From contig JAGYKE010000005.1 of assembly GCA_018401465.1 (NCBI GenBank), positions 558,001 through 622,000 of the forward strand: a stretch of 64,000 bases of DNA, read 5' to 3'. Source of the DNA: Aestuariivita sp. GTDB taxonomy: Bacteria > Pseudomonadota > Alphaproteobacteria > Rhodobacterales > Rhodobacteraceae. Both the position numbers and the translations under genes were made by a program. Of the stretch, positions 1-64,000 are shown one piece after another; within the stretch, counting starts at the first letter, position 1, and each line of letters starts with the position of its first letter. Below the pieces are notes generated by a model that saw only the letters and a list, made by a program, of their open reading frames with translations, did no database searches and had not been told where the DNA came from.

Positions 1-424
1 CGAACTGTTCGGGTCGGGCAAGATACAGGCGCGTCACCACATCCTCGACGAGAACGAGATCACCGAGGGCAAGGACGAGCTGGGCGTGCTCCTCTATGGG
101 CACGCGAAGAACGCGCTGTGGTTCGGATCGCGCCTGTCGATCGAGGAAACCCGCGATCTGGCCCCGTTCCAGAACGCGACGGGCCTGCAGGTGTCGTCGG
201 CGGTGCTGGCCGGCATGGTCTGGGCGCTGGAGAACCCGCAGGCGGGGATCGTCGAGACGGATGAGATGGACCATGTCCGCTGTCTGGACGTCCAGCGCCC
301 CTATCTGGGCCCGGTCGAGGCGCATTACACCGACTGGACGCCGCTGACCAACCGCTGGACCCAGTTCGCCGAGGATATCGACGAGAGCGATCCTTGGCAG
401 TTCAGGAACGTGCTGGCCAGTTGA
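1..424 (+). CDS. hss: Homospermidine synthase, 3' part only
   Basis: This is the C-terminal part of an NAD-dependent homospermidine synthase, which joins putrescine units (or putrescine and spermidine) into homospermidine in the cytoplasm. The reading frame is already open at base 2 (residues ELFGSGKIQARHHILDENEI) and runs to the TGA at 422-424, so the start lies outside the window. Visible family-like stretches are the HHILDENE region, GHAKNALWFGSRLS and the C-terminal VRPYLGPVE-type segment that here reads QRPYLGPVEAHYTDWTPL. Homospermidine is a common polyamine in alphaproteobacteria, and an acetylpolyamine amidohydrolase gene follows about 7 kb away. A degenerate palindromic repeat begins 8 bases after the stop and may act as a transcription end. 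The family call comes from sequence memory and is fairly secure. Confidence 0.85.
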   Translation, partial: ELFGSGKIQARHHILDENEITEGKDELGVLLYGHAKNALWFGSRLSIEETRDLAPFQNATGLQVSSAVLAGMVWALENPQAGIVETDEMDHVRCLDVQRPYLGPVEAHYTDWTPLTNRWTQFAEDIDESDPWQFRNVLAS

Positions 425-431
425 GGGGGGT

Positions 432-502
432 GTGGGGTGGATGGTAACCCACCATCCGTCCCCACCACACGCAACGTCAATGGTGGGTTTCGGCCGGCCT
501 AC
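432..502. repeat. REP-like palindromic repeat, degenerate copy
   Basis: This 71-base element is a diverged copy of the perfect palindromic repeat at 903-972. Both share the TGGTGGGTTTC half, the ACCCACCAT half and a middle reading roughly CCCCCACCA then CGTCAATGG. The outer arms no longer pair well here, although an inner GGATGGT/ACCATCC hairpin remains. The two copies bracket a small AT-richer gene. Confidence 0.7.
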
Positions 503-590
503 TATCACTAGTTTTGAAGGTGCAAAGGCGCGATACTCAAACATGTCTTGAACGGATTGGGGTGGTTCACGGTGCTAGGTAGGTAAATGA

Positions 591-848
591 ATGACAAATT
601 CTAACCGCCAGAGAGGGCAAGGCGTTCGACCGGTAGGCGATAATGAGATTTCACCCTACCAAGGTGTTGGAGGCCCCAAGCAGATGAAACGGGCGCAGTC
701 TCGAAAGCGACGCCAGGTCAGGAACGCTGAACGCAGTATTTGGGATAACTTGGCCCCCAAGGAATACCACGGCATACTTTCAGCGGCATTGTTTGCCGTT
801 TTTCTCTTGGGCATGGTTGGCATAGCAGCCATCAACGGATTTTTTTAG
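591..848 (+). CDS. Small hypothetical protein with one C-terminal membrane segment
   Basis: An 85-residue protein that I do not recognise. Residues 1-55 are polar and basic, with a run KRAQSRKRRQ around 33-42. Residues about 61-82 (ILSAALFAVFLLGMVGIAA) form a single hydrophobic segment, so the product is probably a tail-anchored or single-pass membrane protein with a cytoplasmic basic domain. Codon use and base composition are clearly less GC-rich than in all neighbours (CCAAGG, AATACC, TTTTTT tail). No strong Shine-Dalgarno sequence precedes the ATG; GGTAGGTAA lies just upstream. The gene sits alone between two copies of a palindromic repeat, which suggests acquisition from elsewhere. It could also be a chance open frame, but the clean hydrophobic segment at its end argues for a real gene. 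Confidence 0.5.
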   Translation: MTNSNRQRGQGVRPVGDNEISPYQGVGGPKQMKRAQSRKRRQVRNAERSIWDNLAPKEYHGILSAALFAVFLLGMVGIAAINGFF

Positions 849-902
849 GCTCAGGACCCATTGATTTCAGGGAATGGCGCTGATTCAGCAAGCGTAGCAA
901 GC

Positions 903-972
903 GTAGGGTGGGTGAAACCCACCATCTGCCCCCACCATCAGCGCCGTCAATGGTGGGTTTCACCCACCCTAC
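903..972. repeat. REP-like palindromic repeat, intact copy
   Basis: Bases 903-924 and 951-972 are exact reverse complements over 22 bp, around a 26-base loop, so the transcript would fold into a very stable hairpin. The arms contain GGGTGGGTGAAACCCACCA. It lies 8 bases from the stop codon of the reverse-strand fusion gene ending at 981 and may double as its terminator. A degraded copy is at 432-502. Confidence 0.8.
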
Positions 973-980
973 GGCCACCC

Positions 981-2966
981 CTACCCCACCGGCACCAGCG
1001 CCAGCGCCCGGATGGGTGACCCCGTCCCGTTCGCGATCTTCAGCGGCGCCGGGATCAGGAGCGCGCCCTTGGGCGGCAGCTGATCAAGGTTGGTGAGCGA
1101 GGCCAACCCGAAGCAATTGTCCCGATGCAGGTAGTTGTGCGCCGGGTAAGGCGGGCTGAACTTGCCTGCCATGCCGGCATCCGTCCCGATGCACTGGCTG
1201 CCCCAGCCGACGATGCCCTTGGACAGAAGGTAATCCATGCAGTCGGTCGAGGGCCCGGGGCTGTGCGATCCGTCCTCGTGCGGGTCGGGGTCTGCGTTCA
1301 GGAACAGCTCTTCGTCATGGGACCGCTTGTCCCAGTCGGTGCGCATGACGACCCATTCGCCGGGGTTGATCTCTCCGTGCTCGCGCTCCCACGCCTTGAC
1401 GTGTTCGGCGGTCAGCAGGAAGTCAGGGTCCTCTGTCGCCTCGCGCGAGCAGTCGATGACGTTGACCGGTGCGACGAGCCGCTGCACGTCGAGCGTGTCG
1501 GTAAAGCCATCGGGGAAGTCCTTGCCCGACAGCCAGTGATGCGGCGCGTCGAAATGGGTGCCGGAATGTTCACCCAGCTTCAGCCAGTTCCACGCCCAGA
1601 AAGGGCCGTCGCCGTCGTATTCGCTGATGCGGTGGATTTCCACCTTGGGCGTGTCGACGGCGATGTCCTTGGGCAGGCGCAGGATCGGGGTGTCTGGACC
1701 CAGCGGCGCGGTGCAGTCGACGATGCGCACCTTGCCCGACAGAAGCAGCGCGGCGAACTGGCCCAGAATCTGCGCGGGATCGCCCGCAGCGGCCCGCGCC
1801 GCGCCGCGCCCGGCAAAGCGGCGGCTGCGGCGGGCCAGCGTTTCGCCCACGATGTCGAAGACGGTGTCGATTGTCTCCTCTCGCGTGACGACACCGGGCG
1901 ACAGCCGCATGAGCTGGCCGCGGAAATCGACCGAATAGCCCTCGACGCCCAGCGCGCCTACCGCCGCCGCCGCCTCGGCCTTGTCGGGGAAGCGCAGCAT
2001 GATCGACCCGCCCCGCCTTTCGGCATCGCGCGGGGAGTGCAGAGGCAGGTCCAGCGCATCGGCGCGTGCGATGATCCGGGCCGACAGCTTGCGGTTCCAG
2101 CGGGTCAACTCCGCGTGATCCTGCCCCGCATGCCAGCGCAGCGCGGGCAGGGACGCGATGGCCGCCATCGACCCCGGCGTGCCGCCGTCGAAGCGGCGGA
2201 TATCGGGGGCGAATTCGAAGCGGTCGAGATCCCATGAGAAGGGGTTGTTCTGCGAAAACCAGCCGCGCCCTTCGGGCTCCCACGTCTGGGCGAGCGGCTT
2301 GTCGATATAGAGGATGCCCGCACCCGGTGTGCCGCACATCCACTTGAGGCTGGTGGACAGCACGAAATCCACCTTGGGGTTCTGCGCGTCGAAGGGGATC
2401 AGCCCTGCGGCCTGCGTGATGTCGACGCCGATCAAGCTGCCCATCTCGCGGCCATGGGCCACCAGCGGGCCAAGATCCACGCGGGCCGATGCGGTCGACG
2501 TCACCCAGGTGATGAGCGCAAGGCCCACGTCGCGGCCCCATGCGGCAAGGTAATCTTCGGGTTCGACCCAAGGGCGCCCTTCGCTCAGCGGCACGGTGTG
2601 CAGGGTGAAGCCCATCTTGGGCGCAAGGCCCGTCAGCAGGAAGTGGAGCGAGGGAAAGCAGTCGGCCGCGATCAGCACGCGCTTGCCCTTCAGCATCCCT
2701 TCGGGCAGCGCGCGCATGACCTTGTGCAGGCCTTCCGTCACGCTTTCGCAGGTGGTGGCGGAGCCTTTCGGCACATTGATGATGCGCCGCCAGTAATCGA
2801 CGAAATCCTGCCGCTTGAGCAGGACATAGCCCCACTGCCTGTCGTTCGGGGCCGACCAGATTTCGGCGAATTCGGACATGGCAGAGGCAAGGTCTTCCTC
2901 CTTGCCGGGATACATGCCGATGGAGTGGTAAAGGAAGTAACCGGCGTGTTTGGTGTTGGTCAGCAT
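981..2966 (-). CDS. Kynureninase-like PLP enzyme fused to a metal-dependent cyclase (kynurenine-formamidase-like)
   Basis: A 661-residue fusion. Residues about 1-385 look like a fold-type I PLP enzyme of the class V aminotransferase/kynureninase group: the cofactor aspartate is D182 in GVDITQAAG and the Schiff-base lysine is K208 in STSLKWMCGTPGAG. Residues about 410-661 match the cyclase/KynB family, with the metal motif HSGTHFDAPHH at 467-477. Such enzymes hydrolyse N-formylkynurenine or related amides, and kynureninase cleaves the resulting kynurenine, so the fusion could join two successive steps of tryptophan breakdown; that substrate is inference. I start at the ATG at 2966 because AGGA lies 6 bases upstream. 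An ATG at 2975 is possible, and the further open frame up to 3218 is a shadow of the next gene. It follows the aminotransferase gene by 67 bases on the same strand. Confidence 0.8.
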   Translation of the reverse strand: MLTNTKHAGYFLYHSIGMYPGKEEDLASAMSEFAEIWSAPNDRQWGYVLLKRQDFVDYWRRIINVPKGSATTCESVTEGLHKVMRALPEGMLKGKRVLIAADCFPSLHFLLTGLAPKMGFTLHTVPLSEGRPWVEPEDYLAAWGRDVGLALITWVTSTASARVDLGPLVAHGREMGSLIGVDITQAAGLIPFDAQNPKVDFVLSTSLKWMCGTPGAGILYIDKPLAQTWEPEGRGWFSQNNPFSWDLDRFEFAPDIRRFDGGTPGSMAAIASLPALRWHAGQDHAELTRWNRKLSARIIARADALDLPLHSPRDAERRGGSIMLRFPDKAEAAAAVGALGVEGYSVDFRGQLMRLSPGVVTREETIDTVFDIVGETLARRSRRFAGRGAARAAAGDPAQILGQFAALLLSGKVRIVDCTAPLGPDTPILRLPKDIAVDTPKVEIHRISEYDGDGPFWAWNWLKLGEHSGTHFDAPHHWLSGKDFPDGFTDTLDVQRLVAPVNVIDCSREATEDPDFLLTAEHVKAWEREHGEINPGEWVVMRTDWDKRSHDEELFLNADPDPHEDGSHSPGPSTDCMDYLLSKGIVGWGSQCIGTDAGMAGKFSPPYPAHNYLHRDNCFGLASLTNLDQLPPKGALLIPAPLKIANGTGSPIRALALVPVG

Positions 2967-3033
2967 CGCGCGCATCCTGTGTTCGGGGTCAAAGCTAGGC
3001 CGCACGCGCGGCGGGGTCCATGGCAAAGAGGTC

Positions 3034-4155
3034 TCACCAATCGGCCAGCAGCCGCGCCATCCGGTCGAGCCCGACATCGAGGTTGGCCGCCTGCCCCCCG
3101 CCCACGCCCAGACGGATGTGGTTCGGCCGGTGATAGGCGCTGCCCGGCAGAAGGAAGGTGCGGTAGGGATCGGCAAGCAGGCGGCGCGCGAAGGTGTCGC
3201 TGTCGATGCCGGGGGCAAGGCGCGCGAGCCCGATCAGCCCCGCCTGCGGCGGCGTCCACGATAGCTTCGGTTGCCCCGCGACATAGGCGTCGAGCTTGGC
3301 AAGCGTCGCGCGCCCCGCTGTCCGCGCCGCCTCCATCGCAGGGGCAAGGCGTTCGGGACGGAGCGCGATTTCGGCGATCACCTCACCGAGGATGTTCATG
3401 ATCTCGCTCGCGTTCTCGCGCAGGATGAAGGCGTCGCGGATGAGGGTTTCATCGCGGCAGATCATCCAGCCGGTGCGCAGCCCCTGCAGGCCCAGCGCCT
3501 TCGACACGCTGCCCGTGGTGATCCCGCGCGGATAGATCCCCGCAATCGACGGCGCGCGCGCGCCCTGCCATTCGAGACCGGCATAGACCTCGTCCACGAT
3601 CAGCCACGCGCCCACCCGGTCGGCGGCGCGGGCAAGGCGCGCGAGGTCCGCCTCCCCCATCAGGGCGCCGGTCGGGTTGTTGGGATTGGACAGGAAGACA
3701 AGCCGCGTCTTCGGGGTGATCGCCGCCTCGACCGCGTCGATGGGCAGTGTCCAACCATCGCTTTCGTCGCGGTCGATGATGCGGAGCGTCGCGCCCACGG
3801 CTTCCGCCAGAACCTCGGCCTGCGGCCAGCCGGGCCGTTCCACGATCACCTCGTCGCCTTTCTGCACAAGCTGCATGAAGGCGAGGTAATTCGCCTCGGC
3901 CGCGCCTGCGGTGACGAGCACGTCATCGGGCGAACAAAGCCCGTCCAGCCCCGCCTGTCCGATGACCCTGTCGCGCAGTTCGGGCAGCCCCCGGAAGGAC
4001 CCGCCGTTCCAGTCGAGCGACAGTCCCGGGTCGAGATCGGCCAGGAAATCGCCCAGCTTGGGCGATTGCGACAGCGAAAAGCCGACGAAGGCTTCCGGTT
4101 CCGCCTCGGTCGTGTCGAGCAGGTATTGGAAGAGGGTGTGTATCTTGACTTTCAT
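3034..4155 (-). CDS. Class I/II PLP-dependent aminotransferase
   Basis: A 373-residue cytoplasmic aminotransferase. The substrate/cofactor motif SNPNNPTG lies at 156-163, the cofactor aspartate D188 in IVDEVYAG, the Schiff-base lysine K219 in GSVSKALGLQGLRTGW, and the C-terminal arginine in HIRLGVGG. Fold-type I enzymes of this shape include transaminases and the capreomycidine-synthase-like group; the substrate cannot be read from sequence. The ATG at 4155 is preferred because the family begins close to it and the longer frame to 4221 runs into the divergent gene. It is transcribed ahead of the kynureninase-like fusion, probably as one operon, and diverges from the metallo-hydrolase gene at 4199. 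Together these genes look like a pathway acting on an amino acid or aromatic amine. Confidence 0.85.
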   Translation of the reverse strand: MKVKIHTLFQYLLDTTEAEPEAFVGFSLSQSPKLGDFLADLDPGLSLDWNGGSFRGLPELRDRVIGQAGLDGLCSPDDVLVTAGAAEANYLAFMQLVQKGDEVIVERPGWPQAEVLAEAVGATLRIIDRDESDGWTLPIDAVEAAITPKTRLVFLSNPNNPTGALMGEADLARLARAADRVGAWLIVDEVYAGLEWQGARAPSIAGIYPRGITTGSVSKALGLQGLRTGWMICRDETLIRDAFILRENASEIMNILGEVIAEIALRPERLAPAMEAARTAGRATLAKLDAYVAGQPKLSWTPPQAGLIGLARLAPGIDSDTFARRLLADPYRTFLLPGSAYHRPNHIRLGVGGGQAANLDVGLDRMARLLADW

Positions 4156-4198
4156 CGCCCTGACCGAAGGATGGGGGTGTCTTTCAGGGGGAAGGTGC

Positions 4199-4957
4199 GT
4201 GCAGGCGGAAGGATTTGTCAAAGGAAAGCCGGTCGCGCTCCATGTGCTCGACTATGGGCTTTTCCGCGTGCACGAGAACGGGCGCGTCATCGGGATCTGC
4301 GGCTTTGTCATCCGGACGGATGCGGGCGAGGTGATCCTGATCGACACGGGCTTTCCGCCGAAATACGCCGCCGACAAGGACGCGGCGACCGCCGAGGACG
4401 GTCTTGGGAGCTTCGGCGAGGTGCTGGTCTGCGGGCCCGAAAACCTGCCCGAAGCGCAACTGGCGCGTCTCGGCCTGCGCGCGTCGGACGTGACGCTGCA
4501 CATCTGCACCCATACGCATATCGACCATATCGGGAGGTTGGGGGACTTCGCCCATGCGCCCCTTCTGGTGTCGGAGGCCGAGCGCGCGCTGCCGAAGCCG
4601 CTCTACTGGAGCGGGGGCCAGCCGATGGACTGGCCCGATCTCGACTATCTCACGGTTGCGGGCGACGTCGATCTGGGCCCGGGCCTGCAGATTCTGGCCG
4701 CGCCCGGCCACGCGCCGGGACAGATCGCGCTGATGGTCGATCTGCCGGACACGGGCGCGGTTCTGCTGACAAGCGACGCGATCTCGCGGCCCTCCGAGAT
4801 CGACGAGAAATTCGCAGGCTCCTGGGACGCCGGTTTGGCCATCTCGAGCGCGGAGCGGCTCATGCGGCTGGCCGGGGAGCGCGAGGCCTTCGTGATCTAT
4901 GGGCATTGCCCGGCGCAATGGGGCGCGCTCAGGAAAGCGCCCGAGGGGTATTTCTGA
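4199..4957 (+). CDS. Metallo-beta-lactamase-fold hydrolase (lactonase-like)
   Basis: A 252-residue protein with the zinc motif HTHIDH at 105-110, an APGHAPGQ segment carrying the third metal histidine, and a C-terminal YGHCPAQW histidine. This pattern is shared by the lactonase branch of the fold (AHL lactonases, 4-pyridoxolactonase), so ring-opening of a lactone or cyclic ester is the likeliest chemistry; the substrate is unknown. The start is GTG at 4199, preceded by GGGGGAAGG at the right spacing; the frame continues upstream only as a shadow of the divergent aminotransferase. It shares its promoter region (4156-4198) with that aminotransferase, which suggests a joint role. There is no signal peptide. 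A GC-rich REP-like hairpin begins directly at the stop codon. Confidence 0.8.
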   Translation: MQAEGFVKGKPVALHVLDYGLFRVHENGRVIGICGFVIRTDAGEVILIDTGFPPKYAADKDAATAEDGLGSFGEVLVCGPENLPEAQLARLGLRASDVTLHICTHTHIDHIGRLGDFAHAPLLVSEAERALPKPLYWSGGQPMDWPDLDYLTVAGDVDLGPGLQILAAPGHAPGQIALMVDLPDTGAVLLTSDAISRPSEIDEKFAGSWDAGLAISSAERLMRLAGEREAFVIYGHCPAQWGALRKAPEGYF

Positions 4958-5012
4958 GGGGGGCTCTGCCCCCCGGCCTGCGGCCTCCCCCCGGGATATT
5001 TGGGGCGAGAGG
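4958..5012. repeat. GGGATATTT-type REP-like element
   Basis: It begins with a GGGGGGC-TCT-GCCCCCC hairpin (4958-4974), then a GC-rich stretch and the core GGGATATTT (4993-5001), followed by an AGAGGAAGA tail. It lies between convergent genes. Related elements occur at 28386, 54185 and, inverted, 54248. Confidence 0.7.
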
Positions 5013-5029
5013 AAGACAGGGGCAGTTCC

Positions 5030-5761
5030 TCAGCGCACGTCGCGGCCCTGGTTGAGGATGATGACGTTGCCGCTTGATATGTCGCCCGCGGGCGAAATGA
5101 GGAAGCCGACCCAGGCCGCGACTTCGTCCGCCTTCATCGCGCGGCCATGGGGCATGGCGGCGATGGCGCGTTGCAGGACGTCTTCGGTCAGCACACCGAA
5201 CAGCGGCGTTTCGGTCATGGCCGGGGCGATGGAATTGACCGCGATCTGTTCGCGCGCGTAGCGGCGGGCGAGGTCCTTTGTGAGCGTGTCCATCGCGGCC
5301 TTGGAGGCGCGGTAATGCGGCGGGTCGAAGACGTCGAAATTGTAGGCGCCGTTCGACGAGATGTTGACGATCTTCTTCACGCCGGGGCGCGCCAGCATCA
5401 GGGGCACCGCCGCCTGGCAGCAATGGAAGGCGGAATGGAAGTTCACCTCCATCTGCCGGGTGAATTCCTGCGCCGGGATGTCGGGGAAATCGGACATGAA
5501 GCAGGTGCCCGCGTTGTTCACCAGCGCATCCACTCCGCCATGGCGTGCGGCGATGTCGGCGAAGACGGTCTTCACCGCATCCGCGTCGGTAAGGTCGAGC
5601 GCATGGAAGGTGAACCCCTCTCCGAGGGACGCGGCCACCTCCTCCAGCCCGCCCGCGTCGAGATCGAGCCCGACGACATGCAGCCCGTCGGCCGCAAGCC
5701 GCGCCGCGATGGCGCGGCCCATGCCGCCCGCGGCGCCGGTGACGACGGCGATGCGTGTCAT
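5030..5761 (-). CDS. Short-chain dehydrogenase/reductase (SDR)
   Basis: A 243-residue classical SDR oxidoreductase. The N-terminal cofactor loop is TGAAGGMG (residues 8-15), D60-area ALDLTDAD binds the adenine, NNAG is at about 89-92, and the catalytic serine and Tyr-Lys pair appear as NISSNG and YRASK. The acidic residues after strand 2 (GLDLDAGG) favour NAD over NADP. The substrate is unknown; the family covers sugar, polyol and 3-hydroxyacyl alcohols. The ATG at 5761 has AGGCAGGA upstream. It lies 18 bases after a strong hairpin that follows the substrate-binding-protein gene on the same strand, so it is probably expressed by readthrough at a lower level. It converges on the metallo-hydrolase gene. 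Confidence 0.85.
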   Translation of the reverse strand: MTRIAVVTGAAGGMGRAIAARLAADGLHVVGLDLDAGGLEEVAASLGEGFTFHALDLTDADAVKTVFADIAARHGGVDALVNNAGTCFMSDFPDIPAQEFTRQMEVNFHSAFHCCQAAVPLMLARPGVKKIVNISSNGAYNFDVFDPPHYRASKAAMDTLTKDLARRYAREQIAVNSIAPAMTETPLFGVLTEDVLQRAIAAMPHGRAMKADEVAAWVGFLISPAGDISSGNVIILNQGRDVR

Positions 5762-5778
5762 GTCATCCTGCCTTTCAT

Positions 5779-5810
5779 GAAAATGCCCCGGGCGGACCCG
5801 GGGCATTTTC
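5779..5810 (-). terminator. Perfect 14-bp hairpin between the substrate-binding protein and SDR genes
   Basis: Bases 5779-5792 pair exactly with 5797-5810 around a 4-base loop, and the arms end in AAAA/TTTT. It could be an intrinsic terminator, or an mRNA-stabilising hairpin of the kind often found after periplasmic binding protein genes. The SDR start codon is only 18 bases further on, so complete termination here would silence it. Confidence 0.75.
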
Positions 5811-5822
5811 GTTGATCGCGGT

Positions 5823-7004
5823 TCAGCGGAAGCGCACGGTCTCGAACTTGCCGTCCTTCACCATGACCTGACGGTAATTCCCGCCCGATTCGCCGCCGCC
5901 GATCAGTTCGACCGCCGAAGCGCCGACATAGTCGATGTCGCCGCCGTCCTTCAGGATCTGCAGCGCCTTGGCCAGTTCGCCGGGATAGATCGGCTCGCCG
6001 GGGGCGTTGGCGACGTCGAAGACCTTGTCCTTGAAGTCGGCGCTGTCGGAAGACCCCGCCGCCTGCATCGCCAGCAGGATCAGCGCCGCCGCGTCATAGC
6101 TTTCCGGCACGAAGGGGGAGATCGGGTCGAAGCCCGCCGCCTCGCCCAGCCCCTTGAAGATGTCGGTGCCGGGGCTGTCTGTGCCCGCGACCTGGCCGAA
6201 CGAGCCGTTGAGCCCCTCGCCGATGGTCAGGATGTTTTCGCCGATCATGCCGCCGGGCAGCACGAAACGGTCCCACGCGCCGGTGTCGAGCGAGGCCTGA
6301 ATGATGCCGCGCCCGCCCTGATCGAGATAGCCCGCGACGACAAGGATATCGCCGCCCGCCGACGACAGCGTCGCCACTTCGGCCGAATAATCGGCCTTGC
6401 CGTCTTCATGGGCGATATTGACGGTGACAGTGCCGCCCGCCGCGGTGAAGGCCTGCACGAAGCTGTCGGCCAAGCCCTTGCCGTAATCGTTGTTGGTGTA
6501 GGTGAGCGCGACGGACTTGAGACCTTCCTCCATCAGGATGTCGGTCATCACCTGGCCTTCACGCGCGTCCGAAGGCGCGGTGCGGAAGAACAGGCCGTTG
6601 TCCTCAGCCGTCGACAGTGCGGGCGAAGTCGCCGAGGGCGAGATCATCACGATGCCGTTGGGCAGCGCCACGTTCTGCAAGATCGCGCCGGTCACGCCCG
6701 AACAGTCGCCGCCGACGATGGCCTTGACCCCGTCCGCGGTGATCAGGCGTTCCGCCGCGACCACGGCCGCCGCGCTGTCGATGCAGGTCGAGTCGCCCCG
6801 CACCGAGGTCACGGTCGACCCGTCGAGGAAGAGACCCGAGTCGGTGACCTCCTTCATCGCCAGCTCAGCGCTGGCCGCCATGGGCTGGGTCAGGCTTTCG
6901 ATCGGCCCGGTGAAGCCGAAGATGATGCCGAGCTTGACCTCTTCCGCCTGCGCCGCGGGGGCAAGCAGGGCGAGGGCCGCGGTGGCGGCCAGATACTTCT
7001 TCAT
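5823..7004 (-). CDS. ABC transporter substrate-binding protein, branched-chain amino acid type
   Basis: A 393-residue periplasmic protein. Residues 1-20 form a Sec signal peptide ending in AQA before EEVKLGIIFGFTGP, the typical first strand of the LivJ-like type I periplasmic fold. Further landmarks are the two-lobe pattern with SPSATSP, TYTNNDYGKG and GYLDQGGRG stretches. The family captures branched-chain and other amino acids, amides or aromatic compounds for an ABC importer. No permease or ATPase gene for it is present in the window, so it either works with a transporter encoded elsewhere or acts as a sensor. Its position upstream of the SDR and near the PLP-enzyme cluster makes the substrate of that cluster a plausible ligand, which is inference. 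Confidence 0.9.
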   Translation of the reverse strand: MKKYLAATAALALLAPAAQAEEVKLGIIFGFTGPIESLTQPMAASAELAMKEVTDSGLFLDGSTVTSVRGDSTCIDSAAAVVAAERLITADGVKAIVGGDCSGVTGAILQNVALPNGIVMISPSATSPALSTAEDNGLFFRTAPSDAREGQVMTDILMEEGLKSVALTYTNNDYGKGLADSFVQAFTAAGGTVTVNIAHEDGKADYSAEVATLSSAGGDILVVAGYLDQGGRGIIQASLDTGAWDRFVLPGGMIGENILTIGEGLNGSFGQVAGTDSPGTDIFKGLGEAAGFDPISPFVPESYDAAALILLAMQAAGSSDSADFKDKVFDVANAPGEPIYPGELAKALQILKDGGDIDYVGASAVELIGGGESGGNYRQVMVKDGKFETVRFR

Positions 7005-7106
7005 GGGAACCTCCCCTGTGGGTTTGTTATGCGACCAGATTAGGCAGCGTTATGCCCGTGTAAAGGGATGTCGCGCTGCGCGGGGATGGACTTCGCTGTC
7101 GGCTGC

Positions 7107-7124
7107 CTGCAGGTTCACCTGCAG
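7107..7124. promoter_or_regulatory. Candidate operator upstream of the acetylpolyamine amidohydrolase gene
   Basis: An exact palindrome CTGCAGGT-TC-ACCTGCAG ends 35 bases before the ATG at 7160, in the 155-bp region shared with the divergent substrate-binding-protein gene. Its size and position fit a dimeric repressor site for either gene. The regulator is unknown. Confidence 0.4.
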
Positions 7125-7159
7125 ACCACCTTCTTCCCTGTCACCCAGAGTTCCGGCCC

Positions 7160-8191
7160 ATGCGCACCTATTTCTCCGAAGACCACCGCAAGCATTTCCC
7201 GCAGGCCGAACTTTATGGCGGCGAATTCGTCACCCCTTTTGAGCGGCCAAGCCGCGCGGAATATGTGCTGGCGCGCCTGAAGGACCGCGGGCTGACCGAT
7301 ATCGTCCCACCCGCCGCCCCAGACCGCGCGGCCATCACGGCGATGTGCGATGCGGGCTATCTCTCGTTCCTCGAAACCGCCTGGGCCGAATGGAAGGCGG
7401 CAGGTTATGCGGGCGAGATCATCGCCAATTGCTGGCCCGCCCGGCGGATGCAGGACAACCGCCCGCCCAGCCATATCGACGGCAAGGTGGGCTATTACGC
7501 GCTGGCGGGCGAAACCGCGATCACGGGGGGCACATGGGATGCCGCGCTGGCCTCGGCCGCCTGCGCGCAGTCAGCCACCGCGCATGTGCTGGGCGGGGCA
7601 AACGCGGCTTTCGCGCTGTGCCGCCCGCCGGGGCATCACGCGACCGCCGACATGTATGGCGGATATTGCTTCATAAACAACGCGTCGCTGGCAGCCGAAC
7701 AGATGCGCGCGGGCGGTGCGGCGCGGGTTGCCGTACTCGATATCGACTTTCACCACGGCAACGGCACGCAGGACATCTTCTATGACCGGGGCGACGTGTT
7801 CTTCGCCTCGCTGCACGGCCAGCCGCAGAATGCCTATCCGTTCTTCCTCGGCTTCGCGGATGAAACCGGCAAAGGCGCGGGCGACGGCACCACCGCGAAT
7901 TTCGCCATGGCACCCGGCACCGGCTTCGACATCTGGGGTCAGGCGCTGGACGAAGCCATCGCCCGCATCACTGGCTTCGGGGCCGAGGCGCTGGTTGTGT
8001 CGCTGGGGGTCGACGCCTACAAGGACGACCCGATCAGCTTCTTCAAGCTCGACAGCCCCGCTTTCCTTGAGGCAGGCCGCCGGATCGGCCGCATGGGGCT
8101 GCCCACCGTTTTCTGCATGGAAGGTGGATATGCGATCGAGGCGGTGGGCGTGAACACCGTGAACGTGCTGGAAGGCTTCCTCGCCCCGTGA
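7160..8191 (+). CDS. Acetylpolyamine amidohydrolase (histone-deacetylase superfamily)
   Basis: A 343-residue enzyme that removes the acetyl group from acetylated polyamines such as acetylputrescine or acetylspermidine. Length and alignment follow the Mycoplana ramosa enzyme almost residue for residue with a one-residue offset: paired histidines H159-H160 (CRPPGHHA), zinc ligands D196, H198 and D285, the transition-state tyrosine Y324 in MEGGYA, and a glutamate E118 at the position of the acidic residue implicated in polyamine selectivity. The N-terminus (FSEDH, ELYGGE) also matches. There is no signal peptide, so it is cytoplasmic. It converges with the FAD oxidoreductase gene 6 bases away. 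With homospermidine synthase at the window edge it points to polyamine salvage or breakdown. Confidence 0.9.
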   Translation: MRTYFSEDHRKHFPQAELYGGEFVTPFERPSRAEYVLARLKDRGLTDIVPPAAPDRAAITAMCDAGYLSFLETAWAEWKAAGYAGEIIANCWPARRMQDNRPPSHIDGKVGYYALAGETAITGGTWDAALASAACAQSATAHVLGGANAAFALCRPPGHHATADMYGGYCFINNASLAAEQMRAGGAARVAVLDIDFHHGNGTQDIFYDRGDVFFASLHGQPQNAYPFFLGFADETGKGAGDGTTANFAMAPGTGFDIWGQALDEAIARITGFGAEALVVSLGVDAYKDDPISFFKLDSPAFLEAGRRIGRMGLPTVFCMEGGYAIEAVGVNTVNVLEGFLAP

Positions 8192-8197
8192 TCGGGG

Positions 8198-9484
8198 TCA
8201 GAGGCTGCGCATCGCCTGATTGGCGGCGAAGGCCAGCGCGTAGAGACGCTCCATCACCGGGGCAGTGGCGACGCGGACAGGTGAGCTGACCGGCAGCGGC
8301 AATTCGGACGGGTCCATGTCGGTCAGCAGATCGGCCATCGCCTGACCGAAGACCGTGCCGGTGGTGATGCCGCGCCCGTTATAGCCGATGGCGGTATAGA
8401 CGCCCGGCGCCAGCACGTGAATGCGCGGCAGGTGATCGGGCGTCATCGCGATGTCGCCGTCCCAGCCTTCGACGAAGTCCACGGGGCCCAGATCGGGGAA
8501 CATGGCGCGCATCTGCCGTGCCGCCCAGCGCCGCGACAGGCCCGCCTGCGCGGTGCCGATCATGCGCCCCATCGACCCGATGACCAGCCGCCCGCCCGCA
8601 TCCTTGCGCAGCGACCGCATGATGGTGCCCGTGTCCCACAGCCCCTGCCCGCCCGGCAGGATGGCGTCAGCCTGCGCGCCCAGCGGTTCGGTGGCCAGCT
8701 GGAAATACCCGATCCGCGTGTATCCCCCCGTCAGCCCGGGCCAGAGCCGGTCGGTATAGGCATTCGTGCCGAGCACCACGTTGCGCGCGGTGATCGCGCC
8801 CCGGTCCGTGTCCACCCGCCAGTGATCGCCGTCGCGCGCGATCTTCGTGGCCCGCACCCCGGTGCTGATCTTTGCACCCGCCGCCAAGGCCGCCCGCGCC
8901 AGCCCGCGGACATAGCCCATCGGGTTGATCGTGCCCGCCCGGTGATCCCAGAGCCCGCCATGGAAGGCCGGGCTTCCCGTCATGGCCGCGACCTCGGCAG
9001 GGCCGAGCAGATCGACCGGTTCGCCCAGACGCTGCCATTCCGCATGGCGCGATTGCAGGTCGCGGAAGCCCGACGGCGCGTGGGCCGCGTGGATCGTGCC
9101 CTCGCGCCGGGCCTCGCAGCGCATCTGGTGGCGTTCGATCAGCGAAAAGACATAGGCCGGCGCGGCGCTGAAACGTTCGACGAAGCGCGGGCCATAGGTG
9201 CCGCCCAAAGCGGCGCGCACCTGCGCGGGCGGCAGCCATGCGGCGGCATTCACCAGCCCCACGTTGCGCCCCGATCCGCCATGACCCAGACGCTCGGCCT
9301 CGATCACATGGGCCGACAGCCCCTTTTCCGCGCAGTGCAGCGCCGTCGAGAGGCCGGTGAAGCCGCCGCCGACGATCGCCACGTCCACCACGCGCCCGGT
9401 GTCGAGCGGGGCCTCGACGTCGCGCTCCTCTGCGGTGCGGTCCCAGAGCGAGATCGGTTCAGCCGCGGTCACAGCACTCTCCAT
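8198..9484 (-). CDS. FAD-dependent oxidoreductase of the DAO family (PuuB-like)
   Basis: A 428-residue amine or amino-acid oxidase/dehydrogenase. The FAD dinucleotide loop VDVAIVGGGFTGLS is at about 33-46, followed by a GSGRNVGLVN segment, which in gamma-glutamylputrescine oxidases and related enzymes contacts the flavin, and a C-terminal YTAIGYNGRGITTG motif that closes the FAD site. PuuB oxidises gamma-glutamylputrescine; many other members act on D-amino acids, glycine or sarcosine, so the substrate is open. The neighbouring acetylpolyamine amidohydrolase makes an amine substrate attractive, but that is inference. The gene lies 56 bases downstream of the SRAP gene on the same strand and could share its transcript. 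Confidence 0.8.
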   Translation of the reverse strand: MESAVTAAEPISLWDRTAEERDVEAPLDTGRVVDVAIVGGGFTGLSTALHCAEKGLSAHVIEAERLGHGGSGRNVGLVNAAAWLPPAQVRAALGGTYGPRFVERFSAAPAYVFSLIERHQMRCEARREGTIHAAHAPSGFRDLQSRHAEWQRLGEPVDLLGPAEVAAMTGSPAFHGGLWDHRAGTINPMGYVRGLARAALAAGAKISTGVRATKIARDGDHWRVDTDRGAITARNVVLGTNAYTDRLWPGLTGGYTRIGYFQLATEPLGAQADAILPGGQGLWDTGTIMRSLRKDAGGRLVIGSMGRMIGTAQAGLSRRWAARQMRAMFPDLGPVDFVEGWDGDIAMTPDHLPRIHVLAPGVYTAIGYNGRGITTGTVFGQAMADLLTDMDPSELPLPVSSPVRVATAPVMERLYALAFAANQAMRSL

Positions 9485-9540
9485 AATCAGGCGTACCGTG
9501 CCTTCATGTAAGGCGGCGGGCGCGGCGTCAATGGCCGCAC

Positions 9541-10203
9541 TCAGGCCGCCAGCGGCGCGATGAGCTCCGGCCCCGTCGCGCGATTCGAATTCACGCGCGG
9601 ATCGACCCGGTGCCAGACGAGCGCGCCCTCGGGCCCAGGCCGCATCAGCCGCGCCGCGCCATGTCCCGCCTCGCCCAGCCAGAGCGGCCAGTCCCCGGGG
9701 CCAAGGATCAGCGGCATGCGGTGATGGATCACCGACAGATCGGCGCTGGCCGCGGTTGTCACGATGGCGCAGGTCTCGACCGGGTCTTCGCGGCCCCAGC
9801 TCTGCCAGACGCCGGCGAAGGCGAGGGGCGTGTCATCGGCCTGCCGGATGTACCACGGCAGGCGCTGGCCATTCTCGCCCTTCGTCCATTCATAGAAGCC
9901 CGACGCCGGGATCAGGCAGCGCCGTTCGCGCGCAGCGGCGCGGAAGGCGGGCTTCTCGGCCAGCGTCTCGGCCCGCGCATTGATAAGAAGCGGGCCATCG
10001 GTCGGCGACGTGTACCACTGCGGCAAGAACCCCCAGCGCATCGCCGAAAGCTGCCGCGCGCCGTCGCGTGTGCTGACCGCATGCACCCGCGTCGTGGGGC
10101 AGATGTTGTAATTCGGCACATCCGGCAGATCGTTCGCCGGGCGCGCCGCGAAAAGCTGCGCCATCGCATCCGAAGGCAGGGTCAGGGCGAAACGTCCGCA
10201 CAT
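9541..10203 (-). CDS. SRAP protein (YedK/HMCES family), abasic-site DNA shield
   Basis: A 220-residue SOS-response-associated peptidase family protein. After methionine removal, C2 forms a thiazolidine crosslink with abasic sites in single-stranded DNA and protects them from cleavage. All key residues are present and even share E. coli YedK numbering: C2 in MCGRF, N75 and R77 in NARAE, E105 in SGFYEW and H160 in VIHHRMP. This fixes the ATG at 10203 as the start. The gene diverges from the TPR-sulfotransferase gene across an 86-bp region. No LexA-like box was noticed there, so SOS control cannot be claimed from sequence. Confidence 0.93.
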   Translation of the reverse strand: MCGRFALTLPSDAMAQLFAARPANDLPDVPNYNICPTTRVHAVSTRDGARQLSAMRWGFLPQWYTSPTDGPLLINARAETLAEKPAFRAAARERRCLIPASGFYEWTKGENGQRLPWYIRQADDTPLAFAGVWQSWGREDPVETCAIVTTAASADLSVIHHRMPLILGPGDWPLWLGEAGHGAARLMRPGPEGALVWHRVDPRVNSNRATGPELIAPLAA

Positions 10204-10289
10204 GCGCCACAGTCTAGCCTGCCCGCCCGCGTCGCGCGACCCCGTCTTCCCCCCTTCCGTCGCCGCGCGCGACTTGCCATAAGTCGCGC

Positions 10290-12092
10290 ATGTCCCCAGT
10301 CCTCACCGCCCGCGACAGCATCCTGGCCCATCTCAATCAGGGCCGCCCCAAGGCCGCCCTGAAGGAGGCCCGCGTCGCGATGAAGAAATTCCCGAAAGAG
10401 GCGGGCTTCGCCAATCTTGCCGCGATCGCGCTGAACCGTCTCGGCCAGCAGACCGAGGCGGTGCGCCATTTCGCTCTGGCCGCGAAGATGGCGCCGGGCG
10501 ATCCGGTCTACGAGGTGAACGTCGTGCAGGCGATGGTGCAGGCGCGCATGTACGACAAGGCGCGCGCACTGATCGACCGGCTTCTGACCCGCCACACCGA
10601 CCCCGCGCCGCTGCTGTATCAGGCCGCGGTGATGGGCCTTCAGGAAGGCGATATCGACACCGCGCGCGCCGCCGCCGACCGCGCGATCGCGGCGGACGAA
10701 GCCGCGCTTGCCGCCAATCCGGGCGACGCGCGCCGCCTTAGGCCGGCGCTCGCCCGCAGCCACAACCTGCGCGCGGTGATCCGCATGGCCGCAGGCCTGC
10801 TCGCCGAGGCCTGCGCGGATTACGAAGCCTCGCTCGCCCTTGTGCCCGACAATGCCGAGACGCTGTCGAACTATGCGCAGCCCCTGTCGATGATGCTGCG
10901 CACCGACGAGGCCTTGGCGGCGCTGGAAAAGGCACTGACGCTGCAGCCGCGCAGCCTGATGGCGCTGGAACGCTATGCCATCCAGCTCAACGAGGCCGGG
11001 CGCACCGACGAGGCGCGCGACATCTACGACATCGCGCTGCAGATCGACCCCGCGCATGCCGACCTCCTGCGCGCCGCGGCCCGGATCGCGACGCCCGGGC
11101 GTATCGCCGCGCTGCGCGGGCAGATCGACGCCGCCTGGCCGAAGGTGCAGCGCGGATCGCTCGATCAGGTGCGGCTCGCCTTCGGGCGCGGGCATCTGGC
11201 CGAAGCCGAGGGCGACCGCGACGCGATGCTTCACTGGTACGAGACGGCGAACCGCCTCGCCTTCGCGCAGAGGCCCTGGCCGACCGCCGACCGCCGCGCC
11301 GAGGAAGAGGCGATCCTCGCCCGTTTCCCGGTGGGCCATGCGGCGCCCGAAGGCGACGTGACGCGGCCCCGCCCGATCTTCGTGCTGGGGCAGCCCCGGT
11401 CGGGCACGACGCTGACCGAACTCGTGCTGTCGGCGCATCCCGGGCTGGTCGGGATGGGTGAACAGAACGCCGCGGGGCGGCTGGCCGACCCCTATCTGTC
11501 GGGCGATCTGCCCTTCGACGCCGACGCCGCCCGCGCCTATGCAAGCGGCTATCGCGCCGCGGTGCCGCAAGTGCCGGACGGCAGCCTTGGCATGATCGAC
11601 AAGATGCCTGCGAATTATCGCTATGTCGGCTTCATCCTGACCGCGATGCCCGACGCCGTGATCATCGACACGCTGCGCGACCCGGGCGATGTCGCGTGGT
11701 CGATGTGGCGCAACTGGTTCCCCAACGCGCCGATGAACTATACCTTCGACATGACGGCGATGGCGGAAGAGGCCAACGCCTATCGCCGCTTCATGCGCCA
11801 CTGGGCCGCCGCCTTCCCCGGCCGCATCCACGACATGCCCTATGAGGTCCTGGTGCGCGACATCGAGGGCGGGAGCCGACGTCTGGCCGAATGGTGCGGC
11901 GTTGACTGGGTGCCCGACATGGCCGCGCCCGAGCGCAACACCGCCGCCGTCCGCACCGCGAGCGTCAATCAGGTGCGGCAGGGTGTGCACACGAAATCCA
12001 TCGGCGGCTGGCGGTCGCAGGGCGCGCTGTTCGACGCGTTCAACGCGGCACTTGACCCCGATCTCTGGCCCGGGCTGGACCTTCAGGGCTGA
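10290..12092 (+). CDS. TPR-repeat protein with C-terminal sulfotransferase domain
   Basis: A 600-residue two-part protein. Residues about 5-280 are alternating alanine-rich helices with the TPR spacing (for example KFPKEAGFANLAAIALNRLG, LVPDNAETLSNYAQPL, LQPRSLMALERYAIQLNEAG). Residues about 355-600 form a PAPS-dependent sulfotransferase domain: the 5'-phosphosulfate loop is FVLGQPRSGTTL, and a later DTLRDPGDVAWSMW region resembles the 3'-phosphate site. It presumably transfers sulfate to an unknown acceptor, with the TPR part recruiting a protein or substrate. There is no signal peptide or membrane segment. It is transcribed alone and converges on the 5'-nucleotidase gene. Such TPR-sulfotransferases are frequent in marine alphaproteobacteria, mostly without assigned substrate. 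Confidence 0.85.
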   Translation: MSPVLTARDSILAHLNQGRPKAALKEARVAMKKFPKEAGFANLAAIALNRLGQQTEAVRHFALAAKMAPGDPVYEVNVVQAMVQARMYDKARALIDRLLTRHTDPAPLLYQAAVMGLQEGDIDTARAAADRAIAADEAALAANPGDARRLRPALARSHNLRAVIRMAAGLLAEACADYEASLALVPDNAETLSNYAQPLSMMLRTDEALAALEKALTLQPRSLMALERYAIQLNEAGRTDEARDIYDIALQIDPAHADLLRAAARIATPGRIAALRGQIDAAWPKVQRGSLDQVRLAFGRGHLAEAEGDRDAMLHWYETANRLAFAQRPWPTADRRAEEEAILARFPVGHAAPEGDVTRPRPIFVLGQPRSGTTLTELVLSAHPGLVGMGEQNAAGRLADPYLSGDLPFDADAARAYASGYRAAVPQVPDGSLGMIDKMPANYRYVGFILTAMPDAVIIDTLRDPGDVAWSMWRNWFPNAPMNYTFDMTAMAEEANAYRRFMRHWAAAFPGRIHDMPYEVLVRDIEGGSRRLAEWCGVDWVPDMAAPERNTAAVRTASVNQVRQGVHTKSIGGWRSQGALFDAFNAALDPDLWPGLDLQG

Positions 12093-12095
12093 GAT

Positions 12096-12123
12096 GGCCC
12101 GCCGACAGGACTGCCGGCAGGCC
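12096..12123. terminator. Imperfect hairpin between convergent genes
   Basis: GGCCCGCCGACA (12096-12107) can pair with TGCCGGCAGGCC (12112-12123) with two mismatches. It sits between two converging stop codons. There is no clear U-tract, so termination is only suggested by position. Confidence 0.35.
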
Positions 12124-12131
12124 GGGGCACG

Positions 12132-13733
12132 TCACTTCCGCGCGATGCGCCCGTCGGTATAGGGCGTGTAGACGCCGCCGCCCGACTGGATGAAGGCCAC
12201 CGTCACTTCGGCAAGGTCGGGGCCGAAGTCATAGGCGTTCTTGTCGTCGCCCGCGAACATCGCATAGCCGTCGCCGCCCTTGCGGACGAAGTTGTTGGTC
12301 ACGACGCCATAGGTCTTCGCCGGGTCGATGGGGACGAAGCCGTCGCCCTCGGCCACCTCGACCGAAACGATGCGCGCGCCCGGTTCCGCCGCCGGATCCC
12401 AGACAAAGCGCATCCCCGCCACCTGCGGGAAGCGGCCCGCGCCTTCCTCGACCTGGGCCACCCCGTTTTCCAGCGCGTCGATCAGCGCCTGCCCGGTGAC
12501 CTCAAAGGTCGACAGCGTGTTCTGGAAGGGCAGGACCGAGAGCACTTCGCCCATGGTGATCTGCCCCGCGTCGATGGACGCGCGCAGGCCGCCGCCGTTC
12601 TGGAAGGCGATCTGGATGCCCTGATCCTTCACCCGGTCGAGCATGGCATCGGCGACAAGGTTGCCCATCGCGCATTCCTCGGCGCGACAGACCTCGCGCG
12701 CGCCGATGATCTCGGCCGCGGCCTCGCCCACGGGGCGCGCTTTCAGCTCTTCGATCGGGCCCGCCAGTTCGGCGATGCGGGCAACGATGTCGGGGTCGGG
12801 CGTGACGCTGGCATCCAGAACGATCGTGTCACCGCCGGCATAGGCCAGATTGCCCGCATCGTCGAAGGTCAGCGTCAGATGGCCCACATATTTGGCATAG
12901 GCATAGGCCTGCACCACCGGCACCAGCGTGCCGTCCCCGCGGCTGACCCAGACGGGATAGGGCCCTTGCCGCTTCGGATCGCTGGCTGACAGGTAGGTGT
13001 GGCTGTGCCCGCCCACCACGGCGTCGATCCCCGGCACCGTCGCCGCGATCTCCATGTCGCGGGGCAGACCCACATGGGTGAGCGCGATGATCTTCGTCAC
13101 GCCGGCCGCCTCGAGCGCGGCGACATCCGCCGCAAGCGCCGCCGCCTCGTCCCCGAAGATCACGTCCGGCCCGGGCGAGGAGGTCTCGACCGTGTCCGTG
13201 GCCAGCGCCGAGACGATGCCGATCTTCTCGCCCCCCACGTCAAGCACGACGGTATCGGCGACGCGCCCCGCCAGCAGGTTCGAGGCCGAGACGTCGATAT
13301 TGCCCGACAGGACCGGGAAGCTCACCTTGTCGAGGAAGGTGGCAAGCGCTTCGGGGCCATCGTCAAATTCATGGTTTCCGACCGCCATGGCGTCGAAGCC
13401 GATCCGCTCCATCATCTCGGCCTCGACCGCGCCCTTGTAGGTCGTGTACATGAGCGAGCCCTGGAACTGGTCGCCCGCATCCAGAACGATCACATTCTCG
13501 CCCGCGGCGCGCAGGCTGTCGCGCAGTTCGTTGACCTTGGTGGCCAGACGCGCGGCGCCGCCAAAGCACTTGGCCTCGGCCTCGTCGGCGGCGCTGCAGG
13601 TGGAATCGAAGCGATTGATCGATTCGATCCGGCTGTGCATGTCGTTGATGTGCAGGATATGCAGCGTGTAGTCGGCCTGCGCCGCCGTGGCGCAAAGGGC
13701 GGTGGCGGCGGACAGCAGAAGCAATCGTCTCAT
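12132..13733 (-). CDS. Periplasmic 5'-nucleotidase / 2',3'-cyclic phosphodiesterase (UshA family)
   Basis: A 533-residue exported metallophosphoesterase. A signal peptide of about 20 residues ends at AQA before DYTLHILHINDMHSR. The calcineurin-like metal motifs follow in order: HINDMHSR, DAGDQFQG, GNHEFDDG, HVGLPRD and GGHSHTYL. The C-terminal nucleotide-binding domain includes QNGGGLRASI. It should remove phosphate from nucleotides outside the cell membrane and supply nucleosides and phosphate. The ATG at 13733 begins the signal peptide; the frame continues to 13973 only as a shadow of the divergent gene. Two cysteines near the N-terminus of the mature protein (STCSA, AKCFGG) may form a disulfide. 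Regulation by phosphate was not visible in the 109-bp divergent region. Confidence 0.9.
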   Translation of the reverse strand: MRRLLLLSAATALCATAAQADYTLHILHINDMHSRIESINRFDSTCSAADEAEAKCFGGAARLATKVNELRDSLRAAGENVIVLDAGDQFQGSLMYTTYKGAVEAEMMERIGFDAMAVGNHEFDDGPEALATFLDKVSFPVLSGNIDVSASNLLAGRVADTVVLDVGGEKIGIVSALATDTVETSSPGPDVIFGDEAAALAADVAALEAAGVTKIIALTHVGLPRDMEIAATVPGIDAVVGGHSHTYLSASDPKRQGPYPVWVSRGDGTLVPVVQAYAYAKYVGHLTLTFDDAGNLAYAGGDTIVLDASVTPDPDIVARIAELAGPIEELKARPVGEAAAEIIGAREVCRAEECAMGNLVADAMLDRVKDQGIQIAFQNGGGLRASIDAGQITMGEVLSVLPFQNTLSTFEVTGQALIDALENGVAQVEEGAGRFPQVAGMRFVWDPAAEPGARIVSVEVAEGDGFVPIDPAKTYGVVTNNFVRKGGDGYAMFAGDDKNAYDFGPDLAEVTVAFIQSGGGVYTPYTDGRIARK

Positions 13734-13842
13734 GGCACGTGTTCCCCAGTTGATCCTGCGCAGGATGCTGCGCCGCTTCGCCCGTGCTGTCAAAGGTCGA
13801 AGGGCGCTTGACGACGGATCGGCGCGCGGGCAACCGTGGGGC

Positions 13843-14607
13843 ATGTTCGTCTTCAAGATCTTCCGCAGCGGGGAATGGTCGGCTTTCGAAGCCGCTGGCA
13901 CCACCCCAGGCGCACCCATCGACCTGGCCGACGGGTTCATCCATCTCTCGACCGCCGAACAGGCGCCCGGCACGGCGGCGAAACACTTCGCCGGGGCCGA
14001 GGGGCTGATGCTGGCCGCGCTCGATGCAACCGCACTTGGCGATGCGCTGCGGTGGGAGGCGTCGCGCGGCGGCGCGGCCTTCCCGCATCTCTACCGCGAC
14101 ATGCAACTCGCGGACCTTGTCTGGGCACTGCCGCTGCCCCTGAGGGACGGCGTGCACCGTTTTCCCGCGCTGATGACCGACGCCCATGTCGATCCCACGC
14201 GCGCGCAGTTCGAGGCATTCAAGACGCTCGACCGCGATAATCCGATCGAGATGCTGAACCTTGTCCGGGTCCGCGACCGCGCCGCCTATCCCGAAGGTCA
14301 CGTGCTGCACGGCGCGGGCCTGACCGGCGGCGCGGCCTATGCGGAGTACGGCCGCGACAGCGCGCCGGTGCTGGCGCGTGTCGGCGGAAGGGTCCTGTGG
14401 CGCGGTCGGTTCGAGACGATGCTGATCGGCCCGGACGGCGATTACTGGGACCATGCCTTCATCGCGCGTTACCCGTCGGCGCATGCCTTCCTCGCCATGG
14501 TGACCGACCCGGAATATCGTAGCGCGGTGGTGCACCGGCAGGCAGGGGTGCTGACCTCGCGCCTGATCCGCTGCGCGCCGTCAGACAGGGGGGAGGCCTT
14601 CGGATGA
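13843..14607 (+). CDS. DUF952-DUF1330 fusion protein
   Basis: A 254-residue protein joining two small domains of unknown function. Residues about 1-100 match DUF952 (FKIFRSGEW start, [11 protein letters not shown], then a PHLYRDM segment). Residues about 150-250 match DUF1330, a dimeric alpha/beta-barrel type domain ([15 protein letters not shown], then [12 protein letters not shown]). Neither domain has an assigned reaction. The ATG at 13843 is the first start compatible with the DUF952 N-terminus; the upstream frame covers the divergent promoter. Its stop codon overlaps the pyrD start (ATGA at 14604), so the two proteins are made from one transcript by coupled translation. Confidence 0.8.
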
Positions 14608-15662
14608 AGCGTATCCTTGAGAAAGCGGGGCTTGCGTTCCTGCACAACATCGACCCGGAGACGGCGCATGGCTTCGCCATCGAAGCGTTGAAGGCGGGCC
14701 TTGCCCCTGCGCCGGGGCCTGTCAGCTCGCCCCGGCTGTCCACCACGCTTGCGGGCATCGCGCTGCCCAATCCGGTGGGTCTTGCCGCCGGGTTCGACAA
14801 GAACGCGGAGGCCTTGGCACCCCTGTCGCGGGCGGGCTTCGGTTTCATCGAAGTGGGCGCAGCCACCCCCCGCCCCCAGCCCGGCAATGCGCGCCCGCGC
14901 CTGTTCCGCCTGTCGGCAGACCGCGCCGCGATCAACCGCTTTGGCTTCAACAATGAAGGTATGGTGGTGATCGCCGACCGTCTCGCCCGCCGCCCCGCGG
15001 ATACGGTGATCGGCCTGAACCTCGGCGCCAACAAGGACAGCGAGGACCGCGCCGCCGATTTCGCCGGCGTTCTGGCGCGCTGCGGGGTTCTGGTGGACTT
15101 CGTGACGGTCAACGTCTCCTCCCCCAACACAGAGAAACTGCGCGATCTGCAGGGGCCTGCCGCGCTCGCCGCGCTGCTGGCGGGCGTGATGGAAACGCGC
15201 GCGAAACTCGCCACACAGGTTCCGGTCTTCCTGAAGATCGCGCCGGATCTGTCCGAAGCCGATCTGGCCGACATTGCCCGCGTCGCGGGGGATGCGGGGA
15301 TAGACGCGATCATCGCCACCAACACGACCCTGTCGCGCGAGGGGCTGAAAAGCCGCTTCAAGGGCGAGGCGGGCGGTTTGTCGGGCCAGCCGCTGTTCGA
15401 GCGCTCCACCCGCGTGCTCGCGCGGCTCTCGACCCTCACCGACATCCCACTGGTAGGTGTGGGCGGCGTCGGGTCGGCCGAACAGGCCTATGAAAAGATC
15501 CGCGCGGGCGCATCTGCCGTGCAGCTTTACACCGCGCTTGTTTATGGGGGCCTTGGCCTTGTCACCGAGATCGTGGCGGGCCTCGACCGGCTTCTCGAAC
15601 GGGACGGTTTCGCCAATGTGGCCGATGCCGTCGGAACGGGACGCGGGGACTGGTTGCGGTAG
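14604..15662 (+). CDS. pyrD: Dihydroorotate dehydrogenase (quinone)
   Basis: A 352-residue class 2 dihydroorotate dehydrogenase, the membrane-associated flavoenzyme that oxidises dihydroorotate to orotate in pyrimidine synthesis and passes electrons to quinone. The N-terminal helix [21 protein letters not shown] is the usual membrane/quinone-contact region. Other landmarks are [10 protein letters not shown], the FMN-contacting FGFNNEGM, the catalytic serine region [13 protein letters not shown], and the C-terminal [20 protein letters not shown] phosphate site. Full-length for the family. Its start overlaps the stop of the upstream DUF952-DUF1330 gene by 4 bases. Confidence 0.96.
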
Positions 15663-15696
15663 GTCGCCTGCCCGGGCCGCGCGCGTCAGAAGGCGT

Positions 15697-17028
15697 CTAT
15701 GCCGCGGCCCTGACCGCCGCGCGTTCGAGCGCCGGGTATCGCAGGCCCAGCGTCAGCCCCCGTGCGATGAAGGAAACCGTGAGCGCCATCCACAGCCCGT
15801 GATTGCCGAAAGGGTCGATCAGCACCCAGACCGCGGCGAAGTAGATCGCCGCTGCCACCGCCATCATGTTGCGCATGTCGGCCGTGCGCGTCGCCCCGAT
15901 GAAGATGCCGTCGAACATCACCAGCGCGAGGATCAGAAGCGGCGCCGCGATCATCCAGGGCAGAAACTCCCGCGCTGCCAGTTGCACGGCGGGGTCCTTC
16001 GTCATCACGTCGATGAGCATGGGCCCCAGCGCCCAGAAGACCCCCGCCATCAGCACCGCCAGCACCAGCCCCCAAAGGCTCGTCATCCAGGCCGCCCGCC
16101 GCAGCCGCGCAACCGCGCCCGCGCCGAAGGCCTGGCCGACCAGCGCCTCGGCCGCGAAGGCGAAACCGTCGAGCGCATAGCCCACGATATGCACGAATTG
16201 CAAAAGGACCTGGTTCGCCGCCAGCGTCACATCGCCGAAGCGGCCCCCCAGCAGAAGGAAGCTGACGAAGATCGCCTGCAACAGCATCGACCGGATCAGG
16301 ATGTCGGTGTTCACGACCGCCATGCGCCTGAGCCGCGCGGCGTCGAAGACGGAGGCCCAGTCGCGCCAGCGCGGGTTGGAAAAGGCATCGCGGCAAAGCC
16401 AGAGCCCGAAGACCAGCCCAGTCCATTCGGCAAGGAAGGTGGCGAAGGCCACGCCATCCACCCCCCACCCGAGGCCGAGCACGAACCACAGATCCAGCCC
16501 GACATTCAACCCGTTCATCCAGAGCTGCAGAACCAGCACCGCCCGCGTGCGTTCCAGCGCGATCAGCCAGCCGGTGATACCGTAGATCGCGATGGCCGCG
16601 GGCGCCGACCAGATGCGGATGGCCATGTAGCCCTGCGCCAGCGCCTCGACCTCGTCGCTCGCCGGGCTGACGGCGAAGGCGCCCCACATGATCGGCACCT
16701 GCAACGCGATCAGCACGAAGCCGCCTGCCACCCCGATCATCAGTGACCGGGTCAGAAGCGCCGCGACCTCGCCCGCCTGCCCTGCCCCATGCGCCTGCGC
16801 GGTCAGACCGGCGGTGCCCATGCGCAGGAACCCGAAGATCCAGTAGATCGCCGACAGAATGATCGCGCCGATGCCGACGGCGGCGATGGGGGCTGCCTGC
16901 GGGATCTGGCCCACCACGGCGGTGTCGACCGCGCCCAGCAGCGGCACGGTCATGTTGGCCAGCATGATGGGCAGGGCGATCTTCAGCACCCTTCGGTGCG
17001 TGATCTCTCCGCGCGCCGCGGCCTCCAC
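15697..17028 (-). CDS. MATE-family efflux transporter (DinF-like)
   Basis: A 443-residue integral membrane protein with about 12 hydrophobic segments and two homologous halves. The first half opens with ILKIALPIMLANMTVPLLG and DTAVVGQ, typical of MATE/DinF antiporters, which export organic cations, drugs or toxic metabolites using H+ or Na+. The start is GTG at 17028, one base after the stop codon of the upstream thioesterase (TAG-G-GTG), so translation is coupled. The substrate is unknown. As last gene of a thioesterase-thioesterase-MATE operon it may export a product of acyl-CoA or aromatic metabolism; that is inference. Confidence 0.9.
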   Translation of the reverse strand: MEAAARGEITHRRVLKIALPIMLANMTVPLLGAVDTAVVGQIPQAAPIAAVGIGAIILSAIYWIFGFLRMGTAGLTAQAHGAGQAGEVAALLTRSLMIGVAGGFVLIALQVPIMWGAFAVSPASDEVEALAQGYMAIRIWSAPAAIAIYGITGWLIALERTRAVLVLQLWMNGLNVGLDLWFVLGLGWGVDGVAFATFLAEWTGLVFGLWLCRDAFSNPRWRDWASVFDAARLRRMAVVNTDILIRSMLLQAIFVSFLLLGGRFGDVTLAANQVLLQFVHIVGYALDGFAFAAEALVGQAFGAGAVARLRRAAWMTSLWGLVLAVLMAGVFWALGPMLIDVMTKDPAVQLAAREFLPWMIAAPLLILALVMFDGIFIGATRTADMRNMMAVAAAIYFAAVWVLIDPFGNHGLWMALTVSFIARGLTLGLRYPALERAAVRAAA

Positions 17029-17029
17029 C

Positions 17030-17542
17030 CTATCCGCCGTTGCGGTCGGGCATCAGGAAATGCCCCGTCGCCTGCGCGAAGAGCTTGCCACGGTGATCCT
17101 GCCACGCCTCGACATGGACGCTGGCATAGCGGCGCCCCGACCGGCTGACCGTCGCCCGCGCATAGGCGTCGCGCGGCAGGCCCGATCGCAGGTAATCCAC
17201 CGTGAAATCGATGGTCTTCGGCAGGCGCGGCAGATTGCCCTCGGCCAGCGCCTGCACGTCGATCCGGCCCGATTCGATATCTTCCCACAGATAGGACCAC
17301 GACAGCGAGATGACCGAGGTCACCTCGAGAAACGCCGCCGTCACGCCGCCATGGATCGCGGGCAGGAACGGATTGCCGATCAGCTTGTCATCGAAGGGCA
17401 AGACGCCGGTCAGCTCGTCCCCCCGCCGGTCAAACCGGATGCCAAGGAACTGGATATAGGGAACACCCTCGACCAGCGCGGCAAGGGCGCCGTCGCGGCG
17501 CTGCTTGACCACCTGCACGGGTTCGGGCCGCTTGCGGGTCAT
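17030..17542 (-). CDS. PaaI-family hotdog thioesterase, second copy
   Basis: A 170-residue hotdog-fold acyl-CoA thioesterase. The signature is HGGVTAAFLEVTSVI, where a PaaI-type enzyme usually has the catalytic acid in the helix after HGG; here a glutamate (E) sits in that helix. The C-terminal TIDFTVDYLRSG strand is also typical. It should hydrolyse short-chain or aromatic acyl-CoA thioesters. The ATG at 17542 lies 4 bases after the stop of the first thioesterase gene; the longer open frame overlaps that gene. The two neighbouring thioesterases are diverged paralogues (the other begins with a different N-terminus and is shorter). Confidence 0.85.
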   Translation of the reverse strand: MTRKRPEPVQVVKQRRDGALAALVEGVPYIQFLGIRFDRRGDELTGVLPFDDKLIGNPFLPAIHGGVTAAFLEVTSVISLSWSYLWEDIESGRIDVQALAEGNLPRLPKTIDFTVDYLRSGLPRDAYARATVSRSGRRYASVHVEAWQDHRGKLFAQATGHFLMPDRNGG

Positions 17543-17546
17543 GGTT

Positions 17547-17963
17547 TCAGCGCTCCACCGTGAAGGCGCCCGCGGCGCTGGCGACGGGTCGGTCGCGGTC
17601 GTCGTCGAAGGCGACTGCCCGCACGAAGGCGACCGACCGCGTGACGTGATAGCAGGTGGCCCGCGTGGTGATCGCCTGCCCCGGCGTCGCCGCGCGCATG
17701 TAGTCAATGCGCAGATCGATCGTGGCGGTGCCTGCGGGCGCGTCCGGGTGGCTCATCACGGCCGCACCGCAGCAGGTGTCCATCAGCGCGCTGACCGCGC
17801 CGCCGTGTAACACCCCGGTCTTGGGGTCGCCCACGAAACGCGCATCGTACGGCATCGTGATCTCCGCCACGCCATCGGCGATCTCGGTGAGCATCATGCC
17901 CAGCGCCTTGGCATGCGGGATCGCCTCGATGAACTGCCGCGCCAGTTTCGCCTTGTCGACCAT
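17547..17963 (-). CDS. PaaI-family hotdog thioesterase, first copy
   Basis: A 138-residue hotdog-fold thioesterase, the usual length of this family. The core is [18 protein letters not shown], with the catalytic aspartate in the helix after HGG, and the substrate-binding strand [15 protein letters not shown]. It starts at the ATG at 17963 ([15 protein letters not shown]); the extension to 18110 would run through the promoter of the divergent MerR gene. It is first in a three-gene operon with a second thioesterase and a MATE exporter. Acyl-CoA substrates are expected; which ones is not visible. Confidence 0.88.
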
Positions 17964-18088
17964 GCCTGCCCGAACCCCAAGAAATCGCACCGCCTTTATG
18001 CGCAGCCCGCGCGCCACGGTGCAAGGCCGGCGGTTGAAACCGTCACACGCCCGGCATACCCTTGCAGCCGGGGAAGTGAGGGTAAGGC

Positions 18089-18457
18089 ATGCCGGACGAC
18101 CGCTTGTCATTCAAAGAGATGTGCACAGCCTTCGACGTGACGCCGCGCACGCTGCGGTATTACGAGTATATCGAGCTTCTCAAGCCCGACCGCGAAGGGC
18201 GCGCGCGCTTCTACGGCCCGCGCGAACGGGCGCGGATGAAGCTGATCCTGCGGGGCCGAAAGTTCGGCTTCCAGCTCGAAGACATCCGGCAATGGCTGCT
18301 CATCTATGAAAACGAAGGCAACGCGGCGCAGATGCGCGCCTTCGTGGAGATGGCCGACCGCCAGATGAAAGAGCTCGAAGACCAGAAGCGCCAGCTGCAG
18401 GAGGCGATGGACGCCCTGCAGGACCTGCGCAACCAGACCGCCACCGGGCTGGCCTGA
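18089..18457 (+). CDS. MerR-family transcriptional regulator
   Basis: A 122-residue regulator. The winged helix-turn-helix starts at [19 protein letters not shown] and continues to [12 protein letters not shown]-terminal coiled coil ([20 protein letters not shown]) provides the dimer contacts. There are no metal-binding cysteines in the C-terminal part, so it is not a metal sensor of the classical type. It resembles the second MerR protein at 19791, which heads the beta-oxidation operon, and the two are probably paralogues. AGGG lies 6 bases before the ATG. An inverted repeat TACCCT/AGGGTA (18057-18062 and 18079-18084) covers the likely promoter and ribosome site and could be its own operator. 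Confidence 0.9.
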
Positions 18458-18459
18458 GG

Positions 18460-19506
18460 TCAGGGAACCGTCAGAACGATCTTGCCCACATGGGTCTTTG
18501 ACAGGAACGACGCCTGCGCGGCGGCAATGTCGCGCAGATCATGCGTTGCGGCAACCAGCGGGCGGATCGCGCCGGTTTCGATCCGCGCGACCAGCCCTGC
18601 GAAAACGCCGTCGTCCAGCAATGTGCAGCCGAAGAGGCTCAGGTCCTTGAGATAGAGCGTGCGCAGGTCCAGCGTGACGAGCGGCCCTGCGATCGCGCCC
18701 GACACCGCATAGCGCCCACCGGGGCGCAGCACGTCGGGCAGCGCGGGCCAGCCCGGCCCGCCGACGAAGTCGATGACCACATCCACGCTGTCGCGCCCCA
18801 GAAGCGCGACGAGATCGCCGTCGCGCGGGGGCGTGGCGGCCGCCCCCAGATCGCGCAGGAGACCCGCCTTGGCGGGGCTTGTCACCGCGATCACCTCGGC
18901 GCCGCGCGCCCGCGCCAGCTGCACGGCCGCCGACCCGCCCCCGCCCGAGGCGCCGGTCACCAGAACCCTGTCCGCGCCGGTCACCCGGGCCCGGGTGAGA
19001 AGATTCTCGGCGGTCGAATAGGAACAGGGAAAGGACGCGAGTTCTGCGTCCGTCAGCGGGCTGTCGATCACATGCGCATGGCGCGCCGCAACCCGGACAT
19101 ATTGCGCGAACCCGCCGTTCACGTCCGACCCGAGATAGAGCGGCTGCGCACAGACCTGCCCCGCCTCTTCGCGCAGGCAGGGCTCAATCAGCACGCGCTG
19201 CCCGATGAGGCCGGGATCCACGCCCGCGCCCACCGCAGCGACACGGCCGCAGACATCGGCCCCCTGAACCAGCGGCAACGGCAGGGGCGACCCGGTCCAG
19301 CCCGCATCCGCCGCCTCCGCGTCGCCCTTGGAGTACCAGCCGATCCGCGCGTTGATGTCTGTGTTGTTCACCGCACTGGCCGCGACGCGGATCACGACAT
19401 CGCCCGCGCGGGGGCGCGGCACCGGCAGATCATCGCGCCAGTCAAGACATTCGGGTCCGCCATGGCCGGTCAGGACCACACCGCTCATGATGTCTGGAAG
19501 GGTCAT
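18460..19506 (-). CDS. Zinc-independent MDR-type dehydrogenase (quinone-oxidoreductase-like)
   Basis: A 348-residue medium-chain dehydrogenase/reductase. The GroES-like N-terminal domain includes VRVAASAVNNTDIN-type sequence (here IRVAASAVNNTDINARIG), where quinone oxidoreductases lack the catalytic zinc cysteine. The Rossmann half has RVLVTGASGGGGSAAVQLARARGAEV, an NADPH-binding loop, and VDVVIDFVGG. It probably reduces enones or quinones, or acts on an alcohol; the substrate is open. The gene lies between two MerR regulators and converges on the first with only 2 bases between stop codons. It shares a 284-bp upstream region with the MerR-led beta-oxidation operon, so common control is likely. 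Confidence 0.85.
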   Translation of the reverse strand: MTLPDIMSGVVLTGHGGPECLDWRDDLPVPRPRAGDVVIRVAASAVNNTDINARIGWYSKGDAEAADAGWTGSPLPLPLVQGADVCGRVAAVGAGVDPGLIGQRVLIEPCLREEAGQVCAQPLYLGSDVNGGFAQYVRVAARHAHVIDSPLTDAELASFPCSYSTAENLLTRARVTGADRVLVTGASGGGGSAAVQLARARGAEVIAVTSPAKAGLLRDLGAAATPPRDGDLVALLGRDSVDVVIDFVGGPGWPALPDVLRPGGRYAVSGAIAGPLVTLDLRTLYLKDLSLFGCTLLDDGVFAGLVARIETGAIRPLVAATHDLRDIAAAQASFLSKTHVGKIVLTVP

Positions 19507-19679
19507 CGGGCACCTCCTTGCCTTTGCCCCCTGCTAGCCCCGGCAGGCGCGCCCGACAACCTCGGATTGCACCGGGAATCAACCCCGGACCGGCCGCTCC
19601 GCAGGCCCCGCCACAGGGCCGGGGACCGCGCGCCGCCCGCAGAAAGTTTCATTCGCCCCCGGATTACGCGACCGGAAGA

Positions 19680-19724
19680 TACGTCAACTGATAAGTGACG
19701 TGACGTCCCGCTTACGTCAACGTC
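19680..19724. promoter_or_regulatory. Cluster of ACGT boxes, candidate MerR/LiuR-type operator
   Basis: Five ACGT tetramers occur at 19681, 19698, 19703, 19714 and 19720. The last two form TTACGTCAACGTCAA, close to the paired-ACGT operators described for LiuR-like MerR regulators of acyl-CoA breakdown in proteobacteria. The cluster is 67-111 bases upstream of the MerR gene at 19791 and lies in the region shared with the divergent dehydrogenase gene, so both directions could be controlled. Confidence 0.5.
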
Positions 19725-19790
19725 AAGCCAGTGTTGTAAATGCATGTCAAGCTGCGCACCTCATCGTCAACCTGACGACGGAGACGACCG

Positions 19791-20192
19791 ATGACCGACG
19801 ACACCATGACCATCCGCGAGATGTGCGACGCCTACGAGGTGACGCCCCGCACCCTGCGCTTCTACGAGGCGAAAGAGCTTCTGTTCCCCATCCGCGAAGG
19901 CCAGAAGCGGCTGTTCACCAAGCGCGACCGCGCCCGGCTCAAGCTGATCCTGCGGGGCAAGCGCTTCGGCTTCAACCTCGAGGAAATCCGCCAGCTGCTC
20001 GACCTTTACCACATGGGCGACCAGCAGATGACCCAGCTGTCGCGCACCTACGACATCGCCTGCGAGCGGCTTGCCGACATGGAACGCCAGCGCGCCGAAC
20101 TGACCGAGGCGATCGACGAGCTGAAGCAACAGATCAAGTGGGGCGAGAAGATGATCTCGTCCCTCAAATCCCCCAAGCGGGCCGCCGAGTAA
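19791..20192 (+). CDS. MerR-family regulator heading the beta-oxidation operon
   Basis: A 133-residue regulator with the winged helix-turn-helix [18 protein letters not shown] through [14 protein letters not shown] and a C-terminal coiled coil ([20 protein letters not shown]). No metal-sensing cysteine cluster is present. Its position directly ahead of two acyl-CoA dehydrogenases, a thiolase and FadJ suggests that it senses an acyl-CoA intermediate and controls the operon, like LiuR-type regulators; this is inference from context. GGAG precedes the ATG by 9 bases. Candidate ACGT operator boxes lie upstream. It is related to the MerR protein at 18089, sharing the VTPRTLR(Y/F)YE and LKLILRG(K/R)(R/K)FGF patterns. 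Confidence 0.9.
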
Positions 20193-20236
20193 CCCGGCGC
20201 CCTCCGCAACAGATCCGACCCACCACGGAGAAAGAC

Positions 20237-22018
20237 ATGCCCAGCTACACCGCCCCCATCAAGGACATGCAGTTCATCCTTCATGACGTGCTGAACCTGA
20301 CCGAGGCCGGAATCCCCGGCTATGCGGACCTCGAACGCGACTTCACCGGCGCCATCCTCGAGGAAGCGGGCAAGATCAGCTCGGAAGTGCTCGCGCCGCT
20401 CAACCCGGTGGGCGACACCGAAGGCTGCAGGCTGGAAAACGGCGTGGTCTATACGCCGACCGGCTTCAAGGCGGCGTTCGAGCAGGTCAAGGAAGGCGGC
20501 TGGCCGGGGCTCGACATGCCCGAGGAATATGGCGGGCAGAACATGCCCTATGTCATCGGCACCGCCGTGGGCGAGATGTTCTCGTCGGCCAATCAGGCCT
20601 TCACGATGTATCAGGGCCTGACCCATGGTGCGGCGAGCGCCATTCTCGCCCATGGTTCGGACGACCAGAAGAACACCTATCTGCCGAAGATGGTCGCCTG
20701 CGACTGGACCGGCACGATGAACCTGACCGAACCCCATTGCGGCACCGATCTGGGGCTGATGCGCACCAAGGCCGAACCGCAGGCCGACGGCAGCTATCGC
20801 ATCACCGGTCAGAAGATCTTCATCTCGTCCGGCGAACACGACATGGCCGACAACATCATCCATCTCGTGCTGGCCAAGATCACCGGCGGCCCCGAAGGGA
20901 TCAAGGGCGTCTCGCTCTTCATCGTGCCCAAGTTCGTCGTGAACGAAGACGGCTCGCTCGGCCAGCGCAACGCGCTCTCCTGCGGCAAGATCGAGGAGAA
21001 GATGGGCATCCACGGCAATTCGACCTGCGTCATGAACTATGACGGCGCGACGGGTTACCTGCTGGGCGAAGAGCACAAGGGCATGCGCGCCATGTTCACC
21101 ATGATGAACGAAGCGCGACTTGGCGTGGGCATGCAGGGCCTCGCCCAGGCCGAGATCGCCTATCAGAACGCGCTGGCTTACGCCAAGGACCGCCTGCAGG
21201 GCCGCGACGTGACCGGCGTGAAGAACCCCGACGGCCCCGCCGACCCGTTGATCGTGCATCCGGATATCCGCCGGTCGCTGATGGACCAGAAAAGCTTCGC
21301 AGAAGGCGCGCGCGCCTTCATCCTGTGGGGTGCGACGCTCATCGACCGGGCCCATCGCGGGCAGGACACGGCAGCCGATGGCCTCGTCTCGCTCCTGACC
21401 CCGGTCATCAAGGGGTTCCTGACCGATCAGGGCTATGACATGACGATCAAGGCCCAGCAGGTCTATGGCGGCCACGGCTATATCGAGGAATGGGGCATGT
21501 CGCAGTATACCCGCGACGCCCGCATCGCGATGATCTATGAGGGCGCGAACGGGGTGCAGGCGCTCGACCTCGTCGGCCGCAAGCTGGCGCAGGACGGCGG
21601 CAAACACGTCATGGCCTTCTTCGACCTCGTCAAGACCTTCATCAAGGACAACCAGGGCCAGGACGACGCCTTCGACCGCGACTTCCTCGAGCCCCTGAAG
21701 AAGGCGTCGAAGGACCTGCAGTCGGCGGGGATGTATTTCATGCAGAACGGCATGAAGAACCCCAACAACGCGCTCGCCGGGTCCTATGACTTCATGCACA
21801 TGTTCGGCCATGTCTGCCTTGGCCTGATGTGGGCCAAGATGGGCCGCGCGGCGATGCAGGCGCTGAAGGACGGCGCTTCCGACGCGGCATTCTACGAGAC
21901 GAAGATTGCCACGGGGCGCTATTACATGGCCCGCCAACTGCCCGCGACCGCCCTGCACCTGAGCCGCATCGAAAGCGGCGCGGATACGGTGATGGCGCTG
22001 GAGGCGGCGAATTTCTGA
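20237..22018 (+). CDS. Acyl-CoA dehydrogenase, large DmdC/FadE-type
   Basis: A 593-residue FAD acyl-CoA dehydrogenase with the extra C-terminal domain typical of the DmdC-like branch. Flavin and substrate stretches are [13 protein letters not shown] and [11 protein letters not shown], and the catalytic base is E435 in [10 protein letters not shown]. From memory, E435 is also the base in a characterised DmdC (3-methylmercaptopropionyl-CoA dehydrogenase). The reaction would be alpha,beta-dehydrogenation of an acyl-CoA with electrons going to ETF. Whether the substrate is a methylmercaptopropionyl-CoA or an ordinary fatty acyl-CoA cannot be told; the thiolase and FadJ downstream favour general beta-oxidation. 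The ATG at 20237 has GGAG upstream; the open frame from 19700 is a shadow of the MerR gene. Confidence 0.9.
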
Positions 22019-22056
22019 GGATGATGGGTGCCGAGCGCCCATCTTACGGTGACCGA

Positions 22057-22269
22057 ATGCCCAAACGCTTCCGCCTGACCCGTCGTTTCCCGGTCGCCAT
22101 GACCGAAGACGGCTATCGCAGGCTGAAGCGTTTCGCGGCGGAAGCCGGCCTCGACGAAGGCGAGGCGCTGTCGTTCCTCTTCGAGAACTTCGACAGCATC
22201 ACGGACGACGACAACCTTGCGCACCGGCTGCGGCTCTTCAATGCCGGGCTGGATGACCGCAAGCGATAA
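22057..22269 (+). CDS. Small conserved-looking protein, possible ribbon-helix-helix
   Basis: A 70-residue protein between two acyl-CoA dehydrogenase genes. It starts [20 protein letters not shown] and continues with a helix-rich acidic segment ([20 protein letters not shown]). A basic N-terminal strand followed by two helices recalls CopG/Arc-type ribbon-helix-helix DNA-binding proteins, but the match is loose. An in-frame ATG pair at 22021-22026 directly after the preceding stop codon is an alternative start. The gene ends 19 bases before the next acyl-CoA dehydrogenase start, so it is part of the operon. Role unknown. Confidence 0.55.
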
Positions 22270-22288
22270 GAACAAGGGGAGGAGACCG

Positions 22289-23446
22289 ATGAAAGACGCA
22301 TTTTCCGCCAGTTCCGCCTGGATGAGCGACGAGCACCGCATGCTCACCGACCTCACCGCGCAGTTCATCGAAAACGAATGGGCGCCGAAATACGAGAAAT
22401 GGCGCAAGCAGGGCCAGATGGACCGCGAGATCTGGCAGCAGGCGGGCGAACTGGGCCTGCTGTGCCCCTCCATCCCCGAGGAATATGGCGGGCCGGGCGG
22501 CGATTTCGGGCACGAGGCGGTGATCTGCATCGAACAATCCCGCGCCAACATCGCGTCCTGGGGTTATCCGATCCACGGGCCCATCGTGGCGCATTACATC
22601 CTGCATTACGGCACCGAGGAACAGAAACAGCGCTGGCTGCCGAAACTCGTTACCGGCGAGATGGTCGGCGCGCTGGCCATGACCGAACCCTCGACCGGGT
22701 CGGACGTGCAGCGCATCCGCACGAAGGCGGTGCGCGAGGGCAACGTGTACCGGCTGTCGGGGCAGAAGACCTTCATCTCGAACGGCCAGCACGCCAACCT
22801 GATCATCGTCGCGGCCAAGACCGATCCCTCGCTGGGGTCCAAGGGCGTCTCGCTCGTCGTGCTGGAAACCGACGGGGCGCAGGGCTTCACGCGCGGGCGC
22901 AACCTCGAAAAGGTGGGACTGCACGCGGCGGACACGTCGGAACTCTTCTTCGACAACGTCGCGATCCCGCCCGAGAACATCCTCGGCGGCGAGGAAGGGC
23001 GCGGCTTCTACCAGATGATGCAGCAGCTTCCGCAAGAACGCCTTGCCATCGCCTGCGGCGCGGTGGGCGCGATGGAAGGTGCTGTCGCCCGCACCATCGC
23101 CTATTGCCAGGAACGCGAGGCCTTCGGCGGCCCGCTGACCCAGTTCCAGAACACCCGCTTCAAGCTGGCGGAATGCAAGACCAAGACCGTCGTTGCGCGC
23201 GCCTTCCTCGACCAGTGCATCGCCGAACACCTGCGCGGCGAACTGAGCACCGACCGCGCTTCGATGGCGAAATACTGGCTGACCGACACGCAGGGTGAAG
23301 TGCTCGACGTCTGCGTCCAGATGCATGGCGGCTACGGCTACATGCAGGAATACGCCGTGGCCGAGATGTGGGCCGACGCCCGGGTGCAGCGCATCTATGG
23401 CGGCACGAACGAGATCATGAAGGAACTGATTGCGAGGTCGTTGTGA
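22289..23446 (+). CDS. Acyl-CoA dehydrogenase, long-chain (LCAD/IVD-like) type
   Basis: A 385-residue acyl-CoA dehydrogenase of normal length. FAD/substrate loops are [14 protein letters not shown] and [11 protein letters not shown]. The C-terminus [18 protein letters not shown] has glycine where medium-chain enzymes carry the catalytic glutamate; instead E250 in [11 protein letters not shown] sits where the catalytic base lies in long-chain and isovaleryl-CoA dehydrogenases. That places the protein in the LCAD/IVD branch. It uses the ETF electron carrier. The ATG at 22289 has a strong AGGGGAGGAG ribosome site. Together with the large DmdC-type enzyme upstream, the operon holds two acyl-CoA dehydrogenases with different catalytic-base arrangements, probably for different chain types. 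Confidence 0.92.
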
Positions 23447-23490
23447 CAAAGTCCCGGCGCCGCGCCGGCCTCACCTGCGGGAGCCTCCGG

Positions 23491-23693
23491 CGGGAGTTTA
23501 TTCAGCAAAGTGAAGCCACGGGATCCACCCCGCCCCCGGCGCTGGCCAAACGGCATCCGGCCCGGGGACAGTGCTTCACTTCGCGACCTGCTCAGCTCTC
23601 CAGCCTGCAGGCTGAGAGGGACCCTGCCGCAAAGGGGTTAAGGCCGGGTAAAGCGCGCCGCGATCCTGCTTCACTTTGCGAAATAAACTCTGC
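23491..23693. repeat. Inverted-repeat element in a 316-bp gap within the beta-oxidation operon
   Basis: The gap 23447-23762 holds no gene. GAGTTTATTCAGCAAAGTGA (from 23495) and its near reverse complement TCACTTTGCGAAATAAACTC (23671-23690) face each other about 160 bases apart, with a further partial copy GCTTCACTTCGCGA near 23573. A CAGCCTGCAGGCTG palindrome lies between them and GGGGGTGCGGGGGTGC after them. The layout resembles a small non-autonomous element or a paired REP. I see no open frame with coding character in it. Confidence 0.55.
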
Positions 23694-23762
23694 GGGGGTG
23701 CGGGGGTGCAAAACCCCCGCGGCGCAACACCACCACGATCGCCACGGGAGGGGCGTGAGAGA

Positions 23763-24398
23763 ATGACCATCAAGCTGTACTGCTTCGGCGAAAGCGGCAA
23801 TGCCTACAAGGCGGCGCTTGCGCTCGAACTTTCGGGCCTCGACTGGGAGCCCGTCTTCGTCGACTTCTTCGGCGGCGCCTCGCGTACGCCCGAATACCGC
23901 CGCGACGTGAACGTCATGGGCGAGGTTCCCGTGCTGATCGACGGGGATCTTCGGCTCACGCAATCTGGCGTGATCCAGCACTACATCAGCGACAAGTCCG
24001 GCCGCTTCGGCGGCGCGGGCGCCGATCGCTACGAGGTGCTGCGCTGGGTGCTGTGGGACAATCACAAGCTGTCGTCGATGGCGGGGCTGGCGCGGTTCCT
24101 GATGAACTTCCTGCCGCCCGACAAGCGCCCGGCCGAGGTGATCGGCTTCGTGCAGGGCCGGCTCAAGGCTGCCTATTCGGTCCTCGACGCCCATCTCGCG
24201 GGGCGCGACTGGATCGTGGGCGACGGGATCACCAATGCCGATCTGTCGTGCTGCGGATACCTCTTTTACCCCGAACCCTTCGGCTTCGACCGTGCCGACT
24301 GGCCGAACATCGACGCATGGCTCACCCGCCTGTCGCAAACGCCCGGCTGGAAAGCCCCCTATGACCTGATGCCGGGCAGCCCCGCTGACCGCGCCTGA
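23763..24398 (+). CDS. Glutathione S-transferase-like protein
   Basis: A 211-residue GST-fold protein. The N-terminal thioredoxin-like domain starts IKLYCFGESGNAYKAALALE, with S11 near the usual catalytic position, and contains the cis-proline/glutathione contact MGEVPVLID and LTQSGVIQHYI. The C-terminal all-helical domain includes the conserved DGITNADLSCCGYL helix cap. It may conjugate or de-conjugate glutathione from an electrophile formed during acyl-CoA breakdown; the substrate is unknown. It follows a 316-bp gap containing inverted repeats but precedes the thiolase by only 15 bases, so it belongs with the beta-oxidation genes. Confidence 0.88.
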   Translation: MTIKLYCFGESGNAYKAALALELSGLDWEPVFVDFFGGASRTPEYRRDVNVMGEVPVLIDGDLRLTQSGVIQHYISDKSGRFGGAGADRYEVLRWVLWDNHKLSSMAGLARFLMNFLPPDKRPAEVIGFVQGRLKAAYSVLDAHLAGRDWIVGDGITNADLSCCGYLFYPEPFGFDRADWPNIDAWLTRLSQTPGWKAPYDLMPGSPADRA

Positions 24399-24413
24399 GA
24401 AGGAGAAGACCAG

Positions 24414-25625
24414 ATGACCGACGCCTATATCTACGACGCCGTGCGCAGCCCGCGCGGCAAGGGCCGCAAGGACGGCAGCCTGCACGAGGTGACATCGCTG
24501 CGCCTGTCCGCCCAGATGCTGAACGCGATCAAGGATCGCAACAATCTTGACGGTCACGCGGTCGAGGACGTGATCTGGGGCAACGTCACCCAGGTCGGCG
24601 AACAGGGCGCCTGCCTTGCACGCTCGGCCGTGCTGGCGTCGGATCTCGATGAACGCATCCCCGGTCTAGCCATCAACCGCTTCTGCGCCTCCGGGATGGA
24701 GGCGGTCAACCTCGCCGCCAATCAGGTGCGGGGCGGCGCGGGCGACGGCTATATCGCAGGCGGGGTCGAGATGATGAGCCGCGTGCCCATGGGTTCGGAC
24801 GGCGCGGCCATCGCCGCCGACCCCTCGATCGCGATGGAGACCTATTTCGTGCCGCAGGGCATCAGCGCGGACCTTATCGCCACCAAATACGGCTTTACCC
24901 GCGATCAGGCCGATGCGCTGGCGGTGGAAAGCCAGCGCCGCGCCAAAGCGGCCTGGGACGACAACCGCTTCGCGCGCTCGGTGGTCGCGGTGAAGGACCA
25001 GAACGGTCTCACCATTCTCGATCATGACGAATACATGCGCCCGGGCACCGACATGCAGTCCCTTGGCGCGCTGAACGCGTCGTTCCAGATGATGGGCGAA
25101 CAGATGCCCGGCTTCGACAAGGTGGCGCTGCTGCGCTACCCCGAGATCGAGCGCATCAACCACATCCACCATGCCGGCAACTCGTCCGGCATCGTCGACG
25201 GATCGGCTGCCGTTCTCATCGGCAACAAGGACTTCGGCGAGAAATGGGGCCTGAAGCCCCGCGCCCGCATCCGCGCCACCGCCAAGATCGGGACCGAGCC
25301 CACGATCATGCTGACGGGCCCCGTGCCGGTGACGGAAAAGATCCTGCGCGACAGCGGCATGGCCATCGGCGACATCGACCTTTTCGAAGTGAACGAGGCT
25401 TTCGCCGCCGTCGTGCTGCGCTTCCAGCAGGCGTTCGACGTGGACCCGGACCTTGTCAACGTCAACGGTGGCTCCATCGCGATGGGTCACCCGCTGGGTG
25501 CGACCGGCGCCATCATCATCGGCACATTGCTTGATGAACTGGAGCGGTCCGACAAGGAAGTGGGGCTCGCCACGCTTTGCATCGCGTCGGGCATGGGCGC
25601 GGCAACGATTATCGAACGGGTCTGA
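24414..25625 (+). CDS. Acetyl-CoA C-acyltransferase (3-ketoacyl-CoA thiolase)
   Basis: A 403-residue thiolase, which cleaves 3-ketoacyl-CoA with CoA to give acetyl-CoA and a shortened acyl-CoA. The three catalytic positions are visible: nucleophile C91 in NRFCASGMEAV, H359 in GGSIAMGHPLGATG, and acid/base C389 in TLCIASGMGAA. Length is normal for the family. AAGGAG precedes the ATG. It sits between the GST and NTF2-like genes, and FadJ follows, so thiolase and hydratase/dehydrogenase are co-expressed, the order reversed from E. coli fadBA. The FadA/FadI-type trifunctional complex is a reasonable expectation. Confidence 0.94.
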   Translation: MTDAYIYDAVRSPRGKGRKDGSLHEVTSLRLSAQMLNAIKDRNNLDGHAVEDVIWGNVTQVGEQGACLARSAVLASDLDERIPGLAINRFCASGMEAVNLAANQVRGGAGDGYIAGGVEMMSRVPMGSDGAAIAADPSIAMETYFVPQGISADLIATKYGFTRDQADALAVESQRRAKAAWDDNRFARSVVAVKDQNGLTILDHDEYMRPGTDMQSLGALNASFQMMGEQMPGFDKVALLRYPEIERINHIHHAGNSSGIVDGSAAVLIGNKDFGEKWGLKPRARIRATAKIGTEPTIMLTGPVPVTEKILRDSGMAIGDIDLFEVNEAFAAVVLRFQQAFDVDPDLVNVNGGSIAMGHPLGATGAIIIGTLLDELERSDKEVGLATLCIASGMGAATIIERV

Positions 25626-25628
25626 ACG

Positions 25629-26105
25629 ATGCAGACTGCGCGCGACATCTATCAGTACAATCTCGACTGCGTGTCGCGCGCTCTGTTCGAGGGCGATCTG
25701 GCGACCATGCTCGATCACCTGGCCCTGCCGCACCTGATGATGACCGCTGACACCGAGGTCGTCATCGCGTCGCCGGACGAACTGCTGATCGGGATAACCG
25801 ACTACCGCGAGTACCTCGCGGCGACGGGGGTCACCGGTTACAGCCGGGTCTGCCGCCAGGCGTCTTTCGTGCCCAGCCGCAACGATCTGATCGTGGGACG
25901 GCACGATTCGGTCCTCGTGCGGAAAGGCCAGCGCGAACCCGTGCTTTACGCCAACCGCATGACTCTCATGCGGATCGAGGGGCGGTGGATGAGCGTGCAG
26001 ATCGAAATGGACGGATGCAACGCGGACAACCCCGTGATCGCCGACGACATGGCCCATGCCCAGCGACGCGACCATGACCGGAGAACAGGCGGCGACGCCA
26101 GATGA
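25629..26105 (+). CDS. NTF2/SnoaL-like small protein of unknown function
   Basis: A 158-residue protein that begins 3 bases after the thiolase stop and ends 65 bases before FadJ. The arrangement of an N-terminal helix (DIYQYNLDCVSRALFEGD), a LDHLALPHLMM segment and a strand-rich second half (ILVGRHDSVLVRKG-like, NRMTLMRIEGRWMSVQIEM) fits the cone-shaped NTF2/SnoaL fold. No catalytic residues can be assigned. Co-location with thiolase and FadJ suggests a role in acyl-CoA metabolism or in regulating it. The C-terminal tail (HAQRRDHDRRTGGDA) is basic and probably disordered. Confidence 0.7.
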   Translation: MQTARDIYQYNLDCVSRALFEGDLATMLDHLALPHLMMTADTEVVIASPDELLIGITDYREYLAATGVTGYSRVCRQASFVPSRNDLIVGRHDSVLVRKGQREPVLYANRMTLMRIEGRWMSVQIEMDGCNADNPVIADDMAHAQRRDHDRRTGGDAR

Positions 26106-26170
26106 CATCACCCGCGCCCGCCGCGCAAAGGCGGGCCTGCGCAACACGGACAAAGACGGGAAAGACGAAA

Positions 26171-28372
26171 ATGACCGATTTCACCATGACCAAGGACGCC
26201 GACGGCGTCGCCATCATCACCTGGGACGTGCCGGGCAAGTCGATGAACGTGATGTCCTTTCAGGGCATCGAGGAGCTCGATGCCGCCATCGACGCGGCGC
26301 TGGCCGACGAGACGGTGAAGGGCATCGTCATCACCAGCGGCAAGGATGGCTCGTTCGCGGGGGGGATGGACCTGAACCTTCTCGCCAAGATGAAGGAAGC
26401 CGCGGGCGACGATCCCGCCAGGGGCCTCTTCGAGGGCACGATGCGGATGCACGCCCTTCTGCGCAAGATCGAACGCGCCGGCATGGACCCCAAGACCAAC
26501 AAGGGCGGCAAGCCCGTCGCCGCCGCCCTGCCCGGCACCGCCGCGGGCATCGGGCTCGAACTGCCGCTCGCAACGCACCGCATCTTTGTCGCCGACAATC
26601 CCAAGGCCCGCATCGGCCTGCCTGAAATCCTCGTCGGCATCTTCCCTGGCGCGGGCGGCACCACGCGGCTGGTGCGCAAGCTGGGCGCGATGGGTGCTGC
26701 CCCCTTCCTGCTGGAAGGCAAGATGGTGGAACCGGCCAAGGCCAAGGCAGCGGGTATCGTGGACGAAGTCGTGGCCGATCCGCTGGCCGCCGCGCGCGAA
26801 TGGGTGCTGAATGCCAAGGACGCCGATATCGTGAAACCATGGGATGCCAAAGGCTACAAGATGCCCGGCGGCACGCCCTATCACCCGGCGGGCTTCCCGA
26901 CCTTCGTGGGCGCCTCGGCCATGGTGACGGGCAAGACCAAGGGCGCCTTCCCCGCGGCCAAGGCGCTCTTGAGCGCGGTCTATGAAGGCGCGATGGTCGA
27001 TTTCGACACGGCGCTCCGGATCGAAGCGCGCTGGTTCACATCCGTCCTCTTGAACCCGTCCTCGGGCGCGATGATCCGGTCGCTCTTCCTCAACAAGGAA
27101 GCGCTGGAAAAGGGCGCAGTGCGCCCCGATGGCATCCCCGACCAGCGCGTCAAGAAGCTGGGCGTGCTCGGCGCGGGCATGATGGGCGCGGGCATCGCGC
27201 TTGTCTCCGCGCAGGCGGGGATGGAGGTCGTTCTCATCGACCGCGATCAGGAAGCCGCCGACCGCGGCAAGGCCTATACGGAAACCTATCTCGACAAGGG
27301 GATGAAGCGCGGCAAGGGCACGGCCGAGGGCAAGCAGGCGATGCTAGACCGCATCACCGCGACGCCGGACCTTGATCACCTCAAGGGCTGCGACCTGATC
27401 ATCGAAGCCGTCTTCGAGGACCCCGCCGTGAAGGCCGAGATGACGAAAAAGGTGGAAGCGATCATCCCGGATGACTGCATCTTCGCCTCTAACACCTCGA
27501 CGCTCCCGATCAGCGATCTGGCGAAGGCCAGCGTCCGGCCCGACCAGTTCATCGGCATCCACTTCTTTTCGCCGGTGGAAAAGATGCTGCTGGTCGAGAT
27601 CATCAAGGGAGAGAAGACCGGCGACCGCGCTGTGGCCAAGGCGCTCGACTATGTGCGCCAGATCCGCAAGACGCCAATCGTCGTCAACGACGCGCGCTTC
27701 TTCTACGCCAACCGTTGCATCATCCCTTACATCAACGAAGGCGTGATGATGGCGGGCGAAGGCGTCAGCCGCGCGCTGATCGACAATGCCGCGCAGATGC
27801 TGGGCTTTCCCGTGGGGCCGATCCAGCTGGTGGATGAAACCTCGCTTGACCTCGGCGCCAAGATCGCCCGCGCGACGATGGCGGCGATGGGCAACGCCTA
27901 TCCGAAATCCATCGCCGATGACGTCACCTTCTGGATGGTGGACGAGGGGCGTCTGGGCCGGAAGGCCAAGGCGGGCTTCTTCGATTACGACGCGGCAGGC
28001 AAGCGTCTGGGCTACTGGAAGGGCTTCAACGACAAGTGGCCGCTGCTGGAAAATCAGCCTGACGTGATCGAAGTGCAGCACCGCTTGATGTTCTCGCAGG
28101 TGTTGGAGGCGGTGCGCGCGCTGGAAGCGGGGGTGCTGGAGGACATCCGCGAAGGCGACGTCGGCGCGATCCTCGGCTGGGGCTTTGCGCCGTGGTCGGG
28201 CGGGCCGTTCAGCTGGCTCGACATCGTGGGCGCGCCCTGGGCGGCCGAGAAGTGCGACGAGATGCAGGCAACATACGGCGACCGCTTCGCCTGCCCGCCG
28301 CTTCTGCGCGAGATGGCCGAGAAGGGTGAGACGTTCTATGAACGCTTCGGGCCCGAGGCGAAGGCTGCCTGA
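26171..28372 (+). CDS. fadJ: Enoyl-CoA hydratase / 3-hydroxyacyl-CoA dehydrogenase
   Basis: A 733-residue bifunctional beta-oxidation enzyme. The N-terminal crotonase domain (about 1-190) has the oxyanion-hole loop FAGGMDLN and both catalytic glutamates, in GIGLELPLATHR and IGLPEILVGIFPG. The dehydrogenase part has the NAD loop KLGVLGAGMMGAGIA at about 332-345, the SNTSTLPI strand and the catalytic HFFSPVEKM histidine. A second helical domain (KAGFFDYDAAG) closes it. It hydrates enoyl-CoA and oxidises the resulting 3-hydroxyacyl-CoA. It starts at the ATG at 26171; the upstream extension overlaps the NTF2-like gene. It is last in the operon and is followed at once by a GGGATATTT-type repeat. 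Confidence 0.94.
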   Translation: MTDFTMTKDADGVAIITWDVPGKSMNVMSFQGIEELDAAIDAALADETVKGIVITSGKDGSFAGGMDLNLLAKMKEAAGDDPARGLFEGTMRMHALLRKIERAGMDPKTNKGGKPVAAALPGTAAGIGLELPLATHRIFVADNPKARIGLPEILVGIFPGAGGTTRLVRKLGAMGAAPFLLEGKMVEPAKAKAAGIVDEVVADPLAAAREWVLNAKDADIVKPWDAKGYKMPGGTPYHPAGFPTFVGASAMVTGKTKGAFPAAKALLSAVYEGAMVDFDTALRIEARWFTSVLLNPSSGAMIRSLFLNKEALEKGAVRPDGIPDQRVKKLGVLGAGMMGAGIALVSAQAGMEVVLIDRDQEAADRGKAYTETYLDKGMKRGKGTAEGKQAMLDRITATPDLDHLKGCDLIIEAVFEDPAVKAEMTKKVEAIIPDDCIFASNTSTLPISDLAKASVRPDQFIGIHFFSPVEKMLLVEIIKGEKTGDRAVAKALDYVRQIRKTPIVVNDARFFYANRCIIPYINEGVMMAGEGVSRALIDNAAQMLGFPVGPIQLVDETSLDLGAKIARATMAAMGNAYPKSIADDVTFWMVDEGRLGRKAKAGFFDYDAAGKRLGYWKGFNDKWPLLENQPDVIEVQHRLMFSQVLEAVRALEAGVLEDIREGDVGAILGWGFAPWSGGPFSWLDIVGAPWAAEKCDEMQATYGDRFACPPLLREMAEKGETFYERFGPEAKAA

Positions 28373-28385
28373 TATGTGGCGGAGG

Positions 28386-28434
28386 CGGGGGGCCAGCCCC
28401 CCGCACCCCCCGGGATATTTGTGAACCCGAAGAA
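28386..28434. repeat. GGGATATTT-type REP-like element
   Basis: GGGGGGC-CA-GCCCCCC (28387-28402) forms a 7-bp hairpin, then GCACCCCC and the core GGGATATTT (28412-28420), ending in GAACCCGAAGAAG. It lies 13 bases after the fadJ stop and 11 bases before the amidase stop, between convergent genes, where it could end transcription from both sides. Confidence 0.7.
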
Positions 28435-28445
28435 GACCCGGGCGT

Positions 28446-29867
28446 TCAGCCCGTCATCGACCAGAGGCGGGTGCAGGCGGGCGGGATGCGCGCCTCGATC
28501 GCCGCCATGGCGTCGACGATCAGATCCTCGCGCCAGCGGCGGCCCGCGATCTGCACGCCGATGGGCTGGGGGCCTGACGGCAATTCGGCGATCCGCGTGG
28601 GCAGGTTGCCCGCCGGCAGGCCGGTATAGTTGAAGACGAAGGACCACAGCGACCGGCCCAGCGCCTCGGCCGCGCCCTCGGCCCCTTCGGCGTCGCGCCC
28701 CGCAGTGAAGAAGGGCTGCAGCAGGAAGGGCGTCAACACCAGCGGATAATCTTCCATGAAGACCGACCAGGCGCGGGCGTAGAAGCTGCGCTTGGCCATC
28801 ATCTGCAAAAGCTCGGTTCCCTGATAAGGCGGGAAGTGGCGGTAATACTCGTCGAAGACCGCATTCAGCGTGGGCGAGCCCAGCTTGCGGATATCGGGGC
28901 CCATCAGCGCCTGTACCTCGCCCATCAGTGCGCGGTAGCCCACCTCGCCCGCCTCGCGGGCCATGGGCGGTTCGACCCGTTCCACCGCATAACCCGCATC
29001 CGACAGCGCATCCGCCGCAGCGTCGAGCGCGGCGGATACATCGGGGTGCATGCCGAAGCCCAGATCGTCCTTGGTGAAGGCCACACGGATGGGGCCGTCG
29101 ATGGGCGCACCGCGCCAGGGCAGCGGGACATGGAAGGGATCGCGCGCGTCCCCGGCGATCAGCGTCGGCATCGACAGGTGCAGGTCGGCGGCGTTGCGCG
29201 CAAGCAGCCCCTGCACCGACATGGCCTGCGCCAGCATGCCGCGTTCGGCCTTCTGGCTGGGGTTCCAGGCGGGCACGCGGCCCATGCCCGGCTTCACCGT
29301 GACCGCGCCATTGGCCGAGGCCGGGAACCGCAAGCTGCCCCCGATGTCGTTGCCATGCGCCAGCGGCCCCATGCCCGCCATCACCGCCGATCCCGCCCCG
29401 CCCGACGATCCGCCCGCCGACAGGTGCCGCCCCCAGGGGTTGTGGGTGCGCCCGTACAGCGGGTTGTCGGTATCGGCGCGGAAAGAGAACTCGGGCGTGT
29501 TGGTGCGCCCGATCACCACCGCGCCCGCGGCCTTGAGGTTCGCCACCAGCGGCGCGTCATCCGGCGCGATCAGGTCGCGGAAGGCGGGCACGCCGTTCGT
29601 CGTGGCATGGCCCGCCTGGTCGACGTTCACCTTGATCGTCACCGGCACGCCATGCAGCGGGCCTTTCGGCGCATCGCTCGCGTCGAGCGCGGCGGCTTGC
29701 GCGCGCGCCTCGTCGCTCAGGCTTTCGACCACGGCGTTGAGGTCGGGGTTCACCGCCTCCATCCGGGCAAGCGCGGCCTCGACCGCCTCACTGGCGGTCA
29801 GTCGGCCGGCACGGGTGGCGGCGGCGATGTCGGTGGCACTCCATTGCCAGAGGGGGACGTCGGTCAT
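28446..29867 (-). CDS. Amidase-signature family amidase
   Basis: A 473-residue amidase of the Ser-cisSer-Lys type. K79 lies in VPVTIKVNVDQAG, the cis-serine in SAGGSSGGAGS (S155) and the nucleophile S178 in DIGGSLRFPA. It hydrolyses an amide or related C-N bond; substrates range from indoleacetamide to allophanate, and GatA-like activity is unlikely because no gatB or gatC gene lies nearby. The ATG at 29867 begins MTDVPLWQWSATDI; the longer frame overlaps the CIA30 gene. The CIA30-like gene upstream on the same strand is 64 bases away. Function beyond the family is not visible. Confidence 0.9.
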   Translation of the reverse strand: MTDVPLWQWSATDIAAATRAGRLTASEAVEAALARMEAVNPDLNAVVESLSDEARAQAAALDASDAPKGPLHGVPVTIKVNVDQAGHATTNGVPAFRDLIAPDDAPLVANLKAAGAVVIGRTNTPEFSFRADTDNPLYGRTHNPWGRHLSAGGSSGGAGSAVMAGMGPLAHGNDIGGSLRFPASANGAVTVKPGMGRVPAWNPSQKAERGMLAQAMSVQGLLARNAADLHLSMPTLIAGDARDPFHVPLPWRGAPIDGPIRVAFTKDDLGFGMHPDVSAALDAAADALSDAGYAVERVEPPMAREAGEVGYRALMGEVQALMGPDIRKLGSPTLNAVFDEYYRHFPPYQGTELLQMMAKRSFYARAWSVFMEDYPLVLTPFLLQPFFTAGRDAEGAEGAAEALGRSLWSFVFNYTGLPAGNLPTRIAELPSGPQPIGVQIAGRRWREDLIVDAMAAIEARIPPACTRLWSMTG

Positions 29868-29931
29868 GGTCTTAGGTCTCACGCTGCAGGTTCCACCCGA
29901 CCCTAACGGCACGGCGGCGCGGCGCAAGACC

Positions 29932-30453
29932 TCAGCGGATCTCGATCCGGGCGATGGCGAGGTCGGCTTCGTGATCGCGGCCATAGGCGAGAAGCCCGAT
30001 CGACCGGATGCGGTCAAGGCGCAGCGGCGGCATCCCGTCGCGCGTCGCCTCGAAGGCCGCAATGGGGATGGTGACCTGCGTCCAGTCGGCCGGCGCGGTG
30101 AAGGCGGCACGCCAGCTCAGCCAAGGCCGCGCGACATCGGTCGTGCGCAGCGCCGCGTAGTAGGTCTGGCCATCGCCGCGCACGGTCAGGATGACCTCGC
30201 GTGTGTCTTGGGGCCATGGGTCCAGATCGCGACGGACCTGAATGAAACCGCCGTTATTGTCGGTGCTGACGCTGCCCGTCAGGCGGATATTGGCGGGGTT
30301 CGACCCGACCTCTGCCTCACCCGAAGACACCCCGCCCATGACGCGGTCCGAGACGAAGCGCCAAGGCGAAGGGTCGGACAGATCGTCGATCAGCATCTGG
30401 GCATAGGCCGGAACAGGGGCAAGAAGAAGGGCGGCAAGGGCGGCACGGATCAT
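29932..30453 (-). CDS. Exported CIA30-family protein
   Basis: A 173-residue protein with a signal peptide of about 19 residues ending AYA before QMLIDDLSD. The rest matches the CIA30 beta-sandwich domain (NADH:ubiquinone oxidoreductase intermediate-associated protein 30): WRFVSDRVMGGVSSG near the N-terminus, GGFIQVRRDL and a C-terminal LDRIRSIGLLAYG. In mitochondria CIA30 helps assemble complex I, but the exported bacterial members have no settled role and may bind carbohydrate, as related jelly-roll domains do. The start at 30453 is set by the signal peptide. It lies 31 bases downstream of prpE on the same strand. Confidence 0.85.
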   Translation of the reverse strand: MIRAALAALLLAPVPAYAQMLIDDLSDPSPWRFVSDRVMGGVSSGEAEVGSNPANIRLTGSVSTDNNGGFIQVRRDLDPWPQDTREVILTVRGDGQTYYAALRTTDVARPWLSWRAAFTAPADWTQVTIPIAAFEATRDGMPPLRLDRIRSIGLLAYGRDHEADLAIARIEIR

Positions 30454-30484
30454 ATTGGTTGATCTAGCGCGCGCGCCGTCCCCG

Positions 30485-32377
30485 TCACGCCTTCGCGTAG
30501 CCGATGGTGCGCAGCGCCGCCCGGATTTCATCGAGGATCGCGGGATCGTCGATCGTCGCGGGCAGCTTGAAGTCCTGCCCGTCGGCGATCTTGACCATGG
30601 TCGCACGCAGGATCTTGCCGGACCGTGTCTTGGGCAGGCGGTCCACCACGACCGCCAGCTTGAAGGCCGCGACGGGACCGATCCGGTCGCGGACCAGCTT
30701 CACCACTTCGGCGACGATCTCGCCATGCGGGCGGTTGCAGCCCTTGTTGAGGCAGAGGAACCCCAGCGGCATCTGGCCCTTCAGATCGTCGCTCACCCCG
30801 ATCACCGCGCATTCGGCGACATCGGTATGAGAGGCCAGAACCTCCTCCATCGCGCCGGTGGACAGGCGGTGGCCCGCCACGTTGATGACGTCATCGGTGC
30901 GCGCCATGATGTAGAGGTAGCCGTCCGCGTCGATCATCCCCGCATCGCCCGTCTCGTAATAGCCGGGGAAGGTGGTGAGATAGGATTTGCGGAACCGGTC
31001 CTCGGCGTTCCAGAGGGTGGGCAGCGTGCCCGGCGGCAAGGGCAGTTTCACCGCGATGGCGCCCAGTTCACCCGGGGCCATGGGCCGCCCGCCTTCGTCG
31101 AGGATCTGCACGTCGTATCCCGGCATCGCGACGGAAGGCGAGCCGATCTTCACCGGCAGCGCCTCGATCCCCATGGGGTTCGCGGCGATGGACCAGCCGG
31201 TTTCGGTCTGCCACCAATGGTCGATCACCGGCACCTTGAGCGCGCGCTGCGCCCACTCGATCGTGTCGGGATCGGCGCGTTCGCCGGCAAGGTAGAGCGC
31301 GCGCAGCGACGACAGGTCGTAATCGGCGATCATCTCGCCCTTCGGGTCTTCGCGTTTGACCGCGCGGATGGCGGTGGGGGCGGTGAAGAAGCTTGCCACC
31401 TTGTGGTCGGCGATCACCCGCCAGAAGGTGCCCGCGTCTGGAGTGCCGACGGGCTTGCCCTCGAACACGATGGTGGTGTTGCCGTGGATGAGCGGGCCAT
31501 AGCAGATATAACTGTGGCCCACGACCCAGCCGACGTCGGACGCGGCCCAGAACACCTCGCCGGGGTTGACGCCGTAGATGTTCTTCATCGACCAGTTCAG
31601 CGCGACAAGGTGCCCGCCGGTGTGGCGCACCACGCCCTTGGGCGCGCCGGTCGTGCCCGAGGTATACAGGATGTAGGACGGATGATTGCCCGGGACGGGC
31701 ACGCAGTCGGCCGGTTCCACGCCGGACTGAAACTCGTGCCAGTCCACATCGCGGCCCGGTTCCAGATGCGCCACTTCCTGTTCGCGCTGCAAGATCACGC
31801 AAAACTCGGGCTTGTGTTTCGCGATGCCAATGGCGCCGTCCACCAGCGGCTTGTAATGCACGACGCGGCCCGGCTCGAGCCCGCAAGAGGCCGCGATGAT
31901 CGCCTTGGGCTGGCAATCGTCGATGCGCACGGCCAGTTCGTTCGCGGCGAAGCCGCCGAAGACGACCGAATGAATGGCCCCGATCCGCGCGCAGGCCAGC
32001 ATCGCCTCGAGCGCCTCGGGCACCATGGGCATGTAGATGATGACCCGGTCGCCCTGCTCGATCCCCTTGGCGCGCAGCGCGCCGGCCAGCCGCGCGACAC
32101 GGGTCTGCAGTTCGGCATAGGTGATCTTGTGGACCGTTTCCGTGATCGGGCTGTCATGGATGATGGCGATGCGCTGGCCGTGACCGGCCTCGACATGGCG
32201 GTCGACCGCATTCCAGCAGGTGTTCACCATGCCGTCGGCGAACCATTCGTACAGATCGCCGCCCTTGTCGGTGAGCGCCTTGGTGGGCGCGACGTCCCAG
32301 TCGATGGCCCGGGCGGCCTCCATCCAGAACGCTTCCGGGTCCGCCTGCCATGCGGCATAGACATCGTTGTAGGTCAT
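30485..32377 (-). CDS. prpE: Propionyl-CoA synthetase
   Basis: A 630-residue acyl-CoA ligase of the ANL superfamily. The adenylation loop is YTSGTTGAPKGVVR, the hinge and A5 regions include DHWWQTETGW, and the catalytic lysine lies near the C-terminus in KTRSGKILRATM. The N-terminal Acs-type domain (YNDVYAAWQADPEAFWMEAA) and the overall length are those of PrpE rather than of acetyl-CoA synthetase, which is longer. It activates propionate to propionyl-CoA with ATP. A very strong GAGGAGGAGG ribosome site precedes the ATG. Upstream lie paired GCAAA repeats that look like sites for a short-chain fatty-acyl regulator, consistent with control by propionyl-CoA. Confidence 0.92.
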   Translation of the reverse strand: MTYNDVYAAWQADPEAFWMEAARAIDWDVAPTKALTDKGGDLYEWFADGMVNTCWNAVDRHVEAGHGQRIAIIHDSPITETVHKITYAELQTRVARLAGALRAKGIEQGDRVIIYMPMVPEALEAMLACARIGAIHSVVFGGFAANELAVRIDDCQPKAIIAASCGLEPGRVVHYKPLVDGAIGIAKHKPEFCVILQREQEVAHLEPGRDVDWHEFQSGVEPADCVPVPGNHPSYILYTSGTTGAPKGVVRHTGGHLVALNWSMKNIYGVNPGEVFWAASDVGWVVGHSYICYGPLIHGNTTIVFEGKPVGTPDAGTFWRVIADHKVASFFTAPTAIRAVKREDPKGEMIADYDLSSLRALYLAGERADPDTIEWAQRALKVPVIDHWWQTETGWSIAANPMGIEALPVKIGSPSVAMPGYDVQILDEGGRPMAPGELGAIAVKLPLPPGTLPTLWNAEDRFRKSYLTTFPGYYETGDAGMIDADGYLYIMARTDDVINVAGHRLSTGAMEEVLASHTDVAECAVIGVSDDLKGQMPLGFLCLNKGCNRPHGEIVAEVVKLVRDRIGPVAAFKLAVVVDRLPKTRSGKILRATMVKIADGQDFKLPATIDDPAILDEIRAALRTIGYAKA

Positions 32378-32500
32378 GATCGCACCTCCTCCTCAGGCCT
32401 TGGCGACGGGGATAGGGATGCCCATGCGCGGCGGGCAAGGGTGCTGGCGCGCTCAGCGTCACAATATCGCAATTTATTTGCAGATTCAGGGAGGCAGACC

Positions 32501-32518
32501 CTGCAAATATCTGCAAAT
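32501..32518. promoter_or_regulatory. Paired GCAAA repeat upstream of prpE, site 1
   Basis: CTGCAAATATCTGCAAAT contains two GCAAA cores spaced 10 bases apart, 124-141 bases upstream of the prpE start. It resembles the TTTGCAAA-type sites described for the PccR/ScfR family of short-chain acyl-CoA regulators in Rhodobacter, though from memory the spacing there is two bases longer. Confidence 0.45.
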
Positions 32519-32558
32519 CCAGTCCGCATGACCTGATTTCGGGGAAACTTCGCCCCGC

Positions 32559-32577
32559 TTTGCAAATACCTGCAAAG
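32559..32577. promoter_or_regulatory. Paired GCAAA repeat upstream of prpE, site 2
   Basis: TTTGCAAATACCTGCAAAG has the same architecture and the same 10-base spacing as the site at 32501. The two sites are 58 bases apart, centre to centre. A looser TTTGCAG lies at 32477. The region is 41-61 bases past the stop codon of maeB, so only prpE can be the target. Confidence 0.45.
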
Positions 32578-32618
32578 CACGCGCAGCTTTCCCCGCCTTG
32601 TGCGGCGAATCGTGTGTC

Positions 32619-34892
32619 TCAGCCGTAATGCGCCACCGGCGTGCCCGCGATGGCGCCCATGTTCAGCAACCCCCGCGCGGTGATCGACGGCGTCACGATA
32701 TGGGCGCGGTTGCCCATCCCCATCAGGATCGGCCCGACTTCGAGGCCCCCCGCCCGCATCTTCAGGATGTTGCGCACCCCGCTTGCCGCGTCTGAATTGG
32801 CGAAGATCAGCACGTTCGCGGGCCCCTGCATGCGGTTGCCCGGGAAGATGCGGTCGCGCAGGTCGGGGTCGAGCGCCGCGTCGATATGCATCTCGCCCTC
32901 ATAGGCGAAGTCGCGCGTCTGCGCGTCGAGGATGTCGAGCGCCGCGCGCATCCGCCGGCCCGTGTCGCAATCAAGATTGCCGAACTGCGAATGCGAACAG
33001 AGCGCGATGTTGGGCACCAGCCCGAAGCGGCGCACATGCCGCGCCGCGCCGATCGCCGTCAGCGCGATCTGGTCGGGCGTCGGTTCGGGATGCACCTGCG
33101 TGTCAGCGATGAAGAGCGGCCCGTCCTCAAGGATCATCAGCGACAGCGCGCCCACCGGCTGCAGATCGTCGGTGCCCAGCACCTGCTGGACATAGTTCAG
33201 GTGCCACAGGAACTGCCCGAAGGTGCCGCAGATCAGGCTGTCGGCCTCTTCCCGGTGGACCATGACGGCCCCGATGGCCGTTGTGTTGGTGCGCATGATC
33301 GCGCGGGCCAGATCGGGCGTCACGCCGCGCCGGGACATGATCGAATGATAGGTGCCCCAATAATCGCGGTAGCGGGGGTCGTTTTCGGGGTTCACGATCT
33401 CGAAGTCGCGGCCCGGGCGGATGGCAAGGCCATGGCGTTCGCAGCGCGCGTCGATCACCTCGGGGCGGCCGATCAGGATGGGGCTGTCGGTCGTCTCTTC
33501 GAGGATCGCCTGCGCGGCGCGCAGCACGCGTTCATCCTCGCCCTCGGCAAAGACGATGCGGCGTGCGGCACTGCGGGCCGCGTCGAAGACAGGCCGCATG
33601 AGCATCGCAGACCGGAAGACCGATCCGTCAAGCTTGTCGCGATAGGCCTTGAGGTCCGCGATGGGCCGCGTCGCCACGCCCGTTTCCATCGCCGCCTTGG
33701 CCACGGCGGTCGACACGACGCCGATCAGCCGCGGGTCGAAGGGTTTGGGGATGAGGTAATCGGCCCCGAAGGTCATCTGTTCGCCGCGATAGGCCGCTGC
33801 CGCCTCGGCGCTTGTCGTGGCGCGGGCAAGATTGGCGATGCCGTCGATGCAGGCCAGCTTCATCTCGTCGTTGATCTCGGTCGCACCCACGTCGAGCGCA
33901 CCCCGGAAGATGAAGGGAAAGCACAGCACGTTGTTGACCTGATTGGGAAAATCGCTGCGCCCGGTCGCGATGATCGCATCGGGCGCAACCTTGCGGGCCT
34001 CGTCCGGCATGATTTCGGGCGTCGGGTTGGCCAGCGCGAAGATGATCGGCCGCTTCGCCATCCGCGCGACCATGTCGGGCGTCAGCACGTTCGGCCCTGA
34101 CAGGCCAAGGAACAGGTCCGCGCCGTCGATCACGTCGCCCAGCTTGCGCAGGTCGGTCTTCTGCGCATAGGCGGCCTTCTGCGGGTTCATGTCTTCAGCC
34201 CGGCCTTCATGGACCAGCCCGTGAAGATCGCAAAGCCAGACATTCTCGCGCTTCACCCCCAGCTTAAGGAGCATGTCGAGGCAGGCGATCCCCGCAGCCC
34301 CGCCGCCCGTGGACACGATCTTGATGTCCTCGAAGGCCTTTCCCGCGACGTACAGCGCGTTCTTCGCCGCCGCCCCCACGACGATGGCGGTGCCGTGCTG
34401 GTCGTCATGGAAGACGGGGATGTTCATCCGTTCGCGGCAGATCTTTTCGACGATGAAACAATCGGGCGCCTTGATGTCTTCAAGGTTGATCGCGCCGAAG
34501 GTCGGCTCCAGCGCGCAGACGATATCGGCCAGGCGTTCGGGGTCGGATTCGTTCAGCTCGATGTCGAAACAGTCGATATTGGCGAATTTCTTGAAGAGAA
34601 CCGCCTTGCCCTCCATCACGGGCTTGGACGCCAGCGCCCCGATATTGCCAAGGCCCAGAACCGCCGTGCCGTTCGTCACCACCGCGACAAGGTTGCCCCG
34701 CGTGGTGTAGCGTGCGGCATTCGCCGGATCGGCCTTGATTTCAAGGCAGGCTTCCGCCACGCCGGGCGAATAGGCGCGCGCCAGATCGCGGCCGTTCGCA
34801 AGCGGCTTGGTAGCACGGATCTCGAGTTTTCCGGGCTTGGGGAATTCGTGATAGAACAGCGCGGCCTGCCGCAGGCTCTGGTTGTCGGACAT
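32619..34892 (-). CDS. maeB: NADP-dependent malic enzyme with phosphotransacetylase-like domain
   Basis: A 757-residue MaeB-type enzyme. Residues about 1-420 form the malic enzyme, converting malate to pyruvate and CO2 with [38 protein letters not shown], the metal/catalytic DDQHGTAIV and the [10 protein letters not shown] dinucleotide loop. Residues about 430-757 are a phosphate acetyltransferase-like domain ([17 protein letters not shown], then [16 protein letters not shown]), which usually lacks transferase activity and makes the enzyme sensitive to acetyl-CoA. It supplies NADPH and pyruvate during growth on fatty acids or C4 acids, fitting the neighbourhood. GAGGGGG precedes the ATG. An 18-base palindrome lies 34 bases upstream. 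Confidence 0.95.
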
Positions 34893-34925
34893 GTTGCCCC
34901 CTCTTGGAACGCCGCTCCGGAAAAC

Positions 34926-34943
34926 TGGTTTAATGTTAAACCA
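34926..34943. promoter_or_regulatory. Candidate maeB operator, TGGT-N10-ACCA palindrome
   Basis: TGGTTTAA-TG-TTAAACCA is an exact palindrome with a 2-base centre, 34-51 bases before the maeB ATG. The TGGT...ACCA ends recall GntR/FadR-family operators. It lies in the 161-bp region shared with the divergent VOC-bicupin/pyrimidine salvage operon, so either or both could be controlled. Confidence 0.5.
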
Positions 34944-35053
34944 ATTCCCGCGCCTTGGAAATGGCCGCCTTGCGCGTCAAGGTCGCAGGCGCTTCTTGCA
35001 AAAGCGCCCCTCCCCCGCCACTCTTATCTTCGCAGACGGGAGCTTGCACCGAC

Positions 35054-36136
35054 ATGACACGCGCCGAAATCCGCCTTCCGACGTCCGAAATCCGCGACGA
35101 CATCCCCTTCTACACGAGAACGCTGGGGATGCGCATGGACATGATCTATCCCGCAGACGACCCTCAGGTTGCGGTCTTTTCCGGCCACGGCCTGCGCCTG
35201 CGCATCGAGAAGGGCGCGCCCGAGGCACCCGGCACGATCCGCATACTCGCCGACGACCCCGACACCTTCGCGGGCGGGCAGCGCGAGATCACGGCCCCCA
35301 ACGGCACGAAGATCGAAATCACCGAGGCAAACCCGCCGCTTGTCCTGCCCGCGACCGTGCATTCCTTCGTCGTTCGCCGTCTGGCCGATCAGGCACCCTG
35401 GGTCATTGGGCGCGCGGGCATGCATTACCGCGATCTCGTCCCCGACCGTCTGGGCGGCGCGGTCATCGCGAGCCATATCCGCATCCCCGATGGCGGGCCG
35501 GTGCCCGACATGGTCCATTACCACAAGGTGGGCTTCCAGCTCATCTTCTGCGTCAACGGCTGGGTCGATGTTCTGTATGAAGATCAGGGCGGCCTGCGCC
35601 GTCTGACGCCGGGCGACTGCTTCATCCAGCCGCCGGAAATCCGCCACCGCGTCGTGGAATCGAGCGACGATTGCCAGGTCGTGGAAATCGGCGTGCCGGC
35701 CGAGCATGTGACCGAGATCGACCACGACATGACGCTGCCCACCCCGCACCTGCGGCCCGACCGCGAATGGCAGGGCCAGCGCTTCGTGCACAATCTGGCG
35801 AAGGATGCAGACTGGGCGCCCGCGCATCTGCCGGGCTTTGTCGCCCGCGACACCACGATCAATGCCAACACCAAGGGCGTCGCTGGCGTGCAGGTCCTGC
35901 GCCGGGGCGACGGCGCCACGGAATGGACCAGCCACGACGCCGACATCCACTTCACCTTCGTCATGGCGGGCACGATGACGCTCGAGGGCGACGGGCGCGC
36001 GCCCTACCCGCTGACCACCGGCGACGCCTTCGTCATCCCGCCGGGCATGAAGACGCGGCTTTCGGACGTGAGCGCCGACGCCGAACTCCTCGAAGTCACG
36101 CTGCCCGGCACCTTCGCCACAAGGATCGAGGCATGA
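35054..36136 (+). CDS. VOC-like/bicupin protein of unknown function, first gene of the pyrimidine salvage operon
   Basis: A 360-residue protein. Residues 1-92 resemble a glyoxalase/VOC half-domain (IRDDIPFYTRTLGMRMDMIY, FSGHGLRLRIEKG). Then come two cupin barrels: the first (about 150-215) with candidate metal ligands H155, H157 and H198 in HYHKVGFQ and PPEIRHRV; the second (about 275-350) with H294 and H299 in SHDADIHFTFVMAG but no final histidine in PPGMKTRL. So cupin 1 may bind metal and cupin 2 may be degenerate. I know no enzyme with this order. Its stop codon overlaps the cdd start (ATGA at 36133), so it is co-translated with cytidine deaminase, deoA and deoB. A role in nucleoside or deoxyribose metabolism, or in sensing, is inference. 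Confidence 0.75.
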   Translation: MTRAEIRLPTSEIRDDIPFYTRTLGMRMDMIYPADDPQVAVFSGHGLRLRIEKGAPEAPGTIRILADDPDTFAGGQREITAPNGTKIEITEANPPLVLPATVHSFVVRRLADQAPWVIGRAGMHYRDLVPDRLGGAVIASHIRIPDGGPVPDMVHYHKVGFQLIFCVNGWVDVLYEDQGGLRRLTPGDCFIQPPEIRHRVVESSDDCQVVEIGVPAEHVTEIDHDMTLPTPHLRPDREWQGQRFVHNLAKDADWAPAHLPGFVARDTTINANTKGVAGVQVLRRGDGATEWTSHDADIHFTFVMAGTMTLEGDGRAPYPLTTGDAFVIPPGMKTRLSDVSADAELLEVTLPGTFATRIEA

Positions 36137-36522
36137 CGCTCAAGTCCGAAGCCCTTGCCGTCATGACCCGCGCCTATGCGCCCTATTCGCGCTTTCAGGT
36201 GGGCGCCGCGATCCGCGGCGCATCGGGCGCGGTCTATCGCGGCTGCAACGTGGAAAACGTGGCCTACCCCGAAGGCACCTGTGCCGAAGCGGGCGCCATT
36301 GCCGCCATGGTCGCGGCCGGGGAAACGCGCCTGACCGAGGTCTATGTCACCGCCAGTGGCCCCGCCCCGGTGCCGCCCTGCGGCGGCTGCCGCCAGAAGC
36401 TGGCCGAATTCGGCGCGGGCGACGTGGTGGTCACGATGGGCTGCGCGGGCGACGCTGAACTGCGCATGACGCTCTCCGAGCTTTTGCCCGGCGCCTTCAC
36501 AGCGCAGCATATGGGTGACTGA
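36133..36522 (+). CDS. cdd: Cytidine deaminase
   Basis: A 129-residue homotetrameric-type cytidine deaminase, which converts cytidine and deoxycytidine to uridine and deoxyuridine. The substrate loop is GCNVENVAYPEGTCAEAGAI, with zinc ligand C and catalytic E in CAE, and the other zinc cysteines are in PPCGGCRQ. The N-terminal YAPYSRFQVGAAI is also diagnostic. Its ATG overlaps the stop of the VOC-bicupin gene, and deoA begins 3 bases after its stop, so the salvage enzymes are made together. Full-length for the short class. Confidence 0.95.
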   Translation: MTLKSEALAVMTRAYAPYSRFQVGAAIRGASGAVYRGCNVENVAYPEGTCAEAGAIAAMVAAGETRLTEVYVTASGPAPVPPCGGCRQKLAEFGAGDVVVTMGCAGDAELRMTLSELLPGAFTAQHMGD

Positions 36523-36525
36523 GGC

Positions 36526-37833
36526 TTGGACGCCCGAAGCCTGATCGCCGCCCTGCGCCGCGGGCAGGACATCGCCCCGGAAGACCTCGCGTGGTTCGCG
36601 CGTGGGCTTGCCGACCGCAGCGTCAGCGACGCGCAGGCGGGGGCCTTCGCCATGGCGGTCTGCCTGAAGGGTCTGGGCGATGCCGGGCGCACCGCGCTGA
36701 CGCTTGCCATGCGCGATTCCGGCGATGTGCTGACATGGGACAGCGACCTGCCGGTGATCGACAAGCATTCGACCGGGGGCGTCGGCGATTGCGTGTCGCT
36801 GATCCTTGCCCCCGCGCTGGCGCAGGCGGGGGGGCTGGTTCCCATGATCTCGGGCCGGGGGCTTGGGCATACGGGCGGCACGCTCGACAAGCTCGAAGCG
36901 ATCCCCGGCGTGGCAACGCAGGTGCCGCCCGACCGCCTGCGCGACATGCTTGCGCGCGCAGGCTGTGCCATCGTGGGGGCGACCGCCAACATCGCGCCCG
37001 CCGACCGGCGGCTTTACGCAATCCGCGACGTGACGGCGACGGTCGAAAGCCTTGATCTCATCACCGCGTCGATCCTGTCGAAGAAGCTGGCGGCGGGGCT
37101 GCAGGCGCTGGTGCTCGACGTCAAGACGGGCTCGGGCGCCTTCATGAAATCGCCTGACGACGCGCGTGCCCTCGCCCGAGCGCTGACCGACACCGCGAAC
37201 GCAGCGGGCTGCCGCACCAGCGCCGTCATCACCGACATGAACCAGCCTCTCGCGCCGTCCTTGGGCAATGCGCTGGAAGTGGCCGAGGTCATGCGCGTGC
37301 TCACGGGCGAGGTTACGCAATCGCCCCTGATCGAAGTCACGGTGGCGCTGGGCGGCGTGCTTCTCGCGAATGCCGGGCTTGCCCCGGACGTGCAGGCGGG
37401 GGCCGACCGCATCCTTGACGATCTGCGCGCGGGCCGCGTCGCCGACCGCTTCGGTCGCATGATCGCGGCGCAGGGCGGGCCGGTCGAATTCCTGAGCAAC
37501 TGGGCGCGCTTCCTGCCCGAAGCCAACGTGATCCGCGAGGTGAAAAGCCCCGCCGCCGGTCACGTCACCGCCATCGACGGCGAGGCGCTGGGCCTTGCCG
37601 TGGTCGCCATGGGCGGCGGGCGGCAGGTGGAAACCGACAATGTCGACCCGTCCGTCGGGCTGTCCGGCGTGGTGCGGCTGGGCGCGCAGGTCGCGGTGGG
37701 CGATCCGCTCGCCGTGATCCACGCCGCGCGCGAAGACACTGCCCGCAGGACCGAGGCGGCGGTGCTGCGCGCCATCACGCTGGGCGACGCGGCCCCTGCC
37801 CTGCCGCCGCTCATCCACGACCGGATCGACTGA
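36526..37833 (+). CDS. deoA: Thymidine phosphorylase
   Basis: A 435-residue thymidine phosphorylase, which splits thymidine (and deoxyuridine) with phosphate into base and deoxyribose 1-phosphate. The phosphate/substrate loop is DKHSTGGVGD, followed by ISGRGLGHTGGTLDKLEAIPG, the family signature. The start appears to be TTG at 36526, 3 bases after the cdd stop and close behind GAGG; the next in-frame ATG would remove the conserved N-terminal helices (SLIAALRRGQDIAPEDLAWF). Its stop overlaps the deoB start by one base (TGATG). Confidence 0.94.
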   Translation: MDARSLIAALRRGQDIAPEDLAWFARGLADRSVSDAQAGAFAMAVCLKGLGDAGRTALTLAMRDSGDVLTWDSDLPVIDKHSTGGVGDCVSLILAPALAQAGGLVPMISGRGLGHTGGTLDKLEAIPGVATQVPPDRLRDMLARAGCAIVGATANIAPADRRLYAIRDVTATVESLDLITASILSKKLAAGLQALVLDVKTGSGAFMKSPDDARALARALTDTANAAGCRTSAVITDMNQPLAPSLGNALEVAEVMRVLTGEVTQSPLIEVTVALGGVLLANAGLAPDVQAGADRILDDLRAGRVADRFGRMIAAQGGPVEFLSNWARFLPEANVIREVKSPAAGHVTAIDGEALGLAVVAMGGGRQVETDNVDPSVGLSGVVRLGAQVAVGDPLAVIHAAREDTARRTEAAVLRAITLGDAAPALPPLIHDRID

Positions 37834-39026
37834 TGCCGCGCGCCTTCCTTGTCGTGATGGACAGCGTCGGGATCGGCGGCGCGCCGGATGCGGGCGACTT
37901 TTTCAACGGCGACCTGCCAGATACCGGGGCCAACACGCTCGGCCATATCGCGCAGGCGCGATGGGCGGCGGGCGCGCCCCTGCGGCTGCCGACTTTGGCC
38001 CGGCTGGGGCTGGGGCATGCGATCCGGCTGGCCTCGGGGCTGGACGCACCGGGCCTCATGGCCGACCCGCAGGGCGCATGGGGGGCGGCGACCGAGGTGT
38101 CGCGCGGCAAGGACACGCCGTCGGGGCACTGGGAACTGGCAGGTCTGCCGGTGCCATGGGACTGGACCTATTTCCCCGACACGACGCCTGCCTTTCCCGC
38201 CGACCTGTCGGCTTTCGTGGCGCAGGCGGCGGGCACCGAAGGCATCCTCGGCGACTGCCACGCTTCGGGGACCGAGATCATCGCCCGGCTTGGCGCCGAA
38301 CACCTGCGCTCGGGCTGGCCCATCTGTTACACCTCGGCCGACAGCGTCTTCCAGATCGCCGCGCATGAAGGGGCCTTCGGGCTTGACCGGTTGATCGCGC
38401 TCTGCCGCACGGTCGCGCCACGTCTGCACGCGATGAAGGTGGGGCGCGTCATCGCGCGGCCTTTCACCGGCACGGCAGAAGCGGGCTTCACCCGCACCGC
38501 GAACCGCCGCGACTTCGCCATTGCCCCGCCCGGGCCGGTGCTGACCAATTGGGTGCAGGACGCCGGCGGCAGGGTGCACGCCGTGGGCAAGATCGGCGAC
38601 ATCTTCTCGATGACCGGCATCGATACGCTGGCCAAGGGCGACGACGCGGCGCTGATGGGGCACTTGTCCGATCTCGTCGACGGGGCCGGGGACGGCAGCC
38701 TGACCTTCGCCAATTTCGTGGAATTCGACAGCCTTTATGGCCACCGCCGCGATGTGGCGGGCTATGCCGCCGCGCTGGAATGGTTCGACGCCGGCATCGC
38801 GCCCCTGATCGCACGCCTGCGCCCGGGCGATCTGATGGTGCTGACCGCCGATCACGGCAACGATCCGACCTGGCCCGGCACCGACCACACCCGCGAACGG
38901 GTGCCCGTCCTGTGCGCCGGGCCGGGGCCGCGCGCGCTGGGGCAGATCGCCTTCGCCGATGTCGCCGCCGGCATCGCGGCCCATCTGGGCGTGCCGACGC
39001 AAGGACCGGGGCGCAGCTTTCTCTAG
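37833..39026 (+). CDS. deoB: Phosphopentomutase
   Basis: A 397-residue manganese-dependent phosphopentomutase of the alkaline-phosphatase superfamily, which interconverts (deoxy)ribose 1- and 5-phosphate and so feeds sugar from nucleosides into central metabolism. Metal and phosphothreonine regions are visible: VVMDSVGIGGAPDA, KDTPSGHWE, FVEFDSLYGHRRD and TADHGNDPTWPGTDHTRE. Length matches the family. The ATG at 37833 overlaps the deoA stop codon by one base. A 57-bp gap with an AAGGAG ribosome site separates it from upp. Confidence 0.95.
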   Translation: MPRAFLVVMDSVGIGGAPDAGDFFNGDLPDTGANTLGHIAQARWAAGAPLRLPTLARLGLGHAIRLASGLDAPGLMADPQGAWGAATEVSRGKDTPSGHWELAGLPVPWDWTYFPDTTPAFPADLSAFVAQAAGTEGILGDCHASGTEIIARLGAEHLRSGWPICYTSADSVFQIAAHEGAFGLDRLIALCRTVAPRLHAMKVGRVIARPFTGTAEAGFTRTANRRDFAIAPPGPVLTNWVQDAGGRVHAVGKIGDIFSMTGIDTLAKGDDAALMGHLSDLVDGAGDGSLTFANFVEFDSLYGHRRDVAGYAAALEWFDAGIAPLIARLRPGDLMVLTADHGNDPTWPGTDHTRERVPVLCAGPGPRALGQIAFADVAAGIAAHLGVPTQGPGRSFL

Positions 39027-39083
39027 ACGCCCCCTTGCCCCCGCCCGCGTCACGCCGCAAGAAGACCACAAGGAGACGCCAGC

Positions 39084-39716
39084 ATGACCCAGCACCTGAC
39101 CATCGTCGATCACCCGCTTGTTCAGCACAAGCTCACCCTCATGCGCGACAAGGGCACCTCGACCGCCGGGTTCCGCCAGCTCCTGCGCGAGATCAGCCAG
39201 CTTCTCGCCTACGAGATCACGCGCGAACTGCCGCTGACCACCACCACCATCGAGACACCGCTTGAGGAGATGGAGGCACCCACGCTGGCCGGAAAGAAGC
39301 TCGCGCTCGTGTCGATCCTGCGGGCGGGCAACGGGCTGCTTGATGGGGTTCTGGAACTGATCCCCTCGGCCCGGGTCGGGTTCGTGGGGCTTTACCGTGA
39401 CGAAAAGACCCTCCAGCCGGTGCAGTATTACTGCAAGCTGCCCGACGGCCTGGAAGATCGCCTCGCCATCGTGGTCGACCCGATGCTGGCCACCGGAAAC
39501 TCTTCGGTCGCGGCGGTCGACCTGCTGAAACAGAAGGGCGCCAACAACATCCGCTTCCTGTGCCTGCTCGCCGCGCCCGAGGGCGTCGCGCGCATGAAAG
39601 AGGCCCATCCCGACGTGCCCATCGTCACCGCAGCGCTCGACCGGCAGTTGAACGACGTGGGTTACATCATGCCTGGCCTGGGCGATGCGGGAGATCGCAT
39701 GTTCGGCACGAAATAG
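39084..39716 (+). CDS. upp: Uracil phosphoribosyltransferase
   Basis: A 210-residue enzyme that makes UMP from uracil and PRPP. The PRPP-binding loop is [14 protein letters not shown] and the uracil-binding C-terminus is [18 protein letters not shown]; the [10 protein letters not shown] strand is also characteristic. It closes the salvage operon: cytidine deaminase and thymidine phosphorylase release uracil and pentose phosphate, phosphopentomutase recycles the sugar, and this enzyme recovers the base. AAGGAG precedes the ATG. Confidence 0.96.
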
Positions 39717-39785
39717 GCGCATCGCAAGACTTTACGTGGCCTGCCGATTGTTGCATCCTGCCCCTATAACTTGTGGGGGCAAGTA

Positions 39786-41012
39786 ATGAGTTTGACCAGA
39801 TTTCTGGCCGCCGGCGTCTGTGCCGCGGCCATCGTGACCGGTGCGAATGCACAGACGCTGAACCAGAATCCGCAACCCGCAGAATTCCCGCCGGCAAGCT
39901 ATGCGGGAACCCAGTATGTCGACAGCCGCGGCTGCGTCTTCATCCGCGCGGGCGTCAACGGCATGGTGACATGGGTGCCGCGCGTCAGCCGCGACCGCCG
40001 TCTTGTCTGCGGCGCGCAGCCAACACAGGTGGCAGGCACCACCGCAGCGGCCCCGGCGCGCACCGCGTCCGCCGCCGCCCCGGTCCAGATCGTACCGACC
40101 CAGACCGCGCAGGCTCCGACCGCCGCGCAACAGGCCGCCGCACCGCGGGTGACCGTGACGCGCCCGGCGGACCCTGTGCGCACCACCCGGGCACCGATCC
40201 CCACGGTGGCGACAACCCTGACCCGCCCCGCGGCACCGGCACCGGTCGCAGTGACCAAGCCTTCGTCCGCACCCGCCCCGGTCGCCACCGTCGCGGCACA
40301 GCAGCGCGGCGGCAAGTGCCCCAATGCCTCGGACTTCTCGAACCGCTGGGTCAATGACGGCTCCTACGGCCCCGTACGCTGCGGACCCCAGCAATTGGCG
40401 CAAGGCGGCGGTTCACTCGGCAGCGGCGGCAGCGTCGCGGCGGGGGGCGAACGCATCCTGCCCGCCCATGTCTACCGCAACCGCTTCAACACGCAGAACG
40501 TGGCGGTGCCGGACGGCTATGTCCCGGTCTGGGAGGATGACCGTCTCAACCCGCGCCGCGCCGAACAGACGGCGCAAGGGTATCGCCAGACACAGCAGGT
40601 CTGGACGAACACCGTCCCCAGCCGTCTCGCAAGCCCCGCGCGCGAACCGCGCGTGACGCAACCTCGCGTCGTCACTCCGCAGCAGGCCGGCGTGAAACGG
40701 GCCGAAGCGCCCGTCATCGCCACCCGCAGCGCAGCGCCGCAGGCCACCGCTCCCCGCGTCGCGGCCAAGGCGCAGCCCCCCGCGGCGGGCGAGATCTATG
40801 TGCAGGTCGCAATGTTCGGTGTCGCGTCGAATGCACAGGCCACGGCGCAGCGGCTGGCAGGTTCGGGCCTGCCCGTTCGCACCGGGACCCTGACCCGGGG
40901 CAGTTCGTCCTATCAGCTGGTCCTCGCCGGTCCCTTCGCCAACCGCACCGATGCGCAGGCCGCGCTGGGCGTGGCGCGGCGGCTGGGCTTCGCCGACGCC
41001 TATATCCGCTAA
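39786..41012 (+). CDS. Exported SPOR-domain protein
   Basis: A 408-residue protein. A signal peptide of about 22 residues ends in ANA before QTLNQNPQPAEF. A long alanine-, proline- and threonine-rich low-complexity stretch (about 85-180) acts as a periplasmic linker, with two cysteine-bearing islands around it (DSRGCVFIRAGVNG, GGKCPNASDFSNR, VRCGPQQ). The last 75 residues form a SPOR domain (EIYVQVAMFGVASNAQATAQ to FADAYIR), which binds denuded peptidoglycan glycans and localises proteins to the septum. No enzymatic domain is present. The ATG at 39786 fits the signal peptide better than the GTG at 39771. Its stop region overlaps the convergent gene by 4 bases. Confidence 0.88.
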   Translation: MSLTRFLAAGVCAAAIVTGANAQTLNQNPQPAEFPPASYAGTQYVDSRGCVFIRAGVNGMVTWVPRVSRDRRLVCGAQPTQVAGTTAAAPARTASAAAPVQIVPTQTAQAPTAAQQAAAPRVTVTRPADPVRTTRAPIPTVATTLTRPAAPAPVAVTKPSSAPAPVATVAAQQRGGKCPNASDFSNRWVNDGSYGPVRCGPQQLAQGGGSLGSGGSVAAGGERILPAHVYRNRFNTQNVAVPDGYVPVWEDDRLNPRRAEQTAQGYRQTQQVWTNTVPSRLASPAREPRVTQPRVVTPQQAGVKRAEAPVIATRSAAPQATAPRVAAKAQPPAAGEIYVQVAMFGVASNAQATAQRLAGSGLPVRTGTLTRGSSSYQLVLAGPFANRTDAQAALGVARRLGFADAYIR

Positions 41013-42022
41013 CCTTCGCAGATCGACTGCAAGATCACCCAGTCCCGGTCCGGCAAGACCGGGACTGATGTCTTTCCGGTCATCGGATCGCCCTCGATCA
41101 GCGCCAGCACCGTCTCTCCGGTGATATCGCGGGCATAGGCATAGGGCGTCGACCGGATCTCGGCCGCGGCGAAGGTCTCCAGGAGCAGCTCGTCCGGCAC
41201 CGCCGCCCGCGGCAGCGACACCACGCTTTCGGCATAGGCATCCAGAAGATCGACCGGCAAAGCCCCCGTGGTGATGAGCCGGAACGACGCGACGATCCCC
41301 CCTTCGCGCAGCATCACCGCCAGCGGGTCGGCCATCTGGCGGCGGGCGCGTTCCTCGATCACATAGCCCGCGGCGACCTCGGGGTCCTCGTGATCCTCGA
41401 TCAGCGCGCGGTTGAGAAGGACCAGCCCCCCCGGCAGCGCAAGGCTGTCCTGGATGCCTGCAGGCAGGACGGCGATGCGCCGCACGCCCGTGCGGTCTGC
41501 CAGAAGCTGCAGCGCCGGGCGCGCGGGGCGCGCGGCGCAGACCGGCCCGCCCACCCGTTCGATCCGGGTCAGCAGCGCCTCGCCGATCGAGACACGGGTG
41601 ATCTGCGGCACCACCTCGGTCGCATGCCGCAGCATCGCGCCCGGCAGCCAGAAGACCGCCAGCGCCGCGACCGCCAGACAGGACAGGCCGACCGACACCA
41701 GCCGCAGCCGCCCGGGATGGGGACGCGACCGCTCGATGGCGTTGCGCAGCTTCTCGATGGCGCGGATCATCTGGTCTTCGCCCTCGGCCAGCTCCAGCGT
41801 CTCGCCCGGGTCGCCGTCGGGGGAATAGATCGCGGGCTGTTCGCCCGGGTTGTGCCGTTCGATGGCCGCGAGCGACCAATGCGCCAGCGGCTGATCCTTC
41901 ATGTCGGTGATCACCAGCGTCGCGTCGCCGACCGACACGATCACCTCGCGCCGCTGTTCCCCGGGCGCGGGTCGCCAGAGGCCCGTCGCCTCAAGTCGCT
42001 GGTATTTCTTGAGCGCGGTCAT
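41009..42022 (-). CDS. Membrane protein resembling an M48 peptidase without the zinc site
   Basis: A 337-residue protein. Residues 1-105 are cytoplasmic, with a PH-like or YdjM-like strand pattern; one membrane segment lies at about 108-127 (VSVGLSCLAVAALAVFWLPG). The rest resembles the catalytic domain of M48 metallopeptidases: DSLALPGGLVLLNRALIED (192-210) mirrors the NAFALPGG-type loop before the active site, and PEVAAGYVIEERARR (214-228) takes the place of the HExxH helix. Both zinc histidines are missing, so the protein should be catalytically dead if the homology is right. It may bind peptides or proteins at the membrane. It converges with the SPOR gene with a 4-base overlap. The link to M48 is by eye and moderate. 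Confidence 0.65.
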   Translation of the reverse strand: MTALKKYQRLEATGLWRPAPGEQRREVIVSVGDATLVITDMKDQPLAHWSLAAIERHNPGEQPAIYSPDGDPGETLELAEGEDQMIRAIEKLRNAIERSRPHPGRLRLVSVGLSCLAVAALAVFWLPGAMLRHATEVVPQITRVSIGEALLTRIERVGGPVCAARPARPALQLLADRTGVRRIAVLPAGIQDSLALPGGLVLLNRALIEDHEDPEVAAGYVIEERARRQMADPLAVMLREGGIVASFRLITTGALPVDLLDAYAESVVSLPRAAVPDELLLETFAAAEIRSTPYAYARDITGETVLALIEGDPMTGKTSVPVLPDRDWVILQSICEG

Positions 42023-42089
42023 GACACGGGCTGCTCTGCCTCGGCTGTTGCGGGCAGACTACCTCAACGCGCAGGCAGGTCGCAACCTG

Positions 42090-43712
42090 TCAGAGATCGG
42101 CGGCCAGCTTTCTCAGCTCGAACTTCTGGATCTTGCCCGTCGATGTCTTCGGCAATTCCCGGAAGACCACCTTCTTGGGCGCCTTGAACCCGGCAAGCGT
42201 TTTCCGCGCGAAAGCGATCAGGTCGGCCTCGGTCGGGCTGGTGCCCTCCTTCAGCTCGATGAAGGCGCAGGGCACTTCGCCCCATTTATCGTCTGGCTTG
42301 GCAACAACGGCGGCCAGCAGCACGTCCGGGTGGCCCATCAGCACGCCCTCGACCTCGACCGAAGAGATGTTCTCGCCGCCCGAGATGATGATGTCCTTCG
42401 CGCGGTCGGCGATCTGGAGATATCCGTCGGGATGGTGCAGCGCGATGTCGCCGGAATGGAAATAGCCGCCCTTGAAGGCCTCGGCCGTGGCGTCGGGGTT
42501 CTTGAGGTAGCCCTTCATCACCCCGTTGCCGCGGAAGATGATTTCCCCCTGCGCGATGCCGTCGCGGGTAATCTCCATCATCTGGCTGTCGACGACGGTG
42601 ATGTCCTCCATGAAGGGCATCGCCACGCCCTGCCGTGCCTTCCGGGCGGCGCGGGCATCGCCCTGCAGCGCCTCCCAATCCGCTTTCCAGTAGCTTTCGG
42701 TCGCGGGCCCGTAGGTTTCGGTCAGGCCATAGACCTGGGTCACGTTGAAGCCCATCGGTTCGATCTTGGCCAGCGTCGCGGGCGCGGGCGGCGCGCCGGC
42801 GGTGAAGACCTCAACGATGTGGGAGAACTCCCGCTTCTCGCCGGCCTTTGCGTTGATCAGCATGTTCAGCACGATGGGCGCGCCGCCGAAATGGGTCACG
42901 CGCTCGTCCGCGATTGCGTCGAAGATCGCCTTCGCGGCGATGTCGCGGCAGCAGACCAGCGTGCCGCCCAGAACCGGCATCATCCAGGTGTGGCACCAGC
43001 CGTTGCAGTGAAAGAGCGGCACGATCGTCAGGTAGCGCGGGTGCAGCACCATGCGCCAGCTGATCACCTGCCCCATCGCATTCAGATAGGCGCCGCGATG
43101 GTGGTAGACCACGCCCTTTGGCCTGCCCGTCGTGCCCGAGGTGTAGTTGAGCGCGATGCTCTCCCATTCGTCCTCGGGCATCATCCAGACGAAACCGGCA
43201 TCGCCCTTGGCGATGAAGTCCTCGTAGGTCTCGTGCCGTCCGCTGGCCGGGTATCCGGCGGCCGCATCGGGAACTTCGATGATAAGGGGCGGGGTATCCT
43301 GCGCCGCGGCGGCCTGTTCGGCGAGGTCGAGGAACTGCGAATCCGCCAGCACAACCTTCGCGCCGCCATGGCCGAAGATGTAGGTCACGGTATCAAGGTC
43401 GAGCCGCGTGTTGATCGTGTTCAGCACCGCGCCGCAGGCGGGCACGCCGAAATGCGCCTCGGCCTGCGCCGGAATGTTGGGCAAAAGGGTGGCCACCACA
43501 TCGCCGGGCGCGACACCCGCCGCCGCGAGCGCCGAGGCCAGGCGCGAACACCGCGCGTGATAGGTTCGGTAATCCACCCGGTGATCGCCGTAGACGACCG
43601 CCGGGTGATCGGGAAACACTGCCGCCGCGCGGCGCAGGAAGGACAGCGGCGTCAGCGCCACATGGTTGGCCGCGCATTTGCCCAACCCCGTTTCGTCCGC
43701 CAACCAGCCCAT
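42090..43712 (-). CDS. Acyl-CoA synthetase (fatty-acid-CoA ligase family)
   Basis: A 540-residue ANL-superfamily ligase that activates a carboxylic acid with ATP and CoA. The P-loop-like adenylation motif is NYTSGTTGRPKGVVYHHRG, the A5 region reads VYGLTETYGP, the hinge is DRAKDIIISGGENISS, and the catalytic lysine lies in PKTSTGKIQKFELR. Medium-chain and 3-methylmercaptopropionate ligases (DmdB) have this length and pattern, as do several other acyl-CoA ligases, so the substrate remains open. The ATG at 43712 has GGGGGAG upstream; the longer frame to 43793 overlaps the divergent transporter start. The neighbourhood gives no further hint, although the DmdC-type dehydrogenase elsewhere in the window makes a sulfur acid possible. 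Confidence 0.88.
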   Translation of the reverse strand: MGWLADETGLGKCAANHVALTPLSFLRRAAAVFPDHPAVVYGDHRVDYRTYHARCSRLASALAAAGVAPGDVVATLLPNIPAQAEAHFGVPACGAVLNTINTRLDLDTVTYIFGHGGAKVVLADSQFLDLAEQAAAAQDTPPLIIEVPDAAAGYPASGRHETYEDFIAKGDAGFVWMMPEDEWESIALNYTSGTTGRPKGVVYHHRGAYLNAMGQVISWRMVLHPRYLTIVPLFHCNGWCHTWMMPVLGGTLVCCRDIAAKAIFDAIADERVTHFGGAPIVLNMLINAKAGEKREFSHIVEVFTAGAPPAPATLAKIEPMGFNVTQVYGLTETYGPATESYWKADWEALQGDARAARKARQGVAMPFMEDITVVDSQMMEITRDGIAQGEIIFRGNGVMKGYLKNPDATAEAFKGGYFHSGDIALHHPDGYLQIADRAKDIIISGGENISSVEVEGVLMGHPDVLLAAVVAKPDDKWGEVPCAFIELKEGTSPTEADLIAFARKTLAGFKAPKKVVFRELPKTSTGKIQKFELRKLAADL

Positions 43713-43791
43713 TGATCTCCCCCTCTGAATCGCGTCTTGCTGTCCCCGTGACCCGCAATAATGGGTCGGAGGCTCGGCAATGGGAAGGGTC

Positions 43792-44709
43792 ATGTCGCAG
43801 GATATCGCAACACGGCCCCTTGCGGCGGCTGCCTACATGGTCGCGGCGATGGTGATCATCGGCGGGATCGACAACACGATCCAGCTCGTCGCCCGCGACA
43901 TCGGCCTTTGGCAGTTCCATTTCGTGCGCGCGCTGATGGCCGCACCCATGGTGCTGGCGCTGTCGCTGATCGGGCTGGGCGTCCTGCGACCGCAGCGGCT
44001 CTGGGCGGTGGTGCTGCGCAGCGTCGTGCTGGCGGTATCGATGCTGTTCTATTTCTCGGCGCTGGCACTCATGCCCATCGCGCAGGCGCTGGCGGGGCTG
44101 TTCACCTCGCCCATCTTCATCCTGATCATCACCGCGGTTTTCCTGCGCCAGAAGATCGGGCCCTGGCGGATCGCGGCGGTGTCGGTCGGTTTCGTGGGCA
44201 TCTTGCTGGTGCTGCAGCCAGACCCGGCGAACCTCAGCCTCGTCACGCTGGTGCCGGTGGCGGCGGGCTTTCTTTACGCGCTGAGCGCGCTCATCACGCG
44301 CCACCTCTGCGCGAACGAGAGCACGATGTCGCTGCTGGCGGGGATGTGGCTGACACTGGGCACGATGGGCGCGCTGGGGCTTGTCGCGCTGTCCATCTGG
44401 CCGCTCGAGGCGGTACCGGGGCCGGACGGGTTCGTCACGCGCGGCTGGGTCTGGCCGATGTGGGGCGCGATGCCCTGGGTTCTGCTGCAGGCGGTGGGAT
44501 CGGTCGCGGGCGTCTACATGATCATCAAGGCCTACCAGCTGGGCGAACCGAGCCAGGTCGCCGTTTTCGAGTATTCCGTGATGATCTTCGGACCGCTTTA
44601 CGCGCTCGCGTTCTTCGGCCAGACGCTCGGACCCTTGCAGATGGTGGGCGTGGGGCTGATCATGGTGGCGGGCGTCATCATCGCGCTGCGCTCGGGGGGC
44701 GGGCGGTGA
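43792..44709 (+). CDS. EamA/DMT-family transporter, first copy
   Basis: A 305-residue membrane protein with about ten hydrophobic segments in two EamA repeats, the drug/metabolite transporter fold. Family-like stretches include FHFVRALMAAPMVLAL and ALALMPIAQALAGLFTSPIF in repeat 1 and a VAVFEYSVMIFGPLYALAFF segment in repeat 2. Such proteins export amino acids, nucleosides or other metabolites; the substrate is unknown. The ATG at 43792 has GGAAGGG directly upstream. Its stop codon overlaps the GTG start of a small sulfotransferase gene (GTGA at 44706), and a second EamA transporter follows, giving a tight three-gene unit. Confidence 0.85.
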   Translation: MSQDIATRPLAAAAYMVAAMVIIGGIDNTIQLVARDIGLWQFHFVRALMAAPMVLALSLIGLGVLRPQRLWAVVLRSVVLAVSMLFYFSALALMPIAQALAGLFTSPIFILIITAVFLRQKIGPWRIAAVSVGFVGILLVLQPDPANLSLVTLVPVAAGFLYALSALITRHLCANESTMSLLAGMWLTLGTMGALGLVALSIWPLEAVPGPDGFVTRGWVWPMWGAMPWVLLQAVGSVAGVYMIIKAYQLGEPSQVAVFEYSVMIFGPLYALAFFGQTLGPLQMVGVGLIMVAGVIIALRSGGGR

Positions 44710-45356
44710 TCGTGTCGCCGGGCCGGGGATATGTCTTCGTGCATATCCCCAAGACCGGCGGAACCGCGATGGCGCTGGCGCTGGAAGCGCGCGCCATGAA
44801 GGACGACATCCTGATCGGCGACACGCCAAAGGCCCGCCGCCGCCGCCGCCGCATCGACGCCGCACAGGCGCTCGGGCGGGTCTGGAAGCATTCGACGCTG
44901 GCCGATATCGACGGGCTGTTCACCTGCGACGAGATCGCGGCGCTCTTTGCATTCACGCTGGTGCGCAACCCCTGGGACCGGGTCGTGAGCTATTTCCACT
45001 GGCTGCGCGCGCAAAGCTTCGACCACCCCGCCGTCGCCACCGCGAAGGCGCAGGATTTCGAAGGCTTCCTGCGTGATGACGCCATGCAGGCGGCGCTTTC
45101 CGCGCATCCGGCGGCGCGCTACATGACCCGCGCCGACGGCGTGGAACAGGCGCAGGCCTATATCCGGCTGGAACACTTCGCCGAAGACGCCGGGCCGCTT
45201 TTCGCGCATCTGGGCTTCCGGTTCGACCTGCCGCGCGCCAATGCGACTGACCGCACGCGCGACTGGCGGCCCTTCTACACCGACGACACCGCCGCGATCG
45301 TCGCCCGGGTCTGCGCCGCCGACATCGCGCGCTTCGGCTATGGCTTCGATGTCTGA
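44706..45356 (+). CDS. Small sulfotransferase-family protein
   Basis: A 216-residue PAPS-type sulfotransferase. The 5'-phosphosulfate loop is YVFVHIPKTGGTAMA near the N-terminus and the 3'-phosphate motif is FTLVRNPWDRVVSYFHWLR. This is close to the Sulfotransfer_2 pattern seen in carbohydrate sulfotransferases. No signal peptide or membrane anchor is present. The start is GTG at 44706, overlapping the TGA of the upstream transporter; a second in-frame GTG at 44712 is possible. Its own stop overlaps the next transporter start by 8 bases. The placement between two exporters suggests sulfation of a small molecule that is then moved across the membrane; that is inference. Confidence 0.85.
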   Translation: MIVSPGRGYVFVHIPKTGGTAMALALEARAMKDDILIGDTPKARRRRRRIDAAQALGRVWKHSTLADIDGLFTCDEIAALFAFTLVRNPWDRVVSYFHWLRAQSFDHPAVATAKAQDFEGFLRDDAMQAALSAHPAARYMTRADGVEQAQAYIRLEHFAEDAGPLFAHLGFRFDLPRANATDRTRDWRPFYTDDTAAIVARVCAADIARFGYGFDV

Positions 45357-46290
45357 CACGCGGCCCGCCTTCCGGCCCAAGGCGGAAAGCCCGGCCCTTG
45401 CCGCCGCGATGATCCTTGTCGCGACCGCCTTCATCGCGGGCACCACGCTCATCGCCAAGGCGCTGGGCACCGGCGTCCTTGGCCCCGCGCTGCATCCCTT
45501 CCAGATTTCCTTCGGGCGCTTCCTTTTCGCCTTCCTCGCCTTCTCGTCCGCGATGGCGCTCCTGCGCCCGCGCCTGACCCCGGCGCATCCCGGGCTGCAT
45601 CTGGGCCGCACGCTCTTCGGCTGGGGGGGCGTGACGCTCATGTTCGCGGCGGTGGCGCATGTGCCGCTGGCCGACGCGACCGCGATCAGCTTTCTGAACC
45701 CCGTCTTCGCCATGGTGCTGGCGATCCCGTTGCTGGGCGAACGGGTCGGGCGCTGGCGCTGGTCGGCTGCGGCCATCGCGCTGGTCGGGGCGCTGATCCT
45801 GCTGCGCCCCACGCCCGACGCGTTCCAGCCCGCGGCCCTTCTCGCGCTGGCGGCGGCGGCGCTGATGGGGATGGAGCTGATCTTCATGAAGAAGCTCGTC
45901 CGGCGCGAGGGGCCGTTCCAGATCCTCTTCATCAACAATTCCATCGGGCTGTGCATCGCCGGATTGGCGGCCGTCACGATCTGGCAACCGCTTCTGCCCG
46001 CGCAATGGGCAGCACTCGCCGCGCTGGGGCTTCTGATGGCCTGCGCACAGGTCTTCTTCATCAACGCCATGGCGCGCGCGGATGCCAGTTTCGTGGCACC
46101 GTTCAGCTATGCGACACTGGTCTTCGCCGCCGCCTATGATTTCGCGGGCTTCGGCGTGGCACCCGATGCGGTGACCCTGCTGGGTGCGGGCGTGATCCTT
46201 GCGGGTGCGGGACTGCTGGCGTGGCGCGAAGGGCGGCTCAGGGCTTCAGCCGGTAGCCTGTCCGGAACATCGCCCAGGCCACCGCTGTGA
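45349..46290 (+). CDS. EamA/DMT-family transporter, second copy
   Basis: A 313-residue membrane protein with ten predicted segments and two EamA repeats (LHPFQISFGRFLFAFLAF, PLADATAISFLNPVFAMVLA; then MARADASFVAPFSYATLVFA). It is more like the RarD/YdcZ side of the family than the first copy. It starts at the ATG at 45349 inside the last codons of the sulfotransferase gene (overlap 8 bases); an ATG at 45340 is a less likely alternative. The 3' end overlaps the convergent ABC permease gene by 53 bases, and the last 17 residues (LRASAGSLSGTSPRPPL) are encoded there, which is unusual and may mean that the original stop was lost. Confidence 0.82.
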   Translation: MSDTRPAFRPKAESPALAAAMILVATAFIAGTTLIAKALGTGVLGPALHPFQISFGRFLFAFLAFSSAMALLRPRLTPAHPGLHLGRTLFGWGGVTLMFAAVAHVPLADATAISFLNPVFAMVLAIPLLGERVGRWRWSAAAIALVGALILLRPTPDAFQPAALLALAAAALMGMELIFMKKLVRREGPFQILFINNSIGLCIAGLAAVTIWQPLLPAQWAALAALGLLMACAQVFFINAMARADASFVAPFSYATLVFAAAYDFAGFGVAPDAVTLLGAGVILAGAGLLAWREGRLRASAGSLSGTSPRPPL

Positions 46291-47041
46291 CCGCCAGCGT
46301 CGCCACGGCGACGATGACAAACCCCTTGTCGGGCGCGCTGTCCGACACGCCGATCACCGACCAGCGCAGCCCGTCGATCAGGTAGAAGACCGGGTTCCAG
46401 TGGATGATGTCGTCAAGAAGCGGCGGCAGCGCCTGGACCGAATAGAAGGTGCCCGACAGGAAGGCGAGCGGCGTGACCACGAAATTGGTGATCGCCGCCA
46501 TCTGGTCGAACTTGTCCGAGAAAACCGCCGCCACGATGCCCAGCGCCCCCATGAAGGCCGCGCCCATGACGACGAAAAGAAGTGCCGCGCCCGGATGGGC
46601 CGGCACGAGACCCAGACCCAGCCACATCGCCGCGATCAGACCCAAGGCCACCATCACTCCGCGCAGGATACCGCCCACAAGATAGCCGCAGACCAGTTCC
46701 CCCGCCGACAGGGGCGGCATGAGCGTGTCGACGATATTGCCCTGCACCTTCGAGATCACGATGGAAGACGAAGTGTTGGCGAAGGCATTCTGGATCACCG
46801 TCATCATCACGATGCCCGGGGCAAGGAAGGTCAGGAAGGGCACGCCCATCACCTCGGCCCGCTGGGTCCCGATGGCGAGAGAGAAGATCATCAGGAACAG
46901 ACCCGCCGTCACCAGCGGTGCCAGCAGCGTCTGGGACCACACGACCGCAAAGCGCAGAACCTCCCGCTGGCACAGCGTGTAAAGCCCCAGCCAGTTCACC
47001 CGCCCGAAGCGCCGCACGCCCGGTCCGTCCGTCATCTGCAT
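46238..47041 (-). CDS. ABC-2 type transporter permease
   Basis: A 267-residue ABC exporter permease with six hydrophobic segments. The ABC-2 signature includes a FLTFLAPGIVMMTVIQNAF segment, a SSSIVISKVQGNIVDTL coupling region and the C-terminal PLAFLSGTFYSV plus LIDGLRWSVIG. It resembles YadH-like permeases rather than the capsule permease KpsM. The ATG at 47041 is chosen over that at 47071 because GGAAGGG lies 6 bases before it. No ATPase gene lies next to it. It diverges from gcrA; the gcrA promoter overlaps the upstream ATG at 47071, another reason to prefer the shorter form. Confidence 0.85.
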   Translation of the reverse strand: MQMTDGPGVRRFGRVNWLGLYTLCQREVLRFAVVWSQTLLAPLVTAGLFLMIFSLAIGTQRAEVMGVPFLTFLAPGIVMMTVIQNAFANTSSSIVISKVQGNIVDTLMPPLSAGELVCGYLVGGILRGVMVALGLIAAMWLGLGLVPAHPGAALLFVVMGAAFMGALGIVAAVFSDKFDQMAAITNFVVTPLAFLSGTFYSVQALPPLLDDIIHWNPVFYLIDGLRWSVIGVSDSAPDKGFVIVAVATLAVTAVAWAMFRTGYRLKP

Positions 47042-47082
47042 CGCAATCCCTTCCCGCGGCGCATGGGACATCCCGACACGCC

Positions 47083-47110
47083 TTGTAACTGCCGTCCGAG
47101 TGTCTAGAAT
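47083..47110 (+). promoter_or_regulatory. Likely sigma70-type promoter of gcrA
   Basis: TTGTAA (47083-47088) and TAGAAT (47105-47110) are separated by 16 bases, so transcription should start near 47117. That gives a leader of about 60 bases, most of it taken up by a hairpin. No GANTC methylation site was seen in these 28 bases. Confidence 0.5.
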
Positions 47111-47131
47111 AGGGGATCGGGAATGAAAATG

Positions 47132-47161
47132 CAGGCGGCGGCAGATTTGCGGCCGCCTTTT
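47132..47161 (+). promoter_or_regulatory. Terminator-like hairpin in the gcrA leader
   Basis: AGGCGGC (47133-47139) pairs with GCCGCCT (47152-47158), an inner GCA/TGC pair continues the stem around a GATT loop after one G-G mismatch, and TTTT follows at 47158-47161. The shape is that of an intrinsic terminator, yet it lies only 17 bases before the gcrA start and just upstream of the GGAAGG ribosome site. Confidence 0.5.
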
Positions 47162-47178
47162 GGCTGGGAAGGATGTCC

Positions 47179-47778
47179 ATGTCCTGGACTGACGAACGGG
47201 TTGAGCTCCTCAAGAAGATGTGGGGCGAAGGGCAATCTGCCAGCCAGATCGCCAAGGAACTGGGCGGCGTCACGCGGAATGCGGTGATCGGCAAGGTGCA
47301 TCGCCTTGGCCTGTCGAACCGCACCAACGGAGCGCCCGCCCCGGCAAAGCCCGAGGCGCCCAAGCCTGCGGCCAAGGCCGACCCCAAGGCGCGCCAGAAG
47401 CCGCCCGCCAAGGCCGACGCCGCCCGTCCTGCGGACGACCCTGCGCCGGAACCGGAAGAGGCCGAAGACAGCGCACCGAAGAACGTGACGCCCCTGCGCC
47501 GCCAGATCATCCCGGCCGGCCAGCCCCTGCCACCCCAGCCCTCGGCGAACGAAGTCAGCCCCGAGGCGCTGGCCAAGGTGAGCGAGATCGAGAAGAAGGC
47601 GCGCAAGCTCACGCTCATGGAACTGACCGAGCGGACCTGCAAATGGCCTGTGGGCGACCCCGCGACCGACAATTTCTGGTTCTGCGGCCTACCCGTCCAG
47701 CCCGGCAAACCCTATTGCGAAGCCCATGTCGGCGTCGCCTTCCAGCCGATGAGCGCACGGCGCGACCGCCGCCGCTGA
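47179..47778 (+). CDS. gcrA: Cell-cycle regulator GcrA
   Basis: A 199-residue GcrA, the sigma70-associated regulator that reads GANTC methylation in alphaproteobacteria and controls division genes. The N-terminal DNA-binding helix-turn-helix (residues 1-45) matches Caulobacter GcrA almost exactly: MSWTDERVELLKK, SASQIAKELGGVTRNAVIGK, VHRLGLSNR. An alanine/proline/lysine-rich linker follows, then the C-terminal sigma-contact domain with RTCKWPVGDP and FWFCGLPVQPGKPYCEAH. The ATG at 47179 is preferred over 47173 because of the GGAAGG spacing and the family N-terminus. A hairpin occupies its leader. The CcrM methylase gene is not in the window. Confidence 0.95.
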   Translation: MSWTDERVELLKKMWGEGQSASQIAKELGGVTRNAVIGKVHRLGLSNRTNGAPAPAKPEAPKPAAKADPKARQKPPAKADAARPADDPAPEPEEAEDSAPKNVTPLRRQIIPAGQPLPPQPSANEVSPEALAKVSEIEKKARKLTLMELTERTCKWPVGDPATDNFWFCGLPVQPGKPYCEAHVGVAFQPMSARRDRRR

Positions 47779-47784
47779 GTGCTC

Positions 47785-48567
47785 CTAGCGCAGGCGCGGC
47801 GGCCGCTCCGGGTCGCTGCCCGGGACCGCAGGCAGCACGGGCACGGGCTGGGGAAGGTCGAACCGCAGGCCGACGCGCGCAAGCGTCGCGGCCACCGGGC
47901 CGGTCGCGGGCAGGAAGGCCACGTCGATCGACCCCGCTTCGATGCCCGAGAAACTCAGCGCCTCGGCCACCGCTTCGGTCAGGGCTGCTTCGGCGCCGGG
48001 CAGGGCATCGATAAAGGCCAGAAGATGGCCCGCGCCACCGCCCGCGTAATCGACCCCCGCGAGATAGGCCGCCCGCGCCAGCCCGTCCGCCGCCGAAAGC
48101 TTGCGGTCAAGCGCGGTCAGCACCGCCTCGGGCAGGCCCTGCGGCGGGGAAAGTCGGTCGATGCGCGCCTCGATCGCGTCGGCGCCCTGCCCCAGCGTTC
48201 CGGCCAGCCAGTCGACGGCTTCCGCCGGCAAAAGCATCGCCGACGGTGCGACGTCCAAATTCAGCCCCAGACCCAGCCCCTCACCAGCCAGCATCGCCGC
48301 CAGCCGCCGCCCCGACAGCGCCGCATAGGGCGTGGGCCGGCCCAGAAAGGCGGCCAGCCGGTCTTCCCGGTCGAAGGCGAGCACGACCGGGCCGCTTTCC
48401 AGTTCGAAGAGCTCGGGCGTGATACGGTCGCCTTCGGCCTCAGCCTCCAGCAGCAGGAACAGTTCCGCACCGGCGAGACAGTCATAGAAAGCCAACCGCG
48501 CGGATTCCGCACCGGGATCTGCCTCCATCGCGGCATGGGCACGGTCGAGCGGGGTGTCATCGATCAT
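47785..48567 (-). CDS. SseB-family protein
   Basis: A 260-residue cytoplasmic protein. The N-terminal 120 residues match the SseB N-terminal domain (PLDRAHAAMEADPGAESARLAF-type start, then AELFLLLEAEAEGD, VLAFDREDRLAAFLG and MLAGEGLGLGLNLDVAPSAM), and the C-terminal half has the matching SseB-C-like pattern. In E. coli SseB enhances serine hydroxymethyl ester or rhodanese-linked phenotypes; its general role is unclear. It starts at the ATG at 48567, overlapping the UDG-like gene stop (TGA/ATG, 4 bases), so the two are co-translated. It converges with gcrA with 6 bases between the stop codons. Confidence 0.8.
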   Translation of the reverse strand: MIDDTPLDRAHAAMEADPGAESARLAFYDCLAGAELFLLLEAEAEGDRITPELFELESGPVVLAFDREDRLAAFLGRPTPYAALSGRRLAAMLAGEGLGLGLNLDVAPSAMLLPAEAVDWLAGTLGQGADAIEARIDRLSPPQGLPEAVLTALDRKLSAADGLARAAYLAGVDYAGGGAGHLLAFIDALPGAEAALTEAVAEALSFSGIEAGSIDVAFLPATGPVAATLARVGLRFDLPQPVPVLPAVPGSDPERPPRLR

Positions 48568-49154
48568 CGCAAAGCCTGTGTCACGGCCTGGCGCAGATGG
48601 GGCAGAAGCTCCTCCGCGAACCAGGGATTGCCTTTCAACCACGCGGTATTGCGCCAGGACGGATGGGGCAAGGGGAAGACCTGCGGCGCGTGATCGCGCC
48701 AGCCGCGCACGGTCTCGGTGACGCCCGCGCGGGTGCGCAAATGCCAGCGCTGCGCATGCCCGCCCACCAGCACCGTCAGCCGCACCTCGCCCAGCGCCGC
48801 CAGCACCTGATCGCGCCATGTCGCCGCGCATAGGGGCGGCGGCGGCAGGTCGGCGCCCTTGGCGTCATAGCCGGGAAAACAGAAGGCCATGGGCAGGATC
48901 GCCACGCGGTCGCGGTCATAGAAGGTGGCGTCGTCCATCCCCAGCCAGTCGCGCAGCCTCTCGCCCGACGGATCGGAGAAGGGCCGCCCCGAGGCATGGA
49001 CCCGCGCGCCCGGCGCCTGACCCGCGATCAGGATGCGCGCGCTGGGACGGAACCAGACCACGGGCCGCGGCGCATGGGCCGTCGCCGTCGCGGCAAAGCG
49101 CGGCGCGCACAGCCTGCAGGCCCCGATCCGGGCGACAAGATCATCATGCACCAT
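48564..49154 (-). CDS. Uracil-DNA glycosylase family protein
   Basis: A 196-residue protein of the UDG superfamily. The water-activating/uracil-pocket loop reads GQAPGARVHASGRPFSD, followed by PSGERLRDWLG, and the DNA-intercalating motif is PLPHPSWRN near the C-terminus. Two cysteines, C13 and C16 (ACRLCAP), could be half of an iron-sulfur cluster as in family 4 enzymes, but the remaining pair is not clearly present. It probably removes uracil or a damaged base from DNA; the exact class is not resolved. It diverges from the capsule operon (253 bp) and is followed by the SseB-like gene with a 4-base overlap. Confidence 0.82.
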   Translation of the reverse strand: MVHDDLVARIGACRLCAPRFAATATAHAPRPVVWFRPSARILIAGQAPGARVHASGRPFSDPSGERLRDWLGMDDATFYDRDRVAILPMAFCFPGYDAKGADLPPPPLCAATWRDQVLAALGEVRLTVLVGGHAQRWHLRTRAGVTETVRGWRDHAPQVFPLPHPSWRNTAWLKGNPWFAEELLPHLRQAVTQALR

Positions 49155-49407
49155 GCCCGGACCCTAGCCACGCTGGCCCTGCGCGCAAGGGCGCAGCACC
49201 ACAGGCCGACACTAGCAGGCGGCAAAACCGGCGCACTTATCCGAACACTCCGGAAACGACCCGGCGCCAACGGCGATTTTGTTTCCGCGCGGGACATAAT
49301 CTCGCCCAAGTTCGGGGCTAGAAGTGGGCTTGCCTCTGGAAATCCCGGGGCAAATCGGGCACCTATAACGTGTAACGAGGTCCTGGTCGACAAGGCCGGA
49401 GCGGTAA

Positions 49408-50088
49408 ATGCTTGAGTTCAGGGAAGTCAGCAAGTCCTTCTGGACAGGATCGCACCGCAAGGTGATCCTTGACCGTGCGTCGTTCCGGGTCGAAATCGGC
49501 AGGTCCATGGGCATCCTCGCCCCGAACGGCACCGGCAAGACGACGCTTGTCAACATGATGGCCGGTCTCGAGAAACCCGACGAAGGCCGGATCATCCGCG
49601 GCGCCAAGACATCCTTCCCGCTGGGTTTCATGGGCGGCGTAGTCGCCCGTGTCTCGGCGGTCGAGAACAGCCGCTACATCGCGCGGCTCTACGGGCTCGA
49701 CCCGGACTATGTCGAAAGCTTCTGCCGCTGGCTCTGCGATCTGGGCGAGTATTTCGAACAGCCCCTTGGCACCTACTCCTCGGGCATGCGGGCGCGCTTC
49801 ACCTTCGCGCTCATGCTGGCGCTCGATTTCGACATCTACCTCGTGGACGAAGGCATGCCCGGTTCGACGGATGTCGAATTCAACAAGCGCGCGGGCGCCG
49901 TGCTCGAGGAACGCATCCGCAAGACGACACTGGTGATCGTGTCCCACAGCCCCAAGACACTCGAACAATACGTGCAGCAGGCAGGCGTGCTGATGGACGG
50001 CAAACTGCACGTCTTCGACACGCTGGAAGAGGCAAGGCAACTCTATGACTACCAAACCCAAGGCCACGCGTTTCCGAATTCGGCGTAG
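49408..50088 (+). CDS. kpsT: Capsule polysaccharide ABC exporter ATP-binding protein
   Basis: A 226-residue ATPase of the KpsT/BexA/CtrD type. Walker A is LAPNGTGKTTL, the signature motif is the shortened YSSGMRAR typical of this family instead of LSGGQ, and Walker B is DIYLVDEGMPG; VIVSHSPKTLEQY follows. It would energise export of a capsular polysaccharide with a KpsM permease, which is not visible nearby. GGAG precedes the ATG. It overlaps the next gene by 44 bases, in a different frame, which is longer than usual and suggests tight coupling. The upstream 253 bp hold the promoter region, not resolved further. Confidence 0.9.
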   Translation: MLEFREVSKSFWTGSHRKVILDRASFRVEIGRSMGILAPNGTGKTTLVNMMAGLEKPDEGRIIRGAKTSFPLGFMGGVVARVSAVENSRYIARLYGLDPDYVESFCRWLCDLGEYFEQPLGTYSSGMRARFTFALMLALDFDIYLVDEGMPGSTDVEFNKRAGAVLEERIRKTTLVIVSHSPKTLEQYVQQAGVLMDGKLHVFDTLEEARQLYDYQTQGHAFPNSA

Positions 50089-51832
50089 CACGCCGACTGC
50101 GTCCGAGACCCCGACGGCGCGCCCGGTCGCGACGGCGATGATCACGCCCGCACCGCCCCCCCGCATGCCCGAGGCGGCGGCGGCTCAGTCGCGCCCGTCG
50201 ATGACACAGGCGCTCGCCGCGCGCGCGGCCGCGGCCTCGCCGCGCACGGTCACAGCTCTCCAGCATCCCGCACAGGCGGTCGCGGTCGCGCGTCCGGTCG
50301 CAGCCCCCCAGCAGGCCCCGCGTCCCGCCGATCCCATGCCGCTGCAAAGGGGCGAAGTCGCCAGCGCCGCCGAAACGCAGCTTGACGCCGAACTCGACGC
50401 GATCCGCCGCGAAGGCCTGACGGGGCGCCAGCTCCGCCTTGCGCGCCGCGTCGCGCAAAAGCACGACCTGCCCGCGACCTCGGATTTCGACGCCGTGCGC
50501 CTTCTGCGCAAGGCCGGGATCGATCCGTTCCAGCGCTCGAACATCCTCGAACTGGTGGTGCCGCGCGGCAAAGCCGACCCGGTGCCCGAAGACCGCGACA
50601 CCGATCCCGCGCCCCGCGTGCAGCTGCCCCAGACCGTTCCGGTGCAGAAGCAGACGCTTCCCTCGACCGAGCTGAACCCCGCCCGCCAGCGCGAGAACGA
50701 GATCAGCCGCATCCGCATCGAACTGGCCCAGCGCCGCCGCCGCAAGATGGCGCTGCTCATGGCACGGCTGGCCTTCTTCGTCTTCCTCCCGACGATCCTC
50801 GCGGGCTACTATTTCTACGCTGTGGCGACGCCGATGTATTCGACCAAGTCCGAGTTCCTGATTCTGCAGGCCGACGGCGCCGGGGGCAGCGTCGGCGGGC
50901 TTCTGTCGGGCACGCAATTCGCCACCAACCAAGACGCCATCGCCGTCCAGTCCTACCTCCAATCCAAGGACGCGATGCTGCGGCTCGACGATGATCAGGG
51001 CTTCAAGTCGCATTTCCTGCAGGACTGGATCGATCCGATCCAGCGGCTCGAACCCGAGCCCACGAACGAACAGGCCTACAAGATCTACAAGAAACACGTG
51101 AAGATCGGCTTCGACCCGACCGAAGGCGTCATCCGCATGGAGGTGATCGCCGCCGATCCGCAGGTATCCAAGGACTTCTCGGAACGCCTGATCTCCTATG
51201 CCGAGGAACGGGTGAACAGCCTGTCCGAGAAAAAGCGCATCGACCAGATGCGCGATGCGCTCGCCGCCTTCGAGGAAGCGCAGGAAGAACGCCGCGTCAC
51301 CCAGCAGGCGCTGGTCGATCTGCAAGTGCAGGGCTCGATCCTTGACCCCGAGGCGGTGATCGCCTCGATCCGCAGCCAGATCAACACGATCGAGATCCAG
51401 CTGCAGGAAAAGCAGCTGCAGCTGGCAGCCCTTCTCGACAACGCCCGCCCGAACCAGAGCCGCGTGGAAGGCGTGCGCGGAGATATCGGCAGGCTCGAGG
51501 AACTGCTGGCCGATCTCAATGGCCGCATGACCGACATGAGCCAAGGCGAAAACTCGCTCGCGCAGCTGGCCGTGCGCATCCAGATGGCGCAGGCCGACCT
51601 TCTGACCCGCGACATGCTGCTGCAATCGGCGCTGCAGCAGGTTGAAACCGCCCGGCTCGAGGCGAATCGTCAGGTGCGCTACCTCACGATCTCGGTCCAG
51701 CCGGTGGCAAGCCAGGAACCCGCCTATCCGCGGTCCTTCGAGAATACGCTGCTGGCCTTCCTCGTCTTTGGTGGTATCTATCTGCTGTTTTCCCTCACCG
51801 CGTCGATCCTGCGCGAACAGATCAGTAGCTGA
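50045..51832 (+). CDS. Capsule export inner-membrane protein (KpsE/CtrB-like)
   Basis: A 595-residue polysaccharide co-polymerase-type protein. A membrane segment at about 235-258 (MARLAFFVFLPTILAGYYFYAV) leads into a periplasmic domain starting MYSTKSEFLILQADG, then long coiled coils (about 400-530) and a second membrane segment at about 567-588 (LLAFLVFGGIYLLFSLTASI). That is the KpsE/CtrB/BexC topology connecting the inner-membrane ABC exporter to the outer-membrane channel. The 230-residue N-terminal extension, rich in alanine, proline and arginine, is far longer than in KpsE and probably disordered in its first 110 residues. The stop codon overlaps the kdsA start by one base. Confidence 0.85.
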   Translation: MTTKPKATRFRIRRSTPTASETPTARPVATAMITPAPPPRMPEAAAAQSRPSMTQALAARAAAASPRTVTALQHPAQAVAVARPVAAPQQAPRPADPMPLQRGEVASAAETQLDAELDAIRREGLTGRQLRLARRVAQKHDLPATSDFDAVRLLRKAGIDPFQRSNILELVVPRGKADPVPEDRDTDPAPRVQLPQTVPVQKQTLPSTELNPARQRENEISRIRIELAQRRRRKMALLMARLAFFVFLPTILAGYYFYAVATPMYSTKSEFLILQADGAGGSVGGLLSGTQFATNQDAIAVQSYLQSKDAMLRLDDDQGFKSHFLQDWIDPIQRLEPEPTNEQAYKIYKKHVKIGFDPTEGVIRMEVIAADPQVSKDFSERLISYAEERVNSLSEKKRIDQMRDALAAFEEAQEERRVTQQALVDLQVQGSILDPEAVIASIRSQINTIEIQLQEKQLQLAALLDNARPNQSRVEGVRGDIGRLEELLADLNGRMTDMSQGENSLAQLAVRIQMAQADLLTRDMLLQSALQQVETARLEANRQVRYLTISVQPVASQEPAYPRSFENTLLAFLVFGGIYLLFSLTASILREQISS

Positions 51833-52665
51833 TGAAACATGTCACCGTCGCCGGTCTGACGATCGGAAACGACCTGCCCCTCACCGTGATCGCGGGCCCC
51901 TGCCAGCTGGAAAGCGAGGGGCACGCGATGATGATCGCCGAAACCATGAAGGCCGCCTGCGACCGGGCGGGCGCGCAGTTCGTCTTCAAGGCAAGCTACG
52001 ACAAGGCGAACCGCACCTCGCTGTCGGGCCGCCGCGGTCTTGGCCTCGACGAAGGGCTGCGCGTGCTCGACAATCTGCGCGCGCGGCTCGGCGTGCCGGT
52101 CCTGACCGACGTGCATTCCGAAGCCCAATGCGCCGCCGCCGCTCAGGCGGTCGACATCCTGCAGATCCCCGCCTTTCTGTGCCGCCAGACCGACCTTCTT
52201 CTGGCCGCGGGCGCGACAGGCGCGGTGGTCAACGTCAAGAAGGGCCAGTTCCTCGCGCCATGGGACATGCCGAACGTCATCGCCAAGATCGAAAGCACCG
52301 GTAACACGCGCATCCTTCTGACCGAACGCGGCACATCGTTTGGCTACAACACGCTGGTGGCCGACATGCGGTCGCTGCCGCAGATGGCGCGCACGGGCTA
52401 CCCGGTGGTGATGGACGCCACCCACAGCGTGCAGCAGCCCGGCGGACAGGGCGGATCGTCCGGCGGCCAGCGCGAGTTCGCGCCCGTCATGGCCCGCGCC
52501 GCCGTCGCCCTTGGTGTGGCGGCGGTGTTCATCGAAACCCATGAAGACCCCGACCGCGCCCCGTCGGACGGGCCGAACATGATCCCGCTGGACCAGATGC
52601 CGCGCCTTGTCGACAGCCTCATGCGGTTCGATGGGCTCGCCAAGTCGGACCCGATCACGATCTGA
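51832..52665 (+). CDS. kdsA: 3-deoxy-8-phosphooctulonate (Kdo-8-phosphate) synthase
   Basis: A 277-residue Kdo-8-phosphate synthase, which joins arabinose 5-phosphate and phosphoenolpyruvate. The cysteine in VIAGPCQLESEGHA marks the metal-dependent class (metal-independent enzymes have asparagine there). Other landmarks are FKASYDKANRTS, LTDVHSEAQ, the NVKKGQFLAPWDM strand and MDATHSVQQPGGQGGSSGGQ. Kdo is needed for lipopolysaccharide and, in capsule systems of this type, for the lipid-linked Kdo primer. Its place directly after the capsule export genes, with a one-base overlap, points to the second role. Confidence 0.96.
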   Translation: MKHVTVAGLTIGNDLPLTVIAGPCQLESEGHAMMIAETMKAACDRAGAQFVFKASYDKANRTSLSGRRGLGLDEGLRVLDNLRARLGVPVLTDVHSEAQCAAAAQAVDILQIPAFLCRQTDLLLAAGATGAVVNVKKGQFLAPWDMPNVIAKIESTGNTRILLTERGTSFGYNTLVADMRSLPQMARTGYPVVMDATHSVQQPGGQGGSSGGQREFAPVMARAAVALGVAAVFIETHEDPDRAPSDGPNMIPLDQMPRLVDSLMRFDGLAKSDPITI

Positions 52666-52672
52666 GAGAGCG

Positions 52673-54169
52673 ATGAAAGCACCCCGCCCTGACGTCACGC
52701 CCAACACCTGGGAATTCCTGCGCGATGCGATGATCGCGCCCACGGGCTTCCGGGAATACGATGCGCGCTGGAAATATCCCGAAGGCATCAACCTGCCCGG
52801 CGTTCAGGCGCTCGGCCTTGGCCTTGGCACGCAGATGCACCGGCGCGGGATCGACCCCGTCATCGCGGTCGGCAACGATTACCGCGACTATTCGCTGGCC
52901 ATCAAGCAGGCGCTGATCCTCGGGCTGATGCAGGCGGGCATCCGCGTCCGCGACATCGGCCCGGCACTGAGCCCGATGGCCTATTTCGCGCAGTTCCACC
53001 TTGACGCGCCTGCGGTCGCCATGGTGACGGCAAGCCACAACCCCAATGGCTGGACAGGCGTGAAGATGGGCTTCGAGCGCCCCTTGACCCATGGCCCTGA
53101 CGAGATGGCGGAACTGCGCGACATCGTCCTGCAGGGCGAAGGCGTGGCGCGGCCGGGCGGGTCCTACGAATTCGTGGACGGTGTCCGCGAGGCCTATCTC
53201 GACGACCTCGTTGGGGATTTCCGCATGTCACGACCCCTGAAGGTCGTCTGCGCCACCGGCAACGGCACGGCATCCGCCTTTGCGCCGGACCTCTTCCGCC
53301 GCATGGGCGTCGAGGTGATCGAAAGCCACAACCGGCTCGACTACACCTTCCCCCATTACAACCCCAACCCCGAAGCGCTGGAAATGCTGCACGACATGGC
53401 CGCCAGCGTGAAAGCGAGCGGAGCAGACTTCGCGCTCGGCTTCGACGGCGACGGCGACCGCTGCGGCGTGGTGGATGACGAAGGCGAAGAGATCTTCGCC
53501 GACAAGGTGGGCGTGATCCTCGCGCGCGATCTGGCCAAACTGTACCCCGGCGCCACCTTTGTCGCCGACGTTAAGTCGACGGGCCTGTTTGCATCCGACC
53601 CGGAACTGAAGAAGCGCGGGGTGAAGGCCGATTACTGGAAGACCGGCCACAGCCACATGAAGCGCCGGGTCAAGGAACTCGGCGCGCTCGCGGGCTTCGA
53701 GAAATCGGGGCACTACTTCCTGTCCGAACCCATCGGGCGCGGATATGATTGCGGCATGCGCGTCGCAGTCGAGATCTGCAAGCTGATGAACCGCAACCCG
53801 ACGCAGTCCATGTCCGACCTGCGCCGCGCGCTGCCGCGCACATGGTCGACGCCCACCATGTCGCCCTTCGCCGCCGATACCGAGAAATACGGCATCCTCG
53901 CCCGTCTTGTGGACAAGCTGGTGGCCCGGCACGCGGCGGGCGAACCGCTGGCAGGCCGCGCCATCCGCGAAGTCGTCACCGTGAACGGGGCGCGCGTCAT
54001 CCTCGACAATGGCGGCTGGGGCCTCGTGCGCGCGTCCTCGAACACGCCGAACCTCGTCGTGGTCTGCGAAAGCCCCGAAAGCGAGGCCGAGATGCGCGCG
54101 ATCTTCTCTGACATCGACGCGGTCATCCGCACGGAACCGGGCGTGGGCGACTACGACCAGACGATCTGA
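52673..54169 (+). CDS. Phosphomannomutase/phosphoglucomutase
   Basis: A 498-residue alpha-D-phosphohexomutase of the AlgC/ManB type. The phosphoserine loop is VTASHNPNGWTGVK, the metal loop is GFDGDGDRCGVVD, and the sugar loop appears as FEKSGHYFLSEP. The final domain carries the phosphate-binding RASSNTPNL. It should interconvert mannose (or glucose) 6- and 1-phosphate and feed nucleotide sugars into capsule or LPS. A GAGAGAG ribosome site precedes the ATG at 52673. It follows kdsA by 7 bases and ends the capsule operon, after which two head-to-head repeats form a large hairpin. Confidence 0.93.
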   Translation: MKAPRPDVTPNTWEFLRDAMIAPTGFREYDARWKYPEGINLPGVQALGLGLGTQMHRRGIDPVIAVGNDYRDYSLAIKQALILGLMQAGIRVRDIGPALSPMAYFAQFHLDAPAVAMVTASHNPNGWTGVKMGFERPLTHGPDEMAELRDIVLQGEGVARPGGSYEFVDGVREAYLDDLVGDFRMSRPLKVVCATGNGTASAFAPDLFRRMGVEVIESHNRLDYTFPHYNPNPEALEMLHDMAASVKASGADFALGFDGDGDRCGVVDDEGEEIFADKVGVILARDLAKLYPGATFVADVKSTGLFASDPELKKRGVKADYWKTGHSHMKRRVKELGALAGFEKSGHYFLSEPIGRGYDCGMRVAVEICKLMNRNPTQSMSDLRRALPRTWSTPTMSPFAADTEKYGILARLVDKLVARHAAGEPLAGRAIREVVTVNGARVILDNGGWGLVRASSNTPNLVVVCESPESEAEMRAIFSDIDAVIRTEPGVGDYDQTI

Positions 54170-54184
54170 GCCAAAAGGTCAGAA

Positions 54185-54234
54185 GCGGGGAGCCAGCCCC
54201 CCGCACCCCCCGGGATATTTGCAAACCCGAAGAA
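54185..54234 (+). repeat. GGGATATTT-type REP-like element, forward copy of an inverted pair
   Basis: Nearly identical to the element at 28386, including GCCAGCCCCCCGCACCCCC, the core GGGATATTT (54212-54220) and the AACCCGAAGAAG tail. It starts 15 bases after the stop of the phosphohexomutase gene. Confidence 0.75.
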
Positions 54235-54247
54235 GAACAGGACCCTT

Positions 54248-54311
54248 GCTTCTTCGGGTTCAAAAACATCCCGGGGGTGAGCGCCGCAAGGCGCGAGGGG
54301 GCAGAGCCCCC
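54248..54311 (-). repeat. GGGATATTT-type REP-like element, inverted copy
   Basis: On the reverse strand it reads GGGGGCTCTGCCCCC, a GC-rich loop with GCGCCTTGCGGCGC, CCCCCGGGATGTTTTTG and GAACCCGAAGAAG. It faces the copy at 54185, so CCCGAAGAAG and CTTCTTCGGG pair and the two together can fold into one long hairpin between convergent genes. Confidence 0.75.
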
Positions 54312-56250
54312 TCAGTTCCCGCCCAGAAGCTTTCGCAGCTGCTCCTTGGCCTTCTCCTCCAGCGCGTCCTTCACGGCATCCTCGGTCGATTGTCCCTCCT
54401 GCACGGTGACGCCCAGCTCCTCCTGCAGCTTGCGCTCGATCCGCTCTTCCGCCTCGCGCCTGACCTCCTCGACCTTGCCGCTGGCATCGAGCTTCAGGGC
54501 CTGTTCCAGATCGGGCACGATGCGCGGGCCCGACCAGGGCCCGGTGATCCGGATCGGGATGGCAAGGCCCTGGCCCGAATTGGCGCGCAGCGCGATCGGC
54601 GTGAAGAGATAGTCGATGTCGCGCGCGCCAAGCCCGATGCGCCCTGCCCCTTCGGCGCGGAAATTGGCCAGCAGGATCAGAAGGTTATCGTTGCGCAGAT
54701 CGCCGCGCTCCATCGTGAAATCGGCGCTCATGCTGTCGAAGACGGTGGTGCCGCCGCTGCCCGTCCCGGTGCGGATCAGCCGGTCGAGATCGATCCCCGC
54801 AATCACGCCCCGCCCCATCGACAGCGATCCGCGCCCCGACAGCGATTTCATGATCGCATCGACCGACTGGCCGACACCGAGGAATTCGATCCCGGCCTCC
54901 GCCTTGCCAGACAGGCGCGTCACCCCGGCCAGCGCGGAGAGCGCCGATTGCGTCTCGATCCCTTGGGCCGTCAGCGCGCCGCCCACCGACAGGCCGCTGC
55001 GGTTGTTGGCGACAAGCTGCCCGGCGACCACGCCGTCGAAGATGCCCGCCCGGTCGATCTGCAGCACCGCCCGCGCGCGGTCGATGCTCAGCGCCAGCTG
55101 CGGATCGGCGATGGTCACATCGCCCAGCAGGATCGCCGCGGCCGCCAGCGCGATCTGCGCGTCCAGCAGACCCAGCGCCGAGGCGTCGATGGGGTCGGTC
55201 GGCCAGCCTCCGCCCGCGCCGGGCGCGGGCGCGGAGGCGCCGCCGCCGGGCCCCGGACAGCCCCCCAAGGTCGAGCGCCCCCGCCGCCAGCCGCGCCGTG
55301 ACGCGCGGCTTGCCCGACAGGTCGATATCCGCATCCCCCGTCAGACGGTTCTCGTCCAGCCCGAGGACGAGGTCGCGCAAGGACAGGCGGCGGTCGGTGG
55401 TGAAGGTCAGGCTGCTCTGCGCCTCGATCGCCCGGCCCAGACCCCGGGGCAGGCTGACGCCGCCCGCGCCCAGCGCCGCGAGCATCGCTCCGGTATCCCC
55501 GGCCGACAGCGTCAGATCGCCCGACGCTTCGCCCGCAAGGCTGGCGCGCCCGGTGAAGGACGCCTCGCCCCCCCGCGTGCTCAGCTGGGCCGCCACCGGC
55601 GCCACCGCGCCGTCGAGGAAGGCGGCGAACGTGTCGATCCGGCCCGAGAGGGTCACCGGCTCTCCGGTCAGGCGCAGCGTGCCGTCGAAGCGCGCCGCCC
55701 CCCCCGCCTCGGGCCAATCGAGCGTCAGGGACACCCCCGAGATGTCGACCGGCGCGCCGCCTGCGGGCGCATAGACAAGCCGCGCGTCGGTGATCTTCAG
55801 GCGTTCGAGCGTGAAGGGCGTGGGCGCGCCCGTGCCGCCCGGAGTGGAGGGCGCGGCCCCTTCGGCCTGTCCGAAGACCCAGTTCCCGGTCCCGTCGGCA
55901 CGCGTGGCCAGCCGCACGACCGGGCGCAGCGCCTCGATATGCCGGATGCGGATGTCGCCGCCCAGAAGCCCGCGCGCATCTATTCCGATGGCAACGCCTT
56001 CGGCCTCGACCATGGGCGCGTTACCCGCCCAACCGGCGTTCGAGAAGGTCACAGACCCCGTGCGCACCCCCAGCACCGGCCAGAAACTGAGCGCGACCTC
56101 GCCCTGCACATTCAGGTCACGGCCGGTCTGCGCACGGACCTGATCGGCGGCGATGGCCGCGATCCGCTCCTTCGGCAGGAAGAAGACCGCGCCCACCGCG
56201 AAGGCGGCGACAAGGATCAGCGCGCCCAGAAGCCGGTAAATCCATCGCAT
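54312..56250 (-). pseudogene. AsmA-family protein gene interrupted by a single-base frameshift
   Basis: Together the two frames encode about 645 residues of an AsmA-like protein: an N-terminal signal-anchor ([25 protein letters not shown]), the AsmA start domain with LNVQGEVALSFWPVLGVRTG, and the C-terminal AsmA_2-like part with ADFTMERGDLRND and IPIRITGPWSGPRIVPDLE. AsmA-family proteins sit in the inner membrane and help move phospholipids toward the outer membrane. The frame is lost between about 55249 and 55266, where the reverse strand reads GGGGGGCTGTCCGGGGCCCGG; removing one G restores a continuous protein (LDLGGLSGPGGGASAPAP). This may be a true mutation, a phase-variable tract or a sequencing error. 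The ATG at 56250 fits a GAGGT ribosome site better than the one at 56256. Confidence 0.8.
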
Positions 56251-56362
56251 GACCATTACCTCACAAGATCGGCGGCAGGATCAGCTTACCGGGGTTTCGC
56301 TGCCGCGCAACGCCGACGCGGGCCTCTGGGCAGCAGAACGCGCTTGGCCTATATGCGGGGCG

Positions 56363-57751
56363 ATGAGCACGAACCCACCGAATCTGCGCCCCGACATCGC
56401 GCCACAGGCGCGTATGGGCGATGCGCCCCGCCCGGGCCAGCCGACGATCGGCATGGTCAGCCTTGGCTGTCCGAAGGCGCTGGTCGACAGCGAACGCATC
56501 CTGACGCGCCTGCGCGCCGAAGGCTACGGCATCTCGCCCGACTATGCGGGTGCGGACGTCGTGATCGTGAACACCTGCGGGTTTCTCGACAGCGCCAAGG
56601 CCGAAAGCCTTGACGCCATCGGCGAGGCGCTGCGCGAAAACGGGCGCGTGATCGTCACGGGCTGCCTCGGGGCCGAGCCCGAGTATATCACCGGGGCGCA
56701 TCCCAAGGTGCTGGCGGTGACGGGCCCGCATCAATACGAGCAGGTGCTGGATGCCGTGCATGCCGCCGTGCCGCCCTCACCCGATCCTTTCGTCGATCTG
56801 GTCCCGGCTTCGGGCATAAGGCTGACGCCGCGCCACTATGCCTATGTGAAGATATCCGAGGGCTGCAACCACGCCTGCCGCTTCTGCATCATCCCCGACA
56901 TGCGCGGGAAACTGGTGTCGCGCCCCGCCCATGCGGTGCTGCGGGAGGCGGAAAAACTGGTGGAGGCGGGCGTGCGCGAGCTTCTGGTCATCAGCCAGGA
57001 CACCAGCGCCTATGGTCTGGACCGCAAGTACGACGTGAACCCCTGGCAAGGGGGCGAGGTGCGCAGTCATATCCTCGATCTGTCGCGCGAGATGGGCAAG
57101 CTCGGCGCTTGGGTGCGGCTTCACTATGTCTACCCCTATCCGCATGTGCGCGATCTGGTGCCGCTGATGGCGGACCCGGAGAACGGGCTGCTGCCCTATC
57201 TCGACATCCCCTTCCAGCACGCGCACCCCGATGTGCTGCGCCGCATGGCGCGGCCCGCGGCGGCGGCGAAGACATTGGATGAAATCCGCGCCTGGCGCGC
57301 GGTCTGCCCGGACATCACGCTGCGGTCGACCTTCATCGTGGGCTATCCGGGCGAGACCGAAGCGGAATTCCAGACCCTGCTCGACTGGCTGGACGAGGCG
57401 CAGCTCGACCGCGTCGGCTGTTTCAAATACGAAAACGTGGCAGGCGCGCGGTCGAACGCGCTGCCGGATCATGTGCCAGAAGAGGTCAAGCAGGATCGCT
57501 GGGACCGCTTCATGGAAAAGGCGCAGGCCATTTCCGAGGCAAAGCTTCAGGCCAAGGTCGGGCGGACCCTGCAGGTGATCGTGGACGAGGTCGATGCCGA
57601 GGCTGCGACCTGCCGCACCATGGCGGATGCGCCGGAAATCGACGGGAACCTGTTCATCGACGACGGCTTCGAAGGCTTGGCGCCCGGCGATATCGTCACG
57701 GTCGAGGTCGAGGAAGCGGGCGACTACGATCTCTGGGGACGGCGCGTCTGA
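56363..57751 (+). CDS. rimO: Ribosomal protein S12 methylthiotransferase
   Basis: A 462-residue radical-SAM enzyme that adds a methylthio group to an aspartate of ribosomal protein S12. The N-terminal methylthiotransferase domain carries the three auxiliary-cluster cysteines in [23 protein letters not shown] and TGCLGAEPE. The radical-SAM motif is [16 protein letters not shown] (CxxxCxxC). The C-terminal TRAM domain follows ([11 protein letters not shown] to [18 protein letters not shown]). RimO rather than MiaB is indicated by [11 protein letters not shown] and the CIIPDMRGK sequence. The ATG at 56363 is chosen because the frame upstream lies in the AsmA promoter region. It diverges from the AsmA-family gene. 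Confidence 0.95.
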
Positions 57752-57803
57752 CGCGGCAGAGCCTGACGCAGGATTTGGGCGCATGCCACCAAGGGTAAGC
57801 GCC

Positions 57804-57849
57804 CGGAAACCGCGTCGGTTTCCGAAGCAAGGTCTGCGTCAGACCTTGC
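57804..57849. terminator. Two consecutive perfect hairpins between convergent genes
   Basis: CGGAAACCG (57804-57812) pairs with CGGTTTCCG (57816-57824), and GCAAGGTCT (57827-57835) pairs with AGACCTTGC (57841-57849). They lie after rimO and overlap the end of the convergent LDH2-family gene. There is no U-tract, so termination could be Rho-assisted or the hairpins may stabilise the 3' ends. Confidence 0.45.
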
Positions 57850-58813
57850 CTGCCAGACGCAGTGCCAGACCCCAGGCCTCGGGGTCGACCTCTATGGGAT
57901 CCGCAAGGACACGCCCCTGCCCCGGCATCCGCGCGCCCGGGTCCTCTGCCACCGCCGCTGCGACCTTGGCGAAGGTGTCGGCAAAACCGTCCGCGGGATC
58001 GATCAGCAGGTAGAACTGGCCCAGATCATGCGGCTTGCCCTCGGGTGCCTTCAGCGCCGACACGCCGCGCGACGTGACGCTGCCGGTCATCCCCGCCGCC
58101 AGCAGTTCCACCATCAGGCCCAGACCCCAGCCCTTGTAGCCGCCGACCGAGACGAGCGAGCCCTTCAGCGCCGCATCGGGATCGGTCGTGGGGTTGCCTT
58201 CAGCGTCCACCGCCCAGCCTTCGGGTATCGCGCGCCCGGCGGCCTTGGCCATGGTGATCGCCCCCAGCGCCACGACCGTGGTCGACTGGTCGAACTGCAT
58301 CGCGACGCCCCCCTTGCCGTCGGGGACCGAGAACGCCACCGGGTTCGTCCCGATCACCCGCGTCCTGCCGCCAGGCGGCGCCACCACGGGCGAGGCGTTC
58401 GTCATGCCAAGGCAGATGAACCCCGCGCGTGCCGCCTGCGCCGTGAAGAAGCCCACCGCCGTGCAGGTATGGGTGTGTCCCACCGCCAGCCGCGCCACCC
58501 CGCACTCCCGCGCGGCCTCAAGCGCCGGGGCAAGGCCGCGCGCGAAGGCGGGCTGCGCGAAGCCGAGCTTGCCGTCCACGTTCACCTCACCCGGGCGGGG
58601 GCGGGTCACCACCGGCTCCACATCCCCCTTCACGCGGCCCGAGACCAGCTGCAGGCAATAGCTTTCGAGATAGTACAGACCGCAGATGCGGTTGCCGGTC
58701 GCCTCGGCCTCGGTCACCGCGTCGGCGACGCTGGCGGCGATCCAGTCCGCCGCGCCATGCGCCACCAGCGCGGTCTTCGCGACGCCGTGCAGTTCGGCTT
58801 GTGTCACCCGCAT
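57839..58813 (-). CDS. LDH2/malate-dehydrogenase-family oxidoreductase
   Basis: A 324-residue member of the LDH2/MDHG family (NADH- or NADPH-dependent reduction of 2-oxo acids, or of cyclic imino acids such as piperideine-2-carboxylate). The fold is unlike ordinary lactate dehydrogenase. Visible family stretches are the catalytic histidine region AVGHTHTCTAVGFF, GMTNASPVVAPPGG, the GTNPVAFSVPDG signature and VGGYKGWGLGLMVELL. The substrate is not resolved: sulfolactate, malate, ureidoglycolate and piperideine-2-carboxylate enzymes all share these motifs. It begins 22 bases after lolD on the same strand, so it is likely the last gene of the lol transcript. Confidence 0.85.
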   Translation of the reverse strand: MRVTQAELHGVAKTALVAHGAADWIAASVADAVTEAEATGNRICGLYYLESYCLQLVSGRVKGDVEPVVTRPRPGEVNVDGKLGFAQPAFARGLAPALEAARECGVARLAVGHTHTCTAVGFFTAQAARAGFICLGMTNASPVVAPPGGRTRVIGTNPVAFSVPDGKGGVAMQFDQSTTVVALGAITMAKAAGRAIPEGWAVDAEGNPTTDPDAALKGSLVSVGGYKGWGLGLMVELLAAGMTGSVTSRGVSALKAPEGKPHDLGQFYLLIDPADGFADTFAKVAAAVAEDPGARMPGQGRVLADPIEVDPEAWGLALRLAGKV

Positions 58814-58835
58814 CGTGCTATTCCCCTTGTTTGCC

Positions 58836-59516
58836 TCAGACCGTCAAGCGCCCGGCATCGAGCCGTAGAACCCGGTCCATCCGCGCCGCAAGGTCAAGGT
58901 TATGCGTCGCGATCAGCGCCGCAAGCCCCTGATGCCGCACAAGATCCATGAGCGCGGCAAAGACCCGGTCCGACGTGGCCGGATCAAGGTTGCCGGTCGG
59001 TTCATCCGCCAGCAGCACGCGCGGCGCATTGGCGAGCGCGCGCGCAAAGGCGACGCGCTGCTGTTCGCCGCCCGACAATTGCGCGGGCCGGTGGGTCATA
59101 CGGTCCGACAGGCCGACGCGGCCCAGAAGATCGGCGGCGCGCGCCTCAGCCGCCGCGCGGCCCACGCCATTTGCCAGTTGCGGCAGGATCACGTTTTCGG
59201 CCGCGGTGAATTCCGGCAGAAGGTGATGGAACTGGTAGATGAAGCCCACCTCGGCACGCCGCACGGCGGTGCGGGCGCGGTCGCCCTGCCCGCCCATGTC
59301 GCGCCCGCCGATGATGACCGACCCAGCGTCCGGCGTGTCGAGCAGACCCGCGATGTGCAGAAGTGTCGATTTCCCCGCCCCCGACGGCGCCACCAGCGCC
59401 ACGATCTCGCCCGGGGCAAGCGTCAGGTCGATGCCGCGCAGCACCTCGACTTCGCCCGGGCGGCCCCGGTTGTAGGTCTTGACGATGCCCGACAGGACCA
59501 GCGCCGCCTCACTCAT
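58836..59516 (-). CDS. lolD: Lipoprotein-releasing ABC transporter ATP-binding protein
   Basis: A 226-residue MacB/LolD-type ATPase that powers release of mature lipoproteins from the inner membrane to LolA. Walker A is [11 protein letters not shown], the Q-loop region reads [16 protein letters not shown] (the FHHLLPEF pattern is typical of LolD), the signature is [15 protein letters not shown] and Walker B is [13 protein letters not shown]. It overlaps the lolC/E stop by 8 bases and is translated right after it. Full-length. Confidence 0.94.
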
Positions 59517-60795
59517 AGCGCAGTGCCTCGACCGGGTTCAGCCGCGCGGCGCGGCGCGCCGGGAAGATGGTGACCACGAAGGACAGCCCCAACGACAGCG
59601 CCACCGCCGACAGCACGTCCGACAGGTGCAGCTGCGCGGGCAGCGCATAGATGCCGCGTATCGACGGGTCCCAGACCCCGCCGCCCATGACGTAATTCAC
59701 GAAGGAAAAGATCGGATCGATATAGATCGCGAACAGACAGCCCAAGATCACGCCCATGACCGTGCCGATGATGCCCGTGAACGCCCCGCAGATGAAGAAG
59801 ACCCGCAGGACCGACCCTTGGGACAACCCGATTGTGCGAAGGATTCCAATGTCGCGGCCCTTGTTCTTCACCAGCATGATGAGGCCCGAGACGATGTTCA
59901 TCGACGCGATCAGGACAAGGATCGACAGGATCACGAACATCACGTTGTCCTCGACCTCGAGCGCGCGGAGAAACCCGCCCGATGCGTCGCGCCATGTCCA
60001 GACCTGCACCTGATCGCCGCCCGCGCGCAGAAGCGGCAGGATCATCGCCTCGACCGCTTCGGGTTCTTCGACCATCACTTCAATTTCGTCCGCCACGCCC
60101 TCGCGGTTGAAGAAGGACTGCGCCTCGGCGAAGGGGAGATAAACGCGGGTGCGGTCGATGTCCCAGCGCCCGGCGGAAAAGATGTAGACCACCTCATAGG
60201 CGTTGACGCGCGGGCTGGTGCCCAGCGCCGTGCGCACCCCGTTGGGCGAGATAAGCCGCACCCGGTCGCCAAGGCCCACGCCCAGATCCTGCGCCACGCC
60301 CGACCCGATCGCGATGCCCCGGTCGAACTGCGCCAGATCGCCGATAGCGGTTTCGGGGTTCGCGATCCCCGGCAGGGTGGCAAGGTTTTCGGCAGATATT
60401 CCAAGGACCTGCACACCGGAATTGCGGTCGCGGTGGTTGACCATAACCTGCCCGCGGACCAGCGGCGCCGCCCGCGTCACACCCGGCACCGCTGCCAGCC
60501 GGTCGGCCAGCGCCTCGTACTCCGCGATGCTGCGGTCGATCCGGCCCTGCGCCGTCACCTGCCCCGCGTTGTAGACCGTGAAATGGGCATTGGCGCCCAA
60601 GATCGTGCCCACGAACTCCGCGCGGAACCCAGACCGCACCGCCAGCGTCGCGATCAGTGCGAAGACGGCAAGCGTGATGCCGATCAGGCTGATCCATGTC
60701 ATCACGCTGACCCCGCCTTCGGCGCGGCGCGCGCGCAGGTATCGCCACGCGATCATCCATTCGAAGGGGGCAAAAGGCGGGGGCGTCGCGGTCAT
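59509..60795 (-). CDS. Lipoprotein-releasing ABC transporter permease (LolC/E, LolF-type)
   Basis: A 428-residue permease. After a short cytoplasmic N-terminus ([18 protein letters not shown]) a first membrane segment lies at about 32-53, then a large periplasmic MacB-like domain (about 55-270), and three further segments between about 285 and 415 that form the FtsX domain ([25 protein letters not shown]). The FERA-like RYLRARR start and the [19 protein letters not shown] end are typical of LolC/LolE. Only one such gene is present, so a LolF-like homodimer rather than separate LolC and LolE is likely, as in other alphaproteobacteria. The ATG at 60795 follows GGAG. Confidence 0.92.
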
Positions 60796-60851
60796 CCGGC
60801 GGCTCCGGGATGAGGGTTCGGGCGGGACCATGCGGGCTGGTCTCTCTGGCG

Positions 60852-61772
60852 TCAAGCAGCGCTGGCGATGACCGGCGCCTCATGCCCGCGCAGCACGGGC
60901 CGCGCGGTGGGCCAAGGCACGGTCTGGCCCGCAAGCTCAGGAAACAGCGCCGTGATCTCTTCGCGCAACGCCGGGTCGGCATCAAGGATTCCGCAGCCCG
61001 GATGCAGGCTTTCGGTCGCGACCCCTTCGGCCCAGAGGATTTCGTGGCAATCGAACAGCAAGTGCAGATAGGTCGTGTCACGGTTCGGCGCGACGCGGAT
61101 CGTTTTGCCGTTCACCAGATGCTTTGCGGCGACCAGCACCTCGTCCTGCCCGAAATGCAGCTCGGCCCGCCAGCCGGTCAGCAGCATCCGGTGCTGGGGC
61201 GACACGGTCAGCGGGCGCGCATTGCCGATGGCACCCGGTTCGAACCGCACCGGCGCGAAGCTGCCCACGCCAAGAACGCGTTTGCGCCCGATCCAGCGTA
61301 CGGGCTGCAGACCGTGATCCATCGTATCGACCAGATCGCCCGCGCGCAGGGTCTCGACCGGCTGCGGGCCCAGCCCCGTCGCGATCATCGTGCCGACGGT
61401 GAAACAGGGGATCACCTCCATCTGTGCAGGGGTGACCGGTTGTTCGACGGTGACGAAAGTCGTGCTGACCAGCGTGCCGCTTTGCAACGTCTGCCCGTCG
61501 ATAGGCGAAAACACCTCGACCCCGTTGGCCAGATAGAAGGTCACGCCGGTATAGGTCACCAGGTTCCCGTTCGGCAGCTCTATGGTCACCGTGTCGCCGG
61601 GATAGACCTGGGTGATGTCGACGTTCTGGATGCGGTCGCCACCTTGGCGGGCGATCAGGCCGTTGTCGTTGCGATCGGTCACGACCAGTGTCACTGCCGT
61701 AAGGAACGTGCCAACGGGCGGCGGATTGGCCGGGTCCATGATGAAGAAGATATCGTTAAATGATGTCGGCAA
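60852..61772 (-). CDS. Hint-domain (hedgehog/intein-like) protein
   Basis: A 306-residue protein whose residues about 122-265 form a Hint domain, the self-processing fold of inteins and hedgehog. The nucleophile would be C123 in VIPCFTVGTMIATGLG, followed by the GPQPVETLRAGDLV block, and the block B histidine is H194 in LTVSPQHRMLL. The N-terminal 120 residues (FNDIFFIMDPANPPPVG; GDTVTIELPNGN) look like a small secreted beta-rich module seen in many roseobacter Hint proteins, often with RTX or type I export. There is no signal peptide. The start is TTG at 61772, supported by the family N-terminus MPTSFND; the ATG at 61739 is the alternative. It lies between proS and lolC/E. Confidence 0.85.
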   Translation of the reverse strand: MPTSFNDIFFIMDPANPPPVGTFLTAVTLVVTDRNDNGLIARQGGDRIQNVDITQVYPGDTVTIELPNGNLVTYTGVTFYLANGVEVFSPIDGQTLQSGTLVSTTFVTVEQPVTPAQMEVIPCFTVGTMIATGLGPQPVETLRAGDLVDTMDHGLQPVRWIGRKRVLGVGSFAPVRFEPGAIGNARPLTVSPQHRMLLTGWRAELHFGQDEVLVAAKHLVNGKTIRVAPNRDTTYLHLLFDCHEILWAEGVATESLHPGCGILDADPALREEITALFPELAGQTVPWPTARPVLRGHEAPVIASAA

Positions 61773-61970
61773 ACCCGATCACCCGCCCTCGTAACTGCCT
61801 CATGGCTGCCCGGATCGTGATCTGTCCGGTGCTTCGCCCTGCGCGTAACCCTACACGTCAAAGATCTTAACGTGAAGACTCAAGGTCTTGTGGGTGCCTC
61901 TTCCAGTGCAGGATTGTCACAGGCAGCCCGACTCAGGAAGATACCCAGAGGATCTAGCAGGCCCATAATG
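61773..61970. other. Intergenic region upstream of the Hint gene
   Basis: No open frame with coding character is visible. An imperfect inverted repeat CACGT-N11-ACGTG lies at 61854-61874, with AAGATCTT inside it, about 82-102 bases before the TTG start of the Hint gene, and may be a regulatory site. The proS terminator follows at 61971. Confidence 0.4.
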
Positions 61971-62007
61971 CAAAAAGACCTGTGGATATCAGTTATCCAC
62001 AGGTCTT
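61971..62007 (-). terminator. Intrinsic terminator of proS
   Basis: AAGACCTGTGGATA (61975-61988) pairs perfectly with TATCCACAGGTCTT (61994-62007) around a 5-base loop; on the reverse strand the stem is followed by a run of five T. It lies 25 bases after the proS stop. Confidence 0.9.
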
Positions 62008-62031
62008 CTAATGCAAGATTGCAAGTTCCGC

Positions 62032-63429
62032 TTACAGCCAGGTGTGGAAACTGCGACCCGCCATCGGTTCGGGATGCAGGTCCAGGTTCGGATGATGCGG
62101 CGCATAGATCTCGGCGATCTTCTTCACCGCGTCCAACGGCGTCATCTCGACGCTGTCGCCGGTGCGGCGGCTGGTGACTTCCACCACGCCGTTCTTCAGC
62201 CCGCGCGGGCCCACCGTGATCCGCCAGGGCAGGCCGATCAGGTCCATCGTGGCGAACTTGGCGCCCGCGCGTTCGTCGCGGTCGTCGTAAAGCGGCTCGA
62301 GCCCCAGCGAGGTCAGCGCCTTGTATAGCTTTTCGCAGGCCGCGTCCGCCTCGGCATCGCCCTGCTTGAGGTTCACGATCCCGCAATGGAAGGGCGTCAC
62401 GCCTTCGGGCCAGATGATCCCGTTCTCGTCATGGCTCGCCTCGATGATGGCGCCCACCAGACGGCTGACGCCGATCCCGTGCGAGCCCATGTGCACCGGC
62501 ACGGGCTTGCCGTCCGGCCCCTGCACCGTCGCGCCCATCGGTTCGGAATACTTCGTTCCGAAATAGAAGATCTGCCCCACCTCAATGCCGCGCGCCTGAC
62601 GGCAGCGCGCCTCGGGGATCGCGTCGAAGACCGCCTGATCGTGGGTTTCGTCGGTGCGGGCGTAAAGCGAGGTGAACTCCTCGAGGATCGCCTGGCACTG
62701 GGCCTTGTCGTCGTAGTCGATCTCGCGCGCGCCAAGGCTGATGTCGGTCACGGCGCTGTCGTAGAAGACCTCGGATTCACCCGTCTCGGCCAGCACCAGG
62801 AATTCATGCGTGTCGTCGCCCCCGATCGGCCCGCTGTCTGCGCGCATCGGGATCGCCTGCAGGCCCATGCGTTCATAGGTGCGCAGGTAGCTCACCAGAT
62901 GGCGGTTATAGGCGTGCAGCGCGTCTTCCTTGGTGAGGTCGAAGTTGTAGCCGTCTTTCATGTAGAACTCGCGCCCCCGCATCACGCCGAAACGCGGGCG
63001 GATCTCGTCGCGGAACTTCCACTGGACGTGATAGAGCGTGAGCGGCAGATCCTTGTAGCTGCCCACATGCGCGCGGAAGATGTCGGTGATCATCTCCTCG
63101 TTCGTGGGGCCATAGAGCATGTCGCGTTGATGCCGGTCGCGGACGCGCAGCATTTCCTGCCCGTAATCGTCATAGCGCCCGCTTTCGCGCCAAAGGTCGG
63201 CGGGTTGCAGCGTCGGCATCAGCATCGGGATATGGCCGGCGCGGATCTGTTCTTCGTGCACGATCTGCTCGATCCGGCGCAGCACCTTGAACCCCATGGG
63301 CAGCCAGGAATAAATCCCCGCCGCCTGCTGCTTGATCATGCCCGCGCGCAGCATCAGCCGGTGGCTGACGATCTGCGCCTCGGAGGGGTTTTCCTTCAGG
63401 ACTGGCAGAAAATATCGGGTCAGGCGCAT
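62032..63429 (-). CDS. proS: Prolyl-tRNA synthetase, short form
   Basis: A 465-residue class II synthetase that charges tRNA-Pro. Motif 2 appears as [30 protein letters not shown] and motif 3 as [17 protein letters not shown]; the anticodon-binding domain follows ([21 protein letters not shown]). It is about 100 residues shorter than the E. coli enzyme because the editing insert is reduced to roughly 90 residues, as in Caulobacter, where a separate YbaK/ProXp-type protein edits mischarged tRNA. The ATG at 63429 begins [19 protein letters not shown], the family N-terminus. It is bounded by strong terminators on both sides. Confidence 0.95.
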
Positions 63430-63514
63430 CTTCGCTCTCGCATCCGTCGAACTGCCTTGCGGTCTATGCCAAAGGGGCGGCGCAGGCAATCGGTGGCGCG
63501 CGGCCCACGGCCCG

Positions 63515-63552
63515 AAAAAGCGGACGCCGCCCCGACGATGCGGGGCGGCGTC
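63515..63552 (-). terminator. Intrinsic terminator of the gene at the right edge
   Basis: GACGCCGCCCC (63523-63533) pairs perfectly with GGGGCGGCGTC (63542-63552); on the reverse strand CGCTTTTT follows. It lies 14 bases after the stop codon of the partial gene and isolates it from proS. Confidence 0.85.
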
Positions 63553-63566
63553 GCATGTGGTGCCGG

Positions 63567-64000
63567 TCAGGCCAGCTTTTCGGGGTTGTACATGAACCGC
63601 TTGCCGCCGGAAATCACCGACCGCTTCGTGCGGTGGGCCGAGAGGCGCTTGCCCGGCCAGAACGAGGCCGAAGAAAACCATCCCGACGACGCCGACCGCG
63701 ACGTGCGGTGCTTGGACAGAAGCGGCCAGCCCATACCCTGCGACAGCAGGCCGATGCTGCTGGTGGCATAGGGCCCCATGCGGCTGGTGAGAAACAGCGG
63801 ATGATCCCTGAGAATGCTCAGGAACTGGCCCATCTTCACCTCTTCCCGGATGTACCGGTTGGGGTTGCGCACGGCGCCGACGGGGATCGCCTCGACCGTC
63901 TCGACGATGTCGATGGCGGCACGGGCGGCGCCGAAGGGCGTCACCGGGGCGCGCACCACCAGCAGGGCGTTGCCCGGCTGCATCTTCGCGGCATAGGCGG
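63567..64000 (-). CDS. Unrecognised protein, 3' part only
   Basis: The frame is open from the window edge (base 64000 side) to the TGA at 63569-63567, about 144 codons; an internal ATG at 63983 is not necessarily the start because the frame continues upstream ([13 protein letters not shown]). I do not recognise the protein. Residues such as [23 protein letters not shown] and [20 protein letters not shown] suggest a globular domain, and the last 60 residues are rich in serine, arginine and lysine ([18 protein letters not shown]). No signal peptide or membrane segment can be judged without the N-terminus. It is transcribed toward proS but ends in its own terminator. Confidence 0.6.

Follow-up and report, generated by a model that had tools for sequence, protein, structure and literature searches.

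A kynureninase-like PLP enzyme fused to an isatin hydrolase in Rhodobacteraceae, with a possible role in the breakdown of oxidised tryptophan

The auxin-degradation (iad) loci include iorAB, and the pathway that they encode has isatin and isatinic acid as measured intermediates (PMC9613470). In the hydrolases that open isatin, an aromatic pocket of the WXW/FXW type and a GLQC/GLAS motif are markers of isatin activity (PMC6117287). On the side of amino acid chemistry, PLP enzymes convert L-alanine and isatin into a gamma-hydroxy amino acid by an aminoacrylate route ascribed to UstD/KynU (PMC13397446), and dioxindolylalanine is a major abiotic degradation product of tryptophan (PMC8228365). Searches of open-licence papers brought up no description either of the oxidation of isatinate by IorAB or of the gene fusion presented here, which lies in a window of 64,000 nucleotides (the whole stretch analysed) from an Aestuariivita genome.

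The fusion gene (positions 981 to 2966, minus strand) is a single frame of 661 residues with no internal stop, in which Pfam recognises an Aminotran_5 domain (residues 62-327, 2e-18) and a Cyclase domain (PF04199, residues 416-597, 3e-33). The PLP half (residues about 1-385, positions 1812 to 2966) has a kynureninase-like fold, as indicated by Pfam, a fold match and a residue comparison, and carries the Schiff-base lysine K208 at 2343-2345. A linker (residues 386-399, positions 1770 to 1811), with low pLDDT in places in the structure model, leads to the hydrolase half (residues about 400-661, positions 984 to 1769), whose metal motif HSGTHFDAPHH (residues 467-477) is encoded at 1536-1568. The frame, the lysine and the motif were thus all found as in a previous sequence-only reading, which had proposed a PLP enzyme fused to a metal cyclase. 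A sequencing artefact is excluded by 50 full-length fused homologues from independent assemblies, mostly 71-85% identical to the fusion and nearly all from Rhodobacteraceae; most likely the fusion arose once. Homologues of the PLP half carry the fused cyclase in dozens of genomes, and are not a set of cysteine desulfurases devoid of it. In other lineages each half has a gene of its own, and the two are often no more than about 12 kb apart.

The cyclase half shares 76% identity (452 bits) with Labrenzia isatin hydrolase B (LaIHB; PDB 4j0n, 4m8d). It matches the metal motif HxG[T/A]HxDxPxH with the catalytic His and Asp, and the metal and catalytic ligands H467, H471, D473, H477, D596 and H610 are unchanged in 52/52 fused copies. 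The markers of isatin activity are also present (WAW at 457-459, W478, Y607 and GLAS at 620-623). In LaIHB numbering, H73, H77, D79, H83, D198, H212 and the pocket residues W65 and W84 are invariant in all 52 fused copies and all 34 separate homologues; F63 to W and F209 to Y are the sole substitutions at these pocket positions, so that the aromatic pocket is conserved in kind, and GLAS is retained among homologues with a conservative L-to-I change in two. Unlike LaIHB, the fusion carries this enzyme as its C-terminal half, and residue 201 is Met in the 52 fused copies, mostly Gln in the separate homologues. The arylformamidase model (KynB, TIGR03035) gives the same half 21.5 bits, below its cut-off of 223.05. 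By its sequence the cyclase half is therefore of the isatin hydrolase type, and the KynB identity assigned to it by the sequence-only reading is ruled out.

The placement of the PLP half in the kynureninase group is borne out by a fold search, in which the top four matches are kynureninases (Z 36.2-35.0), with cysteine desulfurases close behind (34.8). The best match, 1qz9, aligns over 360 residues with an rmsd of 2.5 and 22% identity in the structural alignment (Z 36.2). As in kynureninase (PDB 1qz9, 3e9k), equivalents of K227, D201, R375, W256, T282 and F129 are retained in 69-70 of the 70 family members; K208 (PLP lysine), D182 (Asp to the pyridine nitrogen) and R354 (alpha-carboxylate Arg) are present in all 70. 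Unlike kynureninase, every member has L207 and Q185 in place of Y226 and H204 (P. fluorescens numbering), two residues invariant in nine canonical kynureninases compared, and N35, D132, Y134, Y228, N230 and H259 are likewise replaced throughout. The kynureninase model TIGR01814 gives the PLP half 35 bits, far under its cut-off of 246.4, against 276.5 for the canonical kynureninase of the same genome. The family is currently annotated only as class V aminotransferase.

The neighbouring genes are laid out as previously described. A class I/II PLP enzyme annotated as aminotransferase (about 3034 to 4155, minus strand) lies 67 bp upstream of the fusion on the same strand; its nearest curated models (GntC, PRK07324, VioD) all remain far below cut-off. 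A divergent intergenic region of 43 bp (4156 to 4198), its flanking starts set by comparison with homologues, separates it from a metallo-beta-lactamase-fold hydrolase with a GTG start (about 4199 to 4957, plus strand), whose closest solved relatives are AiiA-type acyl-homoserine lactonases (E 2e-25) and which scores 97 bits with the AiiA-type model, below the cut-off of 375. An SDR oxidoreductase (5030 to 5761, minus strand) is the third member of this conserved triad, and is followed by a LivK-type periplasmic binding protein (5823 to 7004, minus strand); several genera carry its orthologue immediately upstream of the fusion gene. A vitamin B6 route was considered for these genes, as both of its models gave hits, and rejected, the 4-pyridoxolactonase and SDR pyridoxal dehydrogenase models scoring 71 and 129, far below cut-offs of 325. 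Linkage of the triad to the PLP enzyme is conserved in several lineages. The suggested single route for all five genes is no more than a possibility, as the triad also occurs alone and most fused loci have other neighbours; most of these loci lack the aminotransferase, the lactonase and the SDR, so that these three genes are not essential.

Other partners appear when genomes are compared. Where the PLP gene is separate, a separate isatin hydrolase is found in 22 of 25 genomes (expected 4.7, p 4e-15). Of 37 genomes with the PLP gene, 35 have IorA (expected 7.9, p 1e-25), and every genome with isatin hydrolase has an IadA-type IorA (59/59). Two genomes (G201 and G227) have the fusion as their sole isatin hydrolase, and there IorA directly adjoins it; in the present genome IorA (C1:76279) and the monooxygenase (C4:698745) both lie far from the fusion. 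A Caballeronia plasmid island combines the PLP gene with LivFGHMK, IorAB, a thioesterase, a gentisate-dioxygenase-like cupin, isatin hydrolase and a 2-aminobenzoyl-CoA monooxygenase/reductase-type protein, annotated as bifunctional salicylyl-CoA 5-hydroxylase/oxidoreductase, and a Sulfitobacter plasmid brings together IorAB, isatin hydrolase, the PLP gene and the aminotransferase-lactonase-SDR triad. A VOC-cupin protein is found in 33 of 37 genomes with the PLP gene and adjoins it in several loci; its candidacy as a dedicated partner is weakened by its presence in 112 of 295 genomes overall and by the copy in the present genome, which precedes a string of pyrimidine-salvage genes.

From these data we propose, with a probability of about 45%, that the fusion carries out two consecutive steps in the catabolism of an oxidised tryptophan, and we infer each substrate and the order of the steps. 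The PLP half would bind an alpha-amino acid through the K208 Schiff base, with R354 on the alpha-carboxylate, and cut the Cbeta-Cgamma bond by kynureninase-style aminoacrylate chemistry; on dioxindolyl-L-alanine this retro-aldol cleavage would yield isatin and L-alanine. The hydrolase half, with a mononuclear Mn2+ site, would then open the isatin lactam to isatinate (2-aminophenylglyoxylate), and because the halves are fused, reactive isatin would be consumed where it is formed. An IadA/IadB-type "indolepyruvate" oxidoreductase (IorAB) would convert isatinate by oxidative decarboxylation to 2-aminobenzoyl-CoA, which the monooxygenase/reductase would carry towards ring cleavage. In the window, the LivK-type protein would serve to bind the substrate during import, and a target for ring opening by the AiiA-like lactonase could be the spiro-gamma-lactone form of dioxindolylalanine. 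The published synthesis from L-alanine and isatin is the exact reverse of the proposed cleavage (PMC13397446) and counts in its favour; that no enzyme forming dioxindolylalanine was identified counts against it, as do the PLP genes without isatin hydrolase described below, the dispensable triad, and the distance of IorA and the monooxygenase from the fusion in the present genome. The broader claim, that a new PLP lyase family opens an undescribed aerobic pathway for a tryptophan photoproduct, with isatin passed to isatinate within one protein and on through IorAB to 2-aminobenzoyl-CoA, is tentative and falls somewhat short of an even chance.

The kynurenine reading implied by the sequence-only assignment would have the cyclase half deformylate N-formylkynurenine and the PLP half release anthranilate and alanine from kynurenine. 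The Cyclase family does include KynB, the best fold match and the retained carboxylate arginine recall kynureninase, and some separate PLP genes lie near genes for tryptophan dioxygenase, kynureninase and 2-aminobenzoyl-CoA metabolism (for example G228:C46 and Alloyangia). It is improbable given the isatin hydrolase scores, the loss of Y226, H204 and other kynureninase-invariant residues and the genomic distribution: the present genome already encodes a canonical kynureninase beside tryptophan dioxygenase, apart from the fusion, which therefore points to a separate route, and G201 (97% complete) has the fusion with neither of these two genes. That the PLP half is a cysteine desulfurase or a C-S lyase to which a cyclase was joined by accident is scarcely credible: its sequence and fold scores are just behind those of kynureninase, but it reaches only 40.3 bits with the SufS model (TIGR01979, cut-off 475.1), and the fusion and its catabolic linkage are conserved across many lineages, so that a desulfurase identity is ruled out by family score and genomic context.

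The fusion may instead serve the degradation of a different N-heterocycle, in which the PLP half takes another alpha-amino acid as substrate, the hydrolase half opens a related lactam other than isatin, and the same downstream genes follow. PLP genes do occur without isatin hydrolase: two genomes (G070, G228) lack both it and IorA, in another (G155) it was not detected, and on two Paraburkholderia plasmids the PLP gene lies beside the VOC-cupin protein with no isatin hydrolase nearby, so that some members of the family may form a product other than isatin. The VOC-cupin protein itself is not accounted for by the isatin scheme, and IadI has been proposed as a broad-specificity amidase (PMC12633357). 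This possibility is unlikely, though it deserves some weight, since the isatin pocket is kept in the fused half, isatin hydrolase is paired with IorA throughout, and isatin and isatinic acid were measured in the related iad pathway. Recurrence of IorAB, MarR and isatin hydrolase together in related loci, as in iad loci, would also suit an indole-3-acetate pathway with the PLP half in a side role; this is distinctly improbable, as it is not obvious what a PLP enzyme with an alpha-carboxylate arginine would do with indole-3-acetate, a compound without an amino group. In iad loci the Rieske oxygenase IadCDE and IadF-J accompany IorAB, whereas the genes conserved around the fusion include no Rieske/iad oxygenase.

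If cleavage of dioxindolyl-L-alanine is correct, it would give a widespread, largely marine bacterial family a second enzymatic route out of tryptophan, one that leads to intermediates at the level of anthranilate, runs alongside the kynurenine pathway and suits abiotically oxidised tryptophan. Isatin would gain a source besides indole or auxin, a function would be assigned to a PLP family known only as class V aminotransferase, and isatinate rather than indolepyruvate would be the real substrate of the puzzling IorAB in isatin and iad loci; the fusion ties two of these steps together by a Rosetta-stone argument.

Compared with the iad loci of Variovorax and Bradyrhizobium, the proposed route shares IorA/IorB (IadA/IadB), MarR and an isatin-hydrolase-type amidase (PMC9613470, PMC12633357), and would share isatin and isatinic acid as intermediates, but its entry would be a PLP enzyme acting on an amino acid, whereas the iad pathway uses the Rieske oxygenase IadCDE, a ligase and a thiolase on indole-3-acetate. 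Like the kynurenine pathway (KynA-KynB-KynU), it would lead from an aromatic amino acid to an anthranilate-level product and alanine; unlike it, the fusion lacks an arylformamidase signature, and the genome carries its canonical KynU and KynA genes at another site. With the aldol chemistry of UstD/KynU and Aro8/TyrB (PMC13397446) it would have in common the aminoacrylate C-C chemistry that links alanine and isatin to a dioxindolyl amino acid, whereas here the reaction is proposed to run in the direction of cleavage, in a distinct family and coupled to isatin hydrolysis.

The fusion gene of the window (C4:558001-622000 of the 3.74 Mb, five-contig Aestuariivita sp. genome) is a single frame of 661 residues at 981-2966 on the minus strand, with Pfam matches to Aminotran_5 at residues 62-327 and to the Cyclase family at 416-597. 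It contains both K208 and the HSGTHFDAPHH motif noticed in a sequence-only reading, and the joining of two domains proposed there recurs in 50 full-length fused homologues from other genomes (scan of one genome per species, mostly 71-85% identity). Nearly all of these, including the closest to the window's protein, belong to Rhodobacteraceae, and one comes from a Granulosicoccaceae MAG. In a family sample of 295 genomes, 12 harbor the fusion and 25 a separate gene for the kynureninase-like half (PLP gene, whether fused or separate). Since the fused forms share one clade in the tree of this half (SH-aLRT 100), which also holds the unfused genes of genomes G070 and G228 near its base, the fusion most likely had a single origin; the "solo" rows L076 and L084 of this tree are fusions cut at contig ends.

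Among solved structures, the C-terminal half is closest to isatin hydrolase B from Labrenzia aggregata (76% identity, 452 bits). It has the residues that PMC6117287 names: the metal motif, the tryptophans of the pocket, the catalytic His and Asp, and the GLAS motif. No metal or catalytic ligand varies among the 52 fused sequences examined, while pocket position 63 is F or W and position 209 F or Y. From its sequence, this half is very probably an isatin hydrolase (probability about 0.9). Its earlier description as a KynB-type cyclase had to be abandoned, as the arylformamidase model scores 21.5 bits where its cut-off is 223.

In an AlphaFold2 model of the fusion (mean pLDDT 77, mostly above 80 in the PLP half and low in parts of the hydrolase half), the top fold matches are four kynureninases (Z 36.2-35.0), with cysteine desulfurases nearly level (34.8). 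Compared with nine canonical kynureninases, the PLP family retains K208, D182, R354, W236, T263 and F104, where, going by the established roles of these residues in kynureninase, K208 is the lysine, D182 would contact the pyridine ring and R354 would bind the alpha-carboxylate. However, residues invariant in kynureninases are changed in all 70 members: Y226 to L, H204 to Q, N35 to H, Y134 to F, D132 mostly to L, Y228 to W, N230 to C and H259 to Q. The kynureninase model gives 35 bits on this half against a cut-off of 246. These residues and scores place the PLP half close to kynureninase but outside that family; we read it as an enzyme that works on alpha-amino acids by aminoacrylate chemistry, with an aromatic pocket unlike that of kynureninase. 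The route of the fusion is probably distinct from the kynurenine pathway. A canonical kynureninase (276 bits, above the cut-off) followed by tryptophan 2,3-dioxygenase is encoded in the same genome at C4:291035-293177, and neither gene was found in G201 (97% complete), which harbors the fusion.

When the neighbor families of fused and separate copies were clustered and annotated, the commonest were the IorA- and IorB-type subunits of an "indolepyruvate" oxidoreductase (IorAB). In Silicimonas, Boseongicola and others these follow directly downstream of the fusion gene; elsewhere they adjoin a separate isatin hydrolase, together with genes for MarR, a Dpp-type ABC transporter and two FAD oxidoreductases. 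Across the 295 genomes, the PLP gene co-occurs with IorA in 35/37 (expected 7.9, p 1e-25), the separate PLP gene with a separate isatin hydrolase in 22/25 (expected 4.7, p 4e-15), and isatin hydrolase with IorA in 59/59, counts being from the best matches listed per genome and p-values ignoring common ancestry. The two separate genes are at most about 12 kb apart in at least eight genomes, and in G201 and G227 the fusion is the sole isatin hydrolase, with IorA adjacent. A Caballeronia SBC1 plasmid island edged by transposases and integrases unites the PLP gene, LivFGHMK, a porin, IorA, IorB, a thioesterase, a gentisate-dioxygenase-like cupin, FAH-family and C-N hydrolases, a separate isatin hydrolase of GLQC type and a protein annotated as bifunctional salicylyl-CoA 5-hydroxylase/oxidoreductase, to whose family 2-aminobenzoyl-CoA monooxygenase/reductase belongs. 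Plasmid P3 of Sulfitobacter mediterraneus carries IorB-IorA-MarR-FAD-isatin hydrolase-FAD-Dpp and, nearby, PLP gene-aminotransferase-SDR-metallo-hydrolase-aminotransferase. The gene context points to isatin and 2-aminobenzoyl-CoA, and the annotated plasmids agree.

In the window's own genome, a second, separate isatin hydrolase B is flanked by two CrtO-like FAD oxidoreductases and a Dpp-type ABC transporter (L124, C1:258000-276000); IorAB with MarR (C1:76279) and an IHA-type gene (C1:129497) are elsewhere on this contig. On plasmid P3 (L160, 18815-25107), the PLP gene and its aminotransferase, SDR and metallo-hydrolase neighbors adjoin a cluster annotated as 6-hydroxynicotinate reductase, molybdopterin oxidoreductase, UPF0280 and two "amino acid synthesis" proteins. 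This cluster resembles a further set of genes for breaking down an N-heterocycle.

The window's neighbors travel with the PLP gene in part. The class I/II aminotransferase (3034-4155, minus strand, 67 bp upstream), the metallo-hydrolase (4199-4957, plus strand, divergent after 43 bp) and the SDR (5030-5761, minus strand) form a conserved triad, which accompanies the PLP gene in several lineages but is absent from most fused loci. An aminotransferase orthologue is present in 23/295 genomes, 14 of them with the PLP gene (expected 2.9, p 8e-9), and adjoins or lies near it, fused or unfused, in L038, L043, L048-L052, L076, L116, L118, L145 and two Sulfitobacter plasmids. Since several genomes have it standing by itself and most fused loci lack it, it can be no more than an optional feeder. 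The unfused PLP gene of L092, L093, L116, L118, L119 and L160 has a different aminotransferase next to it, from a second family whose nearest model is GntC (322 of 415 bits in L092). The gene of a LivK-type binding protein comes after the SDR (5823-7004, minus strand); Aestuariivita boseongensis, Planktotalea and others have a counterpart immediately upstream of the fusion. Beyond this gene in the window, a histone-deacetylase-family amidohydrolase (7160-8191, plus strand) adjoins an L-pipecolate-oxidase-like FAD enzyme (8198-9484, minus strand); an FAD oxidoreductase 36% identical to the latter is near the PLP gene in Caballeronia, with similar ones at other loci. A VOC-plus-double-cupin protein (35054-36136, plus strand), preceding a putative cytidine deaminase, thymidine phosphorylase, phosphopentomutase and uracil phosphoribosyltransferase, has orthologues adjoining the PLP gene in Paraburkholderia and several Rhodobacteraceae loci; it is present in 33/37 PLP-gene genomes, but in 112/295 overall.

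Dioxindolyl-L-alanine as substrate of the PLP half is put at near even odds, since PLP genes occur without isatin hydrolase (G070, G228, perhaps G155, Paraburkholderia) and no enzyme making dioxindolylalanine was identified. The PLP family may accept more than one substrate, or other hydrolases may be able to serve. In L113, L114 and L094, an LLM-class flavin monooxygenase, accompanied by a flavin reductase in the first two, is encoded close to IorB and the PLP gene and may supply the missing oxygenation step. The unfused gene of G228 (L122, G228:C46) clusters with 2-aminobenzoyl-CoA monooxygenase-type, acyl-CoA dehydrogenase, benzoate-CoA-ligase-like, tryptophan dioxygenase and canonical kynureninase genes.

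The PLP half would act on an alpha-amino acid whose Cbeta-Cgamma cleavage yields isatin; dioxindolyl-L-alanine fits, as its retro-aldol cleavage would yield the aminoacrylate of alanine together with isatin. PLP aminotransferases have been shown to run the reaction in reverse, from L-alanine and isatin, which is attributed to the intermediate that UstD and KynU also use (PMC13397446). Dioxindolylalanine ranks among the major products known from tryptophan degradation (PMC8228365). Since the metallo-hydrolase resembles lactonases for alpha-amino-gamma-lactones and a gamma-hydroxy amino acid of this kind has been lactonised chemically, opening of a spirolactone by it is plausible. Isatin released by the PLP half would be converted to isatinate by the hydrolase half. 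Isatinate being a 2-oxo acid and IorAB belonging to the 2-oxoacid:ferredoxin oxidoreductases, conversion to 2-aminobenzoyl-CoA would be a natural step, for which phenylglyoxylate oxidoreductase offers the parallel. The iad loci likewise join IorAB (IadA/IadB-type) with isatin and isatinic acid (PMC9613470), and expression of iadC-K2 leads to accumulation of C8H7NO3, the formula of isatinic acid (PMC12633357), a build-up that we read as reflecting the missing iadAB.
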